A stretch of 64,000 bases of DNA from positions 1 to 64,000 of the forward strand of contig NZ_SOCA01000001.1 of NCBI RefSeq assembly GCF_004364345.1. Direction: 5' to 3'. Both the position numbers and the translations under genes were made by a program. Position 1 is the first letter of the stretch. Every line of letters begins with the position of its first letter. Origin of the DNA: Prosthecobacter fusiformis (GTDB taxonomy: Bacteria; Verrucomicrobiota; Verrucomicrobiia; Verrucomicrobiales; Verrucomicrobiaceae). Shown piece after piece: positions 1 through 64,000 of this stretch. The notes below the pieces were generated by a model that worked only from the letters and a program-made list of their open reading frames with translations, was not told the origin of the DNA and did no database searches.

Positions 1-451
1 AGGCGCGGCAGGGATGCAGAGATGGCGGGTGAACTCATGAGAGAAGAAGGCGTGAGGATGAAGTCTTGATGAAACCAGGACAGCAGGTGGGAGTCCCCGG
101 CATGAGTTCGAGCTTGTCTGCGGGCTGCCATTCGGTGAGAATGGGCCCTGGATATGGTTCGGCTTCACGGCCGGGCATGGGACAGACACCCGCGCCAATC
201 TAAACTGTAGGATCGTGACTCCTGAGCCGGTGGGCGGTCTGCGGGTGTCTGCTCCCACTTCCGAGTCCATGGGCCATCGCTATCGCGATGGCTTGATCTC
301 TTCAAGGAGGACTCAATGTAGAGACAAGCCGGTGGTGAAAGGAGCGTAGCGACCGAGAACCACCGGACTTCCACACCACACACCACACACCACACACCAA
401 CCGCCAACCGCCGTTGCGTCCCGGAGGGACGCCGGAAAGGCACTCCCAATC
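1..451. other. Left-edge stretch without a supportable gene
   Basis: I see no convincing coding region. Short open frames run off the left edge on both strands, including a minus-strand ATG at 36-38, but there is too little sequence to call them. The stretch holds an inverted repeat of CCGGTGGT (329-336) and ACCACCGG (359-366), and a 7-nt repeat array at 371-412. It lies downstream of the isomerase gene on the minus strand. Confidence 0.6.
371..412. repeat. Heptanucleotide tandem array
   Basis: Six consecutive 7-nt units stay in one phase: CCACACC, then ACACACC three times, then AACCGCC twice. The unit changes sequence within the array while the 7-nt period is kept. The same period recurs in other intergenic regions of this window. 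Confidence 0.8.
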
Positions 452-1357
452 CTACACATCACAAACCATGCACGCATGCCTTAACGCCAGCACCGGATCG
501 TCCCAGGTCGGGATGAACTCATGGGCCACGTAATCGTGGTAACCGATGTCCAGCACGGCCTTCATGATGGCGGGGTAGTTGATCTCCTGGTTTTCATCCA
601 GTTCACAACGGCCGGGATTCCCCGCCGTATGCAGATGGCCGATGTACTCCTTGTGCTGGTGCAAGCGGCGGATGACATCACCATTCATGATGCTCACGTG
701 GTAAATATCAAAGAGCAGCTTGAAGTTGGGACTGCTCATTTGCTTGATCAGGTCCACGCAGAAATCCACATCATCGCCAAAGTAGCCTGGGTGGCCTTTC
801 ATGGGATGCGTATTGTCCCGGCTGTTCAGGTGCTCCAGCACCAGGGTGATGCCTTTTTTCTCGGCATGCGGCAGGACCACCTTCCAGGTATCCAGGCAGT
901 CCTTGATGGCCTGATCACGGTCCATGCCGTCAAACTTCATGCCGGTAAAGGTAATCACCTTTTTACACCCCACATCGGCGGCCACATCAATGCTCTCCGT
1001 GAGGGCCTTGATGACCTCGTCTTTAAACTGGGGATTGCAGGGCCCTTTGGCAAAACCATGGGAGCCCACCAGACTGATTCCCAGTCCCAGCTTTTTCACA
1101 TCTGGATACAGCTTCTTATCGATCCCCTCGATCCCGACCAGCCCGATGTCCTTCGCCTGCTGGGCCAGGACCAGCATGTCCATCGGCTTCCAGCACCAGC
1201 CCATCAGCGTGTGTTTGATGCCGCTGTTTTTGATCTTGTAGGCTGGATCAGCCGCCGCTTTGTCAATGGACACAGCAGAGGCCTGCGAGGCCATCGCAAG
1301 CCCGGTGGAGGCAGCGGCCAGGGCCGAGGAAGAGCGGAAAAAGGAGCGGCGGTTCAT
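452..1357 (-). CDS. Exported TIM-barrel sugar isomerase (hydroxypyruvate isomerase-like)
   Basis: A 301-residue protein of the AP-endonuclease-2/xylose-isomerase-like TIM-barrel family, closest in pattern to hydroxypyruvate isomerase. The N-terminus MNRRSFFRSSS followed by an alanine-rich segment ending near residue 28 is a twin-arginine (Tat) signal, so the folded enzyme is probably exported. Metal-ligand-type segments are visible: LVLEHLN (about residue 174), LLFDIYHVS (about 215) and HLHTAGNPGR (about 243). The family isomerises keto/aldo sugars or hydroxypyruvate; the actual substrate cannot be read from the sequence. Exported members are common in Verrucomicrobiota and Planctomycetota, where they sit with other sugar-acid enzymes. 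No strong ribosome site precedes the ATG at 1357. It is likely monocistronic. Confidence 0.85.
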   Translation of the reverse strand: MNRRSFFRSSSALAAASTGLAMASQASAVSIDKAAADPAYKIKNSGIKHTLMGWCWKPMDMLVLAQQAKDIGLVGIEGIDKKLYPDVKKLGLGISLVGSHGFAKGPCNPQFKDEVIKALTESIDVAADVGCKKVITFTGMKFDGMDRDQAIKDCLDTWKVVLPHAEKKGITLVLEHLNSRDNTHPMKGHPGYFGDDVDFCVDLIKQMSSPNFKLLFDIYHVSIMNGDVIRRLHQHKEYIGHLHTAGNPGRCELDENQEINYPAIMKAVLDIGYHDYVAHEFIPTWDDPVLALRHACMVCDV

Positions 1358-1444
1358 GAGACAAAAAGGAACGCACCCAAGAACACAAAACCATCATCTC
1401 GTTGCAAGCGCGGAATGGGCCGGCGGGAAAAAAGATACCGGATG

Positions 1445-2269
1445 TCACGGGTCCACAGAGCCCGACTTCCTCACCCAAAGTCGCCTCACCGGTTCCCACA
1501 ACTGCCCCGGCAGGTGCTGCGGAAAATCCTCCGTGATGCCGAAGTCCTCCGGCACGCGGCCACGGGGCATGTAAAAGGTGCCAAAGATCAAATCCCACAC
1601 GGGAAACAAACCCGCGAAGTTTTTATCCCAGGCCTCCCGCTGGCGGCTGTGATGCCAGCGGTGAAAAACGGGAGTGGAAATGACATACCGAAACGGGCCG
1701 AAATCCCAGTCTACCCGCGCGTGCAGAAAGATGGCATAGAGTGTGAAAAACGGCGCAGTGGAAAGGGTCACCCAGGGATTAAATCCCAGCAGTAGCAGTG
1801 GCGTCACCTGGATGAACTTGTTCACCAGATCATTCACCGGATGCACCCGAATGCTGCTCAGCCAGTCCAGATCCTCCGAGCTATGATGCACCGCATGAAA
1901 AGCCCACCAGCGCCCGCCATGGAACAGGCGATGGCTCCAGTAACCCAGGAGGTCCGCCAGCAGATAAATCTGCACCCCTTGGAGCCACAGCGGCTGACGC
2001 GAAACCGGACCAAAACCCGCATACGATTGCTGTCGAAAATCCTCCACACTAGCCACCCCGCACCAGACCAGCAAGGCTGCGGGTAAGATCAGCCCCGCCT
2101 TCGAAAGCACCCGCGTTACAAAAGGGGTGAAAAAGAAATAGCCCACATCCGTCAGCCACCCCCGCCGCAGCAGCGGCCCCCGCGCCCTCCCCAGCCCCCT
2201 TTCAATAACCAGGAAAAGAACAGTCAAGAAGAGTAGACCGAAGAGGATGTTTTGGAGGGAAGTGGACAC
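1445..2269 (-). CDS. Sterol desaturase / fatty acid hydroxylase superfamily membrane protein
   Basis: A 274-residue integral membrane protein with histidine boxes typical of the di-iron fatty acid hydroxylase superfamily: HRLFH and HAVHH near the middle and HRWHH near residue 205. The family uses oxygen and a di-iron centre to hydroxylate or desaturate lipids at the inner membrane; the lipid substrate is unknown. Two or three hydrophobic helices lie before the first box. The start is a GTG at 2269 (peptide MSTSLQNILF), because no ATG precedes the first helix. It is transcribed in the same direction as the isomerase gene but separated by 87 bases. Confidence 0.85.
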   Translation of the reverse strand: MSTSLQNILFGLLFLTVLFLVIERGLGRARGPLLRRGWLTDVGYFFFTPFVTRVLSKAGLILPAALLVWCGVASVEDFRQQSYAGFGPVSRQPLWLQGVQIYLLADLLGYWSHRLFHGGRWWAFHAVHHSSEDLDWLSSIRVHPVNDLVNKFIQVTPLLLLGFNPWVTLSTAPFFTLYAIFLHARVDWDFGPFRYVISTPVFHRWHHSRQREAWDKNFAGLFPVWDLIFGTFYMPRGRVPEDFGITEDFPQHLPGQLWEPVRRLWVRKSGSVDP

Positions 2270-2396
2270 ACTAATGTAAACGGCGAAGAGGCGGAGTAGT
2301 AACGCCGGATTTGTTTTTTTTGGCGGGTTTTAAGTTCTCAGTGCACCGTTCGTAGGGCCCGGACTGGCTGCGGCATGAGCGGTCAAGGCGGGACGG

Positions 2397-3629
2397 TTAT
2401 TCCTTTTTTAAATGGATGAGCCGCTGCGATAAAAAGGTCCGGACAGCAGGATCTTCAGTCAGCCCCAGGGCGCGTTTGTAAGCGATGGCAGCGGCATCGC
2501 GGGAACCCAGCCGCGTGAGCAGATGTGCCCGTGTGGCCCAGTACGGCTGGTGATCACGCACCATGGAGGCAGGCAGTACATCCAGGAGCTGCAAACCGGT
2601 GCTAGGCCCGTGCAGCTCGGACTGCGCCAGCGCCCGTCCGATCCGCGCCCCGATCGCAGGTGTCTTTTGAATCAATGCGTCATATAGCATGGCAATCACT
2701 CCCCACTCAATCTTTCCCGTGACCGCGCGCTGCGCATGCACGGATTGAATGGCCGCCTCGATCTGGTATCGCCCCAACTGCTGATGCTGTGCCGCGCGGC
2801 GGATCAGGGCTTCCGCCTCGGCGATGAGCGGCGCTGACCACCGCCGTACATCCTGTTCGGGCAAGGGCACAAAGGCGCCTTCGTTGCTGCGCCGTGCCGG
2901 ATGCCGTGCGTGGGAGTGCAGCATCAGCGCCAGCAGGCCAAGGGCCTCAGGTGAATCCGGCAGCAGATGCACCAGCAGCCGGCCTAACCAAATGGACTCC
3001 ATGGCCAGTCCACCGCCGGGCCCGCCGGAGCCCGCAGCCTCATCCCATCCGGTGGTGAAGGCGGCATAGAGGCTGTCCAGGACAGACTCAAAACGCTCCG
3101 GCCATTCATTTTCACCCGGCACATAAAATGGGATGCGGGCATCGCGGATCTTCGCTTTTGCACGCACCAGCCGCTGGCTCATGGCCGCAGGGGAGACGAG
3201 AAAGGCGGAGGCAATGCGGTCCGCCTGGATTCCCAAAACCGTCTGCAAACTCAGCGGGGCGCGTGCAGCGGGATCAATGGCCGGATGGGCGCAGACAAAC
3301 AGCAGTTTGAGTCGTTCGTCAGGAAAAGTCAGGTCATCCGCCGCCTGCTCGGCCTCAAGCGCGGCGCGTTCCAGTTCCTCGGCCGCCATCTCGCGCGTCC
3401 TCTTTCGCCGGTACGCATCCACCTGCTTTCGTTGTGCGGCGCGCAGGATCCAGGCCCGCGGGTTGTCCGGAATCCCGTCCGCCGGCCACTGCCGCAGTGC
3501 CGCCAGAAAAGCGTCCCCGAGAGCATCCTCAGCAGAGGCCACATCACCATAACGGGAGGCCAGATAGGCCAGAAGCTGGCCATAGGCTGTCCGGGCGACT
3601 TCGTCCACCGCTTCTGCTGAGGATGTCAT
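2397..3629 (-). CDS. ECF sigma factor with C-terminal extension (ECF42/SigJ-like, DUF6596 type)
   Basis: A 410-residue RNA polymerase sigma factor. Residues 1 to about 180 carry sigma region 2 (core binding; segment around GDAFLAALRQWP and NPRAWIL) and region 4 (helix-turn-helix around VSPAAMSQRLVRAK). The remaining 230 residues form the all-helical extension, with TPR-like character, that distinguishes the ECF42-type group. In known ECF42 systems the gene sits beside one or more YCII/DGPF genes and no anti-sigma factor; the extension is needed for activity. Here two such genes lie just upstream on the same strand, the nearer ending 12 bases before this start. The target genes and the signal are unknown. 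Confidence 0.9.
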   Translation of the reverse strand: MTSSAEAVDEVARTAYGQLLAYLASRYGDVASAEDALGDAFLAALRQWPADGIPDNPRAWILRAAQRKQVDAYRRKRTREMAAEELERAALEAEQAADDLTFPDERLKLLFVCAHPAIDPAARAPLSLQTVLGIQADRIASAFLVSPAAMSQRLVRAKAKIRDARIPFYVPGENEWPERFESVLDSLYAAFTTGWDEAAGSGGPGGGLAMESIWLGRLLVHLLPDSPEALGLLALMLHSHARHPARRSNEGAFVPLPEQDVRRWSAPLIAEAEALIRRAAQHQQLGRYQIEAAIQSVHAQRAVTGKIEWGVIAMLYDALIQKTPAIGARIGRALAQSELHGPSTGLQLLDVLPASMVRDHQPYWATRAHLLTRLGSRDAAAIAYKRALGLTEDPAVRTFLSQRLIHLKKE

Positions 3630-3641
3630 GGAGTCCAGGAA

Positions 3642-4004
3642 TCAATCGCGGTTCATAGGCGGCAGCACGGGGCGCACTTCCGTGGAGCCACAACTGGCGG
3701 ACGGAGCCCGTGCCGCCCACTCCAGAGCCACATCCAGATCCGGCACCTCAATGACAAAAAAGCCGCCCAGCATTTCTTTGGATTCGGCATAGGGACCGTC
3801 ATGGACATGGCGCTGGCCATCCCGAATGCGCACGGTTGTGGCCGTCTCCGGAGGCTGCAGCCCGGCTCCGCTGACCATGATTCCAGATTCAACCAGCGCA
3901 TTGCAATAGGCTGACCAGGCTCCCCAATAAACGGGCGCCTGGTCAGGATCCTGGCGCTTGGCGAATTCGGCGGCGGTCTCGGTGAAAATGAGCATGTATT
4001 CCAT
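3642..4004 (-). CDS. YCII-related (DGPF) protein
   Basis: A 120-residue cytoplasmic protein of the YCII/DGPF family, recognised from the start MEYMLIFTET, the central HDGPYAESKEMLGGFF motif (a DGPF variant) and the VPDLDVALEWA segment. The fold is a ferredoxin-like dimer; YciI relatives have a conserved His-Asp pair suggestive of catalysis, but no reaction is established. It is the middle gene of a three-gene minus-strand unit: exported paralogue, this gene, ECF sigma factor. Linkage to an ECF42-type sigma factor is the usual context for this family and suggests a role in its signalling or stress output. Confidence 0.9.
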   Translation of the reverse strand: MEYMLIFTETAAEFAKRQDPDQAPVYWGAWSAYCNALVESGIMVSGAGLQPPETATTVRIRDGQRHVHDGPYAESKEMLGGFFVIEVPDLDVALEWAARAPSASCGSTEVRPVLPPMNRD

Positions 4005-4044
4005 AATGTTTGGTTAGGCTAAGGTGAATGAATGTGAAGGTCTT

Positions 4045-4491
4045 TTACTGAGCAGGCATGGTTGGATTGATAAAATGGGGATGAATCTCCACATATCCGG
4101 AAGCGATTCCAGGTGACTTTTTTGCCCAATCCAGGGCCGCCTCCACGTCCGCCACTTCAATGATGAAATAACCTCCGAGCTCCCATTCGCCCTCGGCCCC
4201 GGCCGTTGGGTTTGCGGCGGCGGCAGGCCTGCCATCCATCCCGTGAACTGTCCGGACGCCTGCCTTTCCTGGAAGCGCCGTACCACCACGCAGGATGCCT
4301 GCCTGGGTCATCGCCTGCGCGTAGGCACCATAGGCCGCCCAGTAGGCCGGTGCTTTTCCAGGATCTGATCGGGCGGACAAGTCCGCCTTGGTTTCATAGA
4401 TCAACAACGTGAATGGGTCTGCCCATGCCGGGCCGGTGAAAACCAGGGACAGGAGTAGCAATAATGGCGTTTTAAGGAGGTGTTTTTTCAT
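4045..4491 (-). CDS. Exported YCII/DGPF paralogue
   Basis: A 148-residue protein with a signal peptide (MKKHLLKTPLLLLLSLVF, cleavage near WADP) followed by a YCII-like domain resembling the next gene: FTLLIYETKAD near the N-terminus, a degraded central motif (VHGMDGRPAAA in place of DGPF) and GGYFIIEVADVEAALDWA. I chose the ATG at 4491 because the open frame's earlier ATG would put 18 non-hydrophobic residues before the signal. Most family members are cytoplasmic, so an exported copy with an altered core motif is unusual. It is probably the first gene of the sigma-factor operon. Confidence 0.8.
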   Translation of the reverse strand: MKKHLLKTPLLLLLSLVFTGPAWADPFTLLIYETKADLSARSDPGKAPAYWAAYGAYAQAMTQAGILRGGTALPGKAGVRTVHGMDGRPAAAANPTAGAEGEWELGGYFIIEVADVEAALDWAKKSPGIASGYVEIHPHFINPTMPAQ

Positions 4492-4650
4492 GGTGAACAG
4501 ATGATATGCCTGATGTGAATGAGGTCGGCCGGTTGCCGGCCTCATGACAGGGTCGTTTCAGCCATCGCCTGTTCGACATTGCGGATAAAAAAATGATGCC
4601 GCTGGTGAATTTCTTCCTTTTGAGTGACCGGAACAGCAGGAAGCCGGTTT

Positions 4651-4727
4651 CAGTTTTCGGTTTTCAGCATTCAGTTTTCCGAGTCCAGGGTCTGAAACCT
4701 GCATACTGTAAACCGCATACTGACTCC
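4651..4727. repeat. Degenerate heptanucleotide array upstream of the MFS gene
   Basis: Eleven successive 7-nt blocks can be read in one phase: CAGTTTT, CGGTTTT, CAGCATT, CAGTTTT, CCGAGTC, CAGGGTC, TGAAACC, TGCATAC, TGTAAAC, CGCATAC, TGACTCC. It ends 14 bases before the transporter start codon. Confidence 0.6.
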
Positions 4728-4741
4728 CCCTCCTCCCGCCA

Positions 4742-6070
4742 ATGCCCCTTAACGCCCGTCTTTTCATCTGGTTCCGGTTGCTGTTTAACTGCCGCCTTTA
4801 TTACCCCATCTTCACCGTCCTCTTCCTGGACCTGGGCCTGAGCATTGGCGAGTTCGCCGCGCTCAATGTCGTGTGGGCCATCACCATTGTTCTTCTTGAG
4901 GTACCTTCAGGCGCACTGGCAGACCAGTTTGGCAGACGTCCCCTCATCGTTGCCGCAGGCTGGCTGATGGTCGCCGAAATGGCCGTGCTCTGCCTCATGC
5001 CGGTGGGAAATCATGACGTGGTATTGTGGCTGTTCATTTTGAATCGCATCTTAAGCGGCACCGCAGAAGCCGCCGCCAGCGGGGCCGATGAAGCGCTGAC
5101 CTATGACTCCCTCCCACAGGCGGAACGCCAGGTGCTGTGGCCCAAGCTTATGGCCAGACTCAGCCGGGCCATCGCCATTGGCTTCATCATCACCTCCGTC
5201 AGCGGCGGCCTGCTCTATGATCATGAAAAAGTGAGCGTGGCCCTCGGCTGGCTGGGCTTTGCGGACATCAGCCGCGCCTGGACGATGAAGATCCCCCTGG
5301 TGCTGAATTTCATCATCGGCATCGCCTGCCTCCTGGTGACTCTGCGCATGAAGGAACCCGTCACCGCCGAAACCCTGGCCGCCCAAGCACGCGGGGGCTG
5401 GCTCCATGAGGCGCGTCTGGCCCTGGGCCGCATTTTGGAAACGGGCCGCTGGATCTGGAATACGGAGGCCGCTTTTACGCTGATCCTGCTTGGCGTCCTG
5501 TTCGATAGCATCATCCGCCTCTTCCTCACCGTCTCCAGTAACTTCTATCGCCTCGTCGGCATCACGGAAGCCTGGTATGGCGTCATTGGCACGGTCGCTT
5601 CCCTGCTAGGGCTGGCCACGGCCGGTCTCATGGAGCGGATGGCCACCAAGGGGACCCTGCGGGGTAACTTCACCTGGCTTGTGGTCATGACCTTCGTAGG
5701 CCTGTGGTTCGCCGCGTATCCGCAGCCCGGATTCCTCGGCGTCGCCCTGGTGGTGCCGCTCATGCTGGGCATGCGTTTTTTGCAATTCTTCCTCTCCCAT
5801 TACCTGAATGCCATCGTGGATTCCTCCCGCCGGGCCACCGCCCTGAGCTTTCGCGGACTGACCATGAATCTGGCCTATGGCGTGATGACCCTCCTTTTCG
5901 GCTGGCATACCGGCTGGCTCCAGGGCCAGCTCGGAGTGTCCTCGGAGGATCCCCAAGTATTCGCCACCAGCCTCACCTGGTGGCCGTGGTGGTTCCTCGG
6001 CACTTTGGCCGCTTCTCTCCTCTGGCTACGCTGGCGGCGCTATGGAGCGCAGACGAATCGTCGGCTTTAA
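4742..6070 (+). CDS. MFS transporter
   Basis: A 442-residue membrane protein with about twelve hydrophobic helices. The loop after helix 2 reads GALADQFGRRPLI, the motif A signature of the major facilitator superfamily (proton- or solute-coupled transporters of the inner membrane). The substrate is not predictable; the overall pattern resembles the poorly characterised MFS drug/sugar exporter-like group. The last ten residues (YGAQTNRRL and stop) are encoded by the first arm of a 23-bp inverted repeat at 6043-6104, so the native C-terminus was probably altered by that element. dnaG follows 48 bases downstream in the same direction. Confidence 0.88.
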   Translation: MPLNARLFIWFRLLFNCRLYYPIFTVLFLDLGLSIGEFAALNVVWAITIVLLEVPSGALADQFGRRPLIVAAGWLMVAEMAVLCLMPVGNHDVVLWLFILNRILSGTAEAAASGADEALTYDSLPQAERQVLWPKLMARLSRAIAIGFIITSVSGGLLYDHEKVSVALGWLGFADISRAWTMKIPLVLNFIIGIACLLVTLRMKEPVTAETLAAQARGGWLHEARLALGRILETGRWIWNTEAAFTLILLGVLFDSIIRLFLTVSSNFYRLVGITEAWYGVIGTVASLLGLATAGLMERMATKGTLRGNFTWLVVMTFVGLWFAAYPQPGFLGVALVVPLMLGMRFLQFFLSHYLNAIVDSSRRATALSFRGLTMNLAYGVMTLLFGWHTGWLQGQLGVSSEDPQVFATSLTWWPWWFLGTLAASLLWLRWRRYGAQTNRRL

Positions 6071-6104
6071 AAAAAAACCGATGCCGACGGATCGTCGGCG
6101 CTCC
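6043..6104. repeat. 23-bp imperfect inverted repeat overlapping the MFS 3' end
   Basis: The left arm (6043-6065) begins TGGAGCGCAGACGAATCG and the right arm (6082-6104) ends CGTCGGCGCTCCA. The arms match at 20 of 23 positions around a 16-base loop containing eight A residues. The right arm alone also holds GCCGACG/CGTCGGC. It covers the MFS stop codon and ends 14 bases before the dnaG ATG. The form suggests a REP/MITE-like palindromic element; a transcription terminator reading on the minus strand is a second possibility. Confidence 0.75.
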
Positions 6105-6118
6105 ATGTTGGGAGTCCC

Positions 6119-7930
6119 ATGCCTCGCATTCCGGAAGAAACTTTGCAGCAAGTGCTCGCCGCCACGGACATCGTGGATCTGGTGGGGCGCTCCGTGAAGT
6201 TGCGCCGTGCCGGCACAAACTGGGTGGGCCTCTGCCCCTTTCACAATGAAAAGTCGCCGTCGTTCAACGTACGGCCTTCCACCAATTCGTATCATTGCTT
6301 TGGCTGTGGTGCGGGTGGCAATGCTTACCGCTTTGTCATGGAGCATGACGGCCTGACTTTCATGGAAGCGGTGAAACGCCTGGCAGACAGCGCAGGCATC
6401 CGCATCGAGGAAGAAGTGTGGGACGCCAATGCCGAGGCCATCGCCAAGCAGCGCACGGCCATGATCCGTGTGCATAAGGAGATCTCCGCCTGGTATCACC
6501 AGCTCCTGATGAAGCATCCCATGGCCGATGCCGCGCGGCAGTATCTGAAGAACCGAGGCATCACGGCGGAGGTGGCCAAAAGCTGGCAGCTCGGTTATGC
6601 CCCACCGAATACCCAACCACTGCGGGAATGGGCCATGAAGAACAAGTTCGGCTCCGGCTTGCTCATCGAGGCCGGTATCCTGGCCACCAGCGAGGAACGC
6701 GGGGATGCCTATCCTCGCTTCCGCCACCGGCTGATGTTTCCCATCCGCAATGACAATGGCGAAGTCATTGCCTTCAGCGGCCGGGTGCTCGAAGCCGATG
6801 CCAAGGCCGCCAAATACCTGAACTCGCCCGAGACCCTGCTTTTCAATAAAAGCAAAGTACTCTTCGGCTTCGACAAATCGAAACGCGCCATCTCCAAAGC
6901 CGGTCAGGCCATCGTCTGTGAAGGCCAGATCGATACCCTCATGGTCTTCGAAGCCGGGTTTCAAAACGTCGTCGCCGGACAAGGCACCGCCTTCACCGAA
7001 TTCCATGCCCGCGCTCTGAAGCGTCAGGCGGATGAAGTCGTTCTTTGTTATGACTCCGACAACGCTGGCTATAAAGCGGCCGAGCGTGCATTCCAGGCCC
7101 TGGCCCCCTTCGGCCTCATTGTCAAAGTCGCCATGTTGCCCAAGGGAGAAGACCCGGATTCGTATATCCGTAAGCAGGGCGTCGAAGCATTTGGTGCACT
7201 GATCAAAGAGGCAAAGGACTTTGTGGACTATCAGTGGATCAGCGTCGGCTCCCGGCGTGACCTCACCGAGATGCGCGAGCGCATCAAGTTCGCCGAAGAG
7301 ATGGCCGAAAACGTCAAGCTCTTCGATACCCCGATGGCCAAGGAGACCACCATCCAGCGCGTGGCCCGCAGCCTGGGCATCTCGGAAGAAGTCATGCGCA
7401 AGCTGGTGGCCCGTGCGGAAAAGAGCACCGGCAAGGCCAAGAAAGAAACTCCCAATGAGCGGCCCGGCGAGAAGCTCCTCGCCGCCCAGGATGCCACCGC
7501 CCTACTCCTCTGCCGTCTCGCCATCGCCGATGCCGAAGTGCTTCTCTGGCTACGTGAACATGGAGACAAAAACATCCTGCACGACCTATCCGGGACGGAT
7601 CTATTGTCACGCGTCTGGTTAGACGACTACGATCCCGCCGTGCCGGATGCCTTCAACAGCTTCCTCATCAGCCTGGACCGGGATGAAGAAGCCGCCTTCA
7701 ACCAGATCCTCCACATGCCCGCGCCCCCCGGCAATCTCGCCGATGCGCAGCATGCCGTCCAGATCCTCTCCATCAATCGCTTGCAGCAGCAAAAACAGCG
7801 CCTGCAGACCCAGCTCAAACAGCCAAACCTCGACGCCCAGGAAGCCGCCGACATCCAACGCGAAATCATGGACCTGCACAAAGAGCTGACGGAGGCGCAA
7901 AAGAGCGTCGCACCCCTCAAAGGTGCATGA
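6119..7930 (+). CDS. dnaG: DNA primase DnaG
   Basis: A 603-residue primase that makes RNA primers at the replication fork. The N-terminal CHC2 zinc-binding domain has CPFH (about residue 40) and CFGC (about 61). The RNA polymerase core follows, then a Toprim domain with VCEGQIDTLM (about 267) and LCYDSDNAG (about 307), the acidic metal-binding residues. The C-terminal third is the helicase-interaction region, ending in a predicted coiled coil. EGQID replaces the more usual EGYMD in the Toprim motif. The ATG at 6119 is preceded by GGGAG, one of the few clear ribosome sites here. The usual rpsU/rpoD neighbours are absent. Confidence 0.97.
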   Translation: MPRIPEETLQQVLAATDIVDLVGRSVKLRRAGTNWVGLCPFHNEKSPSFNVRPSTNSYHCFGCGAGGNAYRFVMEHDGLTFMEAVKRLADSAGIRIEEEVWDANAEAIAKQRTAMIRVHKEISAWYHQLLMKHPMADAARQYLKNRGITAEVAKSWQLGYAPPNTQPLREWAMKNKFGSGLLIEAGILATSEERGDAYPRFRHRLMFPIRNDNGEVIAFSGRVLEADAKAAKYLNSPETLLFNKSKVLFGFDKSKRAISKAGQAIVCEGQIDTLMVFEAGFQNVVAGQGTAFTEFHARALKRQADEVVLCYDSDNAGYKAAERAFQALAPFGLIVKVAMLPKGEDPDSYIRKQGVEAFGALIKEAKDFVDYQWISVGSRRDLTEMRERIKFAEEMAENVKLFDTPMAKETTIQRVARSLGISEEVMRKLVARAEKSTGKAKKETPNERPGEKLLAAQDATALLLCRLAIADAEVLLWLREHGDKNILHDLSGTDLLSRVWLDDYDPAVPDAFNSFLISLDRDEEAAFNQILHMPAPPGNLADAQHAVQILSINRLQQQKQRLQTQLKQPNLDAQEAADIQREIMDLHKELTEAQKSVAPLKGA

Positions 7931-7948
7931 GGCACCCGTAGAACACGG

Positions 7949-8302
7949 TTACCTCACCGCGGGAGCGATGATTTCGATTATTCGTGGCTGAGCGTCGGCA
8001 TAATAGAGATGCCAGGCATTTCCATCTGTGTCTGTGATAAGCCATGGATGAGTCAGAAAGGTAATTTGCGCCAGCGCCTCCTGACTTTGGAGAGTTTTGT
8101 ACAGTACCCTTTTGCCTGCATAATCCAGCCAGTAAATTTTTACCGACTCACTGCTCCGGTTGTGAAAAGTGATGAGGCTTTCAATGTCGCCGTTTTCAGA
8201 CCTGATGCCTTTGCCCTCAGCAGGATGCGCCGGTGCAGCCATCAGAGGCAGGCAGGTCGTTAATACGAGCGATATGGACAACCCTAGTATGGACAGTTTC
8301 AT
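7949..8302 (-). CDS. Secreted VHL beta domain-like protein
   Basis: A 117-residue protein with a signal peptide (hydrophobic residues 5-22, cleavage after about MAAPA). Residues 46 to about 112 resemble the beta domain of the von Hippel-Lindau protein: HNRS (47-50), YWLDYAG (57-63), YKTL (68-71) and THPWLI (84-89). W58, Y68, H85 and W87 fall where human pVHL has W88, Y98, H115 and W117, which line the hydroxyproline pocket. Bacterial proteins with this domain exist but have no established role. The alpha (elongin-binding) domain is absent. It is convergent with dnaG and separate from tilS, so context adds nothing. The assignment rests on motif matching only. Confidence 0.7.
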   Translation of the reverse strand: MKLSILGLSISLVLTTCLPLMAAPAHPAEGKGIRSENGDIESLITFHNRSSESVKIYWLDYAGKRVLYKTLQSQEALAQITFLTHPWLITDTDGNAWHLYYADAQPRIIEIIAPAVR

Positions 8303-8475
8303 GGTATGGATGACTCGATTGACTGATAGTGATAAACGTCGGTTGCATCAACAACGTTAGACTCGGCACTTCCTTAGATATCACGCTTGGACTGGCCACT
8401 TGCTGGACGATTCATAATATGTCCATGGCCAATATCTCATGGAAGCGGAGGCCTTTTGCCTTCGCCTCCAGGCTC

Positions 8476-9447
8476 TCACGCCCCTTCCACCCACATTCTC
8501 CCCGCCTTCCGACGCAGGTGGCGATTTTCGGGAAGGTTGATTTTGGCCGGGCCGCCTGGATGCAGCATAGACAGCACAGCGTCCATAATCACTGCATCCA
8601 TGCCGGGCAGACCGAGGACGTAACCTAACCAATGATGCAATACACGGCTCAACACCGCCGGATGCAACGACCGCAGTTCCTGGCCTGCCCGTAGGGAGCC
8701 ATCGGATTCGATGGCTCCTGCAGCGCTAACAAATTCCATCGCCTGCTCCCACAGACAGCCGTCATCGCGGGCTGCCTGGCGGCCGAGGCGGACAATCAGC
8801 GGGGCCACTTCCCGTTGATAAACCTGATTCAGCAAGGGCAGCACCTCATGCCGCAGCCGGTTGCGACGATGCGCCGGGCTGACGTTGCTGGAGTCTTCCC
8901 GATAGTCCAGACCATGGGTCTCGATATAAGCTTCGATCTCCTGCCGGGGCATGCCTAACAATGGACGGCAGAGAACCGGGCCGCCGGAGGTCTCGGCCAG
9001 CATGCCCTTGAGACCGCCGATACCCGTGCCGCGACAGAGGTTGGCCAGGATGGTCTCCGCCTGGTCATCGGCATGATGGGCCAGGTAGATGCGGGCCGCC
9101 TCGTGCTTCACCGCCATGCGCTGGAGGAAGTCGTAACGGGCATTGCGGCCGGCCATCTCCAGAGAGATACGCTGCGCCTTCGCCATGCCTGCGACGTCAG
9201 CTTTGGCGATCTCACAAGGCAGTTCATAACGCCGGGCCAGACGGCGGATGAAGACGGCATCCTGGCCGGACTCGCGGCCACGGAGGCCATGGTTGAGATG
9301 GCAGAGGATGAGCTGGTGATGCCCGGCGGTGACGAGCATGTGCAGCAGAGCCACGGAGTCCCGTCCGCCTGAGATGGCCAGCAATGCAGGTCCGGCGGGA
9401 GCTGGAAGGGTGACGGGATTCACAAATGCAAGTGGCCTTAATGACAA
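8476..9447 (-). CDS. tilS: tRNA(Ile)-lysidine synthase TilS
   Basis: A 323-residue enzyme that ligates lysine to cytidine 34 of tRNA-Ile(CAU) with ATP, letting the tRNA read AUA. The PP-loop AISGGRDS (about residue 25) is the ATP site; LNHGLRG and AHHADDQAETIL are further family signatures. The protein stops soon after the N-terminal and linker domains, shorter than the roughly 430 residues of the E. coli enzyme, as in other short bacterial forms. The start is a TTG at 9447, inside the U-tract of the clpC terminator; a GTG at 9423 is a plausible alternative. It lies 44 bases downstream of clpC. Confidence 0.93.
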   Translation of the reverse strand: MSLRPLAFVNPVTLPAPAGPALLAISGGRDSVALLHMLVTAGHHQLILCHLNHGLRGRESGQDAVFIRRLARRYELPCEIAKADVAGMAKAQRISLEMAGRNARYDFLQRMAVKHEAARIYLAHHADDQAETILANLCRGTGIGGLKGMLAETSGGPVLCRPLLGMPRQEIEAYIETHGLDYREDSSNVSPAHRRNRLRHEVLPLLNQVYQREVAPLIVRLGRQAARDDGCLWEQAMEFVSAAGAIESDGSLRAGQELRSLHPAVLSRVLHHWLGYVLGLPGMDAVIMDAVLSMLHPGGPAKINLPENRHLRRKAGRMWVEGA

Positions 9448-9477
9448 AAAAGGCGGGCCTTTGCAGGCCCGCCTTTT
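9446..9477 (-). terminator. Intrinsic terminator of the mcsA-mcsB-clpC operon
   Basis: A perfect 10-bp stem, AGGCGGGCCT (9451-9460) with AGGCCCGCCT (9465-9474) around a TTGC loop, is extended by A-T pairs. Read on the minus strand it ends in a run of five T residues at 9450-9446, 14 bases after the clpC stop. Confidence 0.9.
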
Positions 9478-9491
9478 GATTGAACTATTGG

Positions 9492-12026
9492 TTAGACTGA
9501 GGTAGCCTCGACCACCTCGGCCTCGACGTTCACGGGCGTTTCCGCAGAGAACTTGAGGCGCTTGTTTTCGGCGTCGAAGGTCACCTTCACGTGATCGCCC
9601 TCGTTGATCGTTCCACCGAGGAGATGCTCGGCCAGAGGATCTTCGATGTTCTTCTCCACGGCACGGCGCATTGGACGGGCACCATACTGAGGATCGAAAC
9701 CTTCCTTCATGAGGAACTCCGTGGCGCTCTCGTCGAGCACGATGTGGATGTTCTTGTTCCTGAGGCGGGCGACGACTTTGTTGACTTCGAGGTCCACGAT
9801 CTTGACGAGCTGGGTCTTCTCAAGCATGCGGAAGACGATGAGGTCATCCAGACGGTTGAGAAACTCAGGCTTGAAGAACTTCTTGGCCATCTCAGACAGC
9901 TTGTCCTTGATGCTGGCGTTGTCCGCCTCGCCCTGGGCCATGGCGGCAAAGCCGAGGCTGGACTGCTTCTTGATGGTTTCAGCACCGACGTTGGAGGTCA
10001 GGATGACGATGGTGTTCCGGAAGTCGATCTTGCGGCCGAAGTTGTCCGTCACCTGGCCTTCTTCCAGAATCTGGAGGAGGAGGTTCATGACATCCGGGTG
10101 AGCTTTTTCGATTTCGTCAAACAGCACCACGCTATACGGACGGCGGCGCACAGCTTCGGAAAGCTGACCACCTTCTTCATAACCGACGTATCCGGGAGGC
10201 GCACCAATGAGGCGGCTGGCGGTGTGCTTCTCCATGTATTCGGACATGTCGAGCTGGATGAGAGCCTCGGCACTGCCGAACATGAATTCAGCCAGGTTCT
10301 TGGCCAGGAAGGTTTTACCAACACCGGTTGGGCCGAGGAAAAGGAAGGAGCCGATAGGGCGGCGGGGGTCCTTGAGGTCGGCACGGGAGCGGCGGAGCGC
10401 CTTGCTGATGGCGACCACAGCTTCGTCCTGACCGATGACCTTGCCTTTCAGCTCGGTTTCCATCTTCAGCAGCTTCTGGGCTTCGGCAGTCTCCATGCGC
10501 TGGAGCGGCACGCCGGTCCACTTGGAAACCACGGACATGATGTCGTCCTCGGAAACGTCCACGATACGCTCGGTATTGTTCTGTCTCCAGGTTTCCAGGA
10601 TGTCGTCGTACTTCTTCTTGGTGTTCTTCTCGCTGTCACGCAGACGCGCGGCTTTTTCGAAGTCCTGATCCTTGATGGCGGTTTCCTTCTCGATGCGGAT
10701 GGTCTCGATCTCAGCTTCGATGGTCTTGAGTTCGGGCGGACGGGTCATGGCGGCGATGCGGGCCTTGGAGCCAGCTTCGTCCATGATGTCGATGGCCTTG
10801 TCAGGCAGGAACCTGGAGGTCAGGTAGCGTGAGCTCAGCTTCACCGAGGAGGTGATGGCTTGGTCAGAATACTTGGCCTTGTGATGCATCTCATACTTGC
10901 CCTTCAGACCCATGAGGATCTGGATAGCGTCTTCCACGGAAGGCTCTTCCACCTTCACCTGCTGGAAGCGGCGCTCGAGGGCGGAGTCCTTCTCGATGTA
11001 TTTGCGGAATTCGTTCAGCGTCGTGGCACCGATGACCTGGAGCTCACTGCGGCTGAGGGCGGGTTTGATGATGTTGCTGGCATCCATGGTGCCTTCAGCA
11101 GAGCCGGCACCGACGATGGTGTGCATCTCATCAATGAAGAGGATGATGTTCTTGTTGCGACGGATCTCGTCCATCACAGCCTTGATGCGTTCCTCAAACT
11201 GACCGCGATATTTCGTACCGGCGACCATGAGGGCGAGGTCAAGGATGACGACTTTTTTATCGCGCAGGATTTCGGGGACGTTACCGGCGGCGATTTCCTG
11301 GGCCAGGCCTTCGACGATGGCGGTCTTGCCGACCCCGGCCTCACCGATGAGGACGGGGTTGTTCTTGGTGCGGCGGCAAAGGATCTGGATGACGCGGGCA
11401 ATCTCTTCCGTGCGTCCGATGACGGGATCCATCTCGCCTTTCTGGGCGATTTCGGTCAGGTCACGGCCAAAGGCACGGAGAGCGGGCGTCTTCTCGTTCT
11501 TTTTCTTCTTCTTGTCGTCTTCGGTATTGCCAGATGGGGAGACGGGTTCTGAATCCTCTTCTTCCTCTTCGCCGTTACCGCTGGTGAAGTTGGGGTCCAG
11601 TTCCTTGAGGATCTCGTTGCGGGCCTTGTCCAGATTGATATCCAGATTGCGCAGGACCTGAGCGGCCACGCCTTCGCCTTCACGGAGGAGACCGAGGAGG
11701 ATGTGCTCCGTGCCGACGTAGCTGTGATTCAGGGCTTTGGCCTCCTTGCTGGCGAGGGCGAGCACCTTTTTCACGCGTGGCGTGTAAGGGATGTTGCCCA
11801 CCATCTTGGTTTCCGGGCCGGAGCCGACCTGCTGCTCCACCTGGAGACGGACGGTTTCCAGGTCGAGACCGAGCTTGGTGAGGACGTTCACCGCCACCCC
11901 TTGGCCGAGTTTAATGAGGCCAAGAAGCAGATGCTCCGTACCGACGTAGTTATGGTTGAAGCGGTCGGCCTCCTTGCGAGCGAGGGCCAGAACCTGTTGG
12001 GCGCGTGGGGTAAAATTATTCATCAT
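9492..12026 (-). CDS. clpC: ATP-dependent Clp protease ATP-binding subunit ClpC
   Basis: An 844-residue AAA+ unfoldase that feeds substrates to ClpP. It has two N-terminal Clp repeats (starting [13 protein letters not shown]), an acidic-then-lysine-rich linker near residues 155-180 that is longer than usual, a first Walker A GEAGVGKT (about 230), a middle domain with a UVR motif ([13 protein letters not shown], about 450), and a second Walker A GPTGVGKT (about 565). The UVR-bearing middle domain marks it as ClpC rather than ClpB or ClpA. ATGATG at 12026 lies inside the end of mcsB (11-base overlap), so the two are translationally coupled. In Bacillus ClpC is the unfoldase for phosphoarginine-tagged proteins. 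Confidence 0.97.
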
Positions 12027-13137
12027 TGGAATCAGAGGGTTTTTCCTCCGAGGGTTGGTTGATTGTCGAAACGTTAGAAGGGCCAGTCAGCAATTGCAAA
12101 CGCGTCCGGGTAATTTCCGCGCGGCGGGTGTCCCGCTCTTCCGGCGACAGGTCGCGCTCGGCACTGAGCTGGAGGTGGGCGGGCTGGATTTCGAGTAAGA
12201 GCATGTCGAGCAGACTCCGGTCGCAATTGGGGATCAAATCCATATCTGCCCCCAGTCTTAACAAAGAAAGCAGGTTGAGTGCCTCTTTCGAGGTCAAAAC
12301 GTGCGCGTAACGCAAAATAGCAAAAGCACGGCCGACTTGGTCATGCAGCATGGTGGGATTATCCTCCAGGAGCTTCTGGCGGGCATTGACCTCCGAGCTG
12401 ACGACGCGCTCGATGACTTTTTCGATCTGGGAGATGATTTCGCCCTCCTTTTCCCCCAGCGTGTGCTGGTTGGAGATCTGGAAAAGATTTCCCAGGGCCT
12501 CCGTGCCTTCGCCATACAGGCCGCGCACGGCCAGGCCGATCTTGCCGACTGCCTTGATAACGGGATTGATCTGGTCAGACAGGACCAGGGCAGGCAAATG
12601 CAGCATGACGGACGCACGCATGCCGGTGCCTAAATTGGTGGGGCAGGCGGTCAGGTAGCCCAGGCGGTCATCATAGGCATAAGGCAGCATGGATTCCAAG
12701 GCGGTATCCACTTTATCCACCAGGGAATAGGCACTGCGCAGGTTCAGACCGGCACGTATCCCCTGGATACGGAAATGGTCCTCCTCATTGATCATGATGG
12801 AAAGGCTCTGCTTACGGTCCACCACGACGGCGCAACCGGCAGCACGGGCGGCATGCTCCCGGCTGACGAGGTGGCGCTCCACGAGCACCTGCTTGCGGAT
12901 TTTGCTCAGGCCGGAGTATTCCTCGCTGTAACCATCGGCCATTTCAGGCAGGGATTCCACACAGGGGCGGGCCAGTTCCAGCAGTTCCACGCGCTGGCGC
13001 TCGGCGGAATAGCCAGGAAAACTGAAGCCACGGAGGTTGCGAGCCAACCGTACCCGGGAGGTCATGACGACATCCGAGTGCAACCCGCTGCCTTTCATCC
13101 AGTCAGCTGGGTGTTTAATGAGGGTCGTGAATCGCAT
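12016..13137 (-). CDS. mcsB: Protein arginine kinase McsB
   Basis: A 373-residue ATP:guanido phosphotransferase-family kinase that phosphorylates arginine side chains of proteins and so marks them for ClpC-ClpP. The family signatures are intact: SRVRLARNL near the N-terminus, INEEDHFRIQ (about residue 114) and CPTNLGTGMRAS (about 163), which hold the catalytic Glu and nucleotide-binding arginines. The length matches Firmicute McsB (about 363). The order mcsA-mcsB-clpC reproduces the Bacillus operon without its repressor gene ctsR. It overlaps clpC by 11 bases and follows mcsA by 67 bases. The start codon has no purine-rich ribosome site. Confidence 0.95.
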   Translation of the reverse strand: MRFTTLIKHPADWMKGSGLHSDVVMTSRVRLARNLRGFSFPGYSAERQRVELLELARPCVESLPEMADGYSEEYSGLSKIRKQVLVERHLVSREHAARAAGCAVVVDRKQSLSIMINEEDHFRIQGIRAGLNLRSAYSLVDKVDTALESMLPYAYDDRLGYLTACPTNLGTGMRASVMLHLPALVLSDQINPVIKAVGKIGLAVRGLYGEGTEALGNLFQISNQHTLGEKEGEIISQIEKVIERVVSSEVNARQKLLEDNPTMLHDQVGRAFAILRYAHVLTSKEALNLLSLLRLGADMDLIPNCDRSLLDMLLLEIQPAHLQLSAERDLSPEERDTRRAEITRTRLQLLTGPSNVSTINQPSEEKPSDSNDE

Positions 13138-13204
13138 TGGGGGGGTGATTCTATAGAAGGGATAACGTCCTGGATTGTTCGATCAGATGCAGAACGATGA
13201 TAAG

Positions 13205-13687
13205 TCAGGCGTGACTGGGATGGCTGGATTGCAGGGACTCGATTTCGGACTTGAGGCGGGCGGCGTCTTCGTAGCGCTCGTCACGCACCGCACTGGCCAG
13301 TTCCTCACGCAAAAGGCCCAGGTTTCCAGCGATGGCATTTTGGGTGACGATCTGGTGCGGTACCTTGCCGACATGGCGGGTGCCTTTGTGCATGGATTTG
13401 AGCAGACCATCCAGACCATCGCGGAAGGTGTGATAGCATTCTGGGCAGCCCATGCGGCCGATCTTTTTAAGCTGCGCGGCAGTAAAACCGCATTCTGGGC
13501 AGGCTGTCTCCGCACTGATGGGGGCGGGTGCCTGGCTCAAAAAAGCCTCCGCCAAGCCAAAGCCGGTTTCATCTGTGACTCCCTTCGCTTTCGAGCAGGT
13601 ATCGCAAAGATTCACCGTGGTCATCTGCCCATTGATAATCTGGGTGAGAAACACGGTGGCTTCACTTTCGCAAACGTCACATTTCAT
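13205..13687 (-). CDS. mcsA: McsA, zinc-finger and UVR-domain activator of McsB
   Basis: A 160-residue protein with CDVC (residue 3) and CDTC (about 29) forming a first zinc site, CPEC (about 62) and CPEC (about 79) a second, and a C-terminal UVR motif (REELASAVRDERYEDAARLK) like those of UvrB/UvrC. In Bacillus McsA binds zinc, activates the kinase McsB and helps deliver substrates to ClpC. I chose the ATG at 13687 (MKCDVCESEA) because family members begin directly at the first zinc finger; the longer frame to 13741 adds 18 unrelated residues. It is the first gene of the operon. Confidence 0.93.
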   Translation of the reverse strand: MKCDVCESEATVFLTQIINGQMTTVNLCDTCSKAKGVTDETGFGLAEAFLSQAPAPISAETACPECGFTAAQLKKIGRMGCPECYHTFRDGLDGLLKSMHKGTRHVGKVPHQIVTQNAIAGNLGLLREELASAVRDERYEDAARLKSEIESLQSSHPSHA

Positions 13688-13749
13688 AGAGATAATATTC
13701 CTGGCGGTGGAGCCATTGCATACGATACGCACGGCGCGCAATCCGGGTA

Positions 13750-13778
13750 CTGCTAGGGCATAGAGAATCTCGCGTCAA
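13750..13778 (-). promoter_or_regulatory. Possible promoter of mcsA
   Basis: On the minus strand TTGACG (13778-13773) and TAGCAG (13755-13750) are spaced 17 bases apart, about 63 bases before the mcsA ATG. The -35 is good and the -10 poor. No CtsR heptad direct repeat or CIRCE-type palindrome was seen nearby. Confidence 0.3.
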
Positions 13779-13810
13779 CACGCGGTCTGGCGGCGGAGAG
13801 GGGGGAAGTG

Positions 13811-13845
13811 CTCAGTTCGCAGTGCTCGGTGCTCAGTTCGTAGTG
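13811..13845. repeat. Heptanucleotide array upstream of mcsA
   Basis: Five 7-nt blocks run in phase: CAGTTCG, CAGTGCT, CGGTGCT, CAGTTCG, TAGTGGG. GCTCAGT inside it is the reverse complement of the ACTGAGC unit at 32051 and 44225. A short 9-nt-period stretch follows (GGGACTGAT, GGGATCTAT, GGGACGGAT; 13856-13882). Confidence 0.65.
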
Positions 13846-13946
13846 GGGGTGAGTGGGACTGATGGGATCTATGGGACGGATAGGTGGAAGTATGCGGCGT
13901 GTGAGGGTGTGCTTTTTGCTGAGGGCGGAGGGAACTGGGCGCTGTT

Positions 13947-14090
13947 GAATGGGGAAATGGGGATGATTTTTGATTTTTCCCCATTTGGGGATTTTAGGTG
14001 ATAAGGCGTTGGCAGGCAGGGATTTGGGATGGGGATTTGTTTTCCCCATGGCATCCCCAGGCTCCCCACAGGGGGATTGAAAGGGGAAAA
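13947..14090 (+). repeat. Dispersed intergenic repeat, copy A
   Basis: A roughly 140-bp G-rich element whose core TGGGGATGATTTTTG (13959 on), TTTTTCCCCATTTGGGG (13975-13990) and ATGGGGATTT...TTTTCCCCAT (14029-14049) matches the reverse complement of 43969-44096 almost base for base in its first 40 bases. ATGGGGA/TCCCCAT ends give it internal dyad symmetry. No coding potential was recognised. Confidence 0.8.
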
Positions 14091-14356
14091 CCGTGCCGGG
14101 TGAGGCATGATGCTGAAACCGTGTGAAGATGAAAGCGGGTGGCTTGGACGGCGACGCGGGGTTCTTCTGAACGGCTGGCAAAAGGCACCTCCAGTGGATG
14201 GAAATCGGGCTGCCAGCATAGGAAGAGTATCGGTTATCCGTGAGTGATTTGCAAGGTCGGCGGGTTGAGCCCGACGGCATTCTTTGAAAGCACGGAATCG
14301 GATAAAATGGCCAAGGGACGTAAAAGCGGGACTGAAGGACCGTATGTGAATGCCTG
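14091..14356. other. Gap before the cytochrome/DUF1549 gene
   Basis: About 266 bases with no supportable gene between the dispersed repeat and the ATG at 14357. Short G/C-rich dyads such as GTCGGCGGGTTGAGCCCGAC (14251-14270) are present. It probably holds the promoter of the downstream secreted-enzyme operon, but I could not single out convincing -35/-10 boxes. Confidence 0.5.
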
Positions 14357-16723
14357 ATGATGCAGCTTCCTTCCCTGTCTGCTTTTATACACCCTGCGTT
14401 TTGGCTGGTACTGGGGTGTGCCGTGAGCAGTGCGGGAACAGCGGAGATGACGACGGAGAGGCGGGCTTTTTTTGAGAGCAAGATCCGGCCGGTGCTGGTG
14501 AAGCAGTGTTATGAATGCCACTCCGCAGGGGCCAAGAAGATCGGCGGGAAACTGCTGCTGGATAGCCCGGCGGAGATGCTGGAGGGCGGGGAGTCCGGGG
14601 CGGCAATGGTGCCGGGGGATCCGGATGAGAGCTTGATCATCCAGGCTCTGAGGTATGATGGAATGGAGATGCCGCCGGATAAACCGCTACCGGAAGGGGT
14701 GGTGCAGGATTTTATCACCTGGGTGAAAATGGGTGCGCCGGACCCGCGGGAGAATAAACCGAGGCAGGTGGAGCGGATGACTGTGCCGGACCCGGCCACC
14801 GTCTGGGCGTATCAACCCGTGAAGAATCCGCCGGTGCCGGTGGTGAAAGATGGCGGGTGGCTGCGGGACCCGGTGGATGCTTTTATCCTGAAGCAGATCG
14901 AGCAGGCGGGACATCGCCCCGCCAGGGACGCGGGGGCGGAGACGCTGGTACGGCGGCTGTACATGGATCTCACCGGGCTGCCGCCGACGGCGGAGGAGGT
15001 GGAGGCTTTTGTGGCGGCGCTGAAAGCGGAAAAGCCGGGAGCGACGAGCGCTTATGAGCAGTGGGTGGACCGGCTGCTGCAGAGCCCGCATTTCGGCGAG
15101 CGGTGGGGACGGCACTGGCTGGATGTGGCGCGCTATGGGGAGTCCAATGGTAATGACGGACTGAGCCGCAACCCCAGCTTTCCCCATGCGTGGCGATACC
15201 GGGATTATGTGATCCGGGCTTTCAACGAAGATGTGCCGTATGCCCGGTTCATCACGGAACAGATCGCCGGGGATCTGCTGGCTGCGGAGTCCCCTGCCCA
15301 GCGTGACCGGCAGTTGATCGCGACGGGATTCCTGGCATTGGGGGCGAAGCCTGCGAAGGCGATGAACGAGAACTTTGAGATGGATGTGGTGGCGGACCAG
15401 ATCGGTGTGGTGGGCCATGGCATCCTGGGACTGAGCGTGGGCTGCGCGCGCTGTCATGACCACAAGACGGACCCGATATCCGCCCGGGACTATTATGCGC
15501 TGGCGGGCATTTTTAAGAGCACGGAAACGCTGTGGGGCGCAGCGGCTCTGCAAGCACTGACGGCTCCGCAGACGGCGCTGCATGAGCTGCGGGACTCCCC
15601 TAGAGCAGCACCCAGGGAGGAGATCGAGCCAATCATCCTGGCCCACAAACCGCGCCGGGCGCAGGCCAAGGCCGCTTTCACTTACAAAAACAGCGACTGT
15701 CTGGCCATGGGTGTGCGAGAGGCCAAAAAGGTGGAGGATTGCAAGCTGAACATCGACGGTGAATCCAAGAAGCTGGGGGCCAGCATCCCACGCGGTTTTG
15801 TGACTTCGCTGGGAAATGTGACGCTGGAAAAACCCCTGGATGAAACACGGAGCGGCCGGCTGGAACTGGCACAGTGGCTGACGGACCCTGGGCATCCCCA
15901 GACGGCACGGGTGATGGTGAACCGCATCTGGCAGCATCTGTTTGGCGAGGGGCTGGTCCGAACGCCGGATGACTTTGGCGTGTATGGGGAAAGGCCGACA
16001 CACCCGGAACTGCTGGATCATCTGGCCACACGCTTTGTTAGGCAGGGGTGGTCAGTGAAACGGATGATCCGGGATCTGGTCATGAGCCGCACATATCAGC
16101 AGGACAGTATCTGCGAACCAGGCGTGGGGAAGGCGGACCCGGACAATCTGCTGCATGCGCGGCATAACCGCCGGCGGCTGGATGCGGAAGCACTGAGGGA
16201 TACGATCCTGAAGGTGAGCGGTGGACTGAATGCACAGCCTGGCCAGGGATCGCTGATCCAGGGGCGGGATGTGCTGATCAATGAACTGGGGCATCTGCAT
16301 CAGCCCAGCCAGCACCGGAGTGTGTATCTGCTGATGCTGCGCAACTCAATGCCGCCGGAACTGACGCCATTTAACCTGCCGGATGGCACGGCGGTGGTGG
16401 GAAAGAGAGATGTATCGACGCTGCCGACGCAGTCGCTTTATCTGCTGAACAATGGATTCCTGGTGAAAGAAGCGGAACGCTTTGCCGAGAGGGTCCTGAC
16501 AGATGCTGGAGACGAAGATGCGAGCCGGGTACGGCTAGCCTATAGACTCGGTTTGGGGCGGGATCCGACGGCTGAGGAAAGCGCAAGAGCGATGGAATTT
16601 ATGCGAGAGATAGATCTGAACGCGGTGTCTGCTGAAGCGGATGATCAGAAGAGATTGAAAAGCACCTGGGCGATGTTTTGCCAGGCACTGCTGGCGAGCA
16701 GTGAGATGCGATATGTGGATTGA
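14357..16723 (+). CDS. PSCyt1-DUF1549-DUF1553 secreted cytochrome-like protein
   Basis: A 788-residue exported protein with a signal peptide (hydrophobic residues 10-26). A c-type heme site CYECH lies near residue 52 in the planctomycete cytochrome C domain (PSCyt1), followed by DUF1549 with a second CARCHDHKTDP motif (about 363) and DUF1553 (about 505-750). These architectures are greatly expanded in Planctomycetota and Verrucomicrobiota and nearly always sit directly upstream of a DUF1501 gene, as here (99-base gap). The biochemical role is unknown; a periplasmic redox-linked step in polymer breakdown is often proposed. Two ATGs in tandem open the frame. Confidence 0.93.
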   Translation: MMQLPSLSAFIHPAFWLVLGCAVSSAGTAEMTTERRAFFESKIRPVLVKQCYECHSAGAKKIGGKLLLDSPAEMLEGGESGAAMVPGDPDESLIIQALRYDGMEMPPDKPLPEGVVQDFITWVKMGAPDPRENKPRQVERMTVPDPATVWAYQPVKNPPVPVVKDGGWLRDPVDAFILKQIEQAGHRPARDAGAETLVRRLYMDLTGLPPTAEEVEAFVAALKAEKPGATSAYEQWVDRLLQSPHFGERWGRHWLDVARYGESNGNDGLSRNPSFPHAWRYRDYVIRAFNEDVPYARFITEQIAGDLLAAESPAQRDRQLIATGFLALGAKPAKAMNENFEMDVVADQIGVVGHGILGLSVGCARCHDHKTDPISARDYYALAGIFKSTETLWGAAALQALTAPQTALHELRDSPRAAPREEIEPIILAHKPRRAQAKAAFTYKNSDCLAMGVREAKKVEDCKLNIDGESKKLGASIPRGFVTSLGNVTLEKPLDETRSGRLELAQWLTDPGHPQTARVMVNRIWQHLFGEGLVRTPDDFGVYGERPTHPELLDHLATRFVRQGWSVKRMIRDLVMSRTYQQDSICEPGVGKADPDNLLHARHNRRRLDAEALRDTILKVSGGLNAQPGQGSLIQGRDVLINELGHLHQPSQHRSVYLLMLRNSMPPELTPFNLPDGTAVVGKRDVSTLPTQSLYLLNNGFLVKEAERFAERVLTDAGDEDASRVRLAYRLGLGRDPTAEESARAMEFMREIDLNAVSAEADDQKRLKSTWAMFCQALLASSEMRYVD

Positions 16724-16757
16724 GGACTGTCTTAGCCAGGCAGCGGATGCGGCAGGT

Positions 16758-16783
16758 TGAGGGGCCAAAGAAAGTTCCCCTCA
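16758..16783 (+). other. Intergenic stem-loop between the cytochrome and DUF1501 genes
   Basis: TGAGGGG (16758-16764) and CCCCTCA (16777-16783) form a perfect 7-bp stem with a 12-base loop, without a U-tract. It may stabilise or attenuate the transcript between the two genes. Confidence 0.5.
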
Positions 16784-16822
16784 GGGATCTGCGTATTCTC
16801 AGTCTGGCCACACCCAGGCATC

Positions 16823-18187
16823 ATGATCATGCACTCCGGTACCTACCCTCTTTCCAGACGTGACGTGCTGCGCACCGCTTCGTGCGGCTTTGGTTATCTG
16901 GCGATGTCTGGGCTGGCAGCGACGGCGAGTGGGAATGGGGCTGCGGATTTGACAGCGAGACCACCCCGGATGCAGGCGCGGGCCAAGCGGGTGATCTTTT
17001 TAAACATGGGCGGAGGCCCCGCGCAACTGGACACCTTTGATTACAAACCGCAGGTGGGTAAGGTGCCGCATGCGGGATCGGTGGTGAATTTCCAAAGGCA
17101 GGGCGAAAGCGGGCTGTGGATCTCTGACCTGATGCCGAATATTGCGCGTCATGCGGACAAGCTATGCGTGCTGAATGCGATGCATGCGGATACGGGCATC
17201 CATGCGCAGTCCATGCTGCAACTGCATACGGGTGACCGGCTGCGTCCCTGCCCGAGCATGGGCTCGTGGGTGGCGTATGGTCTGGGTACGGAGAATGCGA
17301 ATCTGCCTGGATTCATCAGCCTGAATACATCCAAACCGGCCGAGTATTCCAGCGCCTGCCTGCCGCCCATCTATGGTGGCACACCTATCGGTGTGAATGG
17401 GGAAAACATGTCGCGGGCGACGATCAGCGACATTCAGGGGGAGCACCTGCCGCTTTCCATGAAAAGAAGGCAGCTTGATTTGATCCAGGCAATGAACCGG
17501 GACCATCTATCCCAACGGCGGGATGACGAGCGGCTGGAGGGGGTGATCCAGACGATGGAGCTGGGCTTTCGCATGCAGGCATCCGCGCCGGAACTGCTGG
17601 ACATCAGCCAAGAATCTACAGCTACGCGGGAGCGCTACGGGGTGGGGAAAAACTACGCAGTGGGTACCTGCAAGCCGTCTGACTTTGGACGGCAATGCCT
17701 GCTGGCACGGCGCTTTTGTGAAGCGGGGGTACGGTTCATCGAATTGAATCATGGAAGCTGGGATCAGCACACAGATCATCGACGGGATCTGCACGCCAAT
17801 TGCACCTCCGTGGATGCCCCCATCGCGGCGCTGCTGGATGATCTGGACCAGCGTGGACTGCTGGATGAAACACTGGTGGTCTGGGGTGGGGAGTTTGGCC
17901 GGCCGGGTCTGACACCCGGCAAGGATAACGACAAGACGGGACACAATGCGCGGGCTTTTACCTTTTGGATGGCAGGCGGCGGAGTGAAGGCGGGGCATGT
18001 GCATGGAAGCACGAATGAAACAGGGGCTGAATGCGTGGAGGGCAAGGTGCACTTCCGCGATATGCATGCGACGCTGCTGCATCTGCTGGGCCTGGATCAT
18101 GAGAACCTGGCGGTGACGCAGGGCGGGCGCAGCATCCGGCTGACGGGGGTCCAGGGCGGGCAGGTGGTGAGGGAAATCCTGGCGTAA
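16823..18187 (+). CDS. DUF1501 protein, Tat-exported
   Basis: A 454-residue protein of the DUF1501 family, which has an alkaline-phosphatase/sulfatase-like fold. [12 protein letters not shown] near the N-terminus is a Tat signal, so it is exported folded. Family patterns include [20 protein letters not shown] (about residue 56), [11 protein letters not shown], and WGGEFGRPG with a C-terminal [12 protein letters not shown] segment. I place the start at the ATG at 16823 (or the one at 16829) because the longer frame adds a non-signal stretch. It forms the standard pair with the preceding DUF1549/DUF1553 gene. Activity and substrate are unproven. Confidence 0.92.
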
Positions 18188-18298
18188 AGGGAAGGCGCAA
18201 ACGTGCCCTTGAATGAGCGTGCAAAAAAGAAAAAAAAGAGACAGGTGGGGAGTGATTTTTTCTGATGATGAAGCGCGTACTTCATGAACCAACCCACC

Positions 18299-19723
18299 AT
18301 GAAACACCGCCTCATTCATTGCCTGTTCATTTTTGGCCTAACGTACTCCTTAACAGCCGCTGATAAGCCGACCCTGAAGGCGGGGGCGGCAGCGGTGGAC
18401 ATCACACCGGAGCAATTTCCCATGAACATGCCGGGTGGCTTCAGTGCGAATCTGGCGGAGAAGGCGCATGATCCTTTCCATGCCCGGGCAATCGTCCTGG
18501 CGGATGGGCAGACGGAGCTGGCGATGGTGGTGGTGGACAACCTGGGCGCTGGACCTGATGTCCTGAATGAGGCCAAAAAAATCGCTTCAGAAAAAACGGG
18601 CATCCCAATGGAGAAGATGATGATCAGCTCCACGCATACCCACAGTGGACCATCCCTGAATACCCGCAGCGAGCAGGCGGCGGCGTATTACCAAAAGTTT
18701 GTCCACGGCGTATCGGACTCCATCATCCGTGCGCATGAGGCGCTGAAGCCTGCCACGGTGGGAATGGCTGCGCAGGCACTGCCGGATGAGGTGTTTAACC
18801 GCCGCTGGTATCTGAAGGAGGGGAAGATGCCGCCGAATCCCTTTAACCGGCTGGATCGTGTGAAGACGAATCCCGGATACAGCCGGGATGTCATTGACCG
18901 CCCGGCGGGGCCTACGGATCCTGACATCACGGTTCTTTCCATTCGGGATACCAAGCGCAACCCCATCGCCCTGTATGCGAATTATTCCCTGCACTATGTG
19001 GGCGGCGCACCGAAGGGGCAGATGTCAGCGGATTACTTTGGTGAATTCGCCCGGCTGATGCCTTCACGAATCCGGGGTGATGAAAACTTTGTGGCGATGA
19101 TGTCTAACGGAACATCCGGGGACATCAACAACCTGCCTTTCGGCGTCACTCGTCCACCGCGCGAGCCGTTTGAGCAGATCCGCATCGTGGCGCAAAAAGC
19201 GGCTGATGCAGCCTGGGTGGCTCATGGGAAGATCGACAAACATGAGACAGGCCTGCGGCTGGGCATGCTGCAAAGGGAGGTGACGCTGAAGTATCGCCGC
19301 CCCTCCGCCCAGGAGGTGGCCGAGGCCAAAGCGGTACTGGCGGTCAAAGACAAGGAGGCCGTGGCCAAGCTGCCGGGGCGGGCGCAGAACTATGCACGCA
19401 ATACGGTAAGTGCGGCAGAAAACCCTGAAGAGACACTGACTGTGCAGATCCAGGCGATCCGCATCGGCGACTACGCGGTGTGTGGGATTCCCTTTGAGGT
19501 GTTTGTCGAAATCGGCCTGGACTTGAAAAAGCGTAGCCCTTTTTCCAAAACGATGGTGGTGGGTCTGGCCAATGGCAAGCATGGCTACCTGCCAACGCTG
19601 GAGCAACATTCGTTAGGCGGCTATGAGACGTGGCTAGGCACGAACCGGGTGCAGCAGGATACATCGGTCATTTTAACGGATCATCTGCTGGAGATGATGA
19701 AGGAGCTGAAGGAGATCGAATAA
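18299..19723 (+). CDS. Neutral/alkaline ceramidase-like secreted hydrolase
   Basis: A 474-residue protein with a signal peptide (hydrophobic segment around LIHCLFIFGLTYSLTAA). It resembles the catalytic domain of neutral/alkaline non-lysosomal ceramidase: AAAVDITPE near the N-terminus, SSTHTHSGPS (about residue 106; histidines that bind zinc in the family), NGTSGDINN and the PFEVFVEIGLDLKKRS segment. True ceramidases cleave the amide of ceramide, but the C-terminal Ig-like domain is missing, and Verrucomicrobiota homologues are not proven to use sphingolipids. The ATG at 18299 starts the signal peptide; an ATG five codons upstream is an alternative. The sialidase-like gene follows after 17 bases. 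Confidence 0.85.
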   Translation: MKHRLIHCLFIFGLTYSLTAADKPTLKAGAAAVDITPEQFPMNMPGGFSANLAEKAHDPFHARAIVLADGQTELAMVVVDNLGAGPDVLNEAKKIASEKTGIPMEKMMISSTHTHSGPSLNTRSEQAAAYYQKFVHGVSDSIIRAHEALKPATVGMAAQALPDEVFNRRWYLKEGKMPPNPFNRLDRVKTNPGYSRDVIDRPAGPTDPDITVLSIRDTKRNPIALYANYSLHYVGGAPKGQMSADYFGEFARLMPSRIRGDENFVAMMSNGTSGDINNLPFGVTRPPREPFEQIRIVAQKAADAAWVAHGKIDKHETGLRLGMLQREVTLKYRRPSAQEVAEAKAVLAVKDKEAVAKLPGRAQNYARNTVSAAENPEETLTVQIQAIRIGDYAVCGIPFEVFVEIGLDLKKRSPFSKTMVVGLANGKHGYLPTLEQHSLGGYETWLGTNRVQQDTSVILTDHLLEMMKELKEIE

Positions 19724-19740
19724 CTTCCGAAAAAACCGAG

Positions 19741-21354
19741 ATGAAATTCTACGCTCTTTTTCTCTTCGGCATGGCCTCAGTTGGGCTCGCCCAAGCGGCG
19801 GACGACGAAGGCATCCAATGGCTGGTGAACTATGATGGCAAGGCGGTGCCTGATGGCGCATGGACAGCCGTCGGCAAACCGCAAGCGAGCCTTGAAAAAG
19901 ACGGGCTACGACTTGCGGATGATGCCACGGGTTTTGGTCACTATCGCCAGGGCTGGAAGGCAGGGCCGGAGGATGAGATCATCGTGGAAGCCACGGTGAA
20001 GACGGGTGCCATCACCGGGGCGAGCAAGAACAAACCGGCGACCTCCCTGTGGCCTTGGCGTGATGGGGCACCGGTGATGGTGCAGGTGAGTGATGGCAGG
20101 CACCAGGATGGCCTGGTGCTGTTTCCAGCGCAGGCGACGAGCTTCACCGACCGATTCATCCCGATGGATACAACGAACCGATTCCACACCTATCGGCTTG
20201 TCATTCGCGGGACGGATATGAGCATGTGGGTGGATGGCGTGCAAAAGGTGACGGGGCAGAATGCCTTTTGGAAAAAAGCGGATTCGCCTGAGCCTTTCAT
20301 CCAGTTTGGCTCCAGCGCCAAAGTGCCTGCGGGGGAGGCTTGGTGGGCATCGGTCAAGCTGGGTGTGCGCAAAGTGACTGCGCCTCTGCCGAAGGATCCG
20401 GTGAAGATCACCGTCAGCGAGCCGTGGGCGATCCCGCGCGAGGATGTGCGCCAGACGCGGCCTTACCTTTATGACATGGGCCAGGGCCTGCTGCTGATGA
20501 GTGTGGCACAAGGGCCGGATGCGCTATACGAACCCTATGGCCTGCTGAAATCCACCGATGCAGGCAAGACATGGACGCCTATCCCCGGACTGGACAAACT
20601 GGATACGACTCCACTGCCCGTGCTGCGTCGGCCGGATGGCAGCATCCTGGCCGCCTCACGCTGGACATGGTTGCAACCGGATGGATCGCTCCTGGCGAAA
20701 ACGGTGCATCTGGATGTCACTGCCTCCAAGTTTACCATGATGGATAGCAAGATCGTGCTGCCGAAGCTATATGCGAACGAGGATAAGAATGACCAGACCA
20801 TCTGCGAGCGCCACATTTGGAACGACGATGACGGCGGAGCCACCATGGTCATCTGGACCCGGAAGCGGGTACCGCGAGCGGATGGCCGGCGTGATACCGA
20901 GCGATGGTCCCATCTGGTCAAGACCACGGACAATGGCCTAACATGGAATTATGTCTCGACGATTGGCCCTGGTGGAGAACCGGCGGCAGTGCGACTATCC
21001 CCCACAGAAATGACGGCGGTGATCCGTGGGGACCGGGACTCGCAAATGAAGCAGATGTTTTCCCGAGATGCGGGCAAGACCTGGAGTAAACCCATCGCCA
21101 TGGAAGAGGGCAAGGTGTTGCCGGATCTGGTGCTGATGAGCAATGGTGTGCTGGCATGCAGCTATGGCCGCCCGGCCTCCTGCATCATGTTTAGCCTGGA
21201 TGGTGGCAAGACCTGGCCTTCCCATCATGTGGTATCGGATCGCGTGTCCTTTAACTATACCTCCATCCGGGAGATCAGTCCGGGGCGGCTGCTGTATGTC
21301 CATGACGCGCCGAGAATGAACGCGCTTTATATTGATGTGGAGACTGTGAATTAA
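19741..21354 (+). CDS. Asp-box sialidase-like secreted protein
   Basis: A 537-residue exported protein. After the signal peptide (MKFYALFLFGMASVGLAQA) comes a laminin-G/DUF1080-like jelly-roll region (about residues 25-210), then a six-bladed-propeller sialidase-like domain with four Asp-box motifs: STDAGKTWTP, TTDNGLTWNY, SRDAGKTWSK and SLDGGKTWPS. The fold removes terminal sugars such as sialic acid in characterised enzymes; the arginine triad was not verified, so substrate is open. The start at 19741 fits the signal peptide; the longer frame overlaps the ceramidase-like gene. It is the last gene of the 14357-21354 operon. Confidence 0.85.
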   Translation: MKFYALFLFGMASVGLAQAADDEGIQWLVNYDGKAVPDGAWTAVGKPQASLEKDGLRLADDATGFGHYRQGWKAGPEDEIIVEATVKTGAITGASKNKPATSLWPWRDGAPVMVQVSDGRHQDGLVLFPAQATSFTDRFIPMDTTNRFHTYRLVIRGTDMSMWVDGVQKVTGQNAFWKKADSPEPFIQFGSSAKVPAGEAWWASVKLGVRKVTAPLPKDPVKITVSEPWAIPREDVRQTRPYLYDMGQGLLLMSVAQGPDALYEPYGLLKSTDAGKTWTPIPGLDKLDTTPLPVLRRPDGSILAASRWTWLQPDGSLLAKTVHLDVTASKFTMMDSKIVLPKLYANEDKNDQTICERHIWNDDDGGATMVIWTRKRVPRADGRRDTERWSHLVKTTDNGLTWNYVSTIGPGGEPAAVRLSPTEMTAVIRGDRDSQMKQMFSRDAGKTWSKPIAMEEGKVLPDLVLMSNGVLACSYGRPASCIMFSLDGGKTWPSHHVVSDRVSFNYTSIREISPGRLLYVHDAPRMNALYIDVETVN

Positions 21355-21450
21355 AAGGGCGTGAAGGCTCGTGCTCCTGATGCAGCCCGCAGTATTCGCA
21401 TTGGTTACCAGCACGTTTTCTGAGGCGCTGTTTGATCACGGCATCCATGA

Positions 21451-21711
21451 TCAAGCGGGAGACAGGCGCGCGAGATAAAGTCTTGCTTGAGCTTGAAGGA
21501 CTGAAATAAAAGTACTTTCACGCACCCAATTTTCATATTCCCGGTGCTCTTCAGGAGTGAGTGTGGCCTCATTGCATTTTTCAGCAAGAGCGTCCATTCT
21601 CTCAAGAATTTCTTCATCTGTGCTCAAAGCCAATAACCGTCTGGCACCGTCTTCAGAGAAAATGGGATTGGCGGGATCAAACAACTCCGAGAGAGGATCA
21701 GAGGTCTTCAT
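21451..21711 (-). CDS. Small hypothetical protein
   Basis: An 86-residue acidic, helical protein (MKTSDPLSELFDPANPIFSE at the start; a region rich in Glu/Leu around TDEEILERMDALAEK). No signal peptide, membrane segment or known motif is visible. I trimmed the frame to the ATG at 21711, since the longer frame runs through the nuclease gene in another phase. The composition and the phrase LTPEEHREYENWV resemble the short helical proteins often found alone or as antitoxin-like partners, but no toxin gene is adjacent. It follows the NYN nuclease gene by 85 bases on the same strand. Confidence 0.6.
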   Translation of the reverse strand: MKTSDPLSELFDPANPIFSEDGARRLLALSTDEEILERMDALAEKCNEATLTPEEHREYENWVRESTFISVLQAQARLYLARLSPA

Positions 21712-21796
21712 GTTGGACAGATTGCACGTCGAGACCCAGTTATCAAGGACCTTCCTGGACAAGCCCATGCGGTGTGGGCTTCCCTCTGAGCCATCC

Positions 21797-22237
21797 CTAT
21801 CTGCGTTTGCTGATCTCATCGCCCAGCCGTCGCTCGGCGTCTTCGCACATGCTTTTGAGCATCTCGGGGCTGGTCCAGTCGGCCCCACAGGCGAGGATGG
21901 TTTCGCGCACCATGCCGTCGGCGGAGACGACCTGCATGGGATGCTGCCGGGCATAGCGACTGGCCAGACGCTCGATGATGGCATCCGCCGTGGTGGTTGC
22001 TTCGGCATAGATGACCTGAAGACCTTCCGGTTCGCGCTCCTCGCTGCGCTGGGAATGGGTGCCATCAAAGACGAGGACAACCTGCTTTCCAGTCATGTCT
22101 TGATACGTGCGAAGGCGTTTCATCAGTTCCAGCCGGGCCAGGTGGCGGCGGCTGGCGCTGCGCTGGTCACGCTTCAACTCCGGCCAGGCGTGCATCACGC
22201 TGTGACCGTCCACGAGCAGGTAAGAAAGAGCGGACAT
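21797..22237 (-). CDS. NYN-domain RNase (YacP/Rae1-like)
   Basis: A 146-residue PIN-like NYN-domain protein. LLVDGHSVMHAW near the N-terminus, VVLVFDGTHSQ (about residue 51), TTADAIIERLA and QVVSADGMVRE supply the acidic residues that bind metal in this family. Bacillus Rae1/YacP is a ribosome-associated mRNA endonuclease; this is the likely activity class here. The start at 22237 (MSALSYLLVDGHS) is chosen because the domain begins immediately; the upstream extension of the open frame is not hydrophobic or conserved-looking. Confidence 0.85.
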   Translation of the reverse strand: MSALSYLLVDGHSVMHAWPELKRDQRSASRRHLARLELMKRLRTYQDMTGKQVVLVFDGTHSQRSEEREPEGLQVIYAEATTTADAIIERLASRYARQHPMQVVSADGMVRETILACGADWTSPEMLKSMCEDAERRLGDEISKRR

Positions 22238-22389
22238 GGATTGTGAAAGCGAGGCCAGCAAACAAGAGGGCACGCGTCGACGCAACCCTGCACATCCGTA
22301 AACATGGCATAAAGCAATGAAAGAGGGACGCCAAAGGCATATCTTAACCGACAAAGTTTTATTGCTAAAAAAGTCCCTTGCCTACAGGA

Positions 22390-22402
22390 GCCAAAATTTG
22401 GC
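22390..22402. promoter_or_regulatory. Palindrome before the first sensor kinase gene
   Basis: GCCAAAATTTGGC is a 13-bp palindrome (one central base) 17 bases before the ATG at 22420. It may be an operator or part of the leader. Confidence 0.4.
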
Positions 22403-22419
22403 AAACTTAGACAACTCAG

Positions 22420-24525
22420 ATGACCAACCCATCTGCCAACGCCTACGGCTGGCTGCTCCTGGCCTGCCTTTTTCCACTTTCCGCCTTGCGGGGGGATGTC
22501 CCCGTCATGACTATTGCCGAAGCCAAAGCGCATCTGGCCCGGCGAGAATTTCAGGATCCAGTGCGGATCAGAGGAGTGATAACCTTTAGCAACCAGCGGC
22601 TGGGGCTGGCCTATGTCCAGGATGCCTCCGGGGGCATCGGATTTGACCCACGCACAAATGCATCTCCACTGCCCAAACCAGGGGACATGGTGGAGGTGGA
22701 AGGATACCTGAGCCGACACCAAGGCCTGACCATGCTTCTGCGCCATCGCACACGACTCGGCCCGCCGGAAGTGCAGCCTGTTTTCACCCCTGCCAAACAG
22801 TCACCCGCACCGCTCAGCTTCGATCTAGACGCGGCCGCTGAATTGCGCATCGACGGCTTGCTGACCACCGTTTCTGGCGTCGTGAGAAATGTCTCCGTGC
22901 CCGTGGAGGAGAGTGAACCGATGATTGTGGAAATCAGCTCCCCCAGCGGTCATGCCATTGCCCGGCTGCCATGGAGGGAGCCCCAAGCAGTGTTAGACAG
23001 TTGGTTAAACGCACCAGTGGATCTGAATGCGGTGCTCGTATCCAGGGCCGCGTCCCCGTTGCTGCCGGAAGATGCCGATGCACTGCTCCTGGTATCCTCC
23101 CGTGCCGACTGGAAATTGCAGCCGCAGGCTTTGGAGGAGGTTTTCCAACGAACGCCGGTCACAGCCGTCAAAGCCATTCAGGCCACACCCCGATCTGCCT
23201 TGAGAGAGAGAACCCATGTGGTGGGGACGGTGACTGCGGCTAAAGCTCGCTCCTGGGTCTGCCTGCGGATGGAAGACGGGAGCATCGAGGTCTCCACCCG
23301 GCAGATGCAGGACTTTAAACCAGGCCAGCGGCTGGCTGTGGCAAGCTGGCCCCAGAACAAAGAAGGACGCCTCATGCTCCAGGATGGCGTTTGCCGGGTG
23401 ATGGGCGAAGGCACACCGCCCCTGCCGGTGAAGCTCAATAAAGGCATTTTTAATGTCAATCTGCACAGGGAGCTGATACAGGTGACCGGCATACTGAATA
23501 CCCATTCCCTGCCCGGTGGCACTCCACGCTATACCCTGACCCTGCCCAGCGGTGTTCATTGCCGCTTGGCCTGGGAGCACTTCCTACTCCCTAACCAAAT
23601 CCATGATCTGGAAAACGGCAGCCGTATTCGCCTCACTGGCATCTGTCACTTCACCCAGGACAGCAGCAGCATCCCGGAAAGCACCGGCCTGAGTATTCTC
23701 CCCCGCAGTCTGGAGGATATTGTCATCCTAGCAGGCCCCTCATGGTGGACCAAAGAGCGCCTGATGTTAACGGTCTGGTGGCTGCTGGGGCTTGTGGGTA
23801 TCGCATTGCCGGGCGCTCTTGTTTTCCGCTGGCAGCTCTGGCGCCAGTCCCAAAGAATACGCGAGATCGAATGCGAGGCCGCGACCGAGGAAGAGAGGCT
23901 GCGCATCGCCCGTGAATTTCACGACTGCCTCCAGCAGCAGCTCTCCAGCGCGGCTTTGCATCTGGATACGCTCAAGGGGGCCCTGCATGCCGCCCCGGAA
24001 ATGCTGCCTCGCCTTATCGATGACACCGCCGCCATGCTGCGCCATTGCCAAGTGGAGGCCCGGCACTGCATCTGGGATTTGCGCAGCGATGCCGCCGTCC
24101 GCAGCAGCCTCACTACGTCTCTCAACGACTGGTTAGGCAGCCGCATCCGGCCGGATATCAACACCCAGGTCCAGTTCGTGCATGAAGGCACGGAACCGCC
24201 CCTCCCTGAAGGCACCCCGTTTCAGCTCATGCGCATCGCCCAGGAGGCCATTGCCAACGCGCTCGCCCATTCTTCCGCACGTCATATTCAGGTCCGTCTC
24301 CGCTGCACGCGACAGCACGTGGAAATGATCATAGAGGATGATGGCCGTGGCTTTGAGCCAGGCCTCCTCACCCATCCACGCCCCGGCCACTTCGGCCTCA
24401 GCGGCCTCAAAGAGCGCGCTGCTAAAATCGGTGCCGACCTGGAGCTCACCACGCGGCCAGGCACGGGCACACGCATCGCCGTCCGGCTTTCCCTTTCCTC
24501 ACTCCAGCATGAATCCAGTTTCTGA
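22420..24525 (+). CDS. Sensor histidine kinase with beta-barrel-rich periplasmic sensor
   Basis: A 701-residue inner-membrane kinase. A signal-like helix (residues 8-25) leads to about 420 periplasmic residues that read as repeated OB-fold-like strands (phrases such as VRIRGVITFSN, LGLAYVQDASGGIGF and GSRIRLTGICHF). A juxtamembrane PSWWTKERL precedes the transmembrane helix (about 448-470). The HisKA_3 phosphoacceptor is in REFHDCLQQQ (about H501), and the HATPase domain has AQEAIANALAHS, DDGRGF and GLSGLKERA. This is the NarX/DegS class. It shares the whole layout with the kinase at 41580-43682. The regulator gene overlaps its end by 17 bases and is surely its partner. Confidence 0.92.
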   Translation: MTNPSANAYGWLLLACLFPLSALRGDVPVMTIAEAKAHLARREFQDPVRIRGVITFSNQRLGLAYVQDASGGIGFDPRTNASPLPKPGDMVEVEGYLSRHQGLTMLLRHRTRLGPPEVQPVFTPAKQSPAPLSFDLDAAAELRIDGLLTTVSGVVRNVSVPVEESEPMIVEISSPSGHAIARLPWREPQAVLDSWLNAPVDLNAVLVSRAASPLLPEDADALLLVSSRADWKLQPQALEEVFQRTPVTAVKAIQATPRSALRERTHVVGTVTAAKARSWVCLRMEDGSIEVSTRQMQDFKPGQRLAVASWPQNKEGRLMLQDGVCRVMGEGTPPLPVKLNKGIFNVNLHRELIQVTGILNTHSLPGGTPRYTLTLPSGVHCRLAWEHFLLPNQIHDLENGSRIRLTGICHFTQDSSSIPESTGLSILPRSLEDIVILAGPSWWTKERLMLTVWWLLGLVGIALPGALVFRWQLWRQSQRIREIECEAATEEERLRIAREFHDCLQQQLSSAALHLDTLKGALHAAPEMLPRLIDDTAAMLRHCQVEARHCIWDLRSDAAVRSSLTTSLNDWLGSRIRPDINTQVQFVHEGTEPPLPEGTPFQLMRIAQEAIANALAHSSARHIQVRLRCTRQHVEMIIEDDGRGFEPGLLTHPRPGHFGLSGLKERAAKIGADLELTTRPGTGTRIAVRLSLSSLQHESSF

Positions 24526-25144
24526 AAATACCATTCGTGTCATGATCGTGGACGATCACTTCTTCACCCGCCTCGGTGTCTCTGCCGCGCTGAATCTGGA
24601 GCCAGGCATCGGAGTCATTGCCGAGGCTTCCAGCGGCCAGGATGCCATTGACCTCTTCGCCCGACACCAGCCCGATATTGCCGTGCTCGACGGCCACCTT
24701 CCAGACATGCACGGCACCGATGTGGCCCGGGAAATCGTCAAGCGATTCGATACGGCTCGTCTGCTCATCTTTTCAGTCGAAGAAACGGAGGAGGACATTC
24801 ATCGTGCCGTGGCGGCAGGGGTGCGGGGTTATCTGCCCAAATCAGCCTCCAGGCCGGACCTCATCGAGGCGGTGCGCACCGTGGCTTCAGGGAAGCGTTA
24901 TTTCCCCCAGCCGCTTTTGGGCAAGCTCAATGACCGTCGCAGTCACATTTCCCTCTCAGCCCGTGAGCTCGAAGTTCTCAAAGCCATGGCCAAAGGCTGG
25001 CCTAACAAACTCATCGCCGCAGACATGTCCGTATCGACGGAGACGGTGAAGACTTTCGTTGCCCGCATCCTCAGTAAACTGGGGGCAGAAGACCGCATCC
25101 AGGCGGTTATGACGGCCCTCGACCGTGGTCTGCTCAAACGCTGA
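24509..25144 (+). CDS. NarL/FixJ-family response regulator
   Basis: A 211-residue regulator. The receiver domain has VMIVDDHFF, the phosphoacceptor in AVLDGHLPD and the lysine in YLPKSAS; the C-terminal LuxR-type helix-turn-helix reads LSARELEVLKAMAKG and NKLIAADMSVSTETVKTFV. I place the start at 24509 (MNPVSENTIRV), inside the end of the kinase gene, rather than the longer frame that duplicates kinase sequence. It should bind DNA after phosphorylation by the kinase encoded just before it. Confidence 0.93.
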   Translation: MNPVSENTIRVMIVDDHFFTRLGVSAALNLEPGIGVIAEASSGQDAIDLFARHQPDIAVLDGHLPDMHGTDVAREIVKRFDTARLLIFSVEETEEDIHRAVAAGVRGYLPKSASRPDLIEAVRTVASGKRYFPQPLLGKLNDRRSHISLSARELEVLKAMAKGWPNKLIAADMSVSTETVKTFVARILSKLGAEDRIQAVMTALDRGLLKR

Positions 25145-25337
25145 CTCACCCAGGGGATTCTAAAGCCCACCGCGATGGCTAAGCTTCGCCAATTACATTG
25201 TCATACTTTTTGTTATTCGACCTGGCCAAACATGGAAAACATTTCATTCGCTTCTGGCCTTAGGAATGGTCGTCCCCCGAAATGGTGACATCACATCTCT
25301 TCCCATATTGAACGCGGATCGCTGAAATGCGTCCGTT

Positions 25338-28300
25338 ATGGCCAACCAACCACCTCGATACCAGCCAGGGCTGCGCGTTTTTTGCACATGGGTGCGGAAC
25401 GTCGCGCTAGCCGTCACCCTCGCCTCGGGAGCTGCCCACGCCGCCCCTGCCAATTTTGAATCCCGGGTCATCACCACCCCGGTGCAGAGTACGGGGGATC
25501 AATGGAACGCAGTCACCTTTACCCGCACCTTTGCCACTCCGCCGGTGGTCATCATGGGCCCGGCCACACAGACCAACAGTGAGCAGTGCTTGATGCGGGT
25601 GCGCAATGTCACCACCACCGGATTTGAGTATCAGATTGATGAGTGGGATTTTAAAAATGGCTATCATCCGGCTGAGACGGTGCACTTCTTCGCCCTGACG
25701 GAAGGCACGCATGTCTTCGGCACCCAGCGCTGGCAGGTTGGGCGCGCCAGCGCCGTCAATCGCACCCCCGTCTCCATCAGCCTCAGCGGTTTCACCGCGG
25801 CTCCAGTGGTGCTGGGCCAGGTGGAAACCACGGTTAATTCCGCCGGTGTCACGGGTAAAGGAACCAAGGCCCTGAAGACCCGCATCAGCAGCGTCACCAC
25901 CTCCGGTTTCCAAGTGAAATTGGAAACACAGGAGCTGGATACTGCCGCCATTTCCAATGAAGGCATCAGCTACGTCGCCGTCTCCACAGGCACGGGTTAC
26001 CTGGATGGAAAGATCCTCAGCGCAGTGCGCACCACGGGCGGCATCACCAGCACACTGGCCACGGTCACCTTCCCTGCTGCTCATACCGCTCCGGTGCTGA
26101 TCGCCCAGACACAGTCCGCCACTGAAGCGGATGCAGGTGAAGTGAAGATGGCCTCCCTCAGCACTACCAGCGTGCAGCTTCGCATCCAGGAGGAGACTTC
26201 TCTGGATGCTGAGACCACGCACGTTGCGGAAGATCTCGGTTACATCGTCCTGGGAGACATGAACGGAGAACTGGCGGCCAAGGTGGAAGTGGGTGATGTC
26301 ATCGTCACTCAGGCCAGCGCCACTACCTGGACCACGGTCACCCTGGCCAGCAGCTATACCAATCCCGTGGTCGTCATGGGGCCACTTTCATACCGCAGCA
26401 GCACCTCCATGACCGTGCGTGTGCGAGACGTCACCGCCACCAGTTTCCAGTTCCAGGTGGACCGCTGGGATCACCACAGCACGCAGTCACATAACACAGC
26501 TGAAAAACTCAGCTATGTCGTCATGGAATCCGGCAGTTATGCCATTGGCGGCACCCGCTGGGAGGCTGGGGTAAAAACCGGCGTCACCCAGGCAGGCACT
26601 ACCCAGGCACTGGCCACAGGATTCCCAAATACACCCGCAGTTTTCTCCCAGGTCGCCACCACGGCGGACCCACAGGCCGTGCAGTCCCGCGTCAGCGGCA
26701 TCAGCAGCACCGGCTTCACCGTGGAGCTGGACGAGTCCGAAATTGATGCCACTCCGCACGCGGCCGAGACGGTTCACTGGATCGCCATGACTCAAGGCAC
26801 CAGCAATTTCTTCAGCACCCGCATGCGCTTCCAGGCAGGCCAGGGAACGAACATCGACAGCTCCTTCCGCACACGCACTTTTAGCCGTGTGCATGCAGAC
26901 CCCTATCTCTTCGCCTCCATGCAGACAAAGGCGGATCAAGATCCTGCCACCCTCCGCTGGCGTTACTTGTTTGCGGATCGCGTGGACCTCGTGGCTCAGG
27001 AGGATGCCCATCCTGCCCAGTATGGTGAAGGCACCGTCAACAATACCCACACGGCAGAAACCGTGGCCTTCCTCGTCGTCCAGGGAGCTGAAGACCTGGA
27101 TGAAGACGGTGCGCCGGATGCCTGGGAAAGCACCGTGGGCCTGAGCGCCACCAATGGTGCCGATGGTGGTCTTGACACTGACAGTGACCTCCTGACCAAC
27201 CAGCAGGAATTTCATAATCGGCTGGATTTCGTCACCTCCAGCGACCCCTCAGGCTTCACGGGCGGCGTCATCACCGTCAGCACCGTGACCACCAGCGGTT
27301 ATGAAGTGAATGACACCTCAGTCAGCCCCACAAGCCGGACCAATGCCCGGCTAAGGCTCAACCGAAACGGCGGCTTTGCACCGATGACGATCAATTTCAC
27401 CCTCGCCGGCACCGCCACCACGGATACCACCCGCGCTCCAGCGAGCAGTGCTGACTATACCGCCTGGACCGGTGCCACCAGTGGCACGCAGGTGACCACC
27501 AGCATCCCCATTGCTGCGAATGCCCAAAGCGTGGACATCTATATCCGCCCGGTGGATGACGGCCTGAACGAATACCCAGAAGGCCTGCGCATGACCGCAG
27601 CGCTGAATGGCAGCCTCTACACCATCGGCTCCACCACCAATTCAGTCGTGATCATCAATGATTCGATGGACATCCCGGCTAACCAAAAGCTCTTCCTCGG
27701 CACCTTCCTGGCCCAGGGCAGCGCAGTGACCACCGCTTCTGGATTTGCCACTGTGATTTTGAACGGACCTAACAACAAGGCTAAAATCTCCACCGTCTTT
27801 AACGGCCTCACCACCCCGCAGGCGGACATTGACGGCAGCCATGTCCACTACAACGGCGGCACCATTGTTTATGGGGATCCGGACGGCCTGCCCAATGGCC
27901 CGCTCTCTGAGTATCCCTGGACCATCACGGATTCCGGTGGATACAAAGCCCAGAAGATCATTGATGCGCTGTTCCGCAAATCTGCTGGCGAACTCCTGTA
28001 TGTGAACGTGCACACCACCCGCTACTCCAGTGGGGAAATCAAAGCTGAGCTTCAGCGCGTCGTCGGCACCGGTCCCTTCATTGAGCCTGCGGCACCCGGC
28101 ACTTTGGAAAACTTCACCACGGATGAACAGGTACGCCGTGACTGCGCTCGCTTCCTCACCCAGGCCACCTTTGGTGCCAGCCAGGCGGATGTGGATGCCC
28201 TTTACACCAGCATCGGCGGGGACAAGAAACTCGCCACCAACCGCATCGCCGCTTATACGACGTGGATCACCAACCAGTGGGCGCTTCCACAGACCACCCT

Positions 28301-30281
28301 GTATGATTATCATCTCGCCGCCAATACGGAGGAATTTGCCCTGCGCGGACTCCAGGCCAATCTGCCCGCTGTCGTGGACAATCCGCTGACCACGGTGGAC
28401 GAAACCTACCCAGCCGCGCCGCCTCCTGACAATGCACTGGACTGGACACGCTGGGGCTCCGTCCCACCTGCTGGCACACCGCCTGCCAACTGGACCTACC
28501 GCCCGATTCCTCCAGGCTTGAACAAGGAATCCTACGACCCGGACCAATTCAACCGTCGCCGTGCTTGGTGGACTGTTGTCAACCGCGCCCAGGACCAGCT
28601 CCGTCAGCGCACGGCCTTCGCCCTTGATCAAATCTACATCGTCTCAGACCGCCTCGGCACAGTGCAGACCCGCACCTATGGCCACAGCCGCTACTATGAC
28701 ATGCTGGCCGACTTTGCCGACAGTGTGCGCAACCAGCAGCCGCCGAATACCACCTACAGCACAGCGACTGGCGCGCCCATCACCATCCGCCACCTGCTGA
28801 AGGACGTGAGCAAGCACCCCATCATGGGCAAATACCTCAGCCATCTGAAAAACCAGAAGGCCACTTATGATGGCAGCGGCAATCAGATCCTCTCTCCGGA
28901 TGAAAACTTCGCCCGTGAAATCATGCAGCTTTTCTCCATCGGCCTGCTTCAGCTTCATCCAGACGGCACCATCATGCTGGGTAGCAACGGCCAGCCCATC
29001 CCGACCTATGACAATGATGACATCAAGGATCTGTCCAAGATCTTTACGGGATGGAGCTTTGCCTACACCACCGGCAGCGCTGCCAACGGCTACCTCCCCA
29101 CAGGCGCTCAGAATAACTTCCTCAGCGGCAGTGAAGGAGCCGAATACTTCCATCCCGGTTATGAGAACCCGATGAAGAACTTCCCTGCCTATCACGATGA
29201 AGGGGAGAAAGTCATCCTCGGCAGCACCCTTCCGGCTTATGGCGGAAGCTCCACCGACAACACTGCCCGCATGAATTATGCTGAGGCTGACCTGGATGCC
29301 GCCATCGGCCTTCTGTTTGACCATGACAACATCGCACCCTTCCTGAGCAAGCAGCTCATCCAGCGTCTGGTCACCAGCAACCCAAGCCGTGGTTATGTCT
29401 ATCGCGTGGCTAACGTGTTTAAAAATAACGGCAGCGGTGTCCGTGGCAGTCTGAAGGATGTGATCCAGGCCATCCTGCTGGATTATGAAGCCCGCACCCT
29501 AACGAATGTGGATCCCCAGGTGGTCAATAGCACCACCTCGGTCAACGTTGGCTTTGGTAAGGTGAAGGAGCCGATCATCCGTTACATCCAGGTCCTGCGC
29601 GCCTTCAATTCCAGGTCGCAGATCAGCATGGCCGGGCTGAATACCAATTATGGTTATCCTTTGACCCAGCTCAACAGCCTGGGCAGCGGTGCCACCAGCT
29701 ACCGCTACAGTGATACCAATGCAGACCTGGGCCAAACACCGAACAACATGCCCAGCGTCTTCAACTGGTATCTGCCGGACTATACCCCCGGTGGCCGTGT
29801 CGCAGCCGCAGGCCTTGTCGCCCCGGAACTGCAGATCATGACGGAAAACCTCGTCGTCCGCACGACGAACTACCACCGCACGATCGATTACAGTTCCATC
29901 GTCGATCCCACAGCAGCACTGCCCGCAGGCCAGTCCACCGGAACACTGCTGGGTGATACTGGTGCCCTGCTGGACAATGTCTTCATAGACCTCGGCCCCA
30001 TCACGACTGCCTACCGCGCAGCCCGCGAAGCTGCCGGTGCCACGGATATCTCCGCGACCACCATCCTGGTGGACCAGTTGGATGCGCTCCTGTGTGCAGG
30101 CTCACTCAAGGCCAAGTATCCCTACGTGGCAGGCGGTAAAGATCCGCGCAGCATCATCATCGACCAGACAGCAGCCACCTTTGTGGACGCACCACCGGTC
30201 AGCCAGGGGAATGCAGGCAACCGCGTCCGCACGGCACTCTACCTGATCACCAACGCCCCTGAGTTCGTCGTCCAGAAATAA
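25338..30281 (+). CDS. Giant secreted DUF1800 protein with six tandem lectin-like repeats
   Basis: A 1647-residue exported protein. After a signal peptide (to about residue 35, AAHAA) come six tandem repeats of about 90-100 residues (about 38-590), each with a ValPro-type PVV strand, a TTSGF or TSFQFQVD strand and a HxAETVHF-like end, resembling H-type lectin beta-sandwiches. A calcium-binding DLDEDGAPDAWE / DTDSD stretch follows, then a Calx-beta-like region (about 640-770), a CHRD-like domain (about 785-910) and DUF1800 (about 930-1640; RFLTQATFG, NFAREIMQLFSIG). DUF1800 function is unknown. The DUF1501 gene follows after 35 bases. The architecture suggests a surface or matrix protein that binds glycans. 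Confidence 0.88.
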   Translation: MANQPPRYQPGLRVFCTWVRNVALAVTLASGAAHAAPANFESRVITTPVQSTGDQWNAVTFTRTFATPPVVIMGPATQTNSEQCLMRVRNVTTTGFEYQIDEWDFKNGYHPAETVHFFALTEGTHVFGTQRWQVGRASAVNRTPVSISLSGFTAAPVVLGQVETTVNSAGVTGKGTKALKTRISSVTTSGFQVKLETQELDTAAISNEGISYVAVSTGTGYLDGKILSAVRTTGGITSTLATVTFPAAHTAPVLIAQTQSATEADAGEVKMASLSTTSVQLRIQEETSLDAETTHVAEDLGYIVLGDMNGELAAKVEVGDVIVTQASATTWTTVTLASSYTNPVVVMGPLSYRSSTSMTVRVRDVTATSFQFQVDRWDHHSTQSHNTAEKLSYVVMESGSYAIGGTRWEAGVKTGVTQAGTTQALATGFPNTPAVFSQVATTADPQAVQSRVSGISSTGFTVELDESEIDATPHAAETVHWIAMTQGTSNFFSTRMRFQAGQGTNIDSSFRTRTFSRVHADPYLFASMQTKADQDPATLRWRYLFADRVDLVAQEDAHPAQYGEGTVNNTHTAETVAFLVVQGAEDLDEDGAPDAWESTVGLSATNGADGGLDTDSDLLTNQQEFHNRLDFVTSSDPSGFTGGVITVSTVTTSGYEVNDTSVSPTSRTNARLRLNRNGGFAPMTINFTLAGTATTDTTRAPASSADYTAWTGATSGTQVTTSIPIAANAQSVDIYIRPVDDGLNEYPEGLRMTAALNGSLYTIGSTTNSVVIINDSMDIPANQKLFLGTFLAQGSAVTTASGFATVILNGPNNKAKISTVFNGLTTPQADIDGSHVHYNGGTIVYGDPDGLPNGPLSEYPWTITDSGGYKAQKIIDALFRKSAGELLYVNVHTTRYSSGEIKAELQRVVGTGPFIEPAAPGTLENFTTDEQVRRDCARFLTQATFGASQADVDALYTSIGGDKKLATNRIAAYTTWITNQWALPQTTLYDYHLAANTEEFALRGLQANLPAVVDNPLTTVDETYPAAPPPDNALDWTRWGSVPPAGTPPANWTYRPIPPGLNKESYDPDQFNRRRAWWTVVNRAQDQLRQRTAFALDQIYIVSDRLGTVQTRTYGHSRYYDMLADFADSVRNQQPPNTTYSTATGAPITIRHLLKDVSKHPIMGKYLSHLKNQKATYDGSGNQILSPDENFAREIMQLFSIGLLQLHPDGTIMLGSNGQPIPTYDNDDIKDLSKIFTGWSFAYTTGSAANGYLPTGAQNNFLSGSEGAEYFHPGYENPMKNFPAYHDEGEKVILGSTLPAYGGSSTDNTARMNYAEADLDAAIGLLFDHDNIAPFLSKQLIQRLVTSNPSRGYVYRVANVFKNNGSGVRGSLKDVIQAILLDYEARTLTNVDPQVVNSTTSVNVGFGKVKEPIIRYIQVLRAFNSRSQISMAGLNTNYGYPLTQLNSLGSGATSYRYSDTNADLGQTPNNMPSVFNWYLPDYTPGGRVAAAGLVAPELQIMTENLVVRTTNYHRTIDYSSIVDPTAALPAGQSTGTLLGDTGALLDNVFIDLGPITTAYRAAREAAGATDISATTILVDQLDALLCAGSLKAKYPYVAGGKDPRSIIIDQTAATFVDAPPVSQGNAGNRVRTALYLITNAPEFVVQK

Positions 30282-30316
30282 TCCGCCACGATTCGAAACC
30301 ACTTCACTTGAACTTT

Positions 30317-31957
30317 ATGAAAAATCGCAAGCATCAAGACCACTTCGATACCCGGCGGAATTTCCTCTGCCGCTCCGCCTGCGCCGGCCTTGGCGTGACC
30401 TCCGTCGTCAATACTCTGGCGCATTTGCGCCTCGTCCAGAGCGCCATCGCCCAGAGTGCCCCCACGGATTATAAAGCCATCGTCTGCCTTTTCCTCAATG
30501 GCGGCAATGACTCCAACAACATGCTGGTGCCCCTGGATGGCGTCGCGCGAACCAATTATGATTCCGCACGTCCATCCACCCACCCCATTCACATCAGCCC
30601 TACGGCGGCGCTGCCCCTCACGGCCCCGGCGGGCGGTTTTGGCCAGTCCAATGCCACCGGCTTTGGTGTGCATCCCAGCATGACCAATACCCAGAGCCTG
30701 TTTAACAGCGGGGATCTGGCATTCGTTGCCAACATCGGCACCCTGGTGGAGCCTATCACCCGGGCCGAATATGTGGCCTCACCCCGTGTCATCCCGGTTC
30801 CTCCGCAGCTCTTTTCGCATAGCGACCAGCAGCTTCAATGGCAGAGCAGTCTGCCGGACAAGCCCTTCCAAAACGGCTGGGGTGGACGGGCAGCCGAGCT
30901 GCTCAACAACGTCGCCAATCCGGACAGCAAGGTCTCGATGAATATCTCCATCGCAGGTCAAAATTCCTTCCAGGTAGGCAGTTCAGTCGTCCAGTATGCG
31001 GTCGGCACAAGCGGTGTCGTCGGCCTCTCAGGTTACAATAAAAGCTCAGGTGCCTACTTTGGTACGGGGACTTACGGACATGCGGCCAACTATTCCGTCA
31101 ACCCTGTCGCCTATGCGCCCAACGATCCGGGCCGCACCCTGCAGGCGCTCGATACCATCACCAAACTGACACGCATGCAGTTAGGCGAAACCGAGAGCCA
31201 CTACCAGCATCATCTGGAGGAGGGGTACAATGATGTGATGAAGCGGGCACGGGACAATGAGGCGCTCGTCGGCTCCTCCCTCAGTGCCGCCACCACTGCC
31301 ATTGACAACGCCTTTGCCGCCGCTTTTCCCGGAGTCACCACGCTGCCGGACATCGCCAACCAGATGAAGATGGTGGCCCGCCTCATCCAGGGCCGATCCT
31401 CCCTGGAAAACAACCGCCAGATCTTCTTCGTCAGCATGGGCGGTTATGACACCCATCAAAACCAGGAGGCTGACCATGCCACCCTCATGGGCAATTTGGA
31501 CAAGGCACTCAAAGGTTTCAAAAGCGCCGTGGATGCCATCACGACCGCTGAAGGAACCGGAAACCTGTGGAACGATACCATGGTCTTCACCCAGTCCGAC
31601 TTCACCCGCACCCTGCAACCCAACGGTGGCGTCGCAGCTTCCGGCACAGACCATGGCTGGGGCGGTCACCACATCGTCATGGGCGGCTCCATCATCGGCA
31701 AGAAAATCTATGGCAGCTTCCCCGACCTCGCCCGTGCTACCGGCCAGGATGTGGATAGCAACCGTGGACGCTGGATTCCCGGCCATTCGGTGGACCAATA
31801 CTCCTCCGTCATCGCCAAATGGTTCATGAGCCAGGGCACCAGCTACATCCCCGGCATCACTGGAGCGAACATCAACGACATCTTCCCCAACCTCGGAAGG
31901 TTCCAGAACTCACTCACCATCCCGAGCGAGCTCGGTTTCGTTGACTTCACTGTGTAA
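30317..31957 (+). CDS. DUF1501 protein, Tat-exported, partner of the DUF1800 gene
   Basis: A 546-residue protein starting MKNRKHQDHFDTRRNFLCRS, where RRNFL begins a Tat signal. VCLFLNGGNDSNNMLVP (about residue 55), FVSMGGYDTHQNQ and SDFTRTLQPN...GTDHGWGGH are the DUF1501 signatures of the DUF1800-linked subgroup. The ATG at 30317 is preferred to a TTG nine bases earlier. DUF1800-DUF1501 gene pairs are widespread in Gram-negative bacteria and both products are exported; no biochemical role is established. A strong terminator follows 18 bases after the stop. Confidence 0.92.
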   Translation: MKNRKHQDHFDTRRNFLCRSACAGLGVTSVVNTLAHLRLVQSAIAQSAPTDYKAIVCLFLNGGNDSNNMLVPLDGVARTNYDSARPSTHPIHISPTAALPLTAPAGGFGQSNATGFGVHPSMTNTQSLFNSGDLAFVANIGTLVEPITRAEYVASPRVIPVPPQLFSHSDQQLQWQSSLPDKPFQNGWGGRAAELLNNVANPDSKVSMNISIAGQNSFQVGSSVVQYAVGTSGVVGLSGYNKSSGAYFGTGTYGHAANYSVNPVAYAPNDPGRTLQALDTITKLTRMQLGETESHYQHHLEEGYNDVMKRARDNEALVGSSLSAATTAIDNAFAAAFPGVTTLPDIANQMKMVARLIQGRSSLENNRQIFFVSMGGYDTHQNQEADHATLMGNLDKALKGFKSAVDAITTAEGTGNLWNDTMVFTQSDFTRTLQPNGGVAASGTDHGWGGHHIVMGGSIIGKKIYGSFPDLARATGQDVDSNRGRWIPGHSVDQYSSVIAKWFMSQGTSYIPGITGANINDIFPNLGRFQNSLTIPSELGFVDFTV

Positions 31958-31974
31958 AACAGCCCGTCCGTTTT

Positions 31975-32009
31975 GCGCCCGCGCTTTTAAACAAAGCGCG
32001 GGCGCTTTT
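31975..32009 (+). terminator. Intrinsic terminator after the DUF1800-DUF1501 operon
   Basis: GCGCCCGCGCTTT (31975-31987) and AAAGCGCGGGCGC (31993-32005) make a perfect 13-bp stem with a 5-base loop, followed by TTTT. Confidence 0.93.
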
Positions 32010-32050
32010 CCCTTGATCCTCCATTCCACTCATCCAACAGCCCGCCAAAA

Positions 32051-32080
32051 ACTGAGCACTGAGCACTGAGCACTGAGCAC
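32051..32080. repeat. ACTGAGC heptanucleotide array
   Basis: Four exact copies of ACTGAGC plus AC, 53 bases before the ATG at 32134. The same unit occurs 3.6 times at 44225-44249 and in degenerate inverted form at 13811. Confidence 0.95.
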
Positions 32081-32133
32081 ACGCCCCCTGTCCCGCGCGA
32101 CTTCGGGATGAGCCCTGATATCCCCCTCCTCCC

Positions 32134-32793
32134 ATGAAACCCCTCCGCCATTTCGGTTTCGCTTTTCTTCTGGTGTCCATTCTCGCCATCGCCTGGTGGC
32201 TGGCAGGCCAGCCTCAAGCCACCCCTTCCCCCGACCGTCTCACGGACCGCGCCAGCACCGAAGGCCCCATCGAACCCGCCTTCTGCGGCCCACTCCGCCC
32301 GCCGATGCCGCCACCTCCCATGGACAGCCCCTTCGGCATCCATCTCTATGCCACCACAGCCAAAGGCATCATTCATCCGCTGCCGGTCATGGAGATCGTG
32401 GACGCCCTGCCTGCTCCTGAAGGCACCCCCAGCCCCAAGATCACCCACAATTCCGCCATCCCCAAAAACGAAACCCTCTATGATGACGTCCAGACCGTCA
32501 CCATCCTGCTGGAAGAATTCCGCCGCGCCTTCGGGGCCATGCCCACCGGGGAGCTTAACGATGAAATCGTCCGCCGCCTCCAGGGAGAAAACCCCAAAGG
32601 CATCGCCGTGCTGCCCAAGACCCACCCCTCCATCAGCCCTGAGGGTGAGCTCCTGGACCGCTACGGCACGCCTTACCGCTTCCACCCCGAAAGCGCCTGG
32701 CAAACGACCATCCGCTCCGCAGGCCCCGACAAAGAGATGTGGACCTCAGACGACCAGCTCAGTGAAGGCGAATCCGGTGTCTTGCAGCTTTGA
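32134..32793 (+). CDS. Membrane-anchored hypothetical protein with GspG-like C-terminus
   Basis: A 219-residue protein with one N-terminal hydrophobic helix (about 9-25), a proline-rich segment (RPPMPPPPMDSP) and a C-terminal region LLDRYGTPYRFHP...AGPDKEMWTSDDQL. That last pattern is the one seen at the end of type II secretion pseudopilins (GspG), where it binds calcium, but the prepilin cleavage motif is missing here. I cannot assign a role. No partner secretion genes are near. It is convergent with the following membrane-protein gene. Confidence 0.75.
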   Translation: MKPLRHFGFAFLLVSILAIAWWLAGQPQATPSPDRLTDRASTEGPIEPAFCGPLRPPMPPPPMDSPFGIHLYATTAKGIIHPLPVMEIVDALPAPEGTPSPKITHNSAIPKNETLYDDVQTVTILLEEFRRAFGAMPTGELNDEIVRRLQGENPKGIAVLPKTHPSISPEGELLDRYGTPYRFHPESAWQTTIRSAGPDKEMWTSDDQLSEGESGVLQL

Positions 32794-32840
32794 AAACATC
32801 AGGATAAATCATGTGTTTTCTGGAAGCCTTTTCCCATAAC

Positions 32841-33227
32841 TCACCAACTATCCGTATCCCTGACACTGACCCAAATTAGCCGCACCCACAAAGCCAGGAG
32901 TACCAGTCCCGGACCCGCCAGCATCCATCCTCCATGATTCCAACTCTTGAGTGCCGGCCACCAGAAATACCCGCCCATGACATTCAGTAGCGCTCCGCAA
33001 ATGAGGAGCGATACAGGCTCCTGCAGCCGCCTAAAGCAGTAGATAGATCCCAGGAAGAATCCGTTGCCAGCGAGGATAAATTTCAAAAAATCGGCTTTTT
33101 TTCCCGCTTCCCACCCCAAACCCCACATGAGGGCAATCGCACTGAGCCATAAGAAAGGCATCCATGCGACCACAAAGGCAAAGCAGCCGACCGACCGAAG
33201 AGAGGAATGAGGAAGATCCGAAGACAT
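32841..33227 (-). CDS. Small four-helix membrane protein of unknown function
   Basis: A 128-residue protein with about four hydrophobic helices (around residues 12-35, 48-62, 72-92 and 98-118), rich in Trp and Gly. No family motif was recognised. It is divergent from the ATP-grasp gene, with 277 bases between their starts, and its end is 47 bases from the convergent gene. The upstream frame also has in-frame starts further out, so the N-terminus is uncertain. Confidence 0.6.
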   Translation of the reverse strand: MSSDLPHSSLRSVGCFAFVVAWMPFLWLSAIALMWGLGWEAGKKADFLKFILAGNGFFLGSIYCFRRLQEPVSLLICGALLNVMGGYFWWPALKSWNHGGWMLAGPGLVLLALWVRLIWVSVRDTDSW

Positions 33228-33415
33228 AACACTCGATCATGCGCATTCTTTCCCGTCAAAGGATCACTCATCTCTAGACACGCCTGATCAGGGAAAATTA
33301 GGGCGGCCTGGGCAATGCTGTCCGCCTCTGTATCCTGTTTGGCTTAGATTTACGGCTTCCCTCCTTCCCTTTCTTGTGATTGCCTGAGCCATGCTACGAA
33401 TATTGGCTTTCTTTA

Positions 33416-33429
33416 AACTCGAGCGAGTT
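33416..33429. promoter_or_regulatory. Inverted repeat upstream of the ATP-grasp operon
   Basis: AACTCG-AG-CGAGTT is a perfect 14-bp dyad 75 bases before the ATG at 33505, within the divergent region between 33227 and 33505. It is a plausible operator. Confidence 0.45.
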
Positions 33430-33504
33430 CACGGATGACCAGTCAAACTTGGCCCCACTCTTGCTAATTTATTTTTCAGCCAACCAAATCAGGCTACAAC
33501 CACC

Positions 33505-34962
33505 ATGCTTTTCGACAACTACCAGCCGGAGAACTTCTTCGATGAGATGTTCACTGCCGACGGCACCACCCGTCCGCACTACCGCAGCGTCGCCGCCGCG
33601 CTCAACGATGTGGATCCCATCGAATTCCGCAACAAGCAGACGGCTGTCGAAGCCTCCTTCATGCGCGGCGGTGTGACCTTCACGGTGTATAGCGACTCCC
33701 AGGGTACGGAACGCATCTTCCCCTTCGACTGCGTGCCGCGCGTCATTTCGGCCGAGGAATGGGAAGTGGTCGAAAAAGGCCTCATCCAGCGGCTGACGGC
33801 GCTGAATCTCTTCCTGCATGACATCTACCATGATCAAAAGATCATCAAAGACCGCGTCATCCCGCCGCAATATGTGCTCAGCGCCAAGCATTTCCGCCGC
33901 GAGTTCATGCACTTCGAAGTGCCAAAGGACATCTATGTCCATATCTGCGGCTCGGACCTCATTCGCGACAAAAACGGCCAGTACCTCGTCCTGGAGGACA
34001 ACCTGCGATGCCCATCAGGTGCCAGTTACATGCTGGAAAACCGCGCCGCACTGAAGCGCACTTTCCCGGAGCTTTTCAAAGCCAGCGGCGTCCATTCCGT
34101 CTCCAATTACCCCGCTGAACTGCTGAAAGTGATGCAGTATTGCGCCCCGGCGAATTTCCGGGCCAATGATGCGCCCAACTGCGTCCTCCTCACCCCCGGT
34201 GTCTTCAACAGCGCCTACTTTGAGCACGCTTTCCTGGCCCGTCAGATGGGCATCCCCATCGTCGAGGGCCGAGATCTCGTCGTCCGCGATTTCAAAGTTT
34301 ACATGCGCACCACCGCAGGGTTGGTGAAGGTGGACGTCATCTACCGTCGCATTGACGATGATTTCCTGGACCCTTCCGTCTTCCGGGCAGATTCCCTTCT
34401 CGGCGTCCCTGGTCTCGTCAATGCCTACCGTGCAGGCAATGTCAGCTTGGCCAACAGCATCGGCACCGGCGTGGCAGATGACAAGGTCGTTTACTACTTC
34501 GTCCCTCACATGATCAAGTACTACCTGGGAGAGGACCCGATCCTTCCGAACGTGGATACTTACCTCGCCTCCGAGCCGGCCGATTGCTCCCACATCCTGG
34601 CCAACCTGGACAAACTCGTCGTCAAGTCTGCCAACGAAGCTGGCGGATACGGCATGCTCATGGGACCCTGGGCCTCCAAGGCCGAGATCGAAGAATTCCG
34701 CAAGATGATTGAGGACAATCCGAGAAACTTCATCGCCCAGGATCCGATCTCTCTCAGCCGTCACCCCACCTGGACGGAAGAAAGCGGCTTCGAAGGCCGC
34801 CACATTGACCTGCGCCCCTACATTCTTTACGGGGAAAAAATCGTCGTCACGCCTGGCGGACTTACCCGCGTGGCCTTGAAAAAAGGCTCCCTCGTCGTCA
34901 ACAGCTCCCAGGGCGGTGGCTCCAAGGATACTTGGGTATTGCGGAATTCGGTTCCAGAATGA
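33505..34962 (+). CDS. Circularly permuted ATP-grasp protein (type 2)
   Basis: A 485-residue protein of the circularly permuted ATP-grasp family (DUF404/DUF407, COG2308). Conserved phrases include [16 protein letters not shown] near the N-terminus, [16 protein letters not shown] (about residue 160), [11 protein letters not shown]-like VEGRDLVV (about 253), [11 protein letters not shown], and a C-terminal [17 protein letters not shown] (about 373). ATP-grasp enzymes make amide bonds through an acyl-phosphate, and comparative-genomic work predicts this family makes or modifies small peptides. It heads a three-gene unit with alpha-E and transglutaminase genes, the usual association. Substrate is unknown. 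Confidence 0.93.
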
Positions 34963-34985
34963 GACATGAAATTGGATTAACAAAA

Positions 34986-35020
34986 TCTCAGTTCTCAAAT
35001 TTCTAATCTCAAACTTTCCC
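34986..35020. repeat. Heptanucleotide array abutting the alpha-E gene start
   Basis: Five 7-nt blocks in phase: TCTCAGT, TCTCAAA, TTTCTAA, TCTCAAA, CTTTCCC. It ends eight bases before the ATG at 35029, where a ribosome site would be expected. Confidence 0.6.
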
Positions 35021-35028
35021 CCTTCCTC

Positions 35029-36102
35029 ATGTCCAAGTCTCCCCCGACCCAAGAAGAAGTCGCCCGCCACAAGCAGACCAACGTCATGCTCTCCCGCGTG
35101 GCCGGCAGTCTTTACTGGATGAGCCGCTATCTTGAACGTGCCGAAAATTTGGCCCGTCTCATGGATGTCAACTTGCAGATCCTGCTCGATTTCGGCCAGG
35201 TATCCGATGACACCCTCAAAGAGCATTGGCTCCCCATCCTCCGCTCCACCGGTGATGAAGACCTCTTCTTCGAGCTATACGAAGTCGCGGATAGCGAAAG
35301 CGTCATGGAGTTCCTCACCTTCCGTCTGGAAAATCCGAACTCACTCCTCACCTGCATTTCCAATGCCCGTGAAAACGGCCGTCAGGTGCGTGACCAGATC
35401 TCCAGTGAGATGTGGGAGGTGCTCAACGACGCCTATCACTACCTCAAGGCTGCTGATGCAGCGAAACTATGGGATGGCGGAGCCAGTGCCTTCTTCGACC
35501 AGATCAAGTGCTATTCCCACCTCTTCCAGGGCATCACCGTTTCCACCTTCTCTCGCAACGAAGGATTCGAATTCATCCAGTTCGGCAAATACCTGGAACG
35601 GGCGGATAAAATGACCCGCCTGCTGGACATGAAGTATCATATTCTTCTGCCCAAAGTTACCGATGTGGGCGGTGCCGTGGATGCCGCCCAATGGCAGGCC
35701 GTCCTCCGCTCCGCCAGCGCGGTGGAGCCCTACCGCCGGTTCTACGTCGCGGACATCCTCTTCTCCAAGGTCATTGAGTTCCTCATCTTCGAGGATACCT
35801 TCCCACGCTCCCTCATGTTCTGCCTGGAGCAGATGGATGATTTTGCCCACCTCATCGCAGGCACCCCCGCTGGCGAGTACCGCAGTGATGGAGAGCGCCG
35901 TTTCGGCAAATTCCTCAACAACCTTCACTTTACCACGGCCAAGGACATCATCGGCCGCGGTCTGCATGAATTCTTATTCGAAGTGCAGACGGAGATCAGT
36001 GCCTTTGGCGGCCACCTTTACGATACCTTCATGTACCATCCGCCCGTGGACATGCAGGCAGAAATCCGCTTTCACCAGCAGCAGGAGCAGCAACAGCAGT
36101 AA
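35029..36102 (+). CDS. Alpha-E domain protein (DUF403)
   Basis: A 357-residue all-helical protein of the alpha-E family (COG2307). The start region MLSRVAGSLYWMSRYLERAENLARL is the family hallmark, and a second FIQFGKYLERADKMTRLLD repeat lies near residue 185. The family is always linked to circularly permuted ATP-grasp proteins and transglutaminases, and is predicted to assist the ligase; no structure-function work defines the reaction. It lies 66 bases after the ATP-grasp gene. The C-terminus is a run of glutamine and glutamate residues. Confidence 0.93.
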   Translation: MSKSPPTQEEVARHKQTNVMLSRVAGSLYWMSRYLERAENLARLMDVNLQILLDFGQVSDDTLKEHWLPILRSTGDEDLFFELYEVADSESVMEFLTFRLENPNSLLTCISNARENGRQVRDQISSEMWEVLNDAYHYLKAADAAKLWDGGASAFFDQIKCYSHLFQGITVSTFSRNEGFEFIQFGKYLERADKMTRLLDMKYHILLPKVTDVGGAVDAAQWQAVLRSASAVEPYRRFYVADILFSKVIEFLIFEDTFPRSLMFCLEQMDDFAHLIAGTPAGEYRSDGERRFGKFLNNLHFTTAKDIIGRGLHEFLFEVQTEISAFGGHLYDTFMYHPPVDMQAEIRFHQQQEQQQQ

Positions 36103-36220
36103 CGGCAATCTCAGTGAGGCTCCCCTCGTGCCACTGGGCAAATGCATACGTGGACTTGACCTTTCCACGCATCTGCCTACCCAGCCTACCGCCCACTGAC
36201 GAAACCGACCCTTCCGCCTG

Positions 36221-37105
36221 ATGGATTTTCCCCCGCCCTCCGCCGCCGCTCCCGTGCCAGGCATGCGCCTCCGCGTGCGCCACCTCACGCGTTTTCACTA
36301 CGATGGACCGGTGCTGGACAGCTTTAACGATGCCCGTCTTTGCCCCGTCTCGGATCCCCTTCAGCGTTGTTCCACCTTTGACCTGAGGCTGGATCCCCAA
36401 GTCCCCGTCCATACCCATCACGATTTTTATCTGAACCGTGTGGACCACTTCGAGCTCCATCAGCCGCATGAGACCCTGGAGATCGAATCCAACTCCATCG
36501 TCGAAACCCGGCCTGATACTCGCGGGCTTCCCCCCTCCGGTCTCACTCTGGATTCCCTCCATGGTCCTGGAGTGAATGAGAATTATTTCGACTTCCTCGC
36601 CGAATCCAAGTTCATCTCCCAAAACGTCACCATCTGGCGGGAAGCCGTGGACGTCATCGGCCAGAGCGTCAGCGACCTCTGGGCGGATTCCCTCCGCCTG
36701 GGCCAGCATGTGCATTCCATGTTCGCCTATGACCCGGACTGGACTCATGTGCATACCAATGCGGCGGAGGCAATCAAAGACCGACGGGGCGTGTGCCAGG
36801 ATTATGCCCATGTCATGATCGCCCTCTGCCGCAGCCAGGGCATCCCCGCCCGCTACGTCAGCGGCTATTTTTACAACGGTAAAACCGGCACGGAAAACGA
36901 GGCCTCCCATGCCTGGATGGAGGTCTTCCTTCCCGGTTACGGCTGGAAAGCCTGGGACCCCACCCATGGTCGCGAAGCCGATGCCCGCTACATCAAGCTG
37001 GCCATCGGCCGGGATTACGACGATGCCAAACCCGTCTCCGGCCGCTTCCGTGGCAAGGGCAAGCAGCACATGGATGTCCACGTGCAGATCCGTCTTGCCG
37101 ACTGA
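36221..37105 (+). CDS. Transglutaminase-like protease/peptidase
   Basis: A 294-residue cytoplasmic protein with an N-terminal beta domain (RLRVRHLTRFHYDGPV) and a papain-like transglutaminase core. The catalytic triad is visible: Cys in GVCQDYAH (about residue 191), His in ASHAWMEVF (about 229) and Asp in WDPTHG (about 246). In this gene neighbourhood the family is proposed to hydrolyse or transfer peptide amides made by the ATP-grasp enzyme. The family usually begins at MRLRVRHL, so the ATG at 36263 is an alternative start; the extra 14 residues are Pro/Ala-rich. The Anbu proteasome-like gene that often completes the cluster is absent here. Confidence 0.92.
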   Translation: MDFPPPSAAAPVPGMRLRVRHLTRFHYDGPVLDSFNDARLCPVSDPLQRCSTFDLRLDPQVPVHTHHDFYLNRVDHFELHQPHETLEIESNSIVETRPDTRGLPPSGLTLDSLHGPGVNENYFDFLAESKFISQNVTIWREAVDVIGQSVSDLWADSLRLGQHVHSMFAYDPDWTHVHTNAAEAIKDRRGVCQDYAHVMIALCRSQGIPARYVSGYFYNGKTGTENEASHAWMEVFLPGYGWKAWDPTHGREADARYIKLAIGRDYDDAKPVSGRFRGKGKQHMDVHVQIRLAD

Positions 37106-37238
37106 CCGGCTGCGCGGGTATCTCGTTTATAATCCGGCGCGATCTCCCCTAGAGACGCCCTCGTATCTTTGCGCCCTCATCGGAATTCAAAGTCCGCCAG
37201 CCCGCTGCCACGCGAATTAGGTGCACCCCTATTCGCGC

Positions 37239-37775
37239 ATGAACTCCATCAACAATCAGCAGCAGGAAACCAATCACGAAGACCTCATCGCCCAGGATGC
37301 AGTCGAAAAAATCAAAGAAATGGTCGCCCGGGCGCAGACCTGTTTTTTCTGCACCTGCGTCACCACCCAGGGCTCCACCCAGGCCCGCCCCATGGCCGTC
37401 CAGGAAGTGGATGATGAAGGGAACCTGTGGTTCCTCAGCGCGGATGATAGCCATAAAAACGAGCAGCTCGCCCATGACCCTGCCGTCACCCTGTTTTTCC
37501 AGGGTTCCAAGCATTCGGATTTCCTCCAGCTCAATGGTCACGCCACCGTCTTTCGCGACAACGCCAAGATCAAAGAACTTTGGGAACCCGTCATCCGTAC
37601 CTGGTTCACCGGCGGTGTCGATGACCCCCGCATCACCATCATCAAAGTGACCCCTTCAGATGGTTATTATTGGGATACCAAACACGGCAATGCCGTCGCC
37701 GGTCTCAAAATCCTGATCGGTTCACTGCTCGGCAAAACCATGGACGATTCCATCGAAGGCCGCCTCTCCGTGTGA
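37239..37775 (+). CDS. PPOX-family flavin-binding protein (general stress protein 26-like)
   Basis: A 178-residue protein of the pyridoxamine-5'-phosphate-oxidase-like split-barrel family. FFCTCVTTQGSTQARPMAVQ (about residue 35), LWFLSADDSHKNEQL and VTLFFQGS match general stress protein 26, which binds FMN or FAD and may act as a reductase; the exact reaction is unknown. I start at the ATG at 37239; an in-frame GTG at 37221 adds six residues. It follows the transglutaminase gene by 133 bases in the same direction, so it may or may not belong to that operon. Confidence 0.88.
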   Translation: MNSINNQQQETNHEDLIAQDAVEKIKEMVARAQTCFFCTCVTTQGSTQARPMAVQEVDDEGNLWFLSADDSHKNEQLAHDPAVTLFFQGSKHSDFLQLNGHATVFRDNAKIKELWEPVIRTWFTGGVDDPRITIIKVTPSDGYYWDTKHGNAVAGLKILIGSLLGKTMDDSIEGRLSV

Positions 37776-37797
37776 TCAGCGGACGTATCCGCTACCC

Positions 37798-38589
37798 CTA
37801 CCAGATCCCCAATACCTCCAGGCATTCCAACGCGGTCGGAATACGTTTCTTCGCGTCCTCCATCGACGGTATTCTCGCATTCAGGGCAAAGGGGTAGCTT
37901 CGTCCGCCTTTATCCACCCAGCCGACCCACCAACCAATCTGGTCCCCCTTCGTCCCGGACCAGCCCGTCTTTCCATAGATCACCGCGTCAGCCTTTGTTT
38001 CATAAAAGGTCAGCACTTTTACTGCTTCCAGCGTTTCTTTTTTCAGGGGCAGTTCACCCGCCGTCAGCCGCCGCAGAAAGTCCACCTGCCCCAGGGCAGA
38101 GATCTCCATCGGCCCCTCTAGCCAAAATCTCCGCCCGATGTCCTCCCCGGTCTGCTCATTCCCATACTTAAAGGCGGTCAAATGCGTCTTCAATCTCTCC
38201 AGGCCGATCCGTTTCGCCACTTGGTGGAAAATGGCCACGTTGGAAAGCTTCATCGCTTCCTTCAGGTTCATGTCCCGTTCCCACTCCTTCATCCATTCCT
38301 TCGTTCCGCCATAGGGGATCACTTCGTCCACATCCCGCACCGCCCCCGTATCCAGACCGATGAGCGCCATCGGGATCTTAAATGTGGAAGCAGGAAGAAA
38401 CCTCTCCTCCGCCCGCTTCGGATTATAAACGTGCAATGTCTCCGTTCGCGGATCCAAAACCACAAAACACCCCTCCAGCCCCCGCTTCTTAAAACACACT
38501 TCCAGTCCAGGCTCCTCCACCTGCTTTTGAGCCAAAAGCTGAGCCACCAGCCCAAAGAGGGAAACCGCCAATAAAAGGGATCGCATCAT
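37798..38589 (-). CDS. Class D beta-lactamase (OXA-like)
   Basis: A 263-residue secreted serine beta-lactamase/penicillin-binding-like protein with a signal peptide (to about residue 21). All class D motifs are present: STFK (about residue 68; catalytic Ser and carboxylable Lys), SNV (about 115), YGN (about 141), a WLEGP omega-loop segment (about 158) and KTGWSG (about 206). The length fits OXA enzymes. It should hydrolyse penicillins in the periplasm, though resistance cannot be inferred from sequence alone. No integron, IS or regulator is adjacent, and codon use matches the neighbours, so it looks like a resident chromosomal gene. It is convergent with the PPOX gene. Confidence 0.93.
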   Translation of the reverse strand: MMRSLLLAVSLFGLVAQLLAQKQVEEPGLEVCFKKRGLEGCFVVLDPRTETLHVYNPKRAEERFLPASTFKIPMALIGLDTGAVRDVDEVIPYGGTKEWMKEWERDMNLKEAMKLSNVAIFHQVAKRIGLERLKTHLTAFKYGNEQTGEDIGRRFWLEGPMEISALGQVDFLRRLTAGELPLKKETLEAVKVLTFYETKADAVIYGKTGWSGTKGDQIGWWVGWVDKGGRSYPFALNARIPSMEDAKKRIPTALECLEVLGIW

Positions 38590-38719
38590 TCACCCTTCAT
38601 AGCTCAATCCACAGGCGAAAAAAAGTTTCCTCACAAGTATAAATCCCTCACTCCTCCTCCCTGCTCCACCCCTCATCACCCTTGCCTCCCTGCTCTCCCC
38701 TTGCTACCAATGCATCCGC

Positions 38720-40345
38720 ATGACACGTGCCCGTTGGATCATCGCCAGTTCCTGGCTCCTGCTGTTCTGGCTCATCGCCGGCGCAGTCTGGGCACCTGCG
38801 CTCCAGCGGCAGCTTGAAGCCAGCGCCACCACCTCGCTGCGCGGACTGGAGACTGGCTATCCCGCTGTCACCGTGACCTTCAGCGGACAGCACGCCCACC
38901 TCAGCGGCAAAGTACGTCATCCCAGCGAGCGCCAGGAAATCGAATCGCGCATCGCCGAAAAACTGAAAGCTCCGGGGCTATTCAAATCCGCTTGGAATCC
39001 CGTCGCGCGTGTGCGCAATGACATCGCTGTTTTCCCCTACCCTCCCGGCTGGCTGCTTCTCGCGGCCCAGGGTCCCCGCGCCATCGTTCACGGCACCCTG
39101 GCCAGTGATTATGAAGCCCGGGATATCAGCCAGCAAATCCAGGATCGCTGGGCCAAACTGGGCGGCCGCATCACCAGCCAGTTCAAGACGGACTTCTCAC
39201 GCTTTGATGAAGCCCCCGGCATCCAGCCCACACTGGATCAGCTCCCACCTCCCCGCCACGAAGGCGGTGGCGATACCGCTCAGGTCCACCTCGCACGCCC
39301 CGGCACCCTTTGGGAAAGGCTCACCCTAGATGCTCCCGATGACCTTTTACGCCAGCAGTTCGCCTCATATCCCATCAGCGATGCCGAGTGGGAAAAGTAC
39401 ATCCAGCCCGCCCTGGCGCAGACCCGCCGTTATCAGCAGAATGAGCGCGCCCGCATCGCCGAAGCCGCGCATCAGGCCAGCCTGCCTCCCCCACACGTCT
39501 TCTTCGCCGCACGGGATAAGCGCCTGCTCATTCGGGGTGAGCTGGCCAGCCTCAAGATCAAGCGCGAGCTGCTGAACCTCATCATCGGCACCTTCCCGGA
39601 ATGGCGCGTGCTGGATGACCTCCGCGTCAATGACCAGCGCCGCGCCGTCGCTGAATTCGGCCCCATCACCACCGCCCTCTTGCCTTTGCAAATCGAGCCC
39701 ACGCCAGGCAAATCCCTCGCCCTCGGCCTCTCCGGCAGTGCCTGGCAATTTGTGGACTGGCAGGTCGGCGCAGATGGCCAGCCCTGGAAGGCCCTGCTAC
39801 CTCCGGACCTACCACCCGCCTTGCTTCAGGAGGATAGCCGCATGGTCACCCAGTGGCTGCAAGGCAATGCCCAGGGCATCCCCACCCTGCCCATCCCCGC
39901 GCAGCCCAGCTTCCTCACCCTCACCCTCCTTCCGGACAAAGTCATCCTGGCCGGCCAACTGGCTGAAGAAGGATTGCGCACCCAGTTGATCGAAGCCGCC
40001 CGCCGCGCTTATGCGGGCCAGGCGGTCATTTTTTCGGAGGCCCTCCTCGCCCGTGGCACCTGCCAGCCCACAACAGATGTGGAGCAGACCATCCGCAGCT
40101 TCCCCCATCTGCCCCAGGAAAATGACGCCCCCGTCGTCGCCTTTGCCCAGCCCGGTCAGGTGTGGAAAAGCCTGCCCGCCACAGAGGCACTGCTGGCTCC
40201 AGGTGCTCTCAGCAAAAGCGGCCTTACCCCCCTCGGCTTCCCCGCGGCCATGGCGGAGGATACCTTCGCCGCAGAGGCCTACGATCACATCCGCCATCAC
40301 CTGCGCCAGCCGCCCACCCCTGTTCAGGAAAACCCCGCACGCTGA
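38720..40345 (+). CDS. Membrane-anchored protein with repeated BON-like modules
   Basis: A 541-residue protein with one N-terminal transmembrane helix (about 7-27) and a long extracytoplasmic part. Several segments read as BON-like alpha/beta modules: VTVTFSGQHAHLSGKVRHPSER-type (about residues 50-75), AIVHGTLASDYEARDISQQI, LLIRGELASLKIKRELLNLI and VILAGQLAEEGLRTQLIEAA, each a short strand pair followed by a helix. BON modules bind lipids or link to OmpA-like partners (as in mycobacterial ArfA), but no OmpA domain is present. Function is unknown. The small coiled-coil gene follows after 18 bases and is probably co-transcribed. Confidence 0.75.
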   Translation: MTRARWIIASSWLLLFWLIAGAVWAPALQRQLEASATTSLRGLETGYPAVTVTFSGQHAHLSGKVRHPSERQEIESRIAEKLKAPGLFKSAWNPVARVRNDIAVFPYPPGWLLLAAQGPRAIVHGTLASDYEARDISQQIQDRWAKLGGRITSQFKTDFSRFDEAPGIQPTLDQLPPPRHEGGGDTAQVHLARPGTLWERLTLDAPDDLLRQQFASYPISDAEWEKYIQPALAQTRRYQQNERARIAEAAHQASLPPPHVFFAARDKRLLIRGELASLKIKRELLNLIIGTFPEWRVLDDLRVNDQRRAVAEFGPITTALLPLQIEPTPGKSLALGLSGSAWQFVDWQVGADGQPWKALLPPDLPPALLQEDSRMVTQWLQGNAQGIPTLPIPAQPSFLTLTLLPDKVILAGQLAEEGLRTQLIEAARRAYAGQAVIFSEALLARGTCQPTTDVEQTIRSFPHLPQENDAPVVAFAQPGQVWKSLPATEALLAPGALSKSGLTPLGFPAAMAEDTFAAEAYDHIRHHLRQPPTPVQENPAR

Positions 40346-40363
40346 TTTCCCCCCACCCTCATC

Positions 40364-40876
40364 ATGGAAGGCTACCTCTGGCTCCTGCTCCAAACTCTGC
40401 CGCTGCTCACCGCCGCTGCAGCCGTCTTTTTCATCCTCGGCTGGCGCTGGCGTGGCCAGGACAGCCGCCGCGACGAACAGACGCAGAGCCATCAGATAGA
40501 TGCCGAAAACATTGAGGCCAACGCCGCCCGCCAGGAACGTGACGAAGCACGGGCTCTGGAAGAAAAGCTCCGCCAAAAACTCGCCGAAACCCAGGCTGAG
40601 CTGAAGGAATCCACCGACCGCCAGACCCAGTTCCAAAAAGAAATTCTGCGTCTTTCGGACGAACTGAAAGCCGCCCAGCAGGCTCTCGCGGAGAAACCCT
40701 CGCACGAGCCAGCCCCACCCGCAGTACCAGATCCAGAGCCTGTCTCCAAGCCCGCCGCCCCCGCCGCAAAGAAGCCGCGCACCAAATCACCCAAGGAGCC
40801 AAGATCACCCAAATCCTCCTCCGACCCCAAGCCCAAAAAGCCCCGCTCTCCCAAACCTTCCAGTCCGGCCGAGTGA
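40364..40876 (+). CDS. Membrane-anchored coiled-coil protein with Lys/Pro-rich tail
   Basis: A 170-residue protein: one N-terminal helix (about 6-27), a charged coiled coil (about 35-110, heptads rich in Glu, Arg, Ala and Leu) and a low-complexity C-terminal tail of repeated PKSP/KKPR-like units (about 120-170). The tail resembles histone-H1-like or DNA/polyanion-binding tails. I recognise no family. It is in an operon with the BON-like protein and may tether it or bind the cell envelope. Confidence 0.7.
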   Translation: MEGYLWLLLQTLPLLTAAAAVFFILGWRWRGQDSRRDEQTQSHQIDAENIEANAARQERDEARALEEKLRQKLAETQAELKESTDRQTQFQKEILRLSDELKAAQQALAEKPSHEPAPPAVPDPEPVSKPAAPAAKKPRTKSPKEPRSPKSSSDPKPKKPRSPKPSSPAE

Positions 40877-40960
40877 GCACCATTTGAAAGAACTAGGTTC
40901 CATGTGATCTCCCCACCTCGGCTCCCGGAGGGAGCGGGGACAGATGCATTCAGCTTTTCG

Positions 40961-41587
40961 TTAGACCCTCACCAGCCCCCGCCGGATGGCCTCCGCTGTA
41001 GCCTGCGCACGGTCATTCACTTTCAGCTTCAGCAGGATGCGGCTCACATGCTGCTTTACCGTATCCTCACCGATACCCAGCGTGGCTGCGATTTCCTTGT
41101 TCGCATTTCCCTGCGTCACCAGTGTCAGGATCTCACGCTCACGCGGCGTGATCTCTGGCTCGGCCGTGCGCTCTCGCAGCCGCGCCTCAAGGTCAGCAGG
41201 CAGCCACTTTTTACCCTGGGCCACACTGCGGATAGCAGCGAGCAAATCATCGCGTGAGGAAGATTTTTGCAGATAACCCAGCGCACCCGCTCTTAGTGCC
41301 GCTTGCACCTCCTCATCTCGGGCAAAGGTGGAAAACATCAGCACCCTGGCTTCCGCATAGTCCGCCATCAGCCGCATCGTTGTTTCGATCCCCGATATGC
41401 CCGGCAGTTGCAGGTCCATCAGCACCACCGTCGGCTTCAGTTTCGCATACGCCTCCAGGGCCAGTTCCCCACGGTCCACCTCTCCGGTCACCCTCAGGTC
41501 ATCCTCCAGTTCCAAAGAAGCAGCCAGGCCACTGCGCACGACAAAGTGGTCGTCCACGAGAAGAAGAGTGAGGGTCGTATCAGCCAT
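40961..41587 (-). CDS. NarL/FixJ-family response regulator
   Basis: A 208-residue regulator with receiver motifs LLLVDDHFV, phosphoacceptor in VLMDLQLPG and lysine in YLQKSSS, and a LuxR-type DNA-binding domain (ITPREREILTLVTQG, NKEIAATLGIGEDTVKQHV). The start at 41587 lies inside the end of the kinase gene (8-base overlap), so the two are coupled. The partner kinase is certainly the upstream gene. The target promoters are unknown. Confidence 0.94.
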   Translation of the reverse strand: MADTTLTLLLVDDHFVVRSGLAASLELEDDLRVTGEVDRGELALEAYAKLKPTVVLMDLQLPGISGIETTMRLMADYAEARVLMFSTFARDEEVQAALRAGALGYLQKSSSRDDLLAAIRSVAQGKKWLPADLEARLRERTAEPEITPREREILTLVTQGNANKEIAATLGIGEDTVKQHVSRILLKLKVNDRAQATAEAIRRGLVRV

Positions 41588-43682
41588 GATCAGTCAGAGA
41601 AAAAAGGGGTAAGGTCACGCGCACCTGTGTGCCATGCGGGGTCACATTCAGCCATTCCACCTGCGCACCGATGCGCAGGCAGCGCTCCCGGATGCCCATG
41701 CAGCCGAAGTGTCCGGCCTGACCCTGGGTGGATGTCTGCTCCAGCCCCTGGCCATCGTCTGAAATAGTCAGGCACAGCTCCCCATCCTGGGTCTTTAGCC
41801 CCAGCACAATGGACGACGCATGCGCATGCTTCAGCACATTCGTCACTGCTTCCTGGGCGATCATCCGCAAATGATGCGCCACATGCACTGGCAGCGCAGG
41901 CAGCGGCGGCTCCACCCGCACCTGCACCTCCAGCAGGTCGCTCAGCGTCCGCTCCGCCAGTTCATTCAGCGCCGCAGGCAGGTCCGTCACACTTTCCGGG
42001 TCCGCACGCAGATCCGCCACCAGATTGCGCGCCTCCGTCTGGATGCGCGAAACCAGATGGCGGGAGGTCTCCATCAGGCGCTTCGCCTTGTCTTCCAGCG
42101 GCCTCGTCATCGCTGCATCCAGGCGCAGAGAAAGCCCCGCCAGTTCCTGCTCCAAAGTATCATGAAATTCCCGGGCGATCCTCTGCCGCTCTTCCAGCGC
42201 CGCCTCATGGGTGATCCGCCGCCGCAGTGCCTCCCCCTGCTTGGCCACCTGCCTGCGCAGCAGCGTGATCCAAAGCAGCCCACCCGCCATCACCGCCAGC
42301 AGCAGGCCGATCAGCCCCACCAGTCGCTGCACCGTCCACCAGGACGGCTCGCGTAAAATCACCAGATCCTCCTCACCCCGTAGCAGCAGCATCGCACTCT
42401 CTGGCCGTGAGCGAAACCCCTTGTCCGAGGACGACTCCACCCGGCAGATGCCCGTCAGCCGCAGCAGGGAACCCTGCCTCGGCACATCCCCCCCTTCACG
42501 GGTCGGCAGCAGTGCCCGCATTGGCATCTCGGTCGAAACCAGTCTCAGCTCCCACCCTGAGCCCGTGCGGAAAGCATCCACCAGTTCCGCCTCTAGACTC
42601 ACCAGATCCGCATCCAATGTCCCTTCCAAAATCTCCTTCACCGTCACCTCCACCGGCTCAGCCTCCGCCTCTTCCGCAGCCCCCCCCTCTTCCTTCACCA
42701 GCACTGCATCCACTAGGCTGGCGCTGAATCCATCCATGTTAGGGAAACCAGCCACATCCAGCCTCTGGCCAGGCTTTAAAGACAGGGGCCTCGTCAGCCT
42801 CAAGGCCAGTGCCGCAGGCCGCACCTTATCCTCCGTACCTTTAAGCCTGGGGGAAGAAGGCACCACCGCCTCAGCCGTCAGATCCCGGATAAAAACCTGC
42901 CCGTCAGGAAAAGCCGCCAGCACCGTCCCCGCCGTCCGCACCCGGTGGCCAAAGTCTTCCATCCGTGCCGGGTCAAAACGCAGCAGCCGCGCCGCAGGCA
43001 GGACCTCCAGCGCCTCCAGCGCCGGGGCCGCTTTGACTATTTTCACATCGCTCCAGTCACTCACCCGCAGATAGGGAAACACCAGTTGCCGCCGGTCATT
43101 GATCCCCCCTGCTGCCAGCGCGGTGATTTGTAGGCGCGCATCCACCCACTCCTCCTGTTTTTCCGGCAACGGCGCATCCACCCGGACCTCCACCACCCGG
43201 CTGCCTAACGCCAAGTGCAGTACAGATCTGTTTTCCTCCGGCACCGACAGACGCCGCCCGATGCCCTCCACCTGCACCATTTGATAATGGAACCTCCCCG
43301 TAGCCAAGTCCTCATACCCCGCAGGCACAGGCACCGGAGGCTCCCCGGACCCCAGTAGATCATAAGACTGCGCCTCCACTCCCGTGAGATAAAGTCCCGG
43401 CACACTTCTCCCCTTCACCAGCACCCGGTCACCCACCTTCAAGCTTTTGACCCGTCGGCTGGCCCGGAAAAAAGTCCCCCCCGTCTCATCCTGAACGAAG
43501 ACCGTTCCCCCTCCAGGGGATTCGATAAAACCCACCACTGCCTGCAGTTCCACCGGCACTCCCGTCAGAGCCACATCCGGCGGCAGCCCCCTCACCTCCG
43601 CCGCTCGCGTCAGCACCTCCTGGGCCTGGCCGCCAAGCGCCAGTCCAAGAACAAGACATGCCAATATCCCGAGTCGAGTCAT
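41580..43682 (-). CDS. Sensor histidine kinase, paralogue of 22420-24525
   Basis: A 700-residue kinase with a signal peptide (MTRLGILACLVLGLALGGQA), about 420 periplasmic residues of beta-rich OB-fold-like repeats (for example GTVFVQDETGGTFF and GSLLRLTGICRV), a juxtamembrane PSWWTVQRL, a transmembrane helix (about 452-472), the phosphoacceptor in REFHDTLEQE (about H506) and a HATPase domain (AQEAVTNVLKHA, DDGQGL, GCMGIRERC). Domain order, the PSWWT element and the LTGIC phrase are shared with the kinase at 22420, so they arose by duplication. GGGGGGAG just before the ATG at 43682 is a rare good ribosome site here. Confidence 0.92.
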   Translation of the reverse strand: MTRLGILACLVLGLALGGQAQEVLTRAAEVRGLPPDVALTGVPVELQAVVGFIESPGGGTVFVQDETGGTFFRASRRVKSLKVGDRVLVKGRSVPGLYLTGVEAQSYDLLGSGEPPVPVPAGYEDLATGRFHYQMVQVEGIGRRLSVPEENRSVLHLALGSRVVEVRVDAPLPEKQEEWVDARLQITALAAGGINDRRQLVFPYLRVSDWSDVKIVKAAPALEALEVLPAARLLRFDPARMEDFGHRVRTAGTVLAAFPDGQVFIRDLTAEAVVPSSPRLKGTEDKVRPAALALRLTRPLSLKPGQRLDVAGFPNMDGFSASLVDAVLVKEEGGAAEEAEAEPVEVTVKEILEGTLDADLVSLEAELVDAFRTGSGWELRLVSTEMPMRALLPTREGGDVPRQGSLLRLTGICRVESSSDKGFRSRPESAMLLLRGEEDLVILREPSWWTVQRLVGLIGLLLAVMAGGLLWITLLRRQVAKQGEALRRRITHEAALEERQRIAREFHDTLEQELAGLSLRLDAAMTRPLEDKAKRLMETSRHLVSRIQTEARNLVADLRADPESVTDLPAALNELAERTLSDLLEVQVRVEPPLPALPVHVAHHLRMIAQEAVTNVLKHAHASSIVLGLKTQDGELCLTISDDGQGLEQTSTQGQAGHFGCMGIRERCLRIGAQVEWLNVTPHGTQVRVTLPLFSLTDHG

Positions 43683-43858
43683 CTCCCCCCAATGGACCCC
43701 CACCCGCCCCCAAATGCAACCCGCGCCATACCTCTCTTTCGTGAGGGTTCGCAAAACATCTCAATGATGTCCGCTTCGTCCTTACCCATTCCCCTTTGTG
43801 AACAGCCCTACCGTCACACTGTCACACTGTCCAGCCCACCATGCTTGCAATCTCCACC

Positions 43859-43886
43859 TTTTACTATATCATAAAATAGTGTAAAA
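43859..43886. promoter_or_regulatory. AT-rich inverted repeat
   Basis: TTTTACTAT and ATAGTGTAAAA form an imperfect dyad around a 7-base AT spacer, 177 bases upstream of the kinase start at 43682. It may be a promoter or operator of the kinase/regulator pair. Confidence 0.3.
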
Positions 43887-43913
43887 CAAATGACACCAAA
43901 CCCCCTCTCTTCA

Positions 43914-43951
43914 AAATCTTGTTAATCCTACAATCCTGGTAATCCTGTAAA
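43914..43951. repeat. AATCCTG-type short repeat
   Basis: Four successive blocks begin AATC: AATCTTGTT, AATCCTAC, AATCCTGGT, AATCCTGTAA, with 8- or 9-nt spacing. Confidence 0.7.
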
Positions 43952-43968
43952 AAAATGCCCGCCCGTCC

Positions 43969-44096
43969 ATTCCCCATCCGGGGACACTGGGGACCGATGG
44001 GGAAAACCATCCCCATCGCCAACCTCTTGATTTACAATCCATTACCCACCAAAATCCCAAATGGGGAAAAAACAAAAATCATCCCCATCCCCCATT
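43969..44096 (-). repeat. Dispersed intergenic repeat, copy B
   Basis: The reverse complement begins AATGGGGGATGGGGATGA and continues TTTTTGTTTTTTCCCCAT, then TTTGGGATTTTGGTG, and later GGTTGGCGATGGGGATGG and TTTTCCCCAT, matching copy A at 13947-14090 in the same order with small indels. The two copies face opposite ways. Confidence 0.8.
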
Positions 44097-44224
44097 ACAT
44101 CATAAAAAAATATCATCCATCACACTTCAAAGCCCCCCAAGACCCCCATTCTCCGCCACCTCTGCCTCACCGCCCCTCTGCGGCCATCCACCCAACCCAA
44201 AAACACCCTCTTAAACAGTCCATG

Positions 44225-44249
44225 ACTGAGCACTGAGCACTGAGCACTG
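44225..44249. repeat. ACTGAGC heptanucleotide array, second locus
   Basis: Three exact ACTGAGC units plus ACTG, 62 bases before the Ada-AlkA start and on the same relative side of dispersed repeat B as the array at 13811 is of copy A. Confidence 0.9.
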
Positions 44250-44311
44250 CCCCCTCACCACCCCGTCCGAAAACTGCCAGCGCATCTCTCATTCCCTGCC
44301 ATCTTCCTTCC

Positions 44312-45760
44312 ATGAAACTGACCGACGCCAACTGCTACACCGCCCTCCAGGCGCGGGATGCACGGTTTGATGGCGTCTTCTTCACGGGTGTCAAAACCAC
44401 CGGCATTTATTGCCGCCCCATCTGCCCGGCCCGCACCCCAGCCCCCAGTTCCTGCACCTTTTACCCCACCGCCAGCGCGGCAGAATCCGCAGGCTTCCGC
44501 CCCTGCCTGCGCTGCCGTCCGGAACTCGCCCCCGGCTGCCAGGGCAGTTCCCTGGCGGAGGCCGTCCTCCGTCGCCTTCAGGAACGTGCGGTCGAAGGCA
44601 CCCGCCTCGAAGATCTGGACCAGGATCTCGGCCTCAGTTCCCGCCAGGTACGCCGCCTTCTCGAAAAAGAATTTGGAGTCACCCCGCTCCAGGTCATCCA
44701 GACCCAGCGCCTGCTCCTGGCCAAGCAGCTTCTCCAGGAAACCTCCCAGCCGATCAGCGAGATTGCCCTGGCCGCTGGCTTCCGCAGCCTGCGCACCTTC
44801 AACGCCCTCTTTAAAGAGCGCTACCACCTCGCCCCCAGTGCCTGTCGCCGTTCCACCAGCAAACCCAAAACGGGCGAAGGTATCCGCCTGCGCCTGGCCT
44901 ACCGCGCCCCCTTGGCCTGGGAGGCCCTCATGGATTATTTCCGCAGCCGTCTGGTTCCCGGCGTGGAGGAAATCGAAGGCCGTGAATACCGTCGCACCGT
45001 GGCTCTCGGGCAGGCCAGTGGCTGGATGCGCGTCTGGCCCCATGAAACGGAAGCCGTTTTGATCGTCGAAGTCTCCCCTTCCCTCACCCGTCATCTCGGC
45101 GCGGTACAATCAAGAGTTAGGCGCATGTTTGACCTCGATGCCCGGCCCGATGCCATCCTGGAAGTGCTCGGCTCAGATCCCCTTCTTGCGCCCGTTTTTC
45201 ATCACTTCCCCGGCCTCCGTGTCGGTGGGGCCTGGGACAGCTTTGAACTGGCCGTCCGCGCCGTGCTCGGCCAGCAGATCACCGTGACCGCCGCCACCAC
45301 GCTCTCTGGCAGGCTCGCCGCTCGCACAGGTACCGCCATTGAGACACCCTTTAAAAATCTGCACCGTCTGGCGATCACGGCCGAGGCCTTGGAAAAACTG
45401 AGTGTGGATGACCTTTGCAATCTCGGGCTCGTTCGTGCCCGTGCCTCAGCCCTCATTCATCTGGCCGCTTCCGCGCTCAAAGGCGGACTCGAGTTTCCTC
45501 CCGGTCTGGACCACGAGGCCGCAGTCGCACGCCTCATTGAGCTGCCCGGCGTCGGCCCCTGGACCGCTCATTACATCGCCATGCGTGCGCTCCGTTTTCC
45601 CGATGCCTTTCCTGCCGCTGATCTTGGTCTGCGCAAGGCCATCGGCAATGGCGAGCTCATCCCCACCAAGCAGGCCGAGTTGCGTTCAGAGCCTTGGCGT
45701 CCTTGGCGCGCCTATGCTGCCGCCGCCCTTTGGAAAAGCCTCTCCCCACTCACCCCATGA
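44312..45760 (+). CDS. Ada-AlkA fusion: DNA-3-methyladenine glycosylase with Ada-type regulator domain
   Basis: A 482-residue repair protein. Residues 1-75 form the Ada metal-binding domain (GIYCRPICPARTP and CLRCRPE, four cysteines), followed by an AraC-type helix-turn-helix (about 85-190; ISEIALAAGFRSLRTFN). Residues 200-480 are an AlkA-like glycosylase with the HhH motif LPGVGPWTAHYIAMR (about 410) and the catalytic Asp in PAADLGLRK. It should sense methyl phosphotriesters through the Cys domain, activate transcription and excise alkylated bases. The methyltransferase gene overlaps its stop codon (ATGA), giving an inducible alkylation-repair operon. Confidence 0.94.
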   Translation: MKLTDANCYTALQARDARFDGVFFTGVKTTGIYCRPICPARTPAPSSCTFYPTASAAESAGFRPCLRCRPELAPGCQGSSLAEAVLRRLQERAVEGTRLEDLDQDLGLSSRQVRRLLEKEFGVTPLQVIQTQRLLLAKQLLQETSQPISEIALAAGFRSLRTFNALFKERYHLAPSACRRSTSKPKTGEGIRLRLAYRAPLAWEALMDYFRSRLVPGVEEIEGREYRRTVALGQASGWMRVWPHETEAVLIVEVSPSLTRHLGAVQSRVRRMFDLDARPDAILEVLGSDPLLAPVFHHFPGLRVGGAWDSFELAVRAVLGQQITVTAATTLSGRLAARTGTAIETPFKNLHRLAITAEALEKLSVDDLCNLGLVRARASALIHLAASALKGGLEFPPGLDHEAAVARLIELPGVGPWTAHYIAMRALRFPDAFPAADLGLRKAIGNGELIPTKQAELRSEPWRPWRAYAAAALWKSLSPLTP

Positions 45761-46266
45761 CACCCGTCCGTTACTTCACCCAGACCTCCTCGCCCATCGG
45801 CCCCATCACGCTCGTCGCTACCGATGCCGGACTCTCCGGCCTTTATCTTGAAGGCCAGCGCCACTGGCCTCGTGATGCGGAAACCTGGAAGCGCGAGGAC
45901 GATGGCACCCGCTTTGATCCCGTCCTCACAGCCCTCGCCCGCTACTTCATGGGCAAGTCATTTCATTTCGATCTCCCGCTGGATTTCGTCACCGGCACCC
46001 CGTTCCAGCAGCAGGTGTGGCAGGCACTCAAACTCATCCCTGCCGGACAAACTTGGACCTACTCGCAGCTTGCTGCCCACGTCAATGCCCCCGCCGCTGT
46101 TCGCGCAGTGGGTGCCGCTGTGGGCCGCAACCCACTCTCCATCATCATCCCCTGCCATCGTGTCATCGGCGGCAACGGCTCACTTACGGGCTACGCCGGA
46201 GGCCTCGAACGCAAGCGGTGGCTGCTGGCTCACGAAGGCTGGGAACTGCCCGTCATGACTCCTTAG
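45757..46266 (+). CDS. ogt: Methylated-DNA-[protein]-cysteine S-methyltransferase (Ogt)
   Basis: A 169-residue suicide repair protein that takes alkyl groups from O6-alkylguanine. The active-site motif IIPCHRVIGGNG (about residue 128) contains the acceptor Cys. The length matches E. coli Ogt (171). The ATG at 45757 overlaps the stop of the Ada-AlkA gene, so translation is coupled. Its 3' end overlaps the convergent antiporter gene by 14 bases. Confidence 0.95.
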   Translation: MTPVRYFTQTSSPIGPITLVATDAGLSGLYLEGQRHWPRDAETWKREDDGTRFDPVLTALARYFMGKSFHFDLPLDFVTGTPFQQQVWQALKLIPAGQTWTYSQLAAHVNAPAAVRAVGAAVGRNPLSIIIPCHRVIGGNGSLTGYAGGLERKRWLLAHEGWELPVMTP

Positions 46267-48130
46267 GCCCGGCCACATCCCAGGCATCCTCACGGTCCAG
46301 ATGCTGCCGCCGCAAATCCTGACGAAACACCGCTTCCAAATTCTCCAGATGCTGCCGCGCCACCGAGACATAAGTTGCCTGGTCCCCTCCATAATGCTTG
46401 GCCAGGTCACGCACACTTTGCTCCTCATAGCAGCGGAAGATTTCCACCGCTCTCACCGCCCGATGCGCCCGAAATCCAAGAGCACGCAAAATATCCGTGC
46501 TCAGGTCCAGCGAGCTGCCCAACAGATCCCGCCGGAAGTCCGTGACGCCACGTTGAATGAGCTGATAAGCATGATCACGGCTGGTGGCCCTGGCCAGGAT
46601 GCGCAGATGCGGAAACTCATGGCGGACCAGATCCACGATTTCCAGCGACTTCGCCTCCTCATCCACCGCACAGACAAACAGCTTGGCCTTCTCCGCCCCC
46701 GCCGCTGCCAGCAGGTCCGCCCGGGAGGCATCTCCATAAAAGGACTTCAGTCCAAAACGCGCCAGCATTTCCACCTGGTCAGGATCATTGTCCAAAACCG
46801 TCACCCCAAATCCGTTGGATTGCAGCAAGCGCCCGATGATATGCCCGAAACGGCCGAATCCCGCCAGGATCACCGGGTGCTCGTGGGATTCCACCACATC
46901 ATGCTCCCGTGCCGGTTTCATCCTCGCAAAACGCGGCTGAATCAGCCGGTCATTGGCGATCAGCATCAACGGCGTCAGCGCCATGCTGATGGCCACCGAG
47001 GCGTTCAGCAGGGCTGCGATCTCCGGCTCCACAAGCCCAAGCTGCCCGGCAGTGCCCAACAAAACAAAACAGAACTCACCGCCCTGCGCCATGGCACAGG
47101 CAAAAACAAAAGACGCCCCCATCCCCAGCCGGAAGGTCCCTCCCAGAGCCAGCAGCACCAGGAACTTAATGCCGATCAATCCGGCGACCATCATGGCGAT
47201 CATCCCCGACTGAGCCATCACCAGACCGAGGTTCAACCCGGCCCCCACCGCCATGAAAAACAGCCCCAAAAGCAGTCCTTTGAAAGGCTCCACATCCGCC
47301 TCCAACTGATGCCGGTATTCGCTTTCAGCCAATACCACCCCGGCAATAAAAGTCCCCAGTGCCGCCGACAGCCCGACCAGATGCATCAACCAGGCCACAC
47401 CCGCGACCACCAGGAGGGTGACGACCGTGAACATCTCCCTCAACTTCGAAGCAGCCACATAGCGGAAAAGATAGCGCAAAAAGTAGTGCGCCACCACGAT
47501 GACGCCCACCACCGCGCCGATCGTGCACATCGTCTGCGCCCACTGCGGCAGGTGGGCCAGGGCGGATTCATGGCCATGGGCCGCAGCATCCCCCGCCGCC
47601 GCTTTTCCATGCAGGGTATGGGCCAGCCAGGGAAAGACGGCCAGCATGGGAATGACCGCGATGTCCTGAAACAGCAGCACCGAAAAACACGCCTGCCCGC
47701 CCCGAGTATTCAGCAGATTTCTCTCCGCCAGGGACTGGATCACGATGGCGGTGGAGGACATGCTCAAAATCAGGCCAATGGTCACCGCCATCGGCCAGGC
47801 CAGGCCCAAAAGCATCCCCACCCCAGTGACAACCGCCGCCGTGCACAGCACCTGCGCGCTGCCCATCCCCAGGATGGGTCCACGCAAACGCCAAAGCAGA
47901 CTCGGCCGTAGTTCCAACCCGACGACAAAGAGCATGATCACCACACCAAACTCCGCCACATGCTGCACATCCTCCACTTCTCCCACCAACCCCAAAAGGG
48001 AAGGACCAATCACAATGCCCGCCAGCAAATAACCTAGGACAGAACCCAGGCCCAAACGTTTGGCAATGGGCACCGCGATAACGGCAGCGAGGAGGTAAAC
48101 AACTGCTTGAAACAGAAACTCGGAACTCAT
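46253..48130 (-). CDS. Kef-type monovalent cation:proton antiporter (CPA2)
   Basis: A 625-residue membrane protein with about twelve helices (residues 1-385) of the CPA2 exchanger type, then a TrkA-N/RCK nucleotide-binding domain (VILAGFGRFGHIIGRLL, about 417-540) and a C-terminal helical tail. Sequence near the start, FQAVVYLLAAVIAVPIAKRLGLGSVLGYL, aligns with KefB/KefC, hence the ATG at 48130 rather than the longer frame to 48193. Kef systems efflux potassium in exchange for protons, gated by glutathione adducts in proteobacteria; gating here is unknown. Confidence 0.92.
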   Translation of the reverse strand: MSSEFLFQAVVYLLAAVIAVPIAKRLGLGSVLGYLLAGIVIGPSLLGLVGEVEDVQHVAEFGVVIMLFVVGLELRPSLLWRLRGPILGMGSAQVLCTAAVVTGVGMLLGLAWPMAVTIGLILSMSSTAIVIQSLAERNLLNTRGGQACFSVLLFQDIAVIPMLAVFPWLAHTLHGKAAAGDAAAHGHESALAHLPQWAQTMCTIGAVVGVIVVAHYFLRYLFRYVAASKLREMFTVVTLLVVAGVAWLMHLVGLSAALGTFIAGVVLAESEYRHQLEADVEPFKGLLLGLFFMAVGAGLNLGLVMAQSGMIAMMVAGLIGIKFLVLLALGGTFRLGMGASFVFACAMAQGGEFCFVLLGTAGQLGLVEPEIAALLNASVAISMALTPLMLIANDRLIQPRFARMKPAREHDVVESHEHPVILAGFGRFGHIIGRLLQSNGFGVTVLDNDPDQVEMLARFGLKSFYGDASRADLLAAAGAEKAKLFVCAVDEEAKSLEIVDLVRHEFPHLRILARATSRDHAYQLIQRGVTDFRRDLLGSSLDLSTDILRALGFRAHRAVRAVEIFRCYEEQSVRDLAKHYGGDQATYVSVARQHLENLEAVFRQDLRRQHLDREDAWDVAGPKES

Positions 48131-48432
48131 GATAAAAGGGCGGATCAGCGAAAAAACTAGTTCGCATAAAGCCGCTGACAGACCCAAAAGCATCTTTCTT
48201 TAGCCCAAATCGACAAATTTTAGACGCAAATGCGATGACCCTTGCGATTAGCGGCATTTTTTAAATTCAAAACATCCCGTTCTCAGGACCCACTAGAAAT
48301 AACTATATTTTTAAGAAACAAAGTTCCCAAAATGCAACATTTCGCATTTTGCCCGGCTTAATATCTCGGTTATTTTAACAAAAGACACTGCCTGATTTCC
48401 AATCGGACGGGATATTTTAAAATAACACTGAG
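48131..48432. other. AT-rich divergent promoter region
   Basis: About 300 bases between the antiporter and methyltransferase genes, which diverge. It is far more AT-rich than the window average. It contains the dyads CAAAATGC/GCATTTTG (48328-48351) and TATTTTAAAATA (48413-48424) and a TGCGAT direct repeat (48231-48236 and 48243-48250 region). Promoters for both genes are expected here. Confidence 0.55.
48328..48351. promoter_or_regulatory. Inverted repeat in the antiporter/methyltransferase gap
   Basis: CAAAATGC (48328-48335) and GCATTTTG (48344-48351) are perfect 8-bp arms with an 8-base spacer, a typical dimeric-regulator operator layout. Confidence 0.5.
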
Positions 48433-49392
48433 ATGCCGCCTCCCTACTCCATCCTCACTGCAGAGTCGCCCGTTCTCAGTCGGCGTGAGTCTCATCTCCT
48501 TAACTCATTCGATGACTTGCTGCATGACTTTTTGAGTAAAGGGGGTCCGCTTCCGCCGGAGTATAGTGTGCTCAATCGTGCGGTGCGCCACCTGGGGGAT
48601 GCGGTGCGCGGCGGCAGTCTATACCAGGATGAAGTCTCCACTTATATTCGGGATCTCACCCAGACTCATCTGAAGGGCACCATGCAGGCGCAAGCACTGG
48701 AGAGGAAGTATGGGTATAGCGGGGACTTTGAAATCATCGACCGCATCTATACCCGGCATACCAGCCAGGACCCGGACCTCCGCCTGTGGGATCTATACTT
48801 TCACAGCCAAGCGGCACCCGTTGCCGTTCGGAATCGCAAAGGATACTTCCAGGACCTGATGCAGGCCCACCTGGATGCCCATATCGGCAAAGGCACCCTG
48901 GCCATACTCAATGTGGCCAGCGGCCCGGCCCGGGATGTCCGTGAATTCTTCCAAAACCATCCCGATGCCCCCGTCTATATGGACTGTGTGGACATGGATG
49001 CACATGCCATCGAATACGCCCGCAAGATGTGCGCGCCATGGTCATCGCAGATCAGCTTTCACCACCGCAACGTGCTGCGCTTCGTCCCCACACGCGGGTA
49101 TGATCTGGCGTGGTCCGCAGGCTTGTTTGATTACCTGAGTGACCGCGTCTTTATCCATGTATTAAAGGCCATGATGGCAGTCACCAAGCCGGGTGGAGAG
49201 GTGGTGATCGGCAACTTTTCAGACTACAATCCCAGCCGGGATTACATGGAGCTGCTCGGCCACTGGCAGCTCATCCATCGCAGCCGCGAAACCCTGACCG
49301 CCCTCGCCGCACGGGCCGGTGCCTCACCCGACCAGGTCAAGATTTTCTGGGAACCCGAAGGCGTGAATTACTTCATGCATATCCGTTGCTAA
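48433..49392 (+). CDS. SAM-dependent methyltransferase (possibly PhcB/3-hydroxy-fatty-acid methyl ester type)
   Basis: A 319-residue class I methyltransferase. The SAM-binding glycine-rich loop is LNVASGPARDV (about residue 158), with VDMDAHAIEYAR (about 188) as the acidic strand end and DLAWSAGLFDYL (about 224). A helical N-terminal region (about 10-140) carries YGYSGDFEIIDRIY and AVRNRKGYFQ, a pattern I associate with proteins annotated for 3-hydroxypalmitic acid methyl ester (extracellular factor) synthesis. That second link is from memory of the pattern only. If right, it would make a diffusible signal. No cognate sensor is adjacent. Confidence 0.75.
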   Translation: MPPPYSILTAESPVLSRRESHLLNSFDDLLHDFLSKGGPLPPEYSVLNRAVRHLGDAVRGGSLYQDEVSTYIRDLTQTHLKGTMQAQALERKYGYSGDFEIIDRIYTRHTSQDPDLRLWDLYFHSQAAPVAVRNRKGYFQDLMQAHLDAHIGKGTLAILNVASGPARDVREFFQNHPDAPVYMDCVDMDAHAIEYARKMCAPWSSQISFHHRNVLRFVPTRGYDLAWSAGLFDYLSDRVFIHVLKAMMAVTKPGGEVVIGNFSDYNPSRDYMELLGHWQLIHRSRETLTALAARAGASPDQVKIFWEPEGVNYFMHIRC

Positions 49393-49419
49393 CGTCAGAT
49401 GGTCTAACGAAAAGAACGG

Positions 49420-50361
49420 TTATTGAGCAGCGGAAGGCGTTTCAGCAGGGAGCGCAGCGGGTTCATTAGCACGCCCGCCATCCAGGCGAAGACCGAGACG
49501 GTCTGAGAGAAAGGTATTCAGTGAGGAGGTCAGCGCTTTGGCAAAGGCGAGCCTGTTAGCCGGAGTATCCCGGAGACGGGGGCGGTTGGCCTCGATCTGA
49601 AAGCCGGTGACATGGCGGGAGGCATCACAATGCCTAAAGATGGTATAACCTCCTTTAAAATAAGGTTCATCTGGCACGGGCAGCCGAGGACTGGGGGTGG
49701 CTGCAAAGCCGCGTTCCTCCAGCAAGGCACCGAAGCTCATCGGGCCCCGAAGCAGTTCCGTATAAGTCAGCCCGCCCCGTGCAGCCACCAGCTCCAGGCT
49801 GCCTGCCCCAGTATAGGACGGCCCATTGAGCGCTTCTTCGCAGTCAGACATTTCCAAAGGCGTATGCAGGTAACCCAACTCCACACGCGGCTCCTTGTGC
49901 CCATGACCATGCAGATCAATCAGGAAAGCGACCCCGTGCTGACGAACAGCTTCCGCACAGGCATGCTCAATCATGGCATGATGCTCATGCCAGGCCTGCT
50001 CAGCCAGGGCATTCCCTTGAGCAGCCTCTGTGATTTCCCGGTTGGCATCCAGCTTGCTGCGATGCAGTCGGCAGATGACCAGGTGGATATGGCGTCCGGT
50101 TTCAGCATGGATGACAGCGGCGATGGTGCGTGCCAGCTCCTGGGTGTTCGCATCGGAATCGGTCACTCCCTGTCGGCGGTCCGGGATCTCTGGAGGTAGC
50201 AGCCGACCTCCATGCGGTGCCACAATGATGATGGGCAAGTCCCCAGGCACATACTCGATGAAGTTATGCTGCCCAAAGACACTGTTCCCAGGGGACATAT
50301 CCTGGGCGGAAGCCATCCAGGGACAGAGGCCGAATAGGATAACAAAAAGGATGTTTTTCAT
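49420..50361 (-). CDS. Exported N-formylglutamate amidohydrolase-like protein
   Basis: A 313-residue protein with a signal peptide (MKNILFVILFGLCPWMASA). The zinc-amidase pattern of the N-formylglutamate amidohydrolase family is present: VAPHGGRLLPPEIPDR (about residue 48), VICRLHRSKLDANREI (about 95) and FLIDLHGHGHKEPRVELGY (about 146). Known members hydrolyse N-formyl-L-glutamate in histidine breakdown in the cytoplasm; an exported member must act on another amide. It ends a three-gene unit, overlapping the preceding gene by 4 bases (ATGA). Substrate unknown. Confidence 0.8.
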   Translation of the reverse strand: MKNILFVILFGLCPWMASAQDMSPGNSVFGQHNFIEYVPGDLPIIIVAPHGGRLLPPEIPDRRQGVTDSDANTQELARTIAAVIHAETGRHIHLVICRLHRSKLDANREITEAAQGNALAEQAWHEHHAMIEHACAEAVRQHGVAFLIDLHGHGHKEPRVELGYLHTPLEMSDCEEALNGPSYTGAGSLELVAARGGLTYTELLRGPMSFGALLEERGFAATPSPRLPVPDEPYFKGGYTIFRHCDASRHVTGFQIEANRPRLRDTPANRLAFAKALTSSLNTFLSDRLGLRLDGGRANEPAALPAETPSAAQ

Positions 50362-51218
50362 CGGGATACTGTTTTAGGACCATCAGGGATGATGCGCAGA
50401 GCGTGGCTGGCCTGCCGAAAATACCAGGACCTAGGGGTAAAAGGTCTCAGGTAGATGCCATCGGGGATCTTGTTTTTGCTGGCATCCAGACTGCCGGAAC
50501 CGGTGCTGTCCAGAATGAGCGGAGTGCCGTCCGGGGAATCTCCTATAGCCCCGACCCAAAGCACGACATGGGACAGAGCACCGCTAGTGTTGTTAATGTA
50601 GAGCAGATCACCCGTCAGCAGGGTGCGGTTGTATTCCTCGTAGTTTTTTGGGAGTTCGATGCGCCGAACTGGAGAGGTGCGACGTGGGCCCGGACCGGTG
50701 ACATCCGTCATTTCAGCCTGTTTGCGCACGTCTCCCGTGGGCTTGATACCCAGAGCCAGGTTATACACAAAGGCAGTGAAGTTGCTGCAATCCACTCCCT
50801 TGGCTGCCGGTGTGGTCTGATCCGCATCCTTGGTCCAGTCAGCAGGTGGATCCCAGTCTGGTACATGGTGATGCTGGTAGGAATAACCAACGAAACGCAA
50901 GCCCGTGGCGATGATTCTCTCGCGGGACCAATCGGGACTCTTCGAGGCCAACCTAGGAGGTGGATCGAAGTGGCGGGCTGCCGGGCCGCGATATCCCCAG
51001 CGCACTTGGTTGCGCGGGTTATACCATTCCCCATACGGAACGCTGGCGTGGTCTTTCCAGTCAGATCGCGGCCCCGTGAGCAGATCCCCAATGAGATCAC
51101 TTTCCTCAAAAGAAAACTTTACCTGATAAGGTGACTGGTAGCTTTTGCGGTCCGGTTCCTCGGCTGAAAGTCCGGTAACAATGGCCAGCAGTGTGAGCAA
51201 AAGGGTCGCCGTTTTCAT
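50358..51218 (-). CDS. Exported NlpC/P60-family cysteine peptidase
   Basis: A 286-residue protein with a signal peptide (to about residue 19). The catalytic Cys is in GVDCSNFTAFVYN (about residue 141) and the His in LSHVVLWVGAIG (about 215), followed by a DST/GTPLILDS strand. NlpC/P60 enzymes cleave gamma-D-glutamyl-diaminopimelate or related amide bonds in peptidoglycan stems. The unusually long N-terminal region before the Cys (about 120 residues, with WYNPRNQVRWGYRG) is not a known binding domain. It overlaps both neighbours by 4 bases, indicating one transcript. Confidence 0.85.
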   Translation of the reverse strand: MKTATLLLTLLAIVTGLSAEEPDRKSYQSPYQVKFSFEESDLIGDLLTGPRSDWKDHASVPYGEWYNPRNQVRWGYRGPAARHFDPPPRLASKSPDWSRERIIATGLRFVGYSYQHHHVPDWDPPADWTKDADQTTPAAKGVDCSNFTAFVYNLALGIKPTGDVRKQAEMTDVTGPGPRRTSPVRRIELPKNYEEYNRTLLTGDLLYINNTSGALSHVVLWVGAIGDSPDGTPLILDSTGSGSLDASKNKIPDGIYLRPFTPRSWYFRQASHALRIIPDGPKTVSR

Positions 51219-52084
51219 GGTGTATTCCCCTGTCTTGCTGGGTATTGATCCTGGCCAGCGGCCCAGAGAAGAGCCCGTGGGATAAGGTTTTCCAGGCCTG
51301 GGGTATTCTCAGGATGCGGGCTGGAAATGAATACACGGCCCAGGCCAAAGGTGCCCACGGCCTGGGCAGGAGAGTTCACCATGACGCCAGCAGGAGAATC
51401 ATTCTCCGCCAGTTCAGTGCGAAAAAGGGCCACGGAGGTATAGGCAGGAATGTGTGGACTGCTGCCCGGCTGGATGACGGGGCCATTGTTATACCTGACT
51501 TTGAAAGTTCCCTTCACCTCCCCCAGTAGAGACTGACCCAAGGGTGTAACTTCCTGCTCCAGGTAGCCGCTGCCCCGCCGCCAGCGGGTGGAGACGGTGG
51601 AGGCATTGAGGATGCCCAGGCTCCAGTCAAAACCCGAGCAGGAGAGGTAAGCCCCAGCGCAGATACCCACGTATCCGCCCCCTTGACGCACATACTCGCG
51701 GACATTCTCCTTGCCGAGCTCACCTATGTTTTTTGCCTGAACACGGGCGCTGCCACCACTGAAAACCACCACATCGAAAACGGACAAGTCCACATCTCCC
51801 ATCTGGGCTGGCGGTATAAGAACGACGTCACCCCCAGGAATGGAAGTCACGGCTTTCATCACTGCCTCCACGCCCGCTTTAGAAGATCCTTCTCCATCAT
51901 AAATGGCGACTTTCAAAGGTCTTACTGAAACAGGAGCGGGGATGACTGACCGGAACCCGTTAATATCAGGAGGAATCTCGGGAGATGATGAAACAGGTAG
52001 TCCAGGGAGTGTTTCCTGGGCAAAAAGTGGCTGGCTTTGACTGCCCAAAGCAATGAGAACTAACAATGGAATCAGCGGGTTCAT
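51215..52084 (-). CDS. Exported BPL_N / GATase1-like domain protein
   Basis: A 289-residue protein with a signal peptide (cleavage near residue 22, LFAQ). The central domain resembles the biotin-protein-ligase N-terminal (BPL_N) class I glutamine-amidotransferase-like fold: KVAIYDGEGSS (about residue 57), VVVFSGGSARVQ (about 108) and the nucleophile-elbow GICAGAYLSC (about 138). The elbow cysteine suggests an active hydrolase or amide transferase, but no substrate is known. It is the first gene of the trio and is divergent from the kinase gene at 52210. Confidence 0.8.
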   Translation of the reverse strand: MNPLIPLLVLIALGSQSQPLFAQETLPGLPVSSSPEIPPDINGFRSVIPAPVSVRPLKVAIYDGEGSSKAGVEAVMKAVTSIPGGDVVLIPPAQMGDVDLSVFDVVVFSGGSARVQAKNIGELGKENVREYVRQGGGYVGICAGAYLSCSGFDWSLGILNASTVSTRWRRGSGYLEQEVTPLGQSLLGEVKGTFKVRYNNGPVIQPGSSPHIPAYTSVALFRTELAENDSPAGVMVNSPAQAVGTFGLGRVFISSPHPENTPGLENLIPRALLWAAGQDQYPARQGNTP

Positions 52085-52090
52085 ACAAGG

Positions 52091-52203
52091 TGCATCTCGT
52101 GAATTGAGCTATCGAATGCATCTCATCCTGAGGCAGGCTTCATGGATGTCACCTCACCAAAATAAGTGAGGAGACATGGGCGCGCGCGCGTCTATCCTGA
52201 GGC
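52091..52203. promoter_or_regulatory. Repeat-rich divergent control region
   Basis: Between the trio (starting 52084, minus) and the kinase gene (52210, plus) there are direct repeats TGCATCTC (52091-52098 and 52117-52124) and ATCCTGAGGC (52125-52134 and 52194-52203), and an inverted repeat CCTCAC/GTGAGG (52152-52171, 8-base spacer). GC alternation CGCGCGCGCG (52181-52190) lies between. These look like regulator sites shared by both units. Confidence 0.5.
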
Positions 52204-52209
52204 GAGCGC

Positions 52210-54192
52210 ATGAAGTTTTTGAGCACCCTGATGACAGCCGCCTTTTTATCCCAGGCGGTGGATTCCCAGTGGGTGCGTGGTTTCGGCTTTTGGGCTTGGG
52301 GTGACTTGCAGAGAATGGACCACCGGCTGGAGGAGCTGGATCAGCAACTGGCCACCCTGCCGGAAATGGTGCCCATCAACAGTTCTATCCGCGTTGGCTT
52401 AAAAACGGGTTATACCACTACGGAAGACACCCGCTGGATCGAGATGAAGCTGCCCGAGACAGCCCTGGTGGATACCATCGTCATGGTGCCGCCACTGGCG
52501 AAAGGGGCCAATGCGGTGGTGGCCGGATACGGTTTTCCTATCCGGTTCAAGCTGGAGGTCTTTGATGATGAAGGCCGGAGTTCCATCGTCATGGACCAGA
52601 CGCAGGAGGACTTTCCCAATCCTGGCTGTTACCCGGTGGTGGTCCGTTTTCCCCCACAGCCGCTGCGGAGTGTCCGCCTGACGGCCACAGAGCCATGGTC
52701 CGCCGATGGACCCGAGGTCCTGGCCCTGGCAGAAATGCTTGTCCTCTCCGGCAGGCGAAATCTGGCCATCAATGCCAGAGTTCAAAGCTCCAGCACCCGC
52801 AATGCACCCCGTGCCTGGACGCGGCCAAACCTAGTGGATATGGTGACTCCGCTGGGGCTGCCCACAGCGCCGCAGGTCGGAGGCACCCTGGGGTATCACA
52901 GTGAGGTGGCTACCAAAAGTGATGTCCAAAAATCCATCACCCTGACGCTGCCTGAAATCACCGAGCTAGATGAGGTGCGGCTGCTGCCGGTGCGCCGCCG
53001 TGATGTGCCCCTGTGGTTCGACTATGGCTTCCCGATCCTTTACCGTGTGGAGACGGCCACCCGCGAGGACTTCAGCGATGCCACCTTGCTGCATGAGGTG
53101 ACCGATACCTTTTACCCCTCCCCCGGTATGAACCCGGTCTGCATCCCGGCAGGAGGAAAAGCCGCGCGCTTCATCCGCATCACCGCTAACAAACTATGGT
53201 ATCGACGCAATGATTACGTCTTCGCCCTGGCGGAGGTCCAAGCGCTGAAGGACGGGATCAATCTGGCCCCGAGAGGCAGCTTTAGCGCAACGGATGTGCT
53301 GACCGGGGAAGAAGGTGCCGCATGGAGCCTGGCCGCGCTAACGGACGGCCTGGTAGAAAACGGGCGTCTCATTGAACTGCCGGACTGGTTTTCCCAATTG
53401 GAGCAACGCCGGGCGCTGGAAGAGGAACGGCAGGGGCTGATGACCGGGCGTGAAGCTCTGATCCAGCGCACTCATCAACAGATGGCCTATGGAGGCATCG
53501 GCAGTGTGGGCGTGCTCACGCTGTGTTTTGGCCTGCTGCTGTGGCGGCAGCACAGCCACCGGCGCAGGGATGCGCAGCGGATGCAAGACAAGCTGGCACG
53601 GGATCTTCATGATGAAATCGGATCCAATCTGGGCAGCATCACACTCATCTGCTCCATCGCCACCCAGCCGGATGCGACTCCCGAATCCGTGCAGGCAGAC
53701 CTTTCTGAGATCGGCCGGGTGGCAGAAGAAACGGCCAATTCCATGCGCGACATGGTGGACCTGATCCGCAGGCCTTCTCCCGACAAAGGGCGCGACTGGC
53801 TGGACGTGCTACACAGCCTGACGGAGCGCCTGCTACGCGGCCTGGAACTGGACTGTGCGCTGCCGACCACTCCGCTAACCAAGGAGCCTGACATTGAAAT
53901 GCAGCGGGAGATCTACCTCTTCTGCAAAGAAGTGCTGCACAATATCTCCCGCCATGCCGGGGCCACACGGGTACGCTTTTACCTCATCCCGACCGCAACG
54001 GGACTGCGCATCGAAATCGCCGACAATGGCATCGGTTTTGACACCGACCAGACATCCACAGGTCATGGCATGGGGAACCTCCGTGAGCGAGCCGCCGCCA
54101 TGCATGCGCGCCTGCATCTTTCTTCAAAACGAGGGGAAGGCACCGTCATCCACCTGGACCTGCCCCGCACCCATCGATGGCGTCCCCGCTAA
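52210..54192 (+). CDS. Sensor histidine kinase with discoidin-like periplasmic domains
   Basis: A 660-residue kinase with an N-terminal hydrophobic segment and a periplasmic part of two F5/8-type-C (discoidin/galactose-binding)-like modules (about residues 60-190 and 205-365; phrases LPETALVDTIVMVPP and LPEITELDEVRLLPV mark equivalent strands). A coiled segment and transmembrane helix (about 427-447) follow, then the phosphoacceptor in ARDLHDEIGSN (about H466) and a HATPase domain (CKEVLHNISRHAG, ADNGIGF, GMGNLRERAA). A carbohydrate or peptidoglycan ligand is likely. GAGGCGAG precedes the ATG. It pairs with the downstream regulator and is divergent from the exported amidase trio. Confidence 0.9.
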   Translation: MKFLSTLMTAAFLSQAVDSQWVRGFGFWAWGDLQRMDHRLEELDQQLATLPEMVPINSSIRVGLKTGYTTTEDTRWIEMKLPETALVDTIVMVPPLAKGANAVVAGYGFPIRFKLEVFDDEGRSSIVMDQTQEDFPNPGCYPVVVRFPPQPLRSVRLTATEPWSADGPEVLALAEMLVLSGRRNLAINARVQSSSTRNAPRAWTRPNLVDMVTPLGLPTAPQVGGTLGYHSEVATKSDVQKSITLTLPEITELDEVRLLPVRRRDVPLWFDYGFPILYRVETATREDFSDATLLHEVTDTFYPSPGMNPVCIPAGGKAARFIRITANKLWYRRNDYVFALAEVQALKDGINLAPRGSFSATDVLTGEEGAAWSLAALTDGLVENGRLIELPDWFSQLEQRRALEEERQGLMTGREALIQRTHQQMAYGGIGSVGVLTLCFGLLLWRQHSHRRRDAQRMQDKLARDLHDEIGSNLGSITLICSIATQPDATPESVQADLSEIGRVAEETANSMRDMVDLIRRPSPDKGRDWLDVLHSLTERLLRGLELDCALPTTPLTKEPDIEMQREIYLFCKEVLHNISRHAGATRVRFYLIPTATGLRIEIADNGIGFDTDQTSTGHGMGNLRERAAAMHARLHLSSKRGEGTVIHLDLPRTHRWRPR

Positions 54193-54228
54193 ATTCCTAA
54201 AACATAAAATCCCCCCTCCATCACAAAC

Positions 54229-54888
54229 TTGAAAACCGACAATCTCATCCGTGTCTGGATCGTCGAAGACCACGATATATTTCGTCGTTCCCTGCTACGT
54301 CTCTGCACTCCTGCCCATGGTCTGGCCCCAGGCATGGCCTTTGCCAATGCTGAAACAATGCTCACCGTCCTGCGCAACCACATCAAAGAAGAACTGCCTC
54401 AGGTGCTCCTGCTAGATGTGGGCCTGCCTGGGCGCAGCGGGCTGGACATCATCGGCGATGTGCACCGTCACGCGCCAGAATGCCGCATCGTCATCCTGAC
54501 GGTATTTGAAGACGAGGCAAAAATAAGCCAGGCCATCAGCGCAGGGGCTAGTGGTTACCTTTTAAAAACGACGCGGGCAGAAACGGTGGCGGAAGCGGTG
54601 CTGGAGGCTCATCAAGGCGGCTCCCCCATGTCCCCCAAAGTGGCGGCCAGTGTGGTGCAGATGCTAGCCAGGCTGACCAAACCAGCCGCCGCGCCAGTCT
54701 CCCTCTCCAAGCGCGAGCAGGAACTGCTGGCCCTGCTGGTGGAGGGACTCACGGCCAAAGAAATCGCCGACCGGCTGGAAGTAAGCATCCACACCACAGG
54801 CACCCATACGCGCAATCTTTTCTCCAAGCTGGGAGTGCATAGCCGTGCTGCCGCAGTCGCCCGGGCGCTGCGTGAGCGCCTCGTGTGA
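54229..54888 (+). CDS. NarL/FixJ-family response regulator
   Basis: A 219-residue regulator: receiver motifs VWIVEDHDIF, phosphoacceptor in VLLLDVGLPG and lysine in YLLKTTR, then a LuxR-type helix-turn-helix (LSKREQELLALLVEG, AKEIADRLEVSIHTTGTH). The start is a TTG at 54229 (peptide MKTDNLIRV); no ATG fits. It lies 36 bases after the kinase gene and is its partner. Confidence 0.92.
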   Translation: MKTDNLIRVWIVEDHDIFRRSLLRLCTPAHGLAPGMAFANAETMLTVLRNHIKEELPQVLLLDVGLPGRSGLDIIGDVHRHAPECRIVILTVFEDEAKISQAISAGASGYLLKTTRAETVAEAVLEAHQGGSPMSPKVAASVVQMLARLTKPAAAPVSLSKREQELLALLVEGLTAKEIADRLEVSIHTTGTHTRNLFSKLGVHSRAAAVARALRERLV

Positions 54889-54904
54889 GATGCCGTCAAT
54901 TCCC

Positions 54905-54932
54905 TGCCCTTTTCTGAAATCAGGAAAGGGCA
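54905..54932. terminator. Hairpin between convergent genes
   Basis: TGCCCTTTTCTG (54905-54916) and CAGGAAAGGGCA (54921-54932) pair over 12 bases with one G-U and an AAAT loop, 17 bases after the regulator stop. There is no U-tract, so it may end transcription weakly in both directions. Confidence 0.6.
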
Positions 54933-54950
54933 AATGAGGCGGGATTGATC

Positions 54951-55409
54951 TCAATCCACGGCCACTTTTACCACCACTTTGAAGACCTCCGAGGGAGCGT
55001 CCCATTCCACACAAGGAGCATGAGCATCCTCTGGATAGAGGATGCAGAAGTGACCCGCACTTAAATGCAGCGGGGTCATGTCTGGCACCAGTTTCCACAA
55101 AGCGGCCTCCTTCTCCGCATCATAGGCGCGGGTCTCTTCCTTCATTGTGGCCAAGGGTGCCCACAGGATGGTCTCGCGCCCGGAGTAGAGAAACTGCACA
55201 TCAATGTATCTGCGGTGAGCCTCAAAGAGTGCCTTTTCCTGAGGCTTTGTCGTGTAAGTCTGGACGATAGCGAAGACATCATCCCCCGCGATGTCAAAGC
55301 GCCCCAGGGGCTGAGTGCCGTCCACCCCGCGCAGATAGGCAAAAGCCTGCGCAAAACGGGGCGATAAAGCTTCATAACGGGCAGACTGGTCGAGGGTGTC
55401 TAGGATCAT
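54951..55409 (-). CDS. YhcH/YjgK/YiaL family protein
   Basis: A 152-residue cupin-like protein. MILDTLDQSARYEALSPRF, GRFDIAGDDVFAIVQTY, FEAHRRYIDVQF and HFCILYPEDAHAP are the family phrases; His and Glu residues in the last two segments bind metal in YhcH-type structures. Members are linked to sialic acid and other sugar catabolism and may isomerise or epimerise sugar anomers. The start at 55409 follows the family N-terminus. It stands alone here, about 33.6 kb from the sialidase-like gene. Confidence 0.9.
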   Translation of the reverse strand: MILDTLDQSARYEALSPRFAQAFAYLRGVDGTQPLGRFDIAGDDVFAIVQTYTTKPQEKALFEAHRRYIDVQFLYSGRETILWAPLATMKEETRAYDAEKEAALWKLVPDMTPLHLSAGHFCILYPEDAHAPCVEWDAPSEVFKVVVKVAVD

Positions 55410-55613
55410 GGCAGAGGATGGAGTCCAGTGTTTAAAACCGGGCCGTGGCCTGCGCAAGTGTGGAGACGGCAAAGAGGCCTAACAAATGCCTTCAATGCCA
55501 TCCCTTGACGTTCTCGGCCCAGGAGCTCGGGTTGCGACCAGGACCAGCTGAAAAGATGATGAAGTCTTGTTTGATATCTGCTCCTCCTTCTGGAAAAACT
55601 TTATCACCTAATC

Positions 55614-56462
55614 ATGGCCGCCGTTGAAACATCTGATGAGGACCTTGTATTCGCAGCCGTGCAGGGCGAACTGGCAGCGCTGGATACTTTGGTGCGCCGG
55701 CATCAATCGTGGGTTTTTAATCTGGCGCTACGCATGGTCTGGCGGAGAGAGGTGGCTGAGGATGCCACGCAGGACATCCTGATCAAAGCGGTGACGCACC
55801 TGGGCACCTTTGAAGGTCGCAGCAAATTTTCCACTTGGTTGCACCGCATCGCCGTGAATCATTTGCTCAATGTCAGGAAATCAGAAATGGAGGAAAAGGC
55901 GATGACTTTTACTGACATGGCAGCCTCGTTGGACACGGTCATGGATGAGGAACTGGCTGATGTGAAATCCCTGCCCGTGGAAATGGTACTTTTAGTGGAG
56001 GAGGCACGGCTGGGCTGCATCACGGCCATGCTCATGTGCCTGGACCGGCGTCAGCGCCTGGCCTTCATCCTGGGGGAGGTCTTTGGCGAATCCGGGGATG
56101 CAGCGGCTGCGGCGATGGAGATCAGCCCGGCCAACTTTCGCCAACTGCTGTCGCGGGCCCGGCATGATCTTTATCAATTCATGAACCACAAGTGCGGACT
56201 GGTGAATACGGCCAATCCCTGCCGTTGCGCCCGCAAAGCCGCCGGCTTCATGCGCAACGGATGGCTGGACTCGTCTAACTTACAGTTTAGCAAAGACCGG
56301 ATCGCCGAGATGAGAGATGGCGCACCGGCCCATCTCGAGGAGTTGCAAAAGCTGGACCGGCAGCATGCGCAGCTCTATCACACCCAGCCGTTTCTGGCGG
56401 GGCCGGATCTGGCAGACAACCTGCGCCACCTGCTTTCGCAGTCGAGGTTTGACAAAAATTAA
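55614..56462 (+). CDS. ECF-type sigma factor with Cys-containing C-terminal region
   Basis: A 282-residue sigma factor. Region 2 runs about 20-100 (LVRRHQSWVFNLALRMVW, TFEGRSKFSTWLHRIAVNH), region 4 about 130-195 (LMCLDRRQRLAFILGEV, ISPANFRQLLSRAR). After region 4 an extra 90 residues carry KCGLVNTANPCRCARKAAGF, with three cysteines. This short Cys motif recurs in a subgroup of ECF factors and could bind metal, possibly for redox or metal sensing. There is no anti-sigma gene next to it; the DUF1398 gene follows 69 bases downstream and may be its target or partner. Confidence 0.88.
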   Translation: MAAVETSDEDLVFAAVQGELAALDTLVRRHQSWVFNLALRMVWRREVAEDATQDILIKAVTHLGTFEGRSKFSTWLHRIAVNHLLNVRKSEMEEKAMTFTDMAASLDTVMDEELADVKSLPVEMVLLVEEARLGCITAMLMCLDRRQRLAFILGEVFGESGDAAAAAMEISPANFRQLLSRARHDLYQFMNHKCGLVNTANPCRCARKAAGFMRNGWLDSSNLQFSKDRIAEMRDGAPAHLEELQKLDRQHAQLYHTQPFLAGPDLADNLRHLLSQSRFDKN

Positions 56463-56531
56463 TCAAACTCACCTGAACTGTCACAACGCGACTGCGGGGA
56501 TGTCACATCTCATGAAGCCCACCCTGGGCAC

Positions 56532-56951
56532 GTGAATATCGACACCCTCATGAATACCCAACTCATCACCGCAGCAGCCCAAGCCACCCTGGACGGAGGC
56601 ACTCCGTTTCCGACCATCGTCGCTCAACTTATCGAAGCGGGCGTGGAGTCTTATCAGGTGGATTACCTTTCCCTGCGAAAGACCTTTTACAGCGGCAATG
56701 GAGCGACCGTTTCCACTCCCCTAACCATTGAAGGATTGCCGCGTGTGGCGGCTGAATTCGATGCGCCTGCTTTGCGAGCCAATATCCTGGACAGCCAGCA
56801 AAATGGACAGCATTTCCGGGCCTTTACCCTGCGCGCCATGGAGGCGGGCGTGCAAGGTTACATCGCCTTTTTGCGAGGGAAAAGAGTGACCTATTTTGGC
56901 CGTCAAGGAGACCAGCACACGGAATGGTTTCCAGGTACCTCTGCTCCCTGA
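56532..56951 (+). CDS. DUF1398 family protein
   Basis: A 139-residue cytoplasmic protein of the DUF1398 family, recognised from FPTIVAQLIEAGVESYQVDY, SLRKTFYSGNG and AGVQGYIAFLRGKRVTYFGR. Function is unknown; some are called phage envelope protein-like without evidence. The start is a GTG at 56532, with an ATG at 56550 as alternative. It follows the sigma factor on the same strand and converges on the L,D-transpeptidase gene. Confidence 0.8.
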   Translation: MNIDTLMNTQLITAAAQATLDGGTPFPTIVAQLIEAGVESYQVDYLSLRKTFYSGNGATVSTPLTIEGLPRVAAEFDAPALRANILDSQQNGQHFRAFTLRAMEAGVQGYIAFLRGKRVTYFGRQGDQHTEWFPGTSAP

Positions 56952-56968
56952 TGGGAGCACGAATACAA

Positions 56969-57955
56969 TCACTGAATGGTCACAGGCATGCCCTTCGCCA
57001 CCAGGGTATAAAAGGTGGCTGCATCCCAATTGGAAAGGCGGATGCAGCCATGGCTTCCTGAGCGCCCGATGGTTTCAGGAAATGCAGTGCCATGAATGCC
57101 TACGCCGGGCCGGTTTAGACCTGTCCAGAGGACTCCGACAGGGCTGTTTGGCCCTGGAGGAAGGTTATAAAAGGTCTCGGTGCGCTCTCCACGTTTCAGC
57201 ACTCCTTCATCGTAGCGATACCATGGCCAGGGGACAGCCCCCGTGATCTTCCATTCCCCCAGCGGGGCGGGATGCTCATCCGAGCCGGGTGTGAGGGGAA
57301 AGGCGGCGAGGAGGCGATCTCCCTCCGTCACACGCAGCATGCGAAGTCCTGTATCCACCTGCACACGACGTGTACCAGCCACTGAAGACTGTGGCCGGGA
57401 GTATCCCGAGGGAAACGCATCCACGCGGAAGGGTCGGTCGATATTCGGCACGGTGATCACCTCGCCAGGCGTCAATGCATCCATCTGGCGACCCGGATTT
57501 AGCTCGGCCATGAAAGCCACTGTGGTATGAAAGCGCTCAGCAAGCAGCTCGGTCAGACCGATGTAAGGGAGCGTCTTTTGCTGAGCTTGCTCCGCAGGTT
57601 CCAGGGCCATCGTTCCCAGCCGACGAAGATCATCCTCCGTCACGGCATACTGGGTATAAGGCTGGATGCCGCTGACATCCGGCACCACATTCACCGGCAG
57701 CCCCTGGGCCTCGCGATAGAGCGTTAGTGCCTTGCTGGTAAACTCTCCAGAATGCCCATCCACCACTCCCGGACCAAATTGACGGCCATCCAGAAAGATC
57801 TGTAACTGCACGGTGCGATCCCGTGAAAAGGCATCCACAGCAGGATCCGCAACATGGCGGCTACTGGTCACACATCCCGTTAGTCCAACAAGAACAGACG
57901 TCGTCAAGGCGGCCAGGGCGCACTGACGTGAACCGGCACAAAAAAGGAATCGCAT
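56969..57955 (-). CDS. L,D-transpeptidase lipoprotein (YkuD family)
   Basis: A 328-residue lipoprotein: lipobox LTGC with Cys 28 as the lipidated residue, a LysM-like segment around AERFHTTVAFMAELNPGRQM and GEVITVPN (about residues 135-165), and a YkuD catalytic domain with HGTAFPETIG and SGSHGCIRLSN (about 287-310), where Cys is the nucleophile. It would form 3-3 crosslinks in peptidoglycan or attach proteins to it, on the outer side of the inner membrane or inner side of the outer membrane. It follows the Fic gene by 26 bases in the same direction. Confidence 0.92.
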   Translation of the reverse strand: MRFLFCAGSRQCALAALTTSVLVGLTGCVTSSRHVADPAVDAFSRDRTVQLQIFLDGRQFGPGVVDGHSGEFTSKALTLYREAQGLPVNVVPDVSGIQPYTQYAVTEDDLRRLGTMALEPAEQAQQKTLPYIGLTELLAERFHTTVAFMAELNPGRQMDALTPGEVITVPNIDRPFRVDAFPSGYSRPQSSVAGTRRVQVDTGLRMLRVTEGDRLLAAFPLTPGSDEHPAPLGEWKITGAVPWPWYRYDEGVLKRGERTETFYNLPPGPNSPVGVLWTGLNRPGVGIHGTAFPETIGRSGSHGCIRLSNWDAATFYTLVAKGMPVTIQ

Positions 57956-57981
57956 GCCTGTATGAGGTGGGGCGGGCTGGT

Positions 57982-58956
57982 TTATTTCGCACCTGGGAAA
58001 GAAAACTTGTAGCGAGCCATCGCTTTATCGCCTGTCTTTTTGAGGATTCCCGATTCCACTGCCATTTGAAGATCCCGGCTGGCCGTGGCCGCAGAAAGGC
58101 CAGGAAAATGGCTCATGTATTCTTTACGTAAAAAGGAAGCGGAGCCCATCAATCCATTTGCTGCTGAAATCCGCTCCATCCCTGACATCCGTGGCTGTGG
58201 CGTGGTAAAAACTGGCTTCAGGGCAGCCAGCGTGACTTCCAGGGAAAATTCAATAAACAGCGTGGATTTCCCTGCCTTGTCACACAAACCCAGCACTGTG
58301 TAATAGTCCTGCTGCCGGTCACGGATCGCAGATTCAATCGGCACCAGTGAGAACAATGGATGATGGCGAAAGAGGATTAAGCTGTGCCAGAGACGCCCCA
58401 TGCGCCCATTGCCATCCTCAAAAGGGTGAATGAACTCCATCTCGTAATGACACACAGCCGCGCAGATCAGTGGCGGCACTTCCTTTTCTTCCTTTAGCCA
58501 GCCGAACAAAGAGTTCATCAAACCTGCCACGCGGTCTGCTGGCGGGGCAATGTGGGCGATCATAGAGCCTTTAGCGATGCCCACGCCCCGGCTGCGCCAA
58601 GCGCCAGGGCGGCTTACCAGGCCGGCCATCATGAGATGATGCGCAGCCAGCAAATGCTTGGTGTTTTCCGGCTTCCACTTGGCCAGTTGGTCATAACAAC
58701 GGATGGCGTTTTCGACTTCCCGCAGATCTTTTGCAGGGGCAATGACGCGTTTGCCCTCCAGCACAGCCGTCACCTGTTCCGCCGTCAGCGTATTTCCTTC
58801 AATGGCCAGGCTCGCCTGGATGGTCCGTACCCTTTGTGAACGACGTAACAAAGGGCTTGCCGGAGCCAGCAAGGCCCCATCATGCATCCCCAGCATCCGC
58901 TCAATCTCAGCCACAAGACTGGCGGCACGGGCGGTGATTTCAAAAGGGGGACGCAT
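57982..58956 (-). CDS. Fic-family AMP-transferase with winged-helix domain
   Basis: A 324-residue protein. The core Fic motif HPFEDGNGRMGR (about residues 175-186) is intact, so it can transfer AMP from ATP to a protein. An N-terminal SLAIEGN (49-55) is the (S/T)xxxE(G/N) inhibitory motif of class II Fic proteins, whose Glu blocks ATP binding. A C-terminal winged helix (about 255-324; ATASRDLQMAVESGIL) suggests DNA binding. A perfect inverted repeat lies 5-28 bases before its start, compatible with autoregulation. It has no adjacent antitoxin. Confidence 0.9.
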   Translation of the reverse strand: MRPPFEITARAASLVAEIERMLGMHDGALLAPASPLLRRSQRVRTIQASLAIEGNTLTAEQVTAVLEGKRVIAPAKDLREVENAIRCYDQLAKWKPENTKHLLAAHHLMMAGLVSRPGAWRSRGVGIAKGSMIAHIAPPADRVAGLMNSLFGWLKEEKEVPPLICAAVCHYEMEFIHPFEDGNGRMGRLWHSLILFRHHPLFSLVPIESAIRDRQQDYYTVLGLCDKAGKSTLFIEFSLEVTLAALKPVFTTPQPRMSGMERISAANGLMGSASFLRKEYMSHFPGLSAATASRDLQMAVESGILKKTGDKAMARYKFSFPGAK

Positions 58957-58960
58957 TGGG

Positions 58961-58984
58961 TGATAGTATCATATGAGACTATCA
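58961..58984. promoter_or_regulatory. Inverted repeat immediately before the Fic gene
   Basis: TGATAGT (58961-58967) and ACTATCA (58978-58984) are perfect arms around a 10-base spacer with CATATG at its centre, 4 bases upstream of the ATG. It is a candidate operator for the Fic protein's winged helix. Confidence 0.55.
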
Positions 58985-59028
58985 AAACAAGCATCGCTTA
59001 CGCCGCACAAGCGCGATGCCAGGGGAGC

Positions 59029-59463
59029 TTATGCACCGCGCTGCCGCTCCAATTCTGCTCGCAGGCGCTCTTCCTGCTCGCGCAATGCCGGTGTCATTTC
59101 GCTGCCAAAATCCTCCATTTCAAAGAAGGGGCGAATCTCCACTTCCGACTCCTCGCCCGGCATTGGATCAGGGCAACGTTTCATCCACTCCAGCGCCTCC
59201 TCCATGGACTTCACCTGCCATATCCAAAAGCCTGCGATCAGTTCATTCGTGGCGGCAAAGGGACCGTCAATGATGGTCTTCTTGCCACTGGAGAACCTCA
59301 CGCGCTTGCCCTTGCTGCTGGGATGCAGGCCATCTCCGTCCAGCATCACTCCGGCCGCCAGCAGTTCCTCATTAAATTTACCCATCTCCGCCATCAGCTC
59401 CTCAGTGGGCATGATGCCAGCTTCAGAGTTCTTCGTTGCCTTGACTATGACCATGACTTTCAT
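59029..59463 (-). CDS. YCII/DGPF-family protein
   Basis: A 144-residue cytoplasmic DGPF protein: MKVMVIVKATKNSEAG at the start, KTIIDGPFAATNELIAGFW in the middle (intact DGPF) and VKSMEEALEWMKRCPD, with a charged helical tail. I use the ATG at 59463, as the longer frame adds an unrelated stretch. Unlike the genes at 3642 and 4045, it has no sigma factor beside it; the gene 73 bases downstream encodes Fic. Confidence 0.88.
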   Translation of the reverse strand: MKVMVIVKATKNSEAGIMPTEELMAEMGKFNEELLAAGVMLDGDGLHPSSKGKRVRFSSGKKTIIDGPFAATNELIAGFWIWQVKSMEEALEWMKRCPDPMPGEESEVEIRPFFEMEDFGSEMTPALREQEERLRAELERQRGA

Positions 59464-59588
59464 CGCAGTGATTCTTTCTATTGGTAAGGTGTTTAGGGAA
59501 GCCTTCCGGTTACAGCAACCCCCGGTCTTCCTTTCAATCACATGACGAACGAAATCGGTGTGAAAGGACATGGTAGAGTTATTTCACC

Positions 59589-59624
59589 AAAAAAAATCCC
59601 GTCGCCTATGCAGACGACGGGATT
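59589..59624 (-). terminator. Intrinsic terminator of icd
   Basis: AATCCCGTCG (59595-59604) and CGACGGGATT (59615-59624) make a perfect 10-bp stem; on the minus strand it is followed by a run of eight T residues (59596-59589), 24 bases after the icd stop. Confidence 0.92.
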
Positions 59625-59647
59625 GAATCATGCCGATGTATAACCGG

Positions 59648-61897
<2,250 letters not shown>

Positions 61898-61918
61898 TCA
61901 GAGCTAGACGCACCTGCC

Positions 61919-61932
61919 CCGTTGCGCAACGG
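61919..61932. promoter_or_regulatory. 14-bp palindrome upstream of icd
   Basis: CCGTTGCGCAACGG is a perfect palindrome 43 bases upstream of the icd start and overlaps a TTGACC that could be a -35 box read on the minus strand. A regulator of icd may bind here. Confidence 0.45.
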
Positions 61933-62138
61933 TCAAGGTATCCCCGCACTGGCTAAAAATGCGCTGGGAGCGGCCTGAGAGGTAGGAAATAGGGCTAAAG
62001 AGGGGATGTGGGAATGGGTGCTAAACCTCCTGCGGATGTTGTTAGCCATCTCTTTGCACCCGCATGAGCCTAAAAACCCTGCCAACTCCCGCACCTTTCT
62101 GTTAACGTGCAAATTGCGCAGAGCCGACAGGCAGGCGG

Positions 62139-62879
62139 ATGCGCGATGAACGTGAAAAAATTCTTCCCTATAAAATCATGCCGAATCCAAATTTAACAGC
62201 GCCAAGCGTCGATGCAAAAGCCCTCAAGCGGGTCGCCATTGTGGATGATCATACGATGATGCGTGGTGGTATGAAGCTGTTCATTGAGAGCCTGCCTGAT
62301 TTTGAATTTGCCTGGACCTCCGAAGATGCGCGGGAGGCGATGGCTGCACTAGAAGCCGACGTGCCGGATATCCTCATCATGGACATCACCCTGCCGGACC
62401 GCAACGGCATCGAGCTGGTCAAGGACGTCCACGCCATCTATCCAGACCTGCCCGTGCTGATGATGTCCATGCATGATGAGTCCTATTATGCCCTTCGTGC
62501 CCTCAAAGCGGGGGCCAAGGGCTATCTGATGAAAAGCATGCCGAATGAAGTCTATGAGCGCGCCCTGCGCCGGGTGGCGGAAGGCGGTACTTGGCTCAGT
62601 GAAGCGATGTCCGAGCAAATGGTGCAGATGTACACCAGTGGCACAAAGCGTGAAGGCGATGATGGGCTGGAGGTGCTGACAGACCGGGAATTTGAAGTAT
62701 TTCAATTGATCGGCGAAGGGCAAAGCACCCATCAGGTGGCGGCGGCGCTGCACATCAGCACGAAAACGGTGGATGTGCATCGATCCAATATCCGCACGAA
62801 ATTGAAAATGGAAGACGGGTCTGCGGTGGTGCGCTTTGCGATCCGCTGGGTGGAATCCCGCCGGATGGCGGCTCAGTGA
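62139..62879 (+). CDS. Orphan NarL/FixJ-family response regulator
   Basis: A 246-residue regulator with receiver motifs VAIVDDHTMM, phosphoacceptor in LIMDITLPD and lysine in YLMKSMP, and a LuxR-type domain (LTDREFEVFQLIGEG, THQVAAALHISTKTVDVHR). No kinase gene adjoins it. The first ATG (62139, preceded by AGGCAGGCGG) is used; an ATG at 62178 would remove 13 residues. Its partner kinase must be encoded elsewhere. Confidence 0.92.
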   Translation: MRDEREKILPYKIMPNPNLTAPSVDAKALKRVAIVDDHTMMRGGMKLFIESLPDFEFAWTSEDAREAMAALEADVPDILIMDITLPDRNGIELVKDVHAIYPDLPVLMMSMHDESYYALRALKAGAKGYLMKSMPNEVYERALRRVAEGGTWLSEAMSEQMVQMYTSGTKREGDDGLEVLTDREFEVFQLIGEGQSTHQVAAALHISTKTVDVHRSNIRTKLKMEDGSAVVRFAIRWVESRRMAAQ

Positions 62880-63288
62880 GGAAATGCGAGGATATGACAA
62901 AGGGAAGCAAAGTCAGGTTATTTGCGTCTCCCAAAGCCGATCAGCCCCAAGGGGCGAATAATGACGGCGTAAATACATTAAAATTCGAAAAAACTCCTCG
63001 AGGGTCATTTTTCGTGAATTTTTAAACGCCGTTTATTCGGTGCCCGGAAAAATCTCCGGATAGGCGTGGCCAAACAGCAAGGTCCGCGAAGCCTTGATTT
63101 TACAGAGCTGTTTAGGCCTTGGGTAAATTCACTTTATCCTGCTCTAGGGCTGAACCCTGGATGGAAGTCAAGCCATGCCCAAGGGCACTCCAAGGCAGGG
63201 AGCCAATAGCCCAAAAAAGGGCTCCAGCCAAGAATGGCGCATCTCCAAAACCCCGCTGGTCCTGACCGCATTCACCCGCACCCCCTTT
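62880..63288 (+). other. Structured leader upstream of the adhesin-like gene
   Basis: No gene is seen in this 409-base stretch. It can fold into several stems: CCGGA/TCCGG (63044-63059); GGCCAAACAGC with GCTGTTTAGGCC (63068-63078 and 63107-63118, one bulged A) enclosing AAGG/CCTT; AGGG/CCCT (63146-63158); and two mutually exclusive stems, AGCCC/GGGCT (63208-63223) and GGAGCC/GGCTCC (63199-63225). The last pair could switch. It may be an RNA regulatory leader, but I do not recognise a known riboswitch class. Confidence 0.45.
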
Positions 63289-64000
63289 ATGAATACCCAA
63301 ACGCCACTGACCACTCCTGCTCTGAAAAGAATTTCAGACAGCCGTTCAAAACGGCATCGCCATAGGCTCTCAGTCTTCGCTTGTCTGCCGATACTGGCAC
63401 TCATGCTGGGCGAGGTCAAAGGTCAGGCACCGGTGACAGGAGACTGGAACGTTAATGCTAATGGTAACTGGACGGATACGACCCGCTGGGTGGACGGGGT
63501 AGTGCCAAATGGAGTGGGATATATTGCTGATATTGTTCATAACATCAGTTCTACGCGCACCATCACGTTAGACATTGCCATCACTTTGGGAACTCTGCGG
63601 CTGGGGGATACTAATGCAGACGATGCTTTCATCCTGACAGGAGAAACCCTCACATTCGACAATGGCGGGGCAGGAGCCATCCTGGACCACGGCATAGGGA
63701 GCGTGACAGGGGGCCCGGCTCAAAATCCAAACGCCAGTGACCGTCTAAACATGATGGTGGATCTGAATGATGACCTGACGATCTACGCAGACGCAAACAT
63801 CAGTTTTTACAATACCTGGGATGCACAGGGTCACGACATCACCATCAATGGCAATGCCCGGGTTTATTTTGACGGTAACGGAACTGCTGATTTCGGTAAT
63901 GTCGTCAATGCGGGCACCATCACCGTCAATAGCGGGGAGCTGCGTATTGAAGGCCAGGTCGGTGCCAAAGAAAACTATGTCGGGGCAGATCTCATCTCAC
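63289..64000 (+). CDS. Autotransporter-like beta-strand repeat protein, 5' part
   Basis: The open frame from the ATG at 63289 runs off the right edge without a stop (237 codons). A long basic N-terminus (RSKRHRHRL) leads to a hydrophobic signal (LSVFACLPILALMLG). The mature part is Asn-, Gly- and Thr-rich with the phrases WNVNANGNWTDTTRWVDGVVP, TITLDIAITLGTLRLGD and GTITVNSGELRIEGQ, typical of autotransporter-associated beta-strand repeats found in very large verrucomicrobial surface proteins. The rest of the gene, including any anchor or PEP-CTERM motif, is outside the window. Confidence 0.8.
   Translation, partial: MNTQTPLTTPALKRISDSRSKRHRHRLSVFACLPILALMLGEVKGQAPVTGDWNVNANGNWTDTTRWVDGVVPNGVGYIADIVHNISSTRTITLDIAITLGTLRLGDTNADDAFILTGETLTFDNGGAGAILDHGIGSVTGGPAQNPNASDRLNMMVDLNDDLTIYADANISFYNTWDAQGHDITINGNARVYFDGNGTADFGNVVNAGTITVNSGELRIEGQVGAKENYVGADLIS

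Follow-up and report, generated by a model that had tools for sequence, protein, structure and literature searches.

Cyanobacterial STRR and long simple sequence repeats have been described as simple repeats, and to our knowledge neither paired polarity nor cargo is any part of the STRR description. MITEs and REPIN/REP sequences are short, dispersed and intergenic, with inverted ends and the potential to form hairpins. In Xanthomonas, the parts of Rehm et al. 2015 used here (PMC4692102) describe intergenic arrays of GGGAATC, with a partly conserved unit, GGGANTN, convergent pairs in 70 and 75 cases, and a mean distance of 28 nt to the ORF on the 5' side and 160 nt to the next; these arrays were read as G-quadruplex SSRs whose locations are conserved. 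The unit TAACTGA occurs in Beggiatoaceae, Cyanobacteria and Bacteroidetes, mostly upstream of start codons and with ACTG on the sense strand, and was read as translational control, with one inverted repeat in the BOGUAY genome (MacGregor 2015, PMC4679880, cited in part). In the intervening sequence (IVS) of the Coxiella 23S rRNA gene, according to the portions of PMC4990558 drawn on here, two to three tandem heptamers stand before the S23 ORF and are strain-variable; the IVS has a 28-bp terminal inverted repeat, is suspected of former mobility, lies in helix 45 of the rRNA and is cut out by RNase III. On the basis of these portions, heptamer arrays and their convergent pairs (PMC4679880, PMC4692102), as well as heptamers before the S23 ORF of one IVS (PMC4990558), are already known. 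Our literature search, which covered few subscription papers and so gives weak evidence of absence, returned no report of intergenic inverted heptamer arrays tied to stand-alone S23 genes and no statement on array polarity across phyla.

We analysed the first 64 kb of contig C1 (hereafter the window, meaning the whole stretch) of a 5.83-Mb genome in 32 contigs, using home-made gene calling throughout, with uncertain start codons. A sequence-only reading had claimed arrays of period 7 in six gaps of the window. Five of these places scored far above shuffled DNA, with period-7 segment scores of 28 (372-412), 15 (4635-4692), 13 (13807-13844), 23 (32051-32080) and 18 (44225-44249), and Tandem Repeats Finder reported the same five. 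The sixth, a supposed TCTCAAA-type run on the plus strand at 34986-35020, was too weak: its period-7 score was below 11, Tandem Repeats Finder had no entry for it, and the matching gap was conserved in 14 relatives with no clear array. The enrichment over shuffled DNA that had been proposed was borne out in the 249 gaps (59.6 kb, 20 local shuffles) between the genes of a 464-kb sample, in which five segments scored at least 13 against 0.0 expected and the most prominent periods were 7 and its multiple 14. All five segments scoring at least 11 in the 464 kb came from the 64-kb window; the remaining 400 kb had none. We rejected an even genome-wide spread, as no equally strong array was present in the 400 kb beyond the window.

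The same reading had made its case depend on arrays being present in other gaps. They were absent from those of the 400 kb outside the window but not from the genome as a whole, where three consecutive CAGTNNN units gave 167 matches (reversed control, 0) and two consecutive ACTGAGC units gave 143 (control, 0), overlapping matches within one array being tallied separately. The first 20 kb of contig C12 were dense with arrays. This contig starts inside a GCTCAGT/GCTCGGT array, so arrays break assemblies and array counts are lower bounds. REP-like palindromes, GCGGACGAGGGCGTCCGC, adjoin the heptamer arrays there (L047, C12:1-20000). A dispersed companion sequence, GGGTAGAAAGATTTTGGGTAGAAAG, lies beside arrays in three adjacent gaps of contig C3 (L040, 9021-12878), and likewise in L039 and at two places on contig C12.

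The units had been said to differ from locus to locus. GCTCAGT and ACTGAGC are, however, reverse complements and represent one unit, and a CAGT/ACTG core is common to four of the six places (4651, 13811, 32051 and 44225), which form one CAGTNNN family. TTTGAGA is another unit of this genome. Within arrays, blocks of identical unit variants stand side by side. Searching for five consecutive CAGTNNN units retrieved at least 120 stretches, from Cyanobacteria, Parabeggiatoa, Bacteroidota, Planctomycetota, Acidobacteria, Chloroflexi and others. The resemblance to STRR sequences noted earlier holds, although heptamer arrays are not limited to heterocystous cyanobacteria. We rejected CAGT as a universal core because the reversed control, TGACNNN, also matched many relatives, one likely reason being that the unit GAATGAC includes TGAC. 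Of 44 genomes of the genus, 35 contain this last unit; the genome under study, which has GCTCAGT, gave 0 matches. The unit thus varies among the species of one genus while the layout stays constant, which partly supports the earlier suggestion that the arrays stem from a mechanism generating them and are not a binding site.

The array at 371-412, for which no strand was assigned, consists of four ACACACC units followed by two of CCAACCG. A gene on the minus strand has its 3' end 39 bp further on; in the direction away from that gene the array reads CGGTTGG/TGTGTGG. It begins 4 bp past the end of a 367-bp repeat that also occurs at the start of contig C2. Identity between positions 1-367 of the window and the start of that contig (15-381) is 96.7%. 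Since C1 and C2 thus open with one shared repeat, the window edge marks a place where a repeated element broke the assembly.

Comparison by blastn synteny and junction sequences delimited a 2.46-kb segment at 2269-4727 (no strand assigned) containing three minus-strand ORFs. In two relatives (G018 and G019) it is missing, and some 100 bp separate the genes that flank it. On the right the segment is bounded by the arrays at 4648-4727; near the left edge, a short degenerate CAGT-type run on the plus strand, CTCAGTGCACCGTTCGTAG (2337-2355, read by eye and unscored), is weak and may be a chance occurrence. What had been taken for a single array at 4651-4727 is instead an imperfect inverted pair of arms at 4648-4727. 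The left arm, TTTCAGTTTTCGGTTTTCAGCATTCAGTTTTC (4648-4679, plus strand; found by tandem repeat and period-7 scan), has CAGT pointing inward, and the right arm (4693-4726, minus strand, with ACTG on the plus strand; from the tandem repeat listing) pairs imperfectly with it and stops 15 bp upstream of an ATG at 4742. The two arms make a convergent opposite-strand pair inside the window, and the fold of 4640-4735 reached -26.3 kcal/mol (z -2.94).

A degenerate CAGT-type array on the plus strand, AGTGCTCAGTTCGCAGTGCTCGGTGCTCAGTTCGTAGT (13807-13844), points away from a minus-strand gene whose start is 119 bp distant. The remaining two arrays are on the minus strand. ACTGAGC, repeated 4.3 times at 32051-32080, stands 53 bp upstream of an ATG at 32134, and the matching gap has no such array in any of five relatives (G034, G019, G018, G005 and G024). 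The same unit, repeated 3.6 times at 44225-44249, stands 62 bp upstream of an ATG at 44312, and gene order breaks at 44225 relative to G034, G019 and G018, in which the flanking genes are on different contigs. As had been observed earlier, four of the six places lie 8-62 bases upstream of an ORF start. The window arrays are located between protein-coding ORFs and not within a 23S rRNA gene, and no inverted-repeat stem was seen at the single-armed ones. Inverted copies of a roughly 120-bp intergenic repeat, AATGGGGATGATTTTT..., lie at 13948-14085 and 43962-44096 with 71-76% identity; the repeat is dispersed, with further copies elsewhere in C1, C3 and C6.

The arrays have a consistent orientation. 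Among 23 arrays of this genome (at least three units and neighbours on both sides; half of the sample was chosen for holding arrays), 18 pointed away from the nearest gene and 5 did not (p 0.011), and a partner within 300 bp was convergent for nine and divergent for none. Across phyla, in the at least 120 stretches, the nearest ORF was on the expected side for 72 of 96 CAGTNNN arrays (p 1e-6), a count from which 24 arrays inside ORFs and 21 missing one neighbour, out of 141, were excluded and in which elements with two long arms entered twice. Those 72 arrays comprised 41 at 3' ends and 31 at 5' ends of genes. Among the matches listed, 38 arrays had a convergent partner within 300 bp and 3 a divergent one; counted by locus, again among the matches listed, these facing pairs numbered 30 and 3, respectively. 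For GAATGAC in the genus, 15 of 51 arrays had a convergent partner and none a divergent one, the nearest gene was on the expected side for 29 of 39 (12 of the 51 arrays having been dropped for want of a usable neighbour pair), and 13 of the 15 pairs had no called gene inside. The rule that arrays point away from the nearest gene and that pairs converge is new here and independent of the unit: CAGTNNN and the unrelated GAATGAC behave alike and GGGAATC has the same layout, which suggests that polarity is a property of the kind of array and not of the unit sequence. An extra look at 15 loci from G034, G016 and G030, partly picked for visible pairs and kept outside the polarity counts, gave 12 clusters, six of them with a convergent pair; one of these six, L355, also has a divergent neighbour.

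The two arms of one element share their vocabulary of units (0.646, versus 0.474 between elements), and a mirrored order of units across the arms was absent, the observed value being reached by 83 of 500 permutations. Folding two further pairs of this genome gave z values of -3.5 and -5.7. That stems are maintained by base pairing was not supported, as unit order is unmirrored, though three hairpins out-fold shuffled sequence. Between the CAGT arrays of two Clostridia MAG loci (L170 and L244) lies a palindromic core, TATCCGCC...GGCGGATA ... AACAATCTAAAT, which forms a repeated family; one contig has this core at two sites, and another genome has it as well. At L351 (3004-3202, from G016), a convergent pair with the ends AAGTGCT...AGCACTT surrounds a fragment of a DUF1549 (PSCyt2) gene, which looks as if coding DNA had been captured.

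Comparison of orthologous gaps, made at the species level with one genome per species, revealed that arrays bound inserts, some of them with small genes, which is new here. In a gap on contig C7 compared across nine relatives, three (G003, G151 and G018) have touching or overlapping genes, and in the other six 91-689 bp lie between them. The genome under study has a convergent CAGT pair at this place, and G206 has facing GAATGAC-type arrays, the left one degenerate. In the second of three gaps on contig C3, the genes touch or overlap in six of 12 relatives (G003, G007, G010, G018, G022 and G206) and are separated by 60-617 bp in the other six. These two gaps, with touching genes and no arrays in some relatives, indicate that arms and spacer arise or disappear together. 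The third C3 gap measured 21-628 bp in 11 relatives, and the same outer GAATGAC arms enclosed an S23 gene in four relatives (G005, G151, G022, G206) and, in two others (G003, G024), one of SMI1/KNR4 type. Some lower-identity rows of the C3 gene pair were other gene copies and were excluded, and no relative was alignable at the first C3 gap. Other insert cargo consisted of a Phd/ParE pair (G151), Uma2 (G010) and DUF4288 (G010). Duplications at the insert edges were mostly just the 4 bases of an ATGA gene overlap, which both genes need; a few inserts had longer exact ones, of 8 bp (G024) and 6 bp (G019).

Among 72 cores between convergent arrays, 15 were at least 300 bp long, and 10 of these 15 encode a protein of the 23S_rRNA_IVP family (S23, PF05635), identified by hmmscan in eight and by family search in two. 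Four come from a Planctomycetaceae genome (L141), Algoriphagus (L192), a Deltaproteobacteria genome (L196) and Draconibacterium (L212), and six from the genus; four of the latter are one gap in four species, so the ten cores represent at least five separate places. PF05635 matched in 44 of 44 genomes of the genus (43 above the cut-off) and in none of 14 control genomes. We scored best-match S23 loci of the genus, 27 after dropping 3 of 30 (L378 unresolved; L361 and L382 with too long an ORF); they form about eight site clusters and are not independent. An inverted flank match (score at least 30) was found at 18 of 27 loci versus 0 of 113 control genes, and a match in direct order at 6 of 27 versus 1 of 113. 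All 27 had a short tandem array within 150 bp, versus 4 of 56 own controls and 5 of 57 relatives' controls; for tandem arrays on both flanks the figures were 22 of 27, 3 of 56 and 1 of 57, respectively. The best period at these loci was 10 (11 loci), 7 (10 loci) or 8 (6 loci), so the fixed repeat length asserted from the window was an overstatement for arrays of this layout.

S23 genes were also present in 38 of 40 array-bearing genomes of other groups. Their loci had an inverted flank match in 17 of 30 cases versus 4 of 204 control ORFs, tandem arrays on both flanks in 22 of 30 versus 31 of 204, and on one flank in 29 of 30 versus 83 of 204. These control ORFs sit on array-bearing contigs (83 of 204 with an array), so the tandem score separates worse than the inverted match. 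The other cassette genes were too few (three Uma2 loci, one ParE, two SMI1) for use as flank controls. Thus, in the genus and in other phyla, S23 (four-helix-bundle) genes sit between inverted short arrays, a finding new here. By hmmscan, six of seven S23 proteins matched bAvd, two of them above its cut-off, and on these matches S23 would be a relative of bAvd, which serves retroelements as an accessory protein. For a relative of these four-helix-bundle proteins the structure has been solved (2RLD, five chains).

The numbers of S23 genes and of CAGTNNN arrays do not track each other: S23 and array counts were 1 and 167 in the genome under study, 1 and 75 in G018, 0 and 82 in G129, and 1 and 235 in G154. 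Many genomes of genus g2 have S23 matches and hardly any CAGT arrays, and in G034 the S23 gene on contig C6 is without clear arrays and that on C3 has weak ones. The 64-kb window contains no S23 gene; the single match of its genome, on contig C11, comes after a long TTTGAGA array and has no clear array downstream. A tie between S23 subfamily and unit vocabulary was not supported (site-level correlation, p 0.30). Two decamer groups that we first read as two sites turned out to have their upstream gene in common. At the loci concerned (L373 and L422), the upstream gene, S23 gene and decamer array are common to two groups of relatives and the gene past the array differs, which marks a gene-order break at the array edge.

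Taken together, the results show inward polarity, convergent pairing, spacers that are present or missing at the same gene pair and a strong enrichment of inverted short arrays at S23 flanks. The sequence-only reading had missed this layout, with its polarity, pairs and gap inserts, as well as the tie to S23. Our tentative reading, which could well be correct, is that the arrays are the arms of small inverted-array, IVS-like elements in intergenic gaps. A full element would consist of an inward array of tandem units, a core and a similar inward array on the other strand. Such elements may be selfish inserts that are tolerated in gene gaps in the form of RNA hairpins; the majority of copies would be gene-less, and one-armed copies would have decayed or been half-gained. 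S23 would either belong to the element itself or be the protein most often resident in it. Slippage would alter copy number and mutation would let the units drift, giving each species its own unit. The window arrays would then be single or gene-less arms of such inserts, behaving like intervening sequences between protein genes.

The nearest rival, somewhat unlikely in our estimation, holds that hairpins made of array pairs have another origin and that S23, toxin-antitoxin (TA) modules and small genes settle in the loop, in parallel to rRNA intervening sequences sitting in rRNA hairpins, such as the Coxiella IVS in helix 45 of 23S rRNA (PMC4990558, cited in part). Different cargo within the same outer arms of one gap would be expected from such settling, as would the many gene-less pairs and the commonness of arrays in genomes with little or no S23. 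On this view, however, there is no account of where the arrays come from or why they have their polarity, and the two gaps with touching genes and no arrays in some relatives, where arms and spacer go together, speak against it. Replication slippage acting alone, by which 7-base repeats would grow in any gap, this length being one that suits the polymerase (a proposal of Mrazek et al. 2007, as cited in the parts of PMC4679880 and PMC4692102 used here), would account for identical variants in adjacent blocks and for indels between strains in 7-nt steps (PMC4679880, in part). We regard it as very likely that slippage shapes copy number, but it does not explain polarity, pairing or cargo: it offers no reason for one unit family per genome, for inward polarity or convergent pairs (38 versus 3, among the matches listed, and 15 versus 0) or for the link to S23. 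Slippage alone is disfavoured by the polarity, and we consider it improbable.

A regulatory reading, following the proposal made for TAACTGA in Beggiatoaceae (PMC4679880, in part), would make the arrays binding sites for a regulator of translation or transcription close to start codons. In keeping with it, 11 of the 18 rule-obeying arrays of this genome lie at gene starts and have ACTG on the sense strand, as described for that family. Across phyla, however, 3' ends carry arrays no less often than 5' ends do (41 versus 31 of 72, among the matches listed), with the opposite sequence on the sense strand, and units vary among species of one genus, leaving regulatory binding very unlikely. Still slightly less probable is the idea that, where a gap has broken, a polymerase or telomerase-like enzyme lengthens both 3' ends, stuttering in steps of 7 bases, before the ends are joined, sometimes with capture of a fragment. 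It predicts both the inward polarity and the convergent pairs, and some cores do resemble captured gene pieces (the DUF1549 fragment of L351 and a dehydrogenase fragment in L154). S23 as the main cargo is not predicted by it, and the mirrored base skew that it would leave in the spacers was absent at the 3' ends of genes.

On the inverted-array reading, similar arms around the gene for a widespread, unexplained protein hint at an overlooked selfish DNA element. A wider proposition, about which we are doubtful, is that many phyla harbour a putative class of mobile or cargo-swapping elements that end in inverted 7-, 8- or 10-base arrays, have S23 as their hallmark and are the source of heptamer repeats, with S23 acting in making or recognising the arrays. 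Heptamer repeats and the S23/IVP protein have both long been loose ends; one geometry joins them in a testable hypothesis for both and points to where an array-making or array-moving enzyme might be sought. If this link held, there would be a further class of small gene-carrying inserts able to enter tightly packed operons without breaking genes. Some caution is due, as arrays break assemblies and sit at gene-order breaks.

Compared with known systems, the present arrays resemble the Xanthomonas GGGAATC repeats in being intergenic heptamers with convergent pairs and an array near the ORF on its 5' side, but they have another unit, and the parts of PMC4692102 used here give no link to S23, inserts or cargo. 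With TAACTGA they share a heptamer with an ACTG core and, in some genomes, long arrays of mixed heptamers; the parts of PMC4679880 used here contain no rule of convergent polarity and no S23 (a text search for 23S, four helix, intervening and IVP was negative). The Coxiella IVS is similar in its S23 ORF (at some loci here), its inverted ends forming a predicted stem and its tandem units, whereas the present elements lie between protein genes and are mostly without an ORF (PMC4990558, in part). Tandem intergenic heptamers with several unit types per genome are common to our arrays and the cyanobacterial STRR and long simple repeats. With MITEs and REPIN/REP sequences they have in common small size, a dispersed intergenic location, inverted ends and hairpin potential, but the ends described here are variable tandem arrays and not fixed sequences. 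Target duplications, which transposons would leave at a constant length, were inconsistent, the edges having mostly the 4-base ATGA overlap, with 8 bp once and 6 bp once. Presence and absence at orthologous sites, as for MITEs and transposons, was seen in the C7 gap, in the second C3 gap and for the 32051 array.
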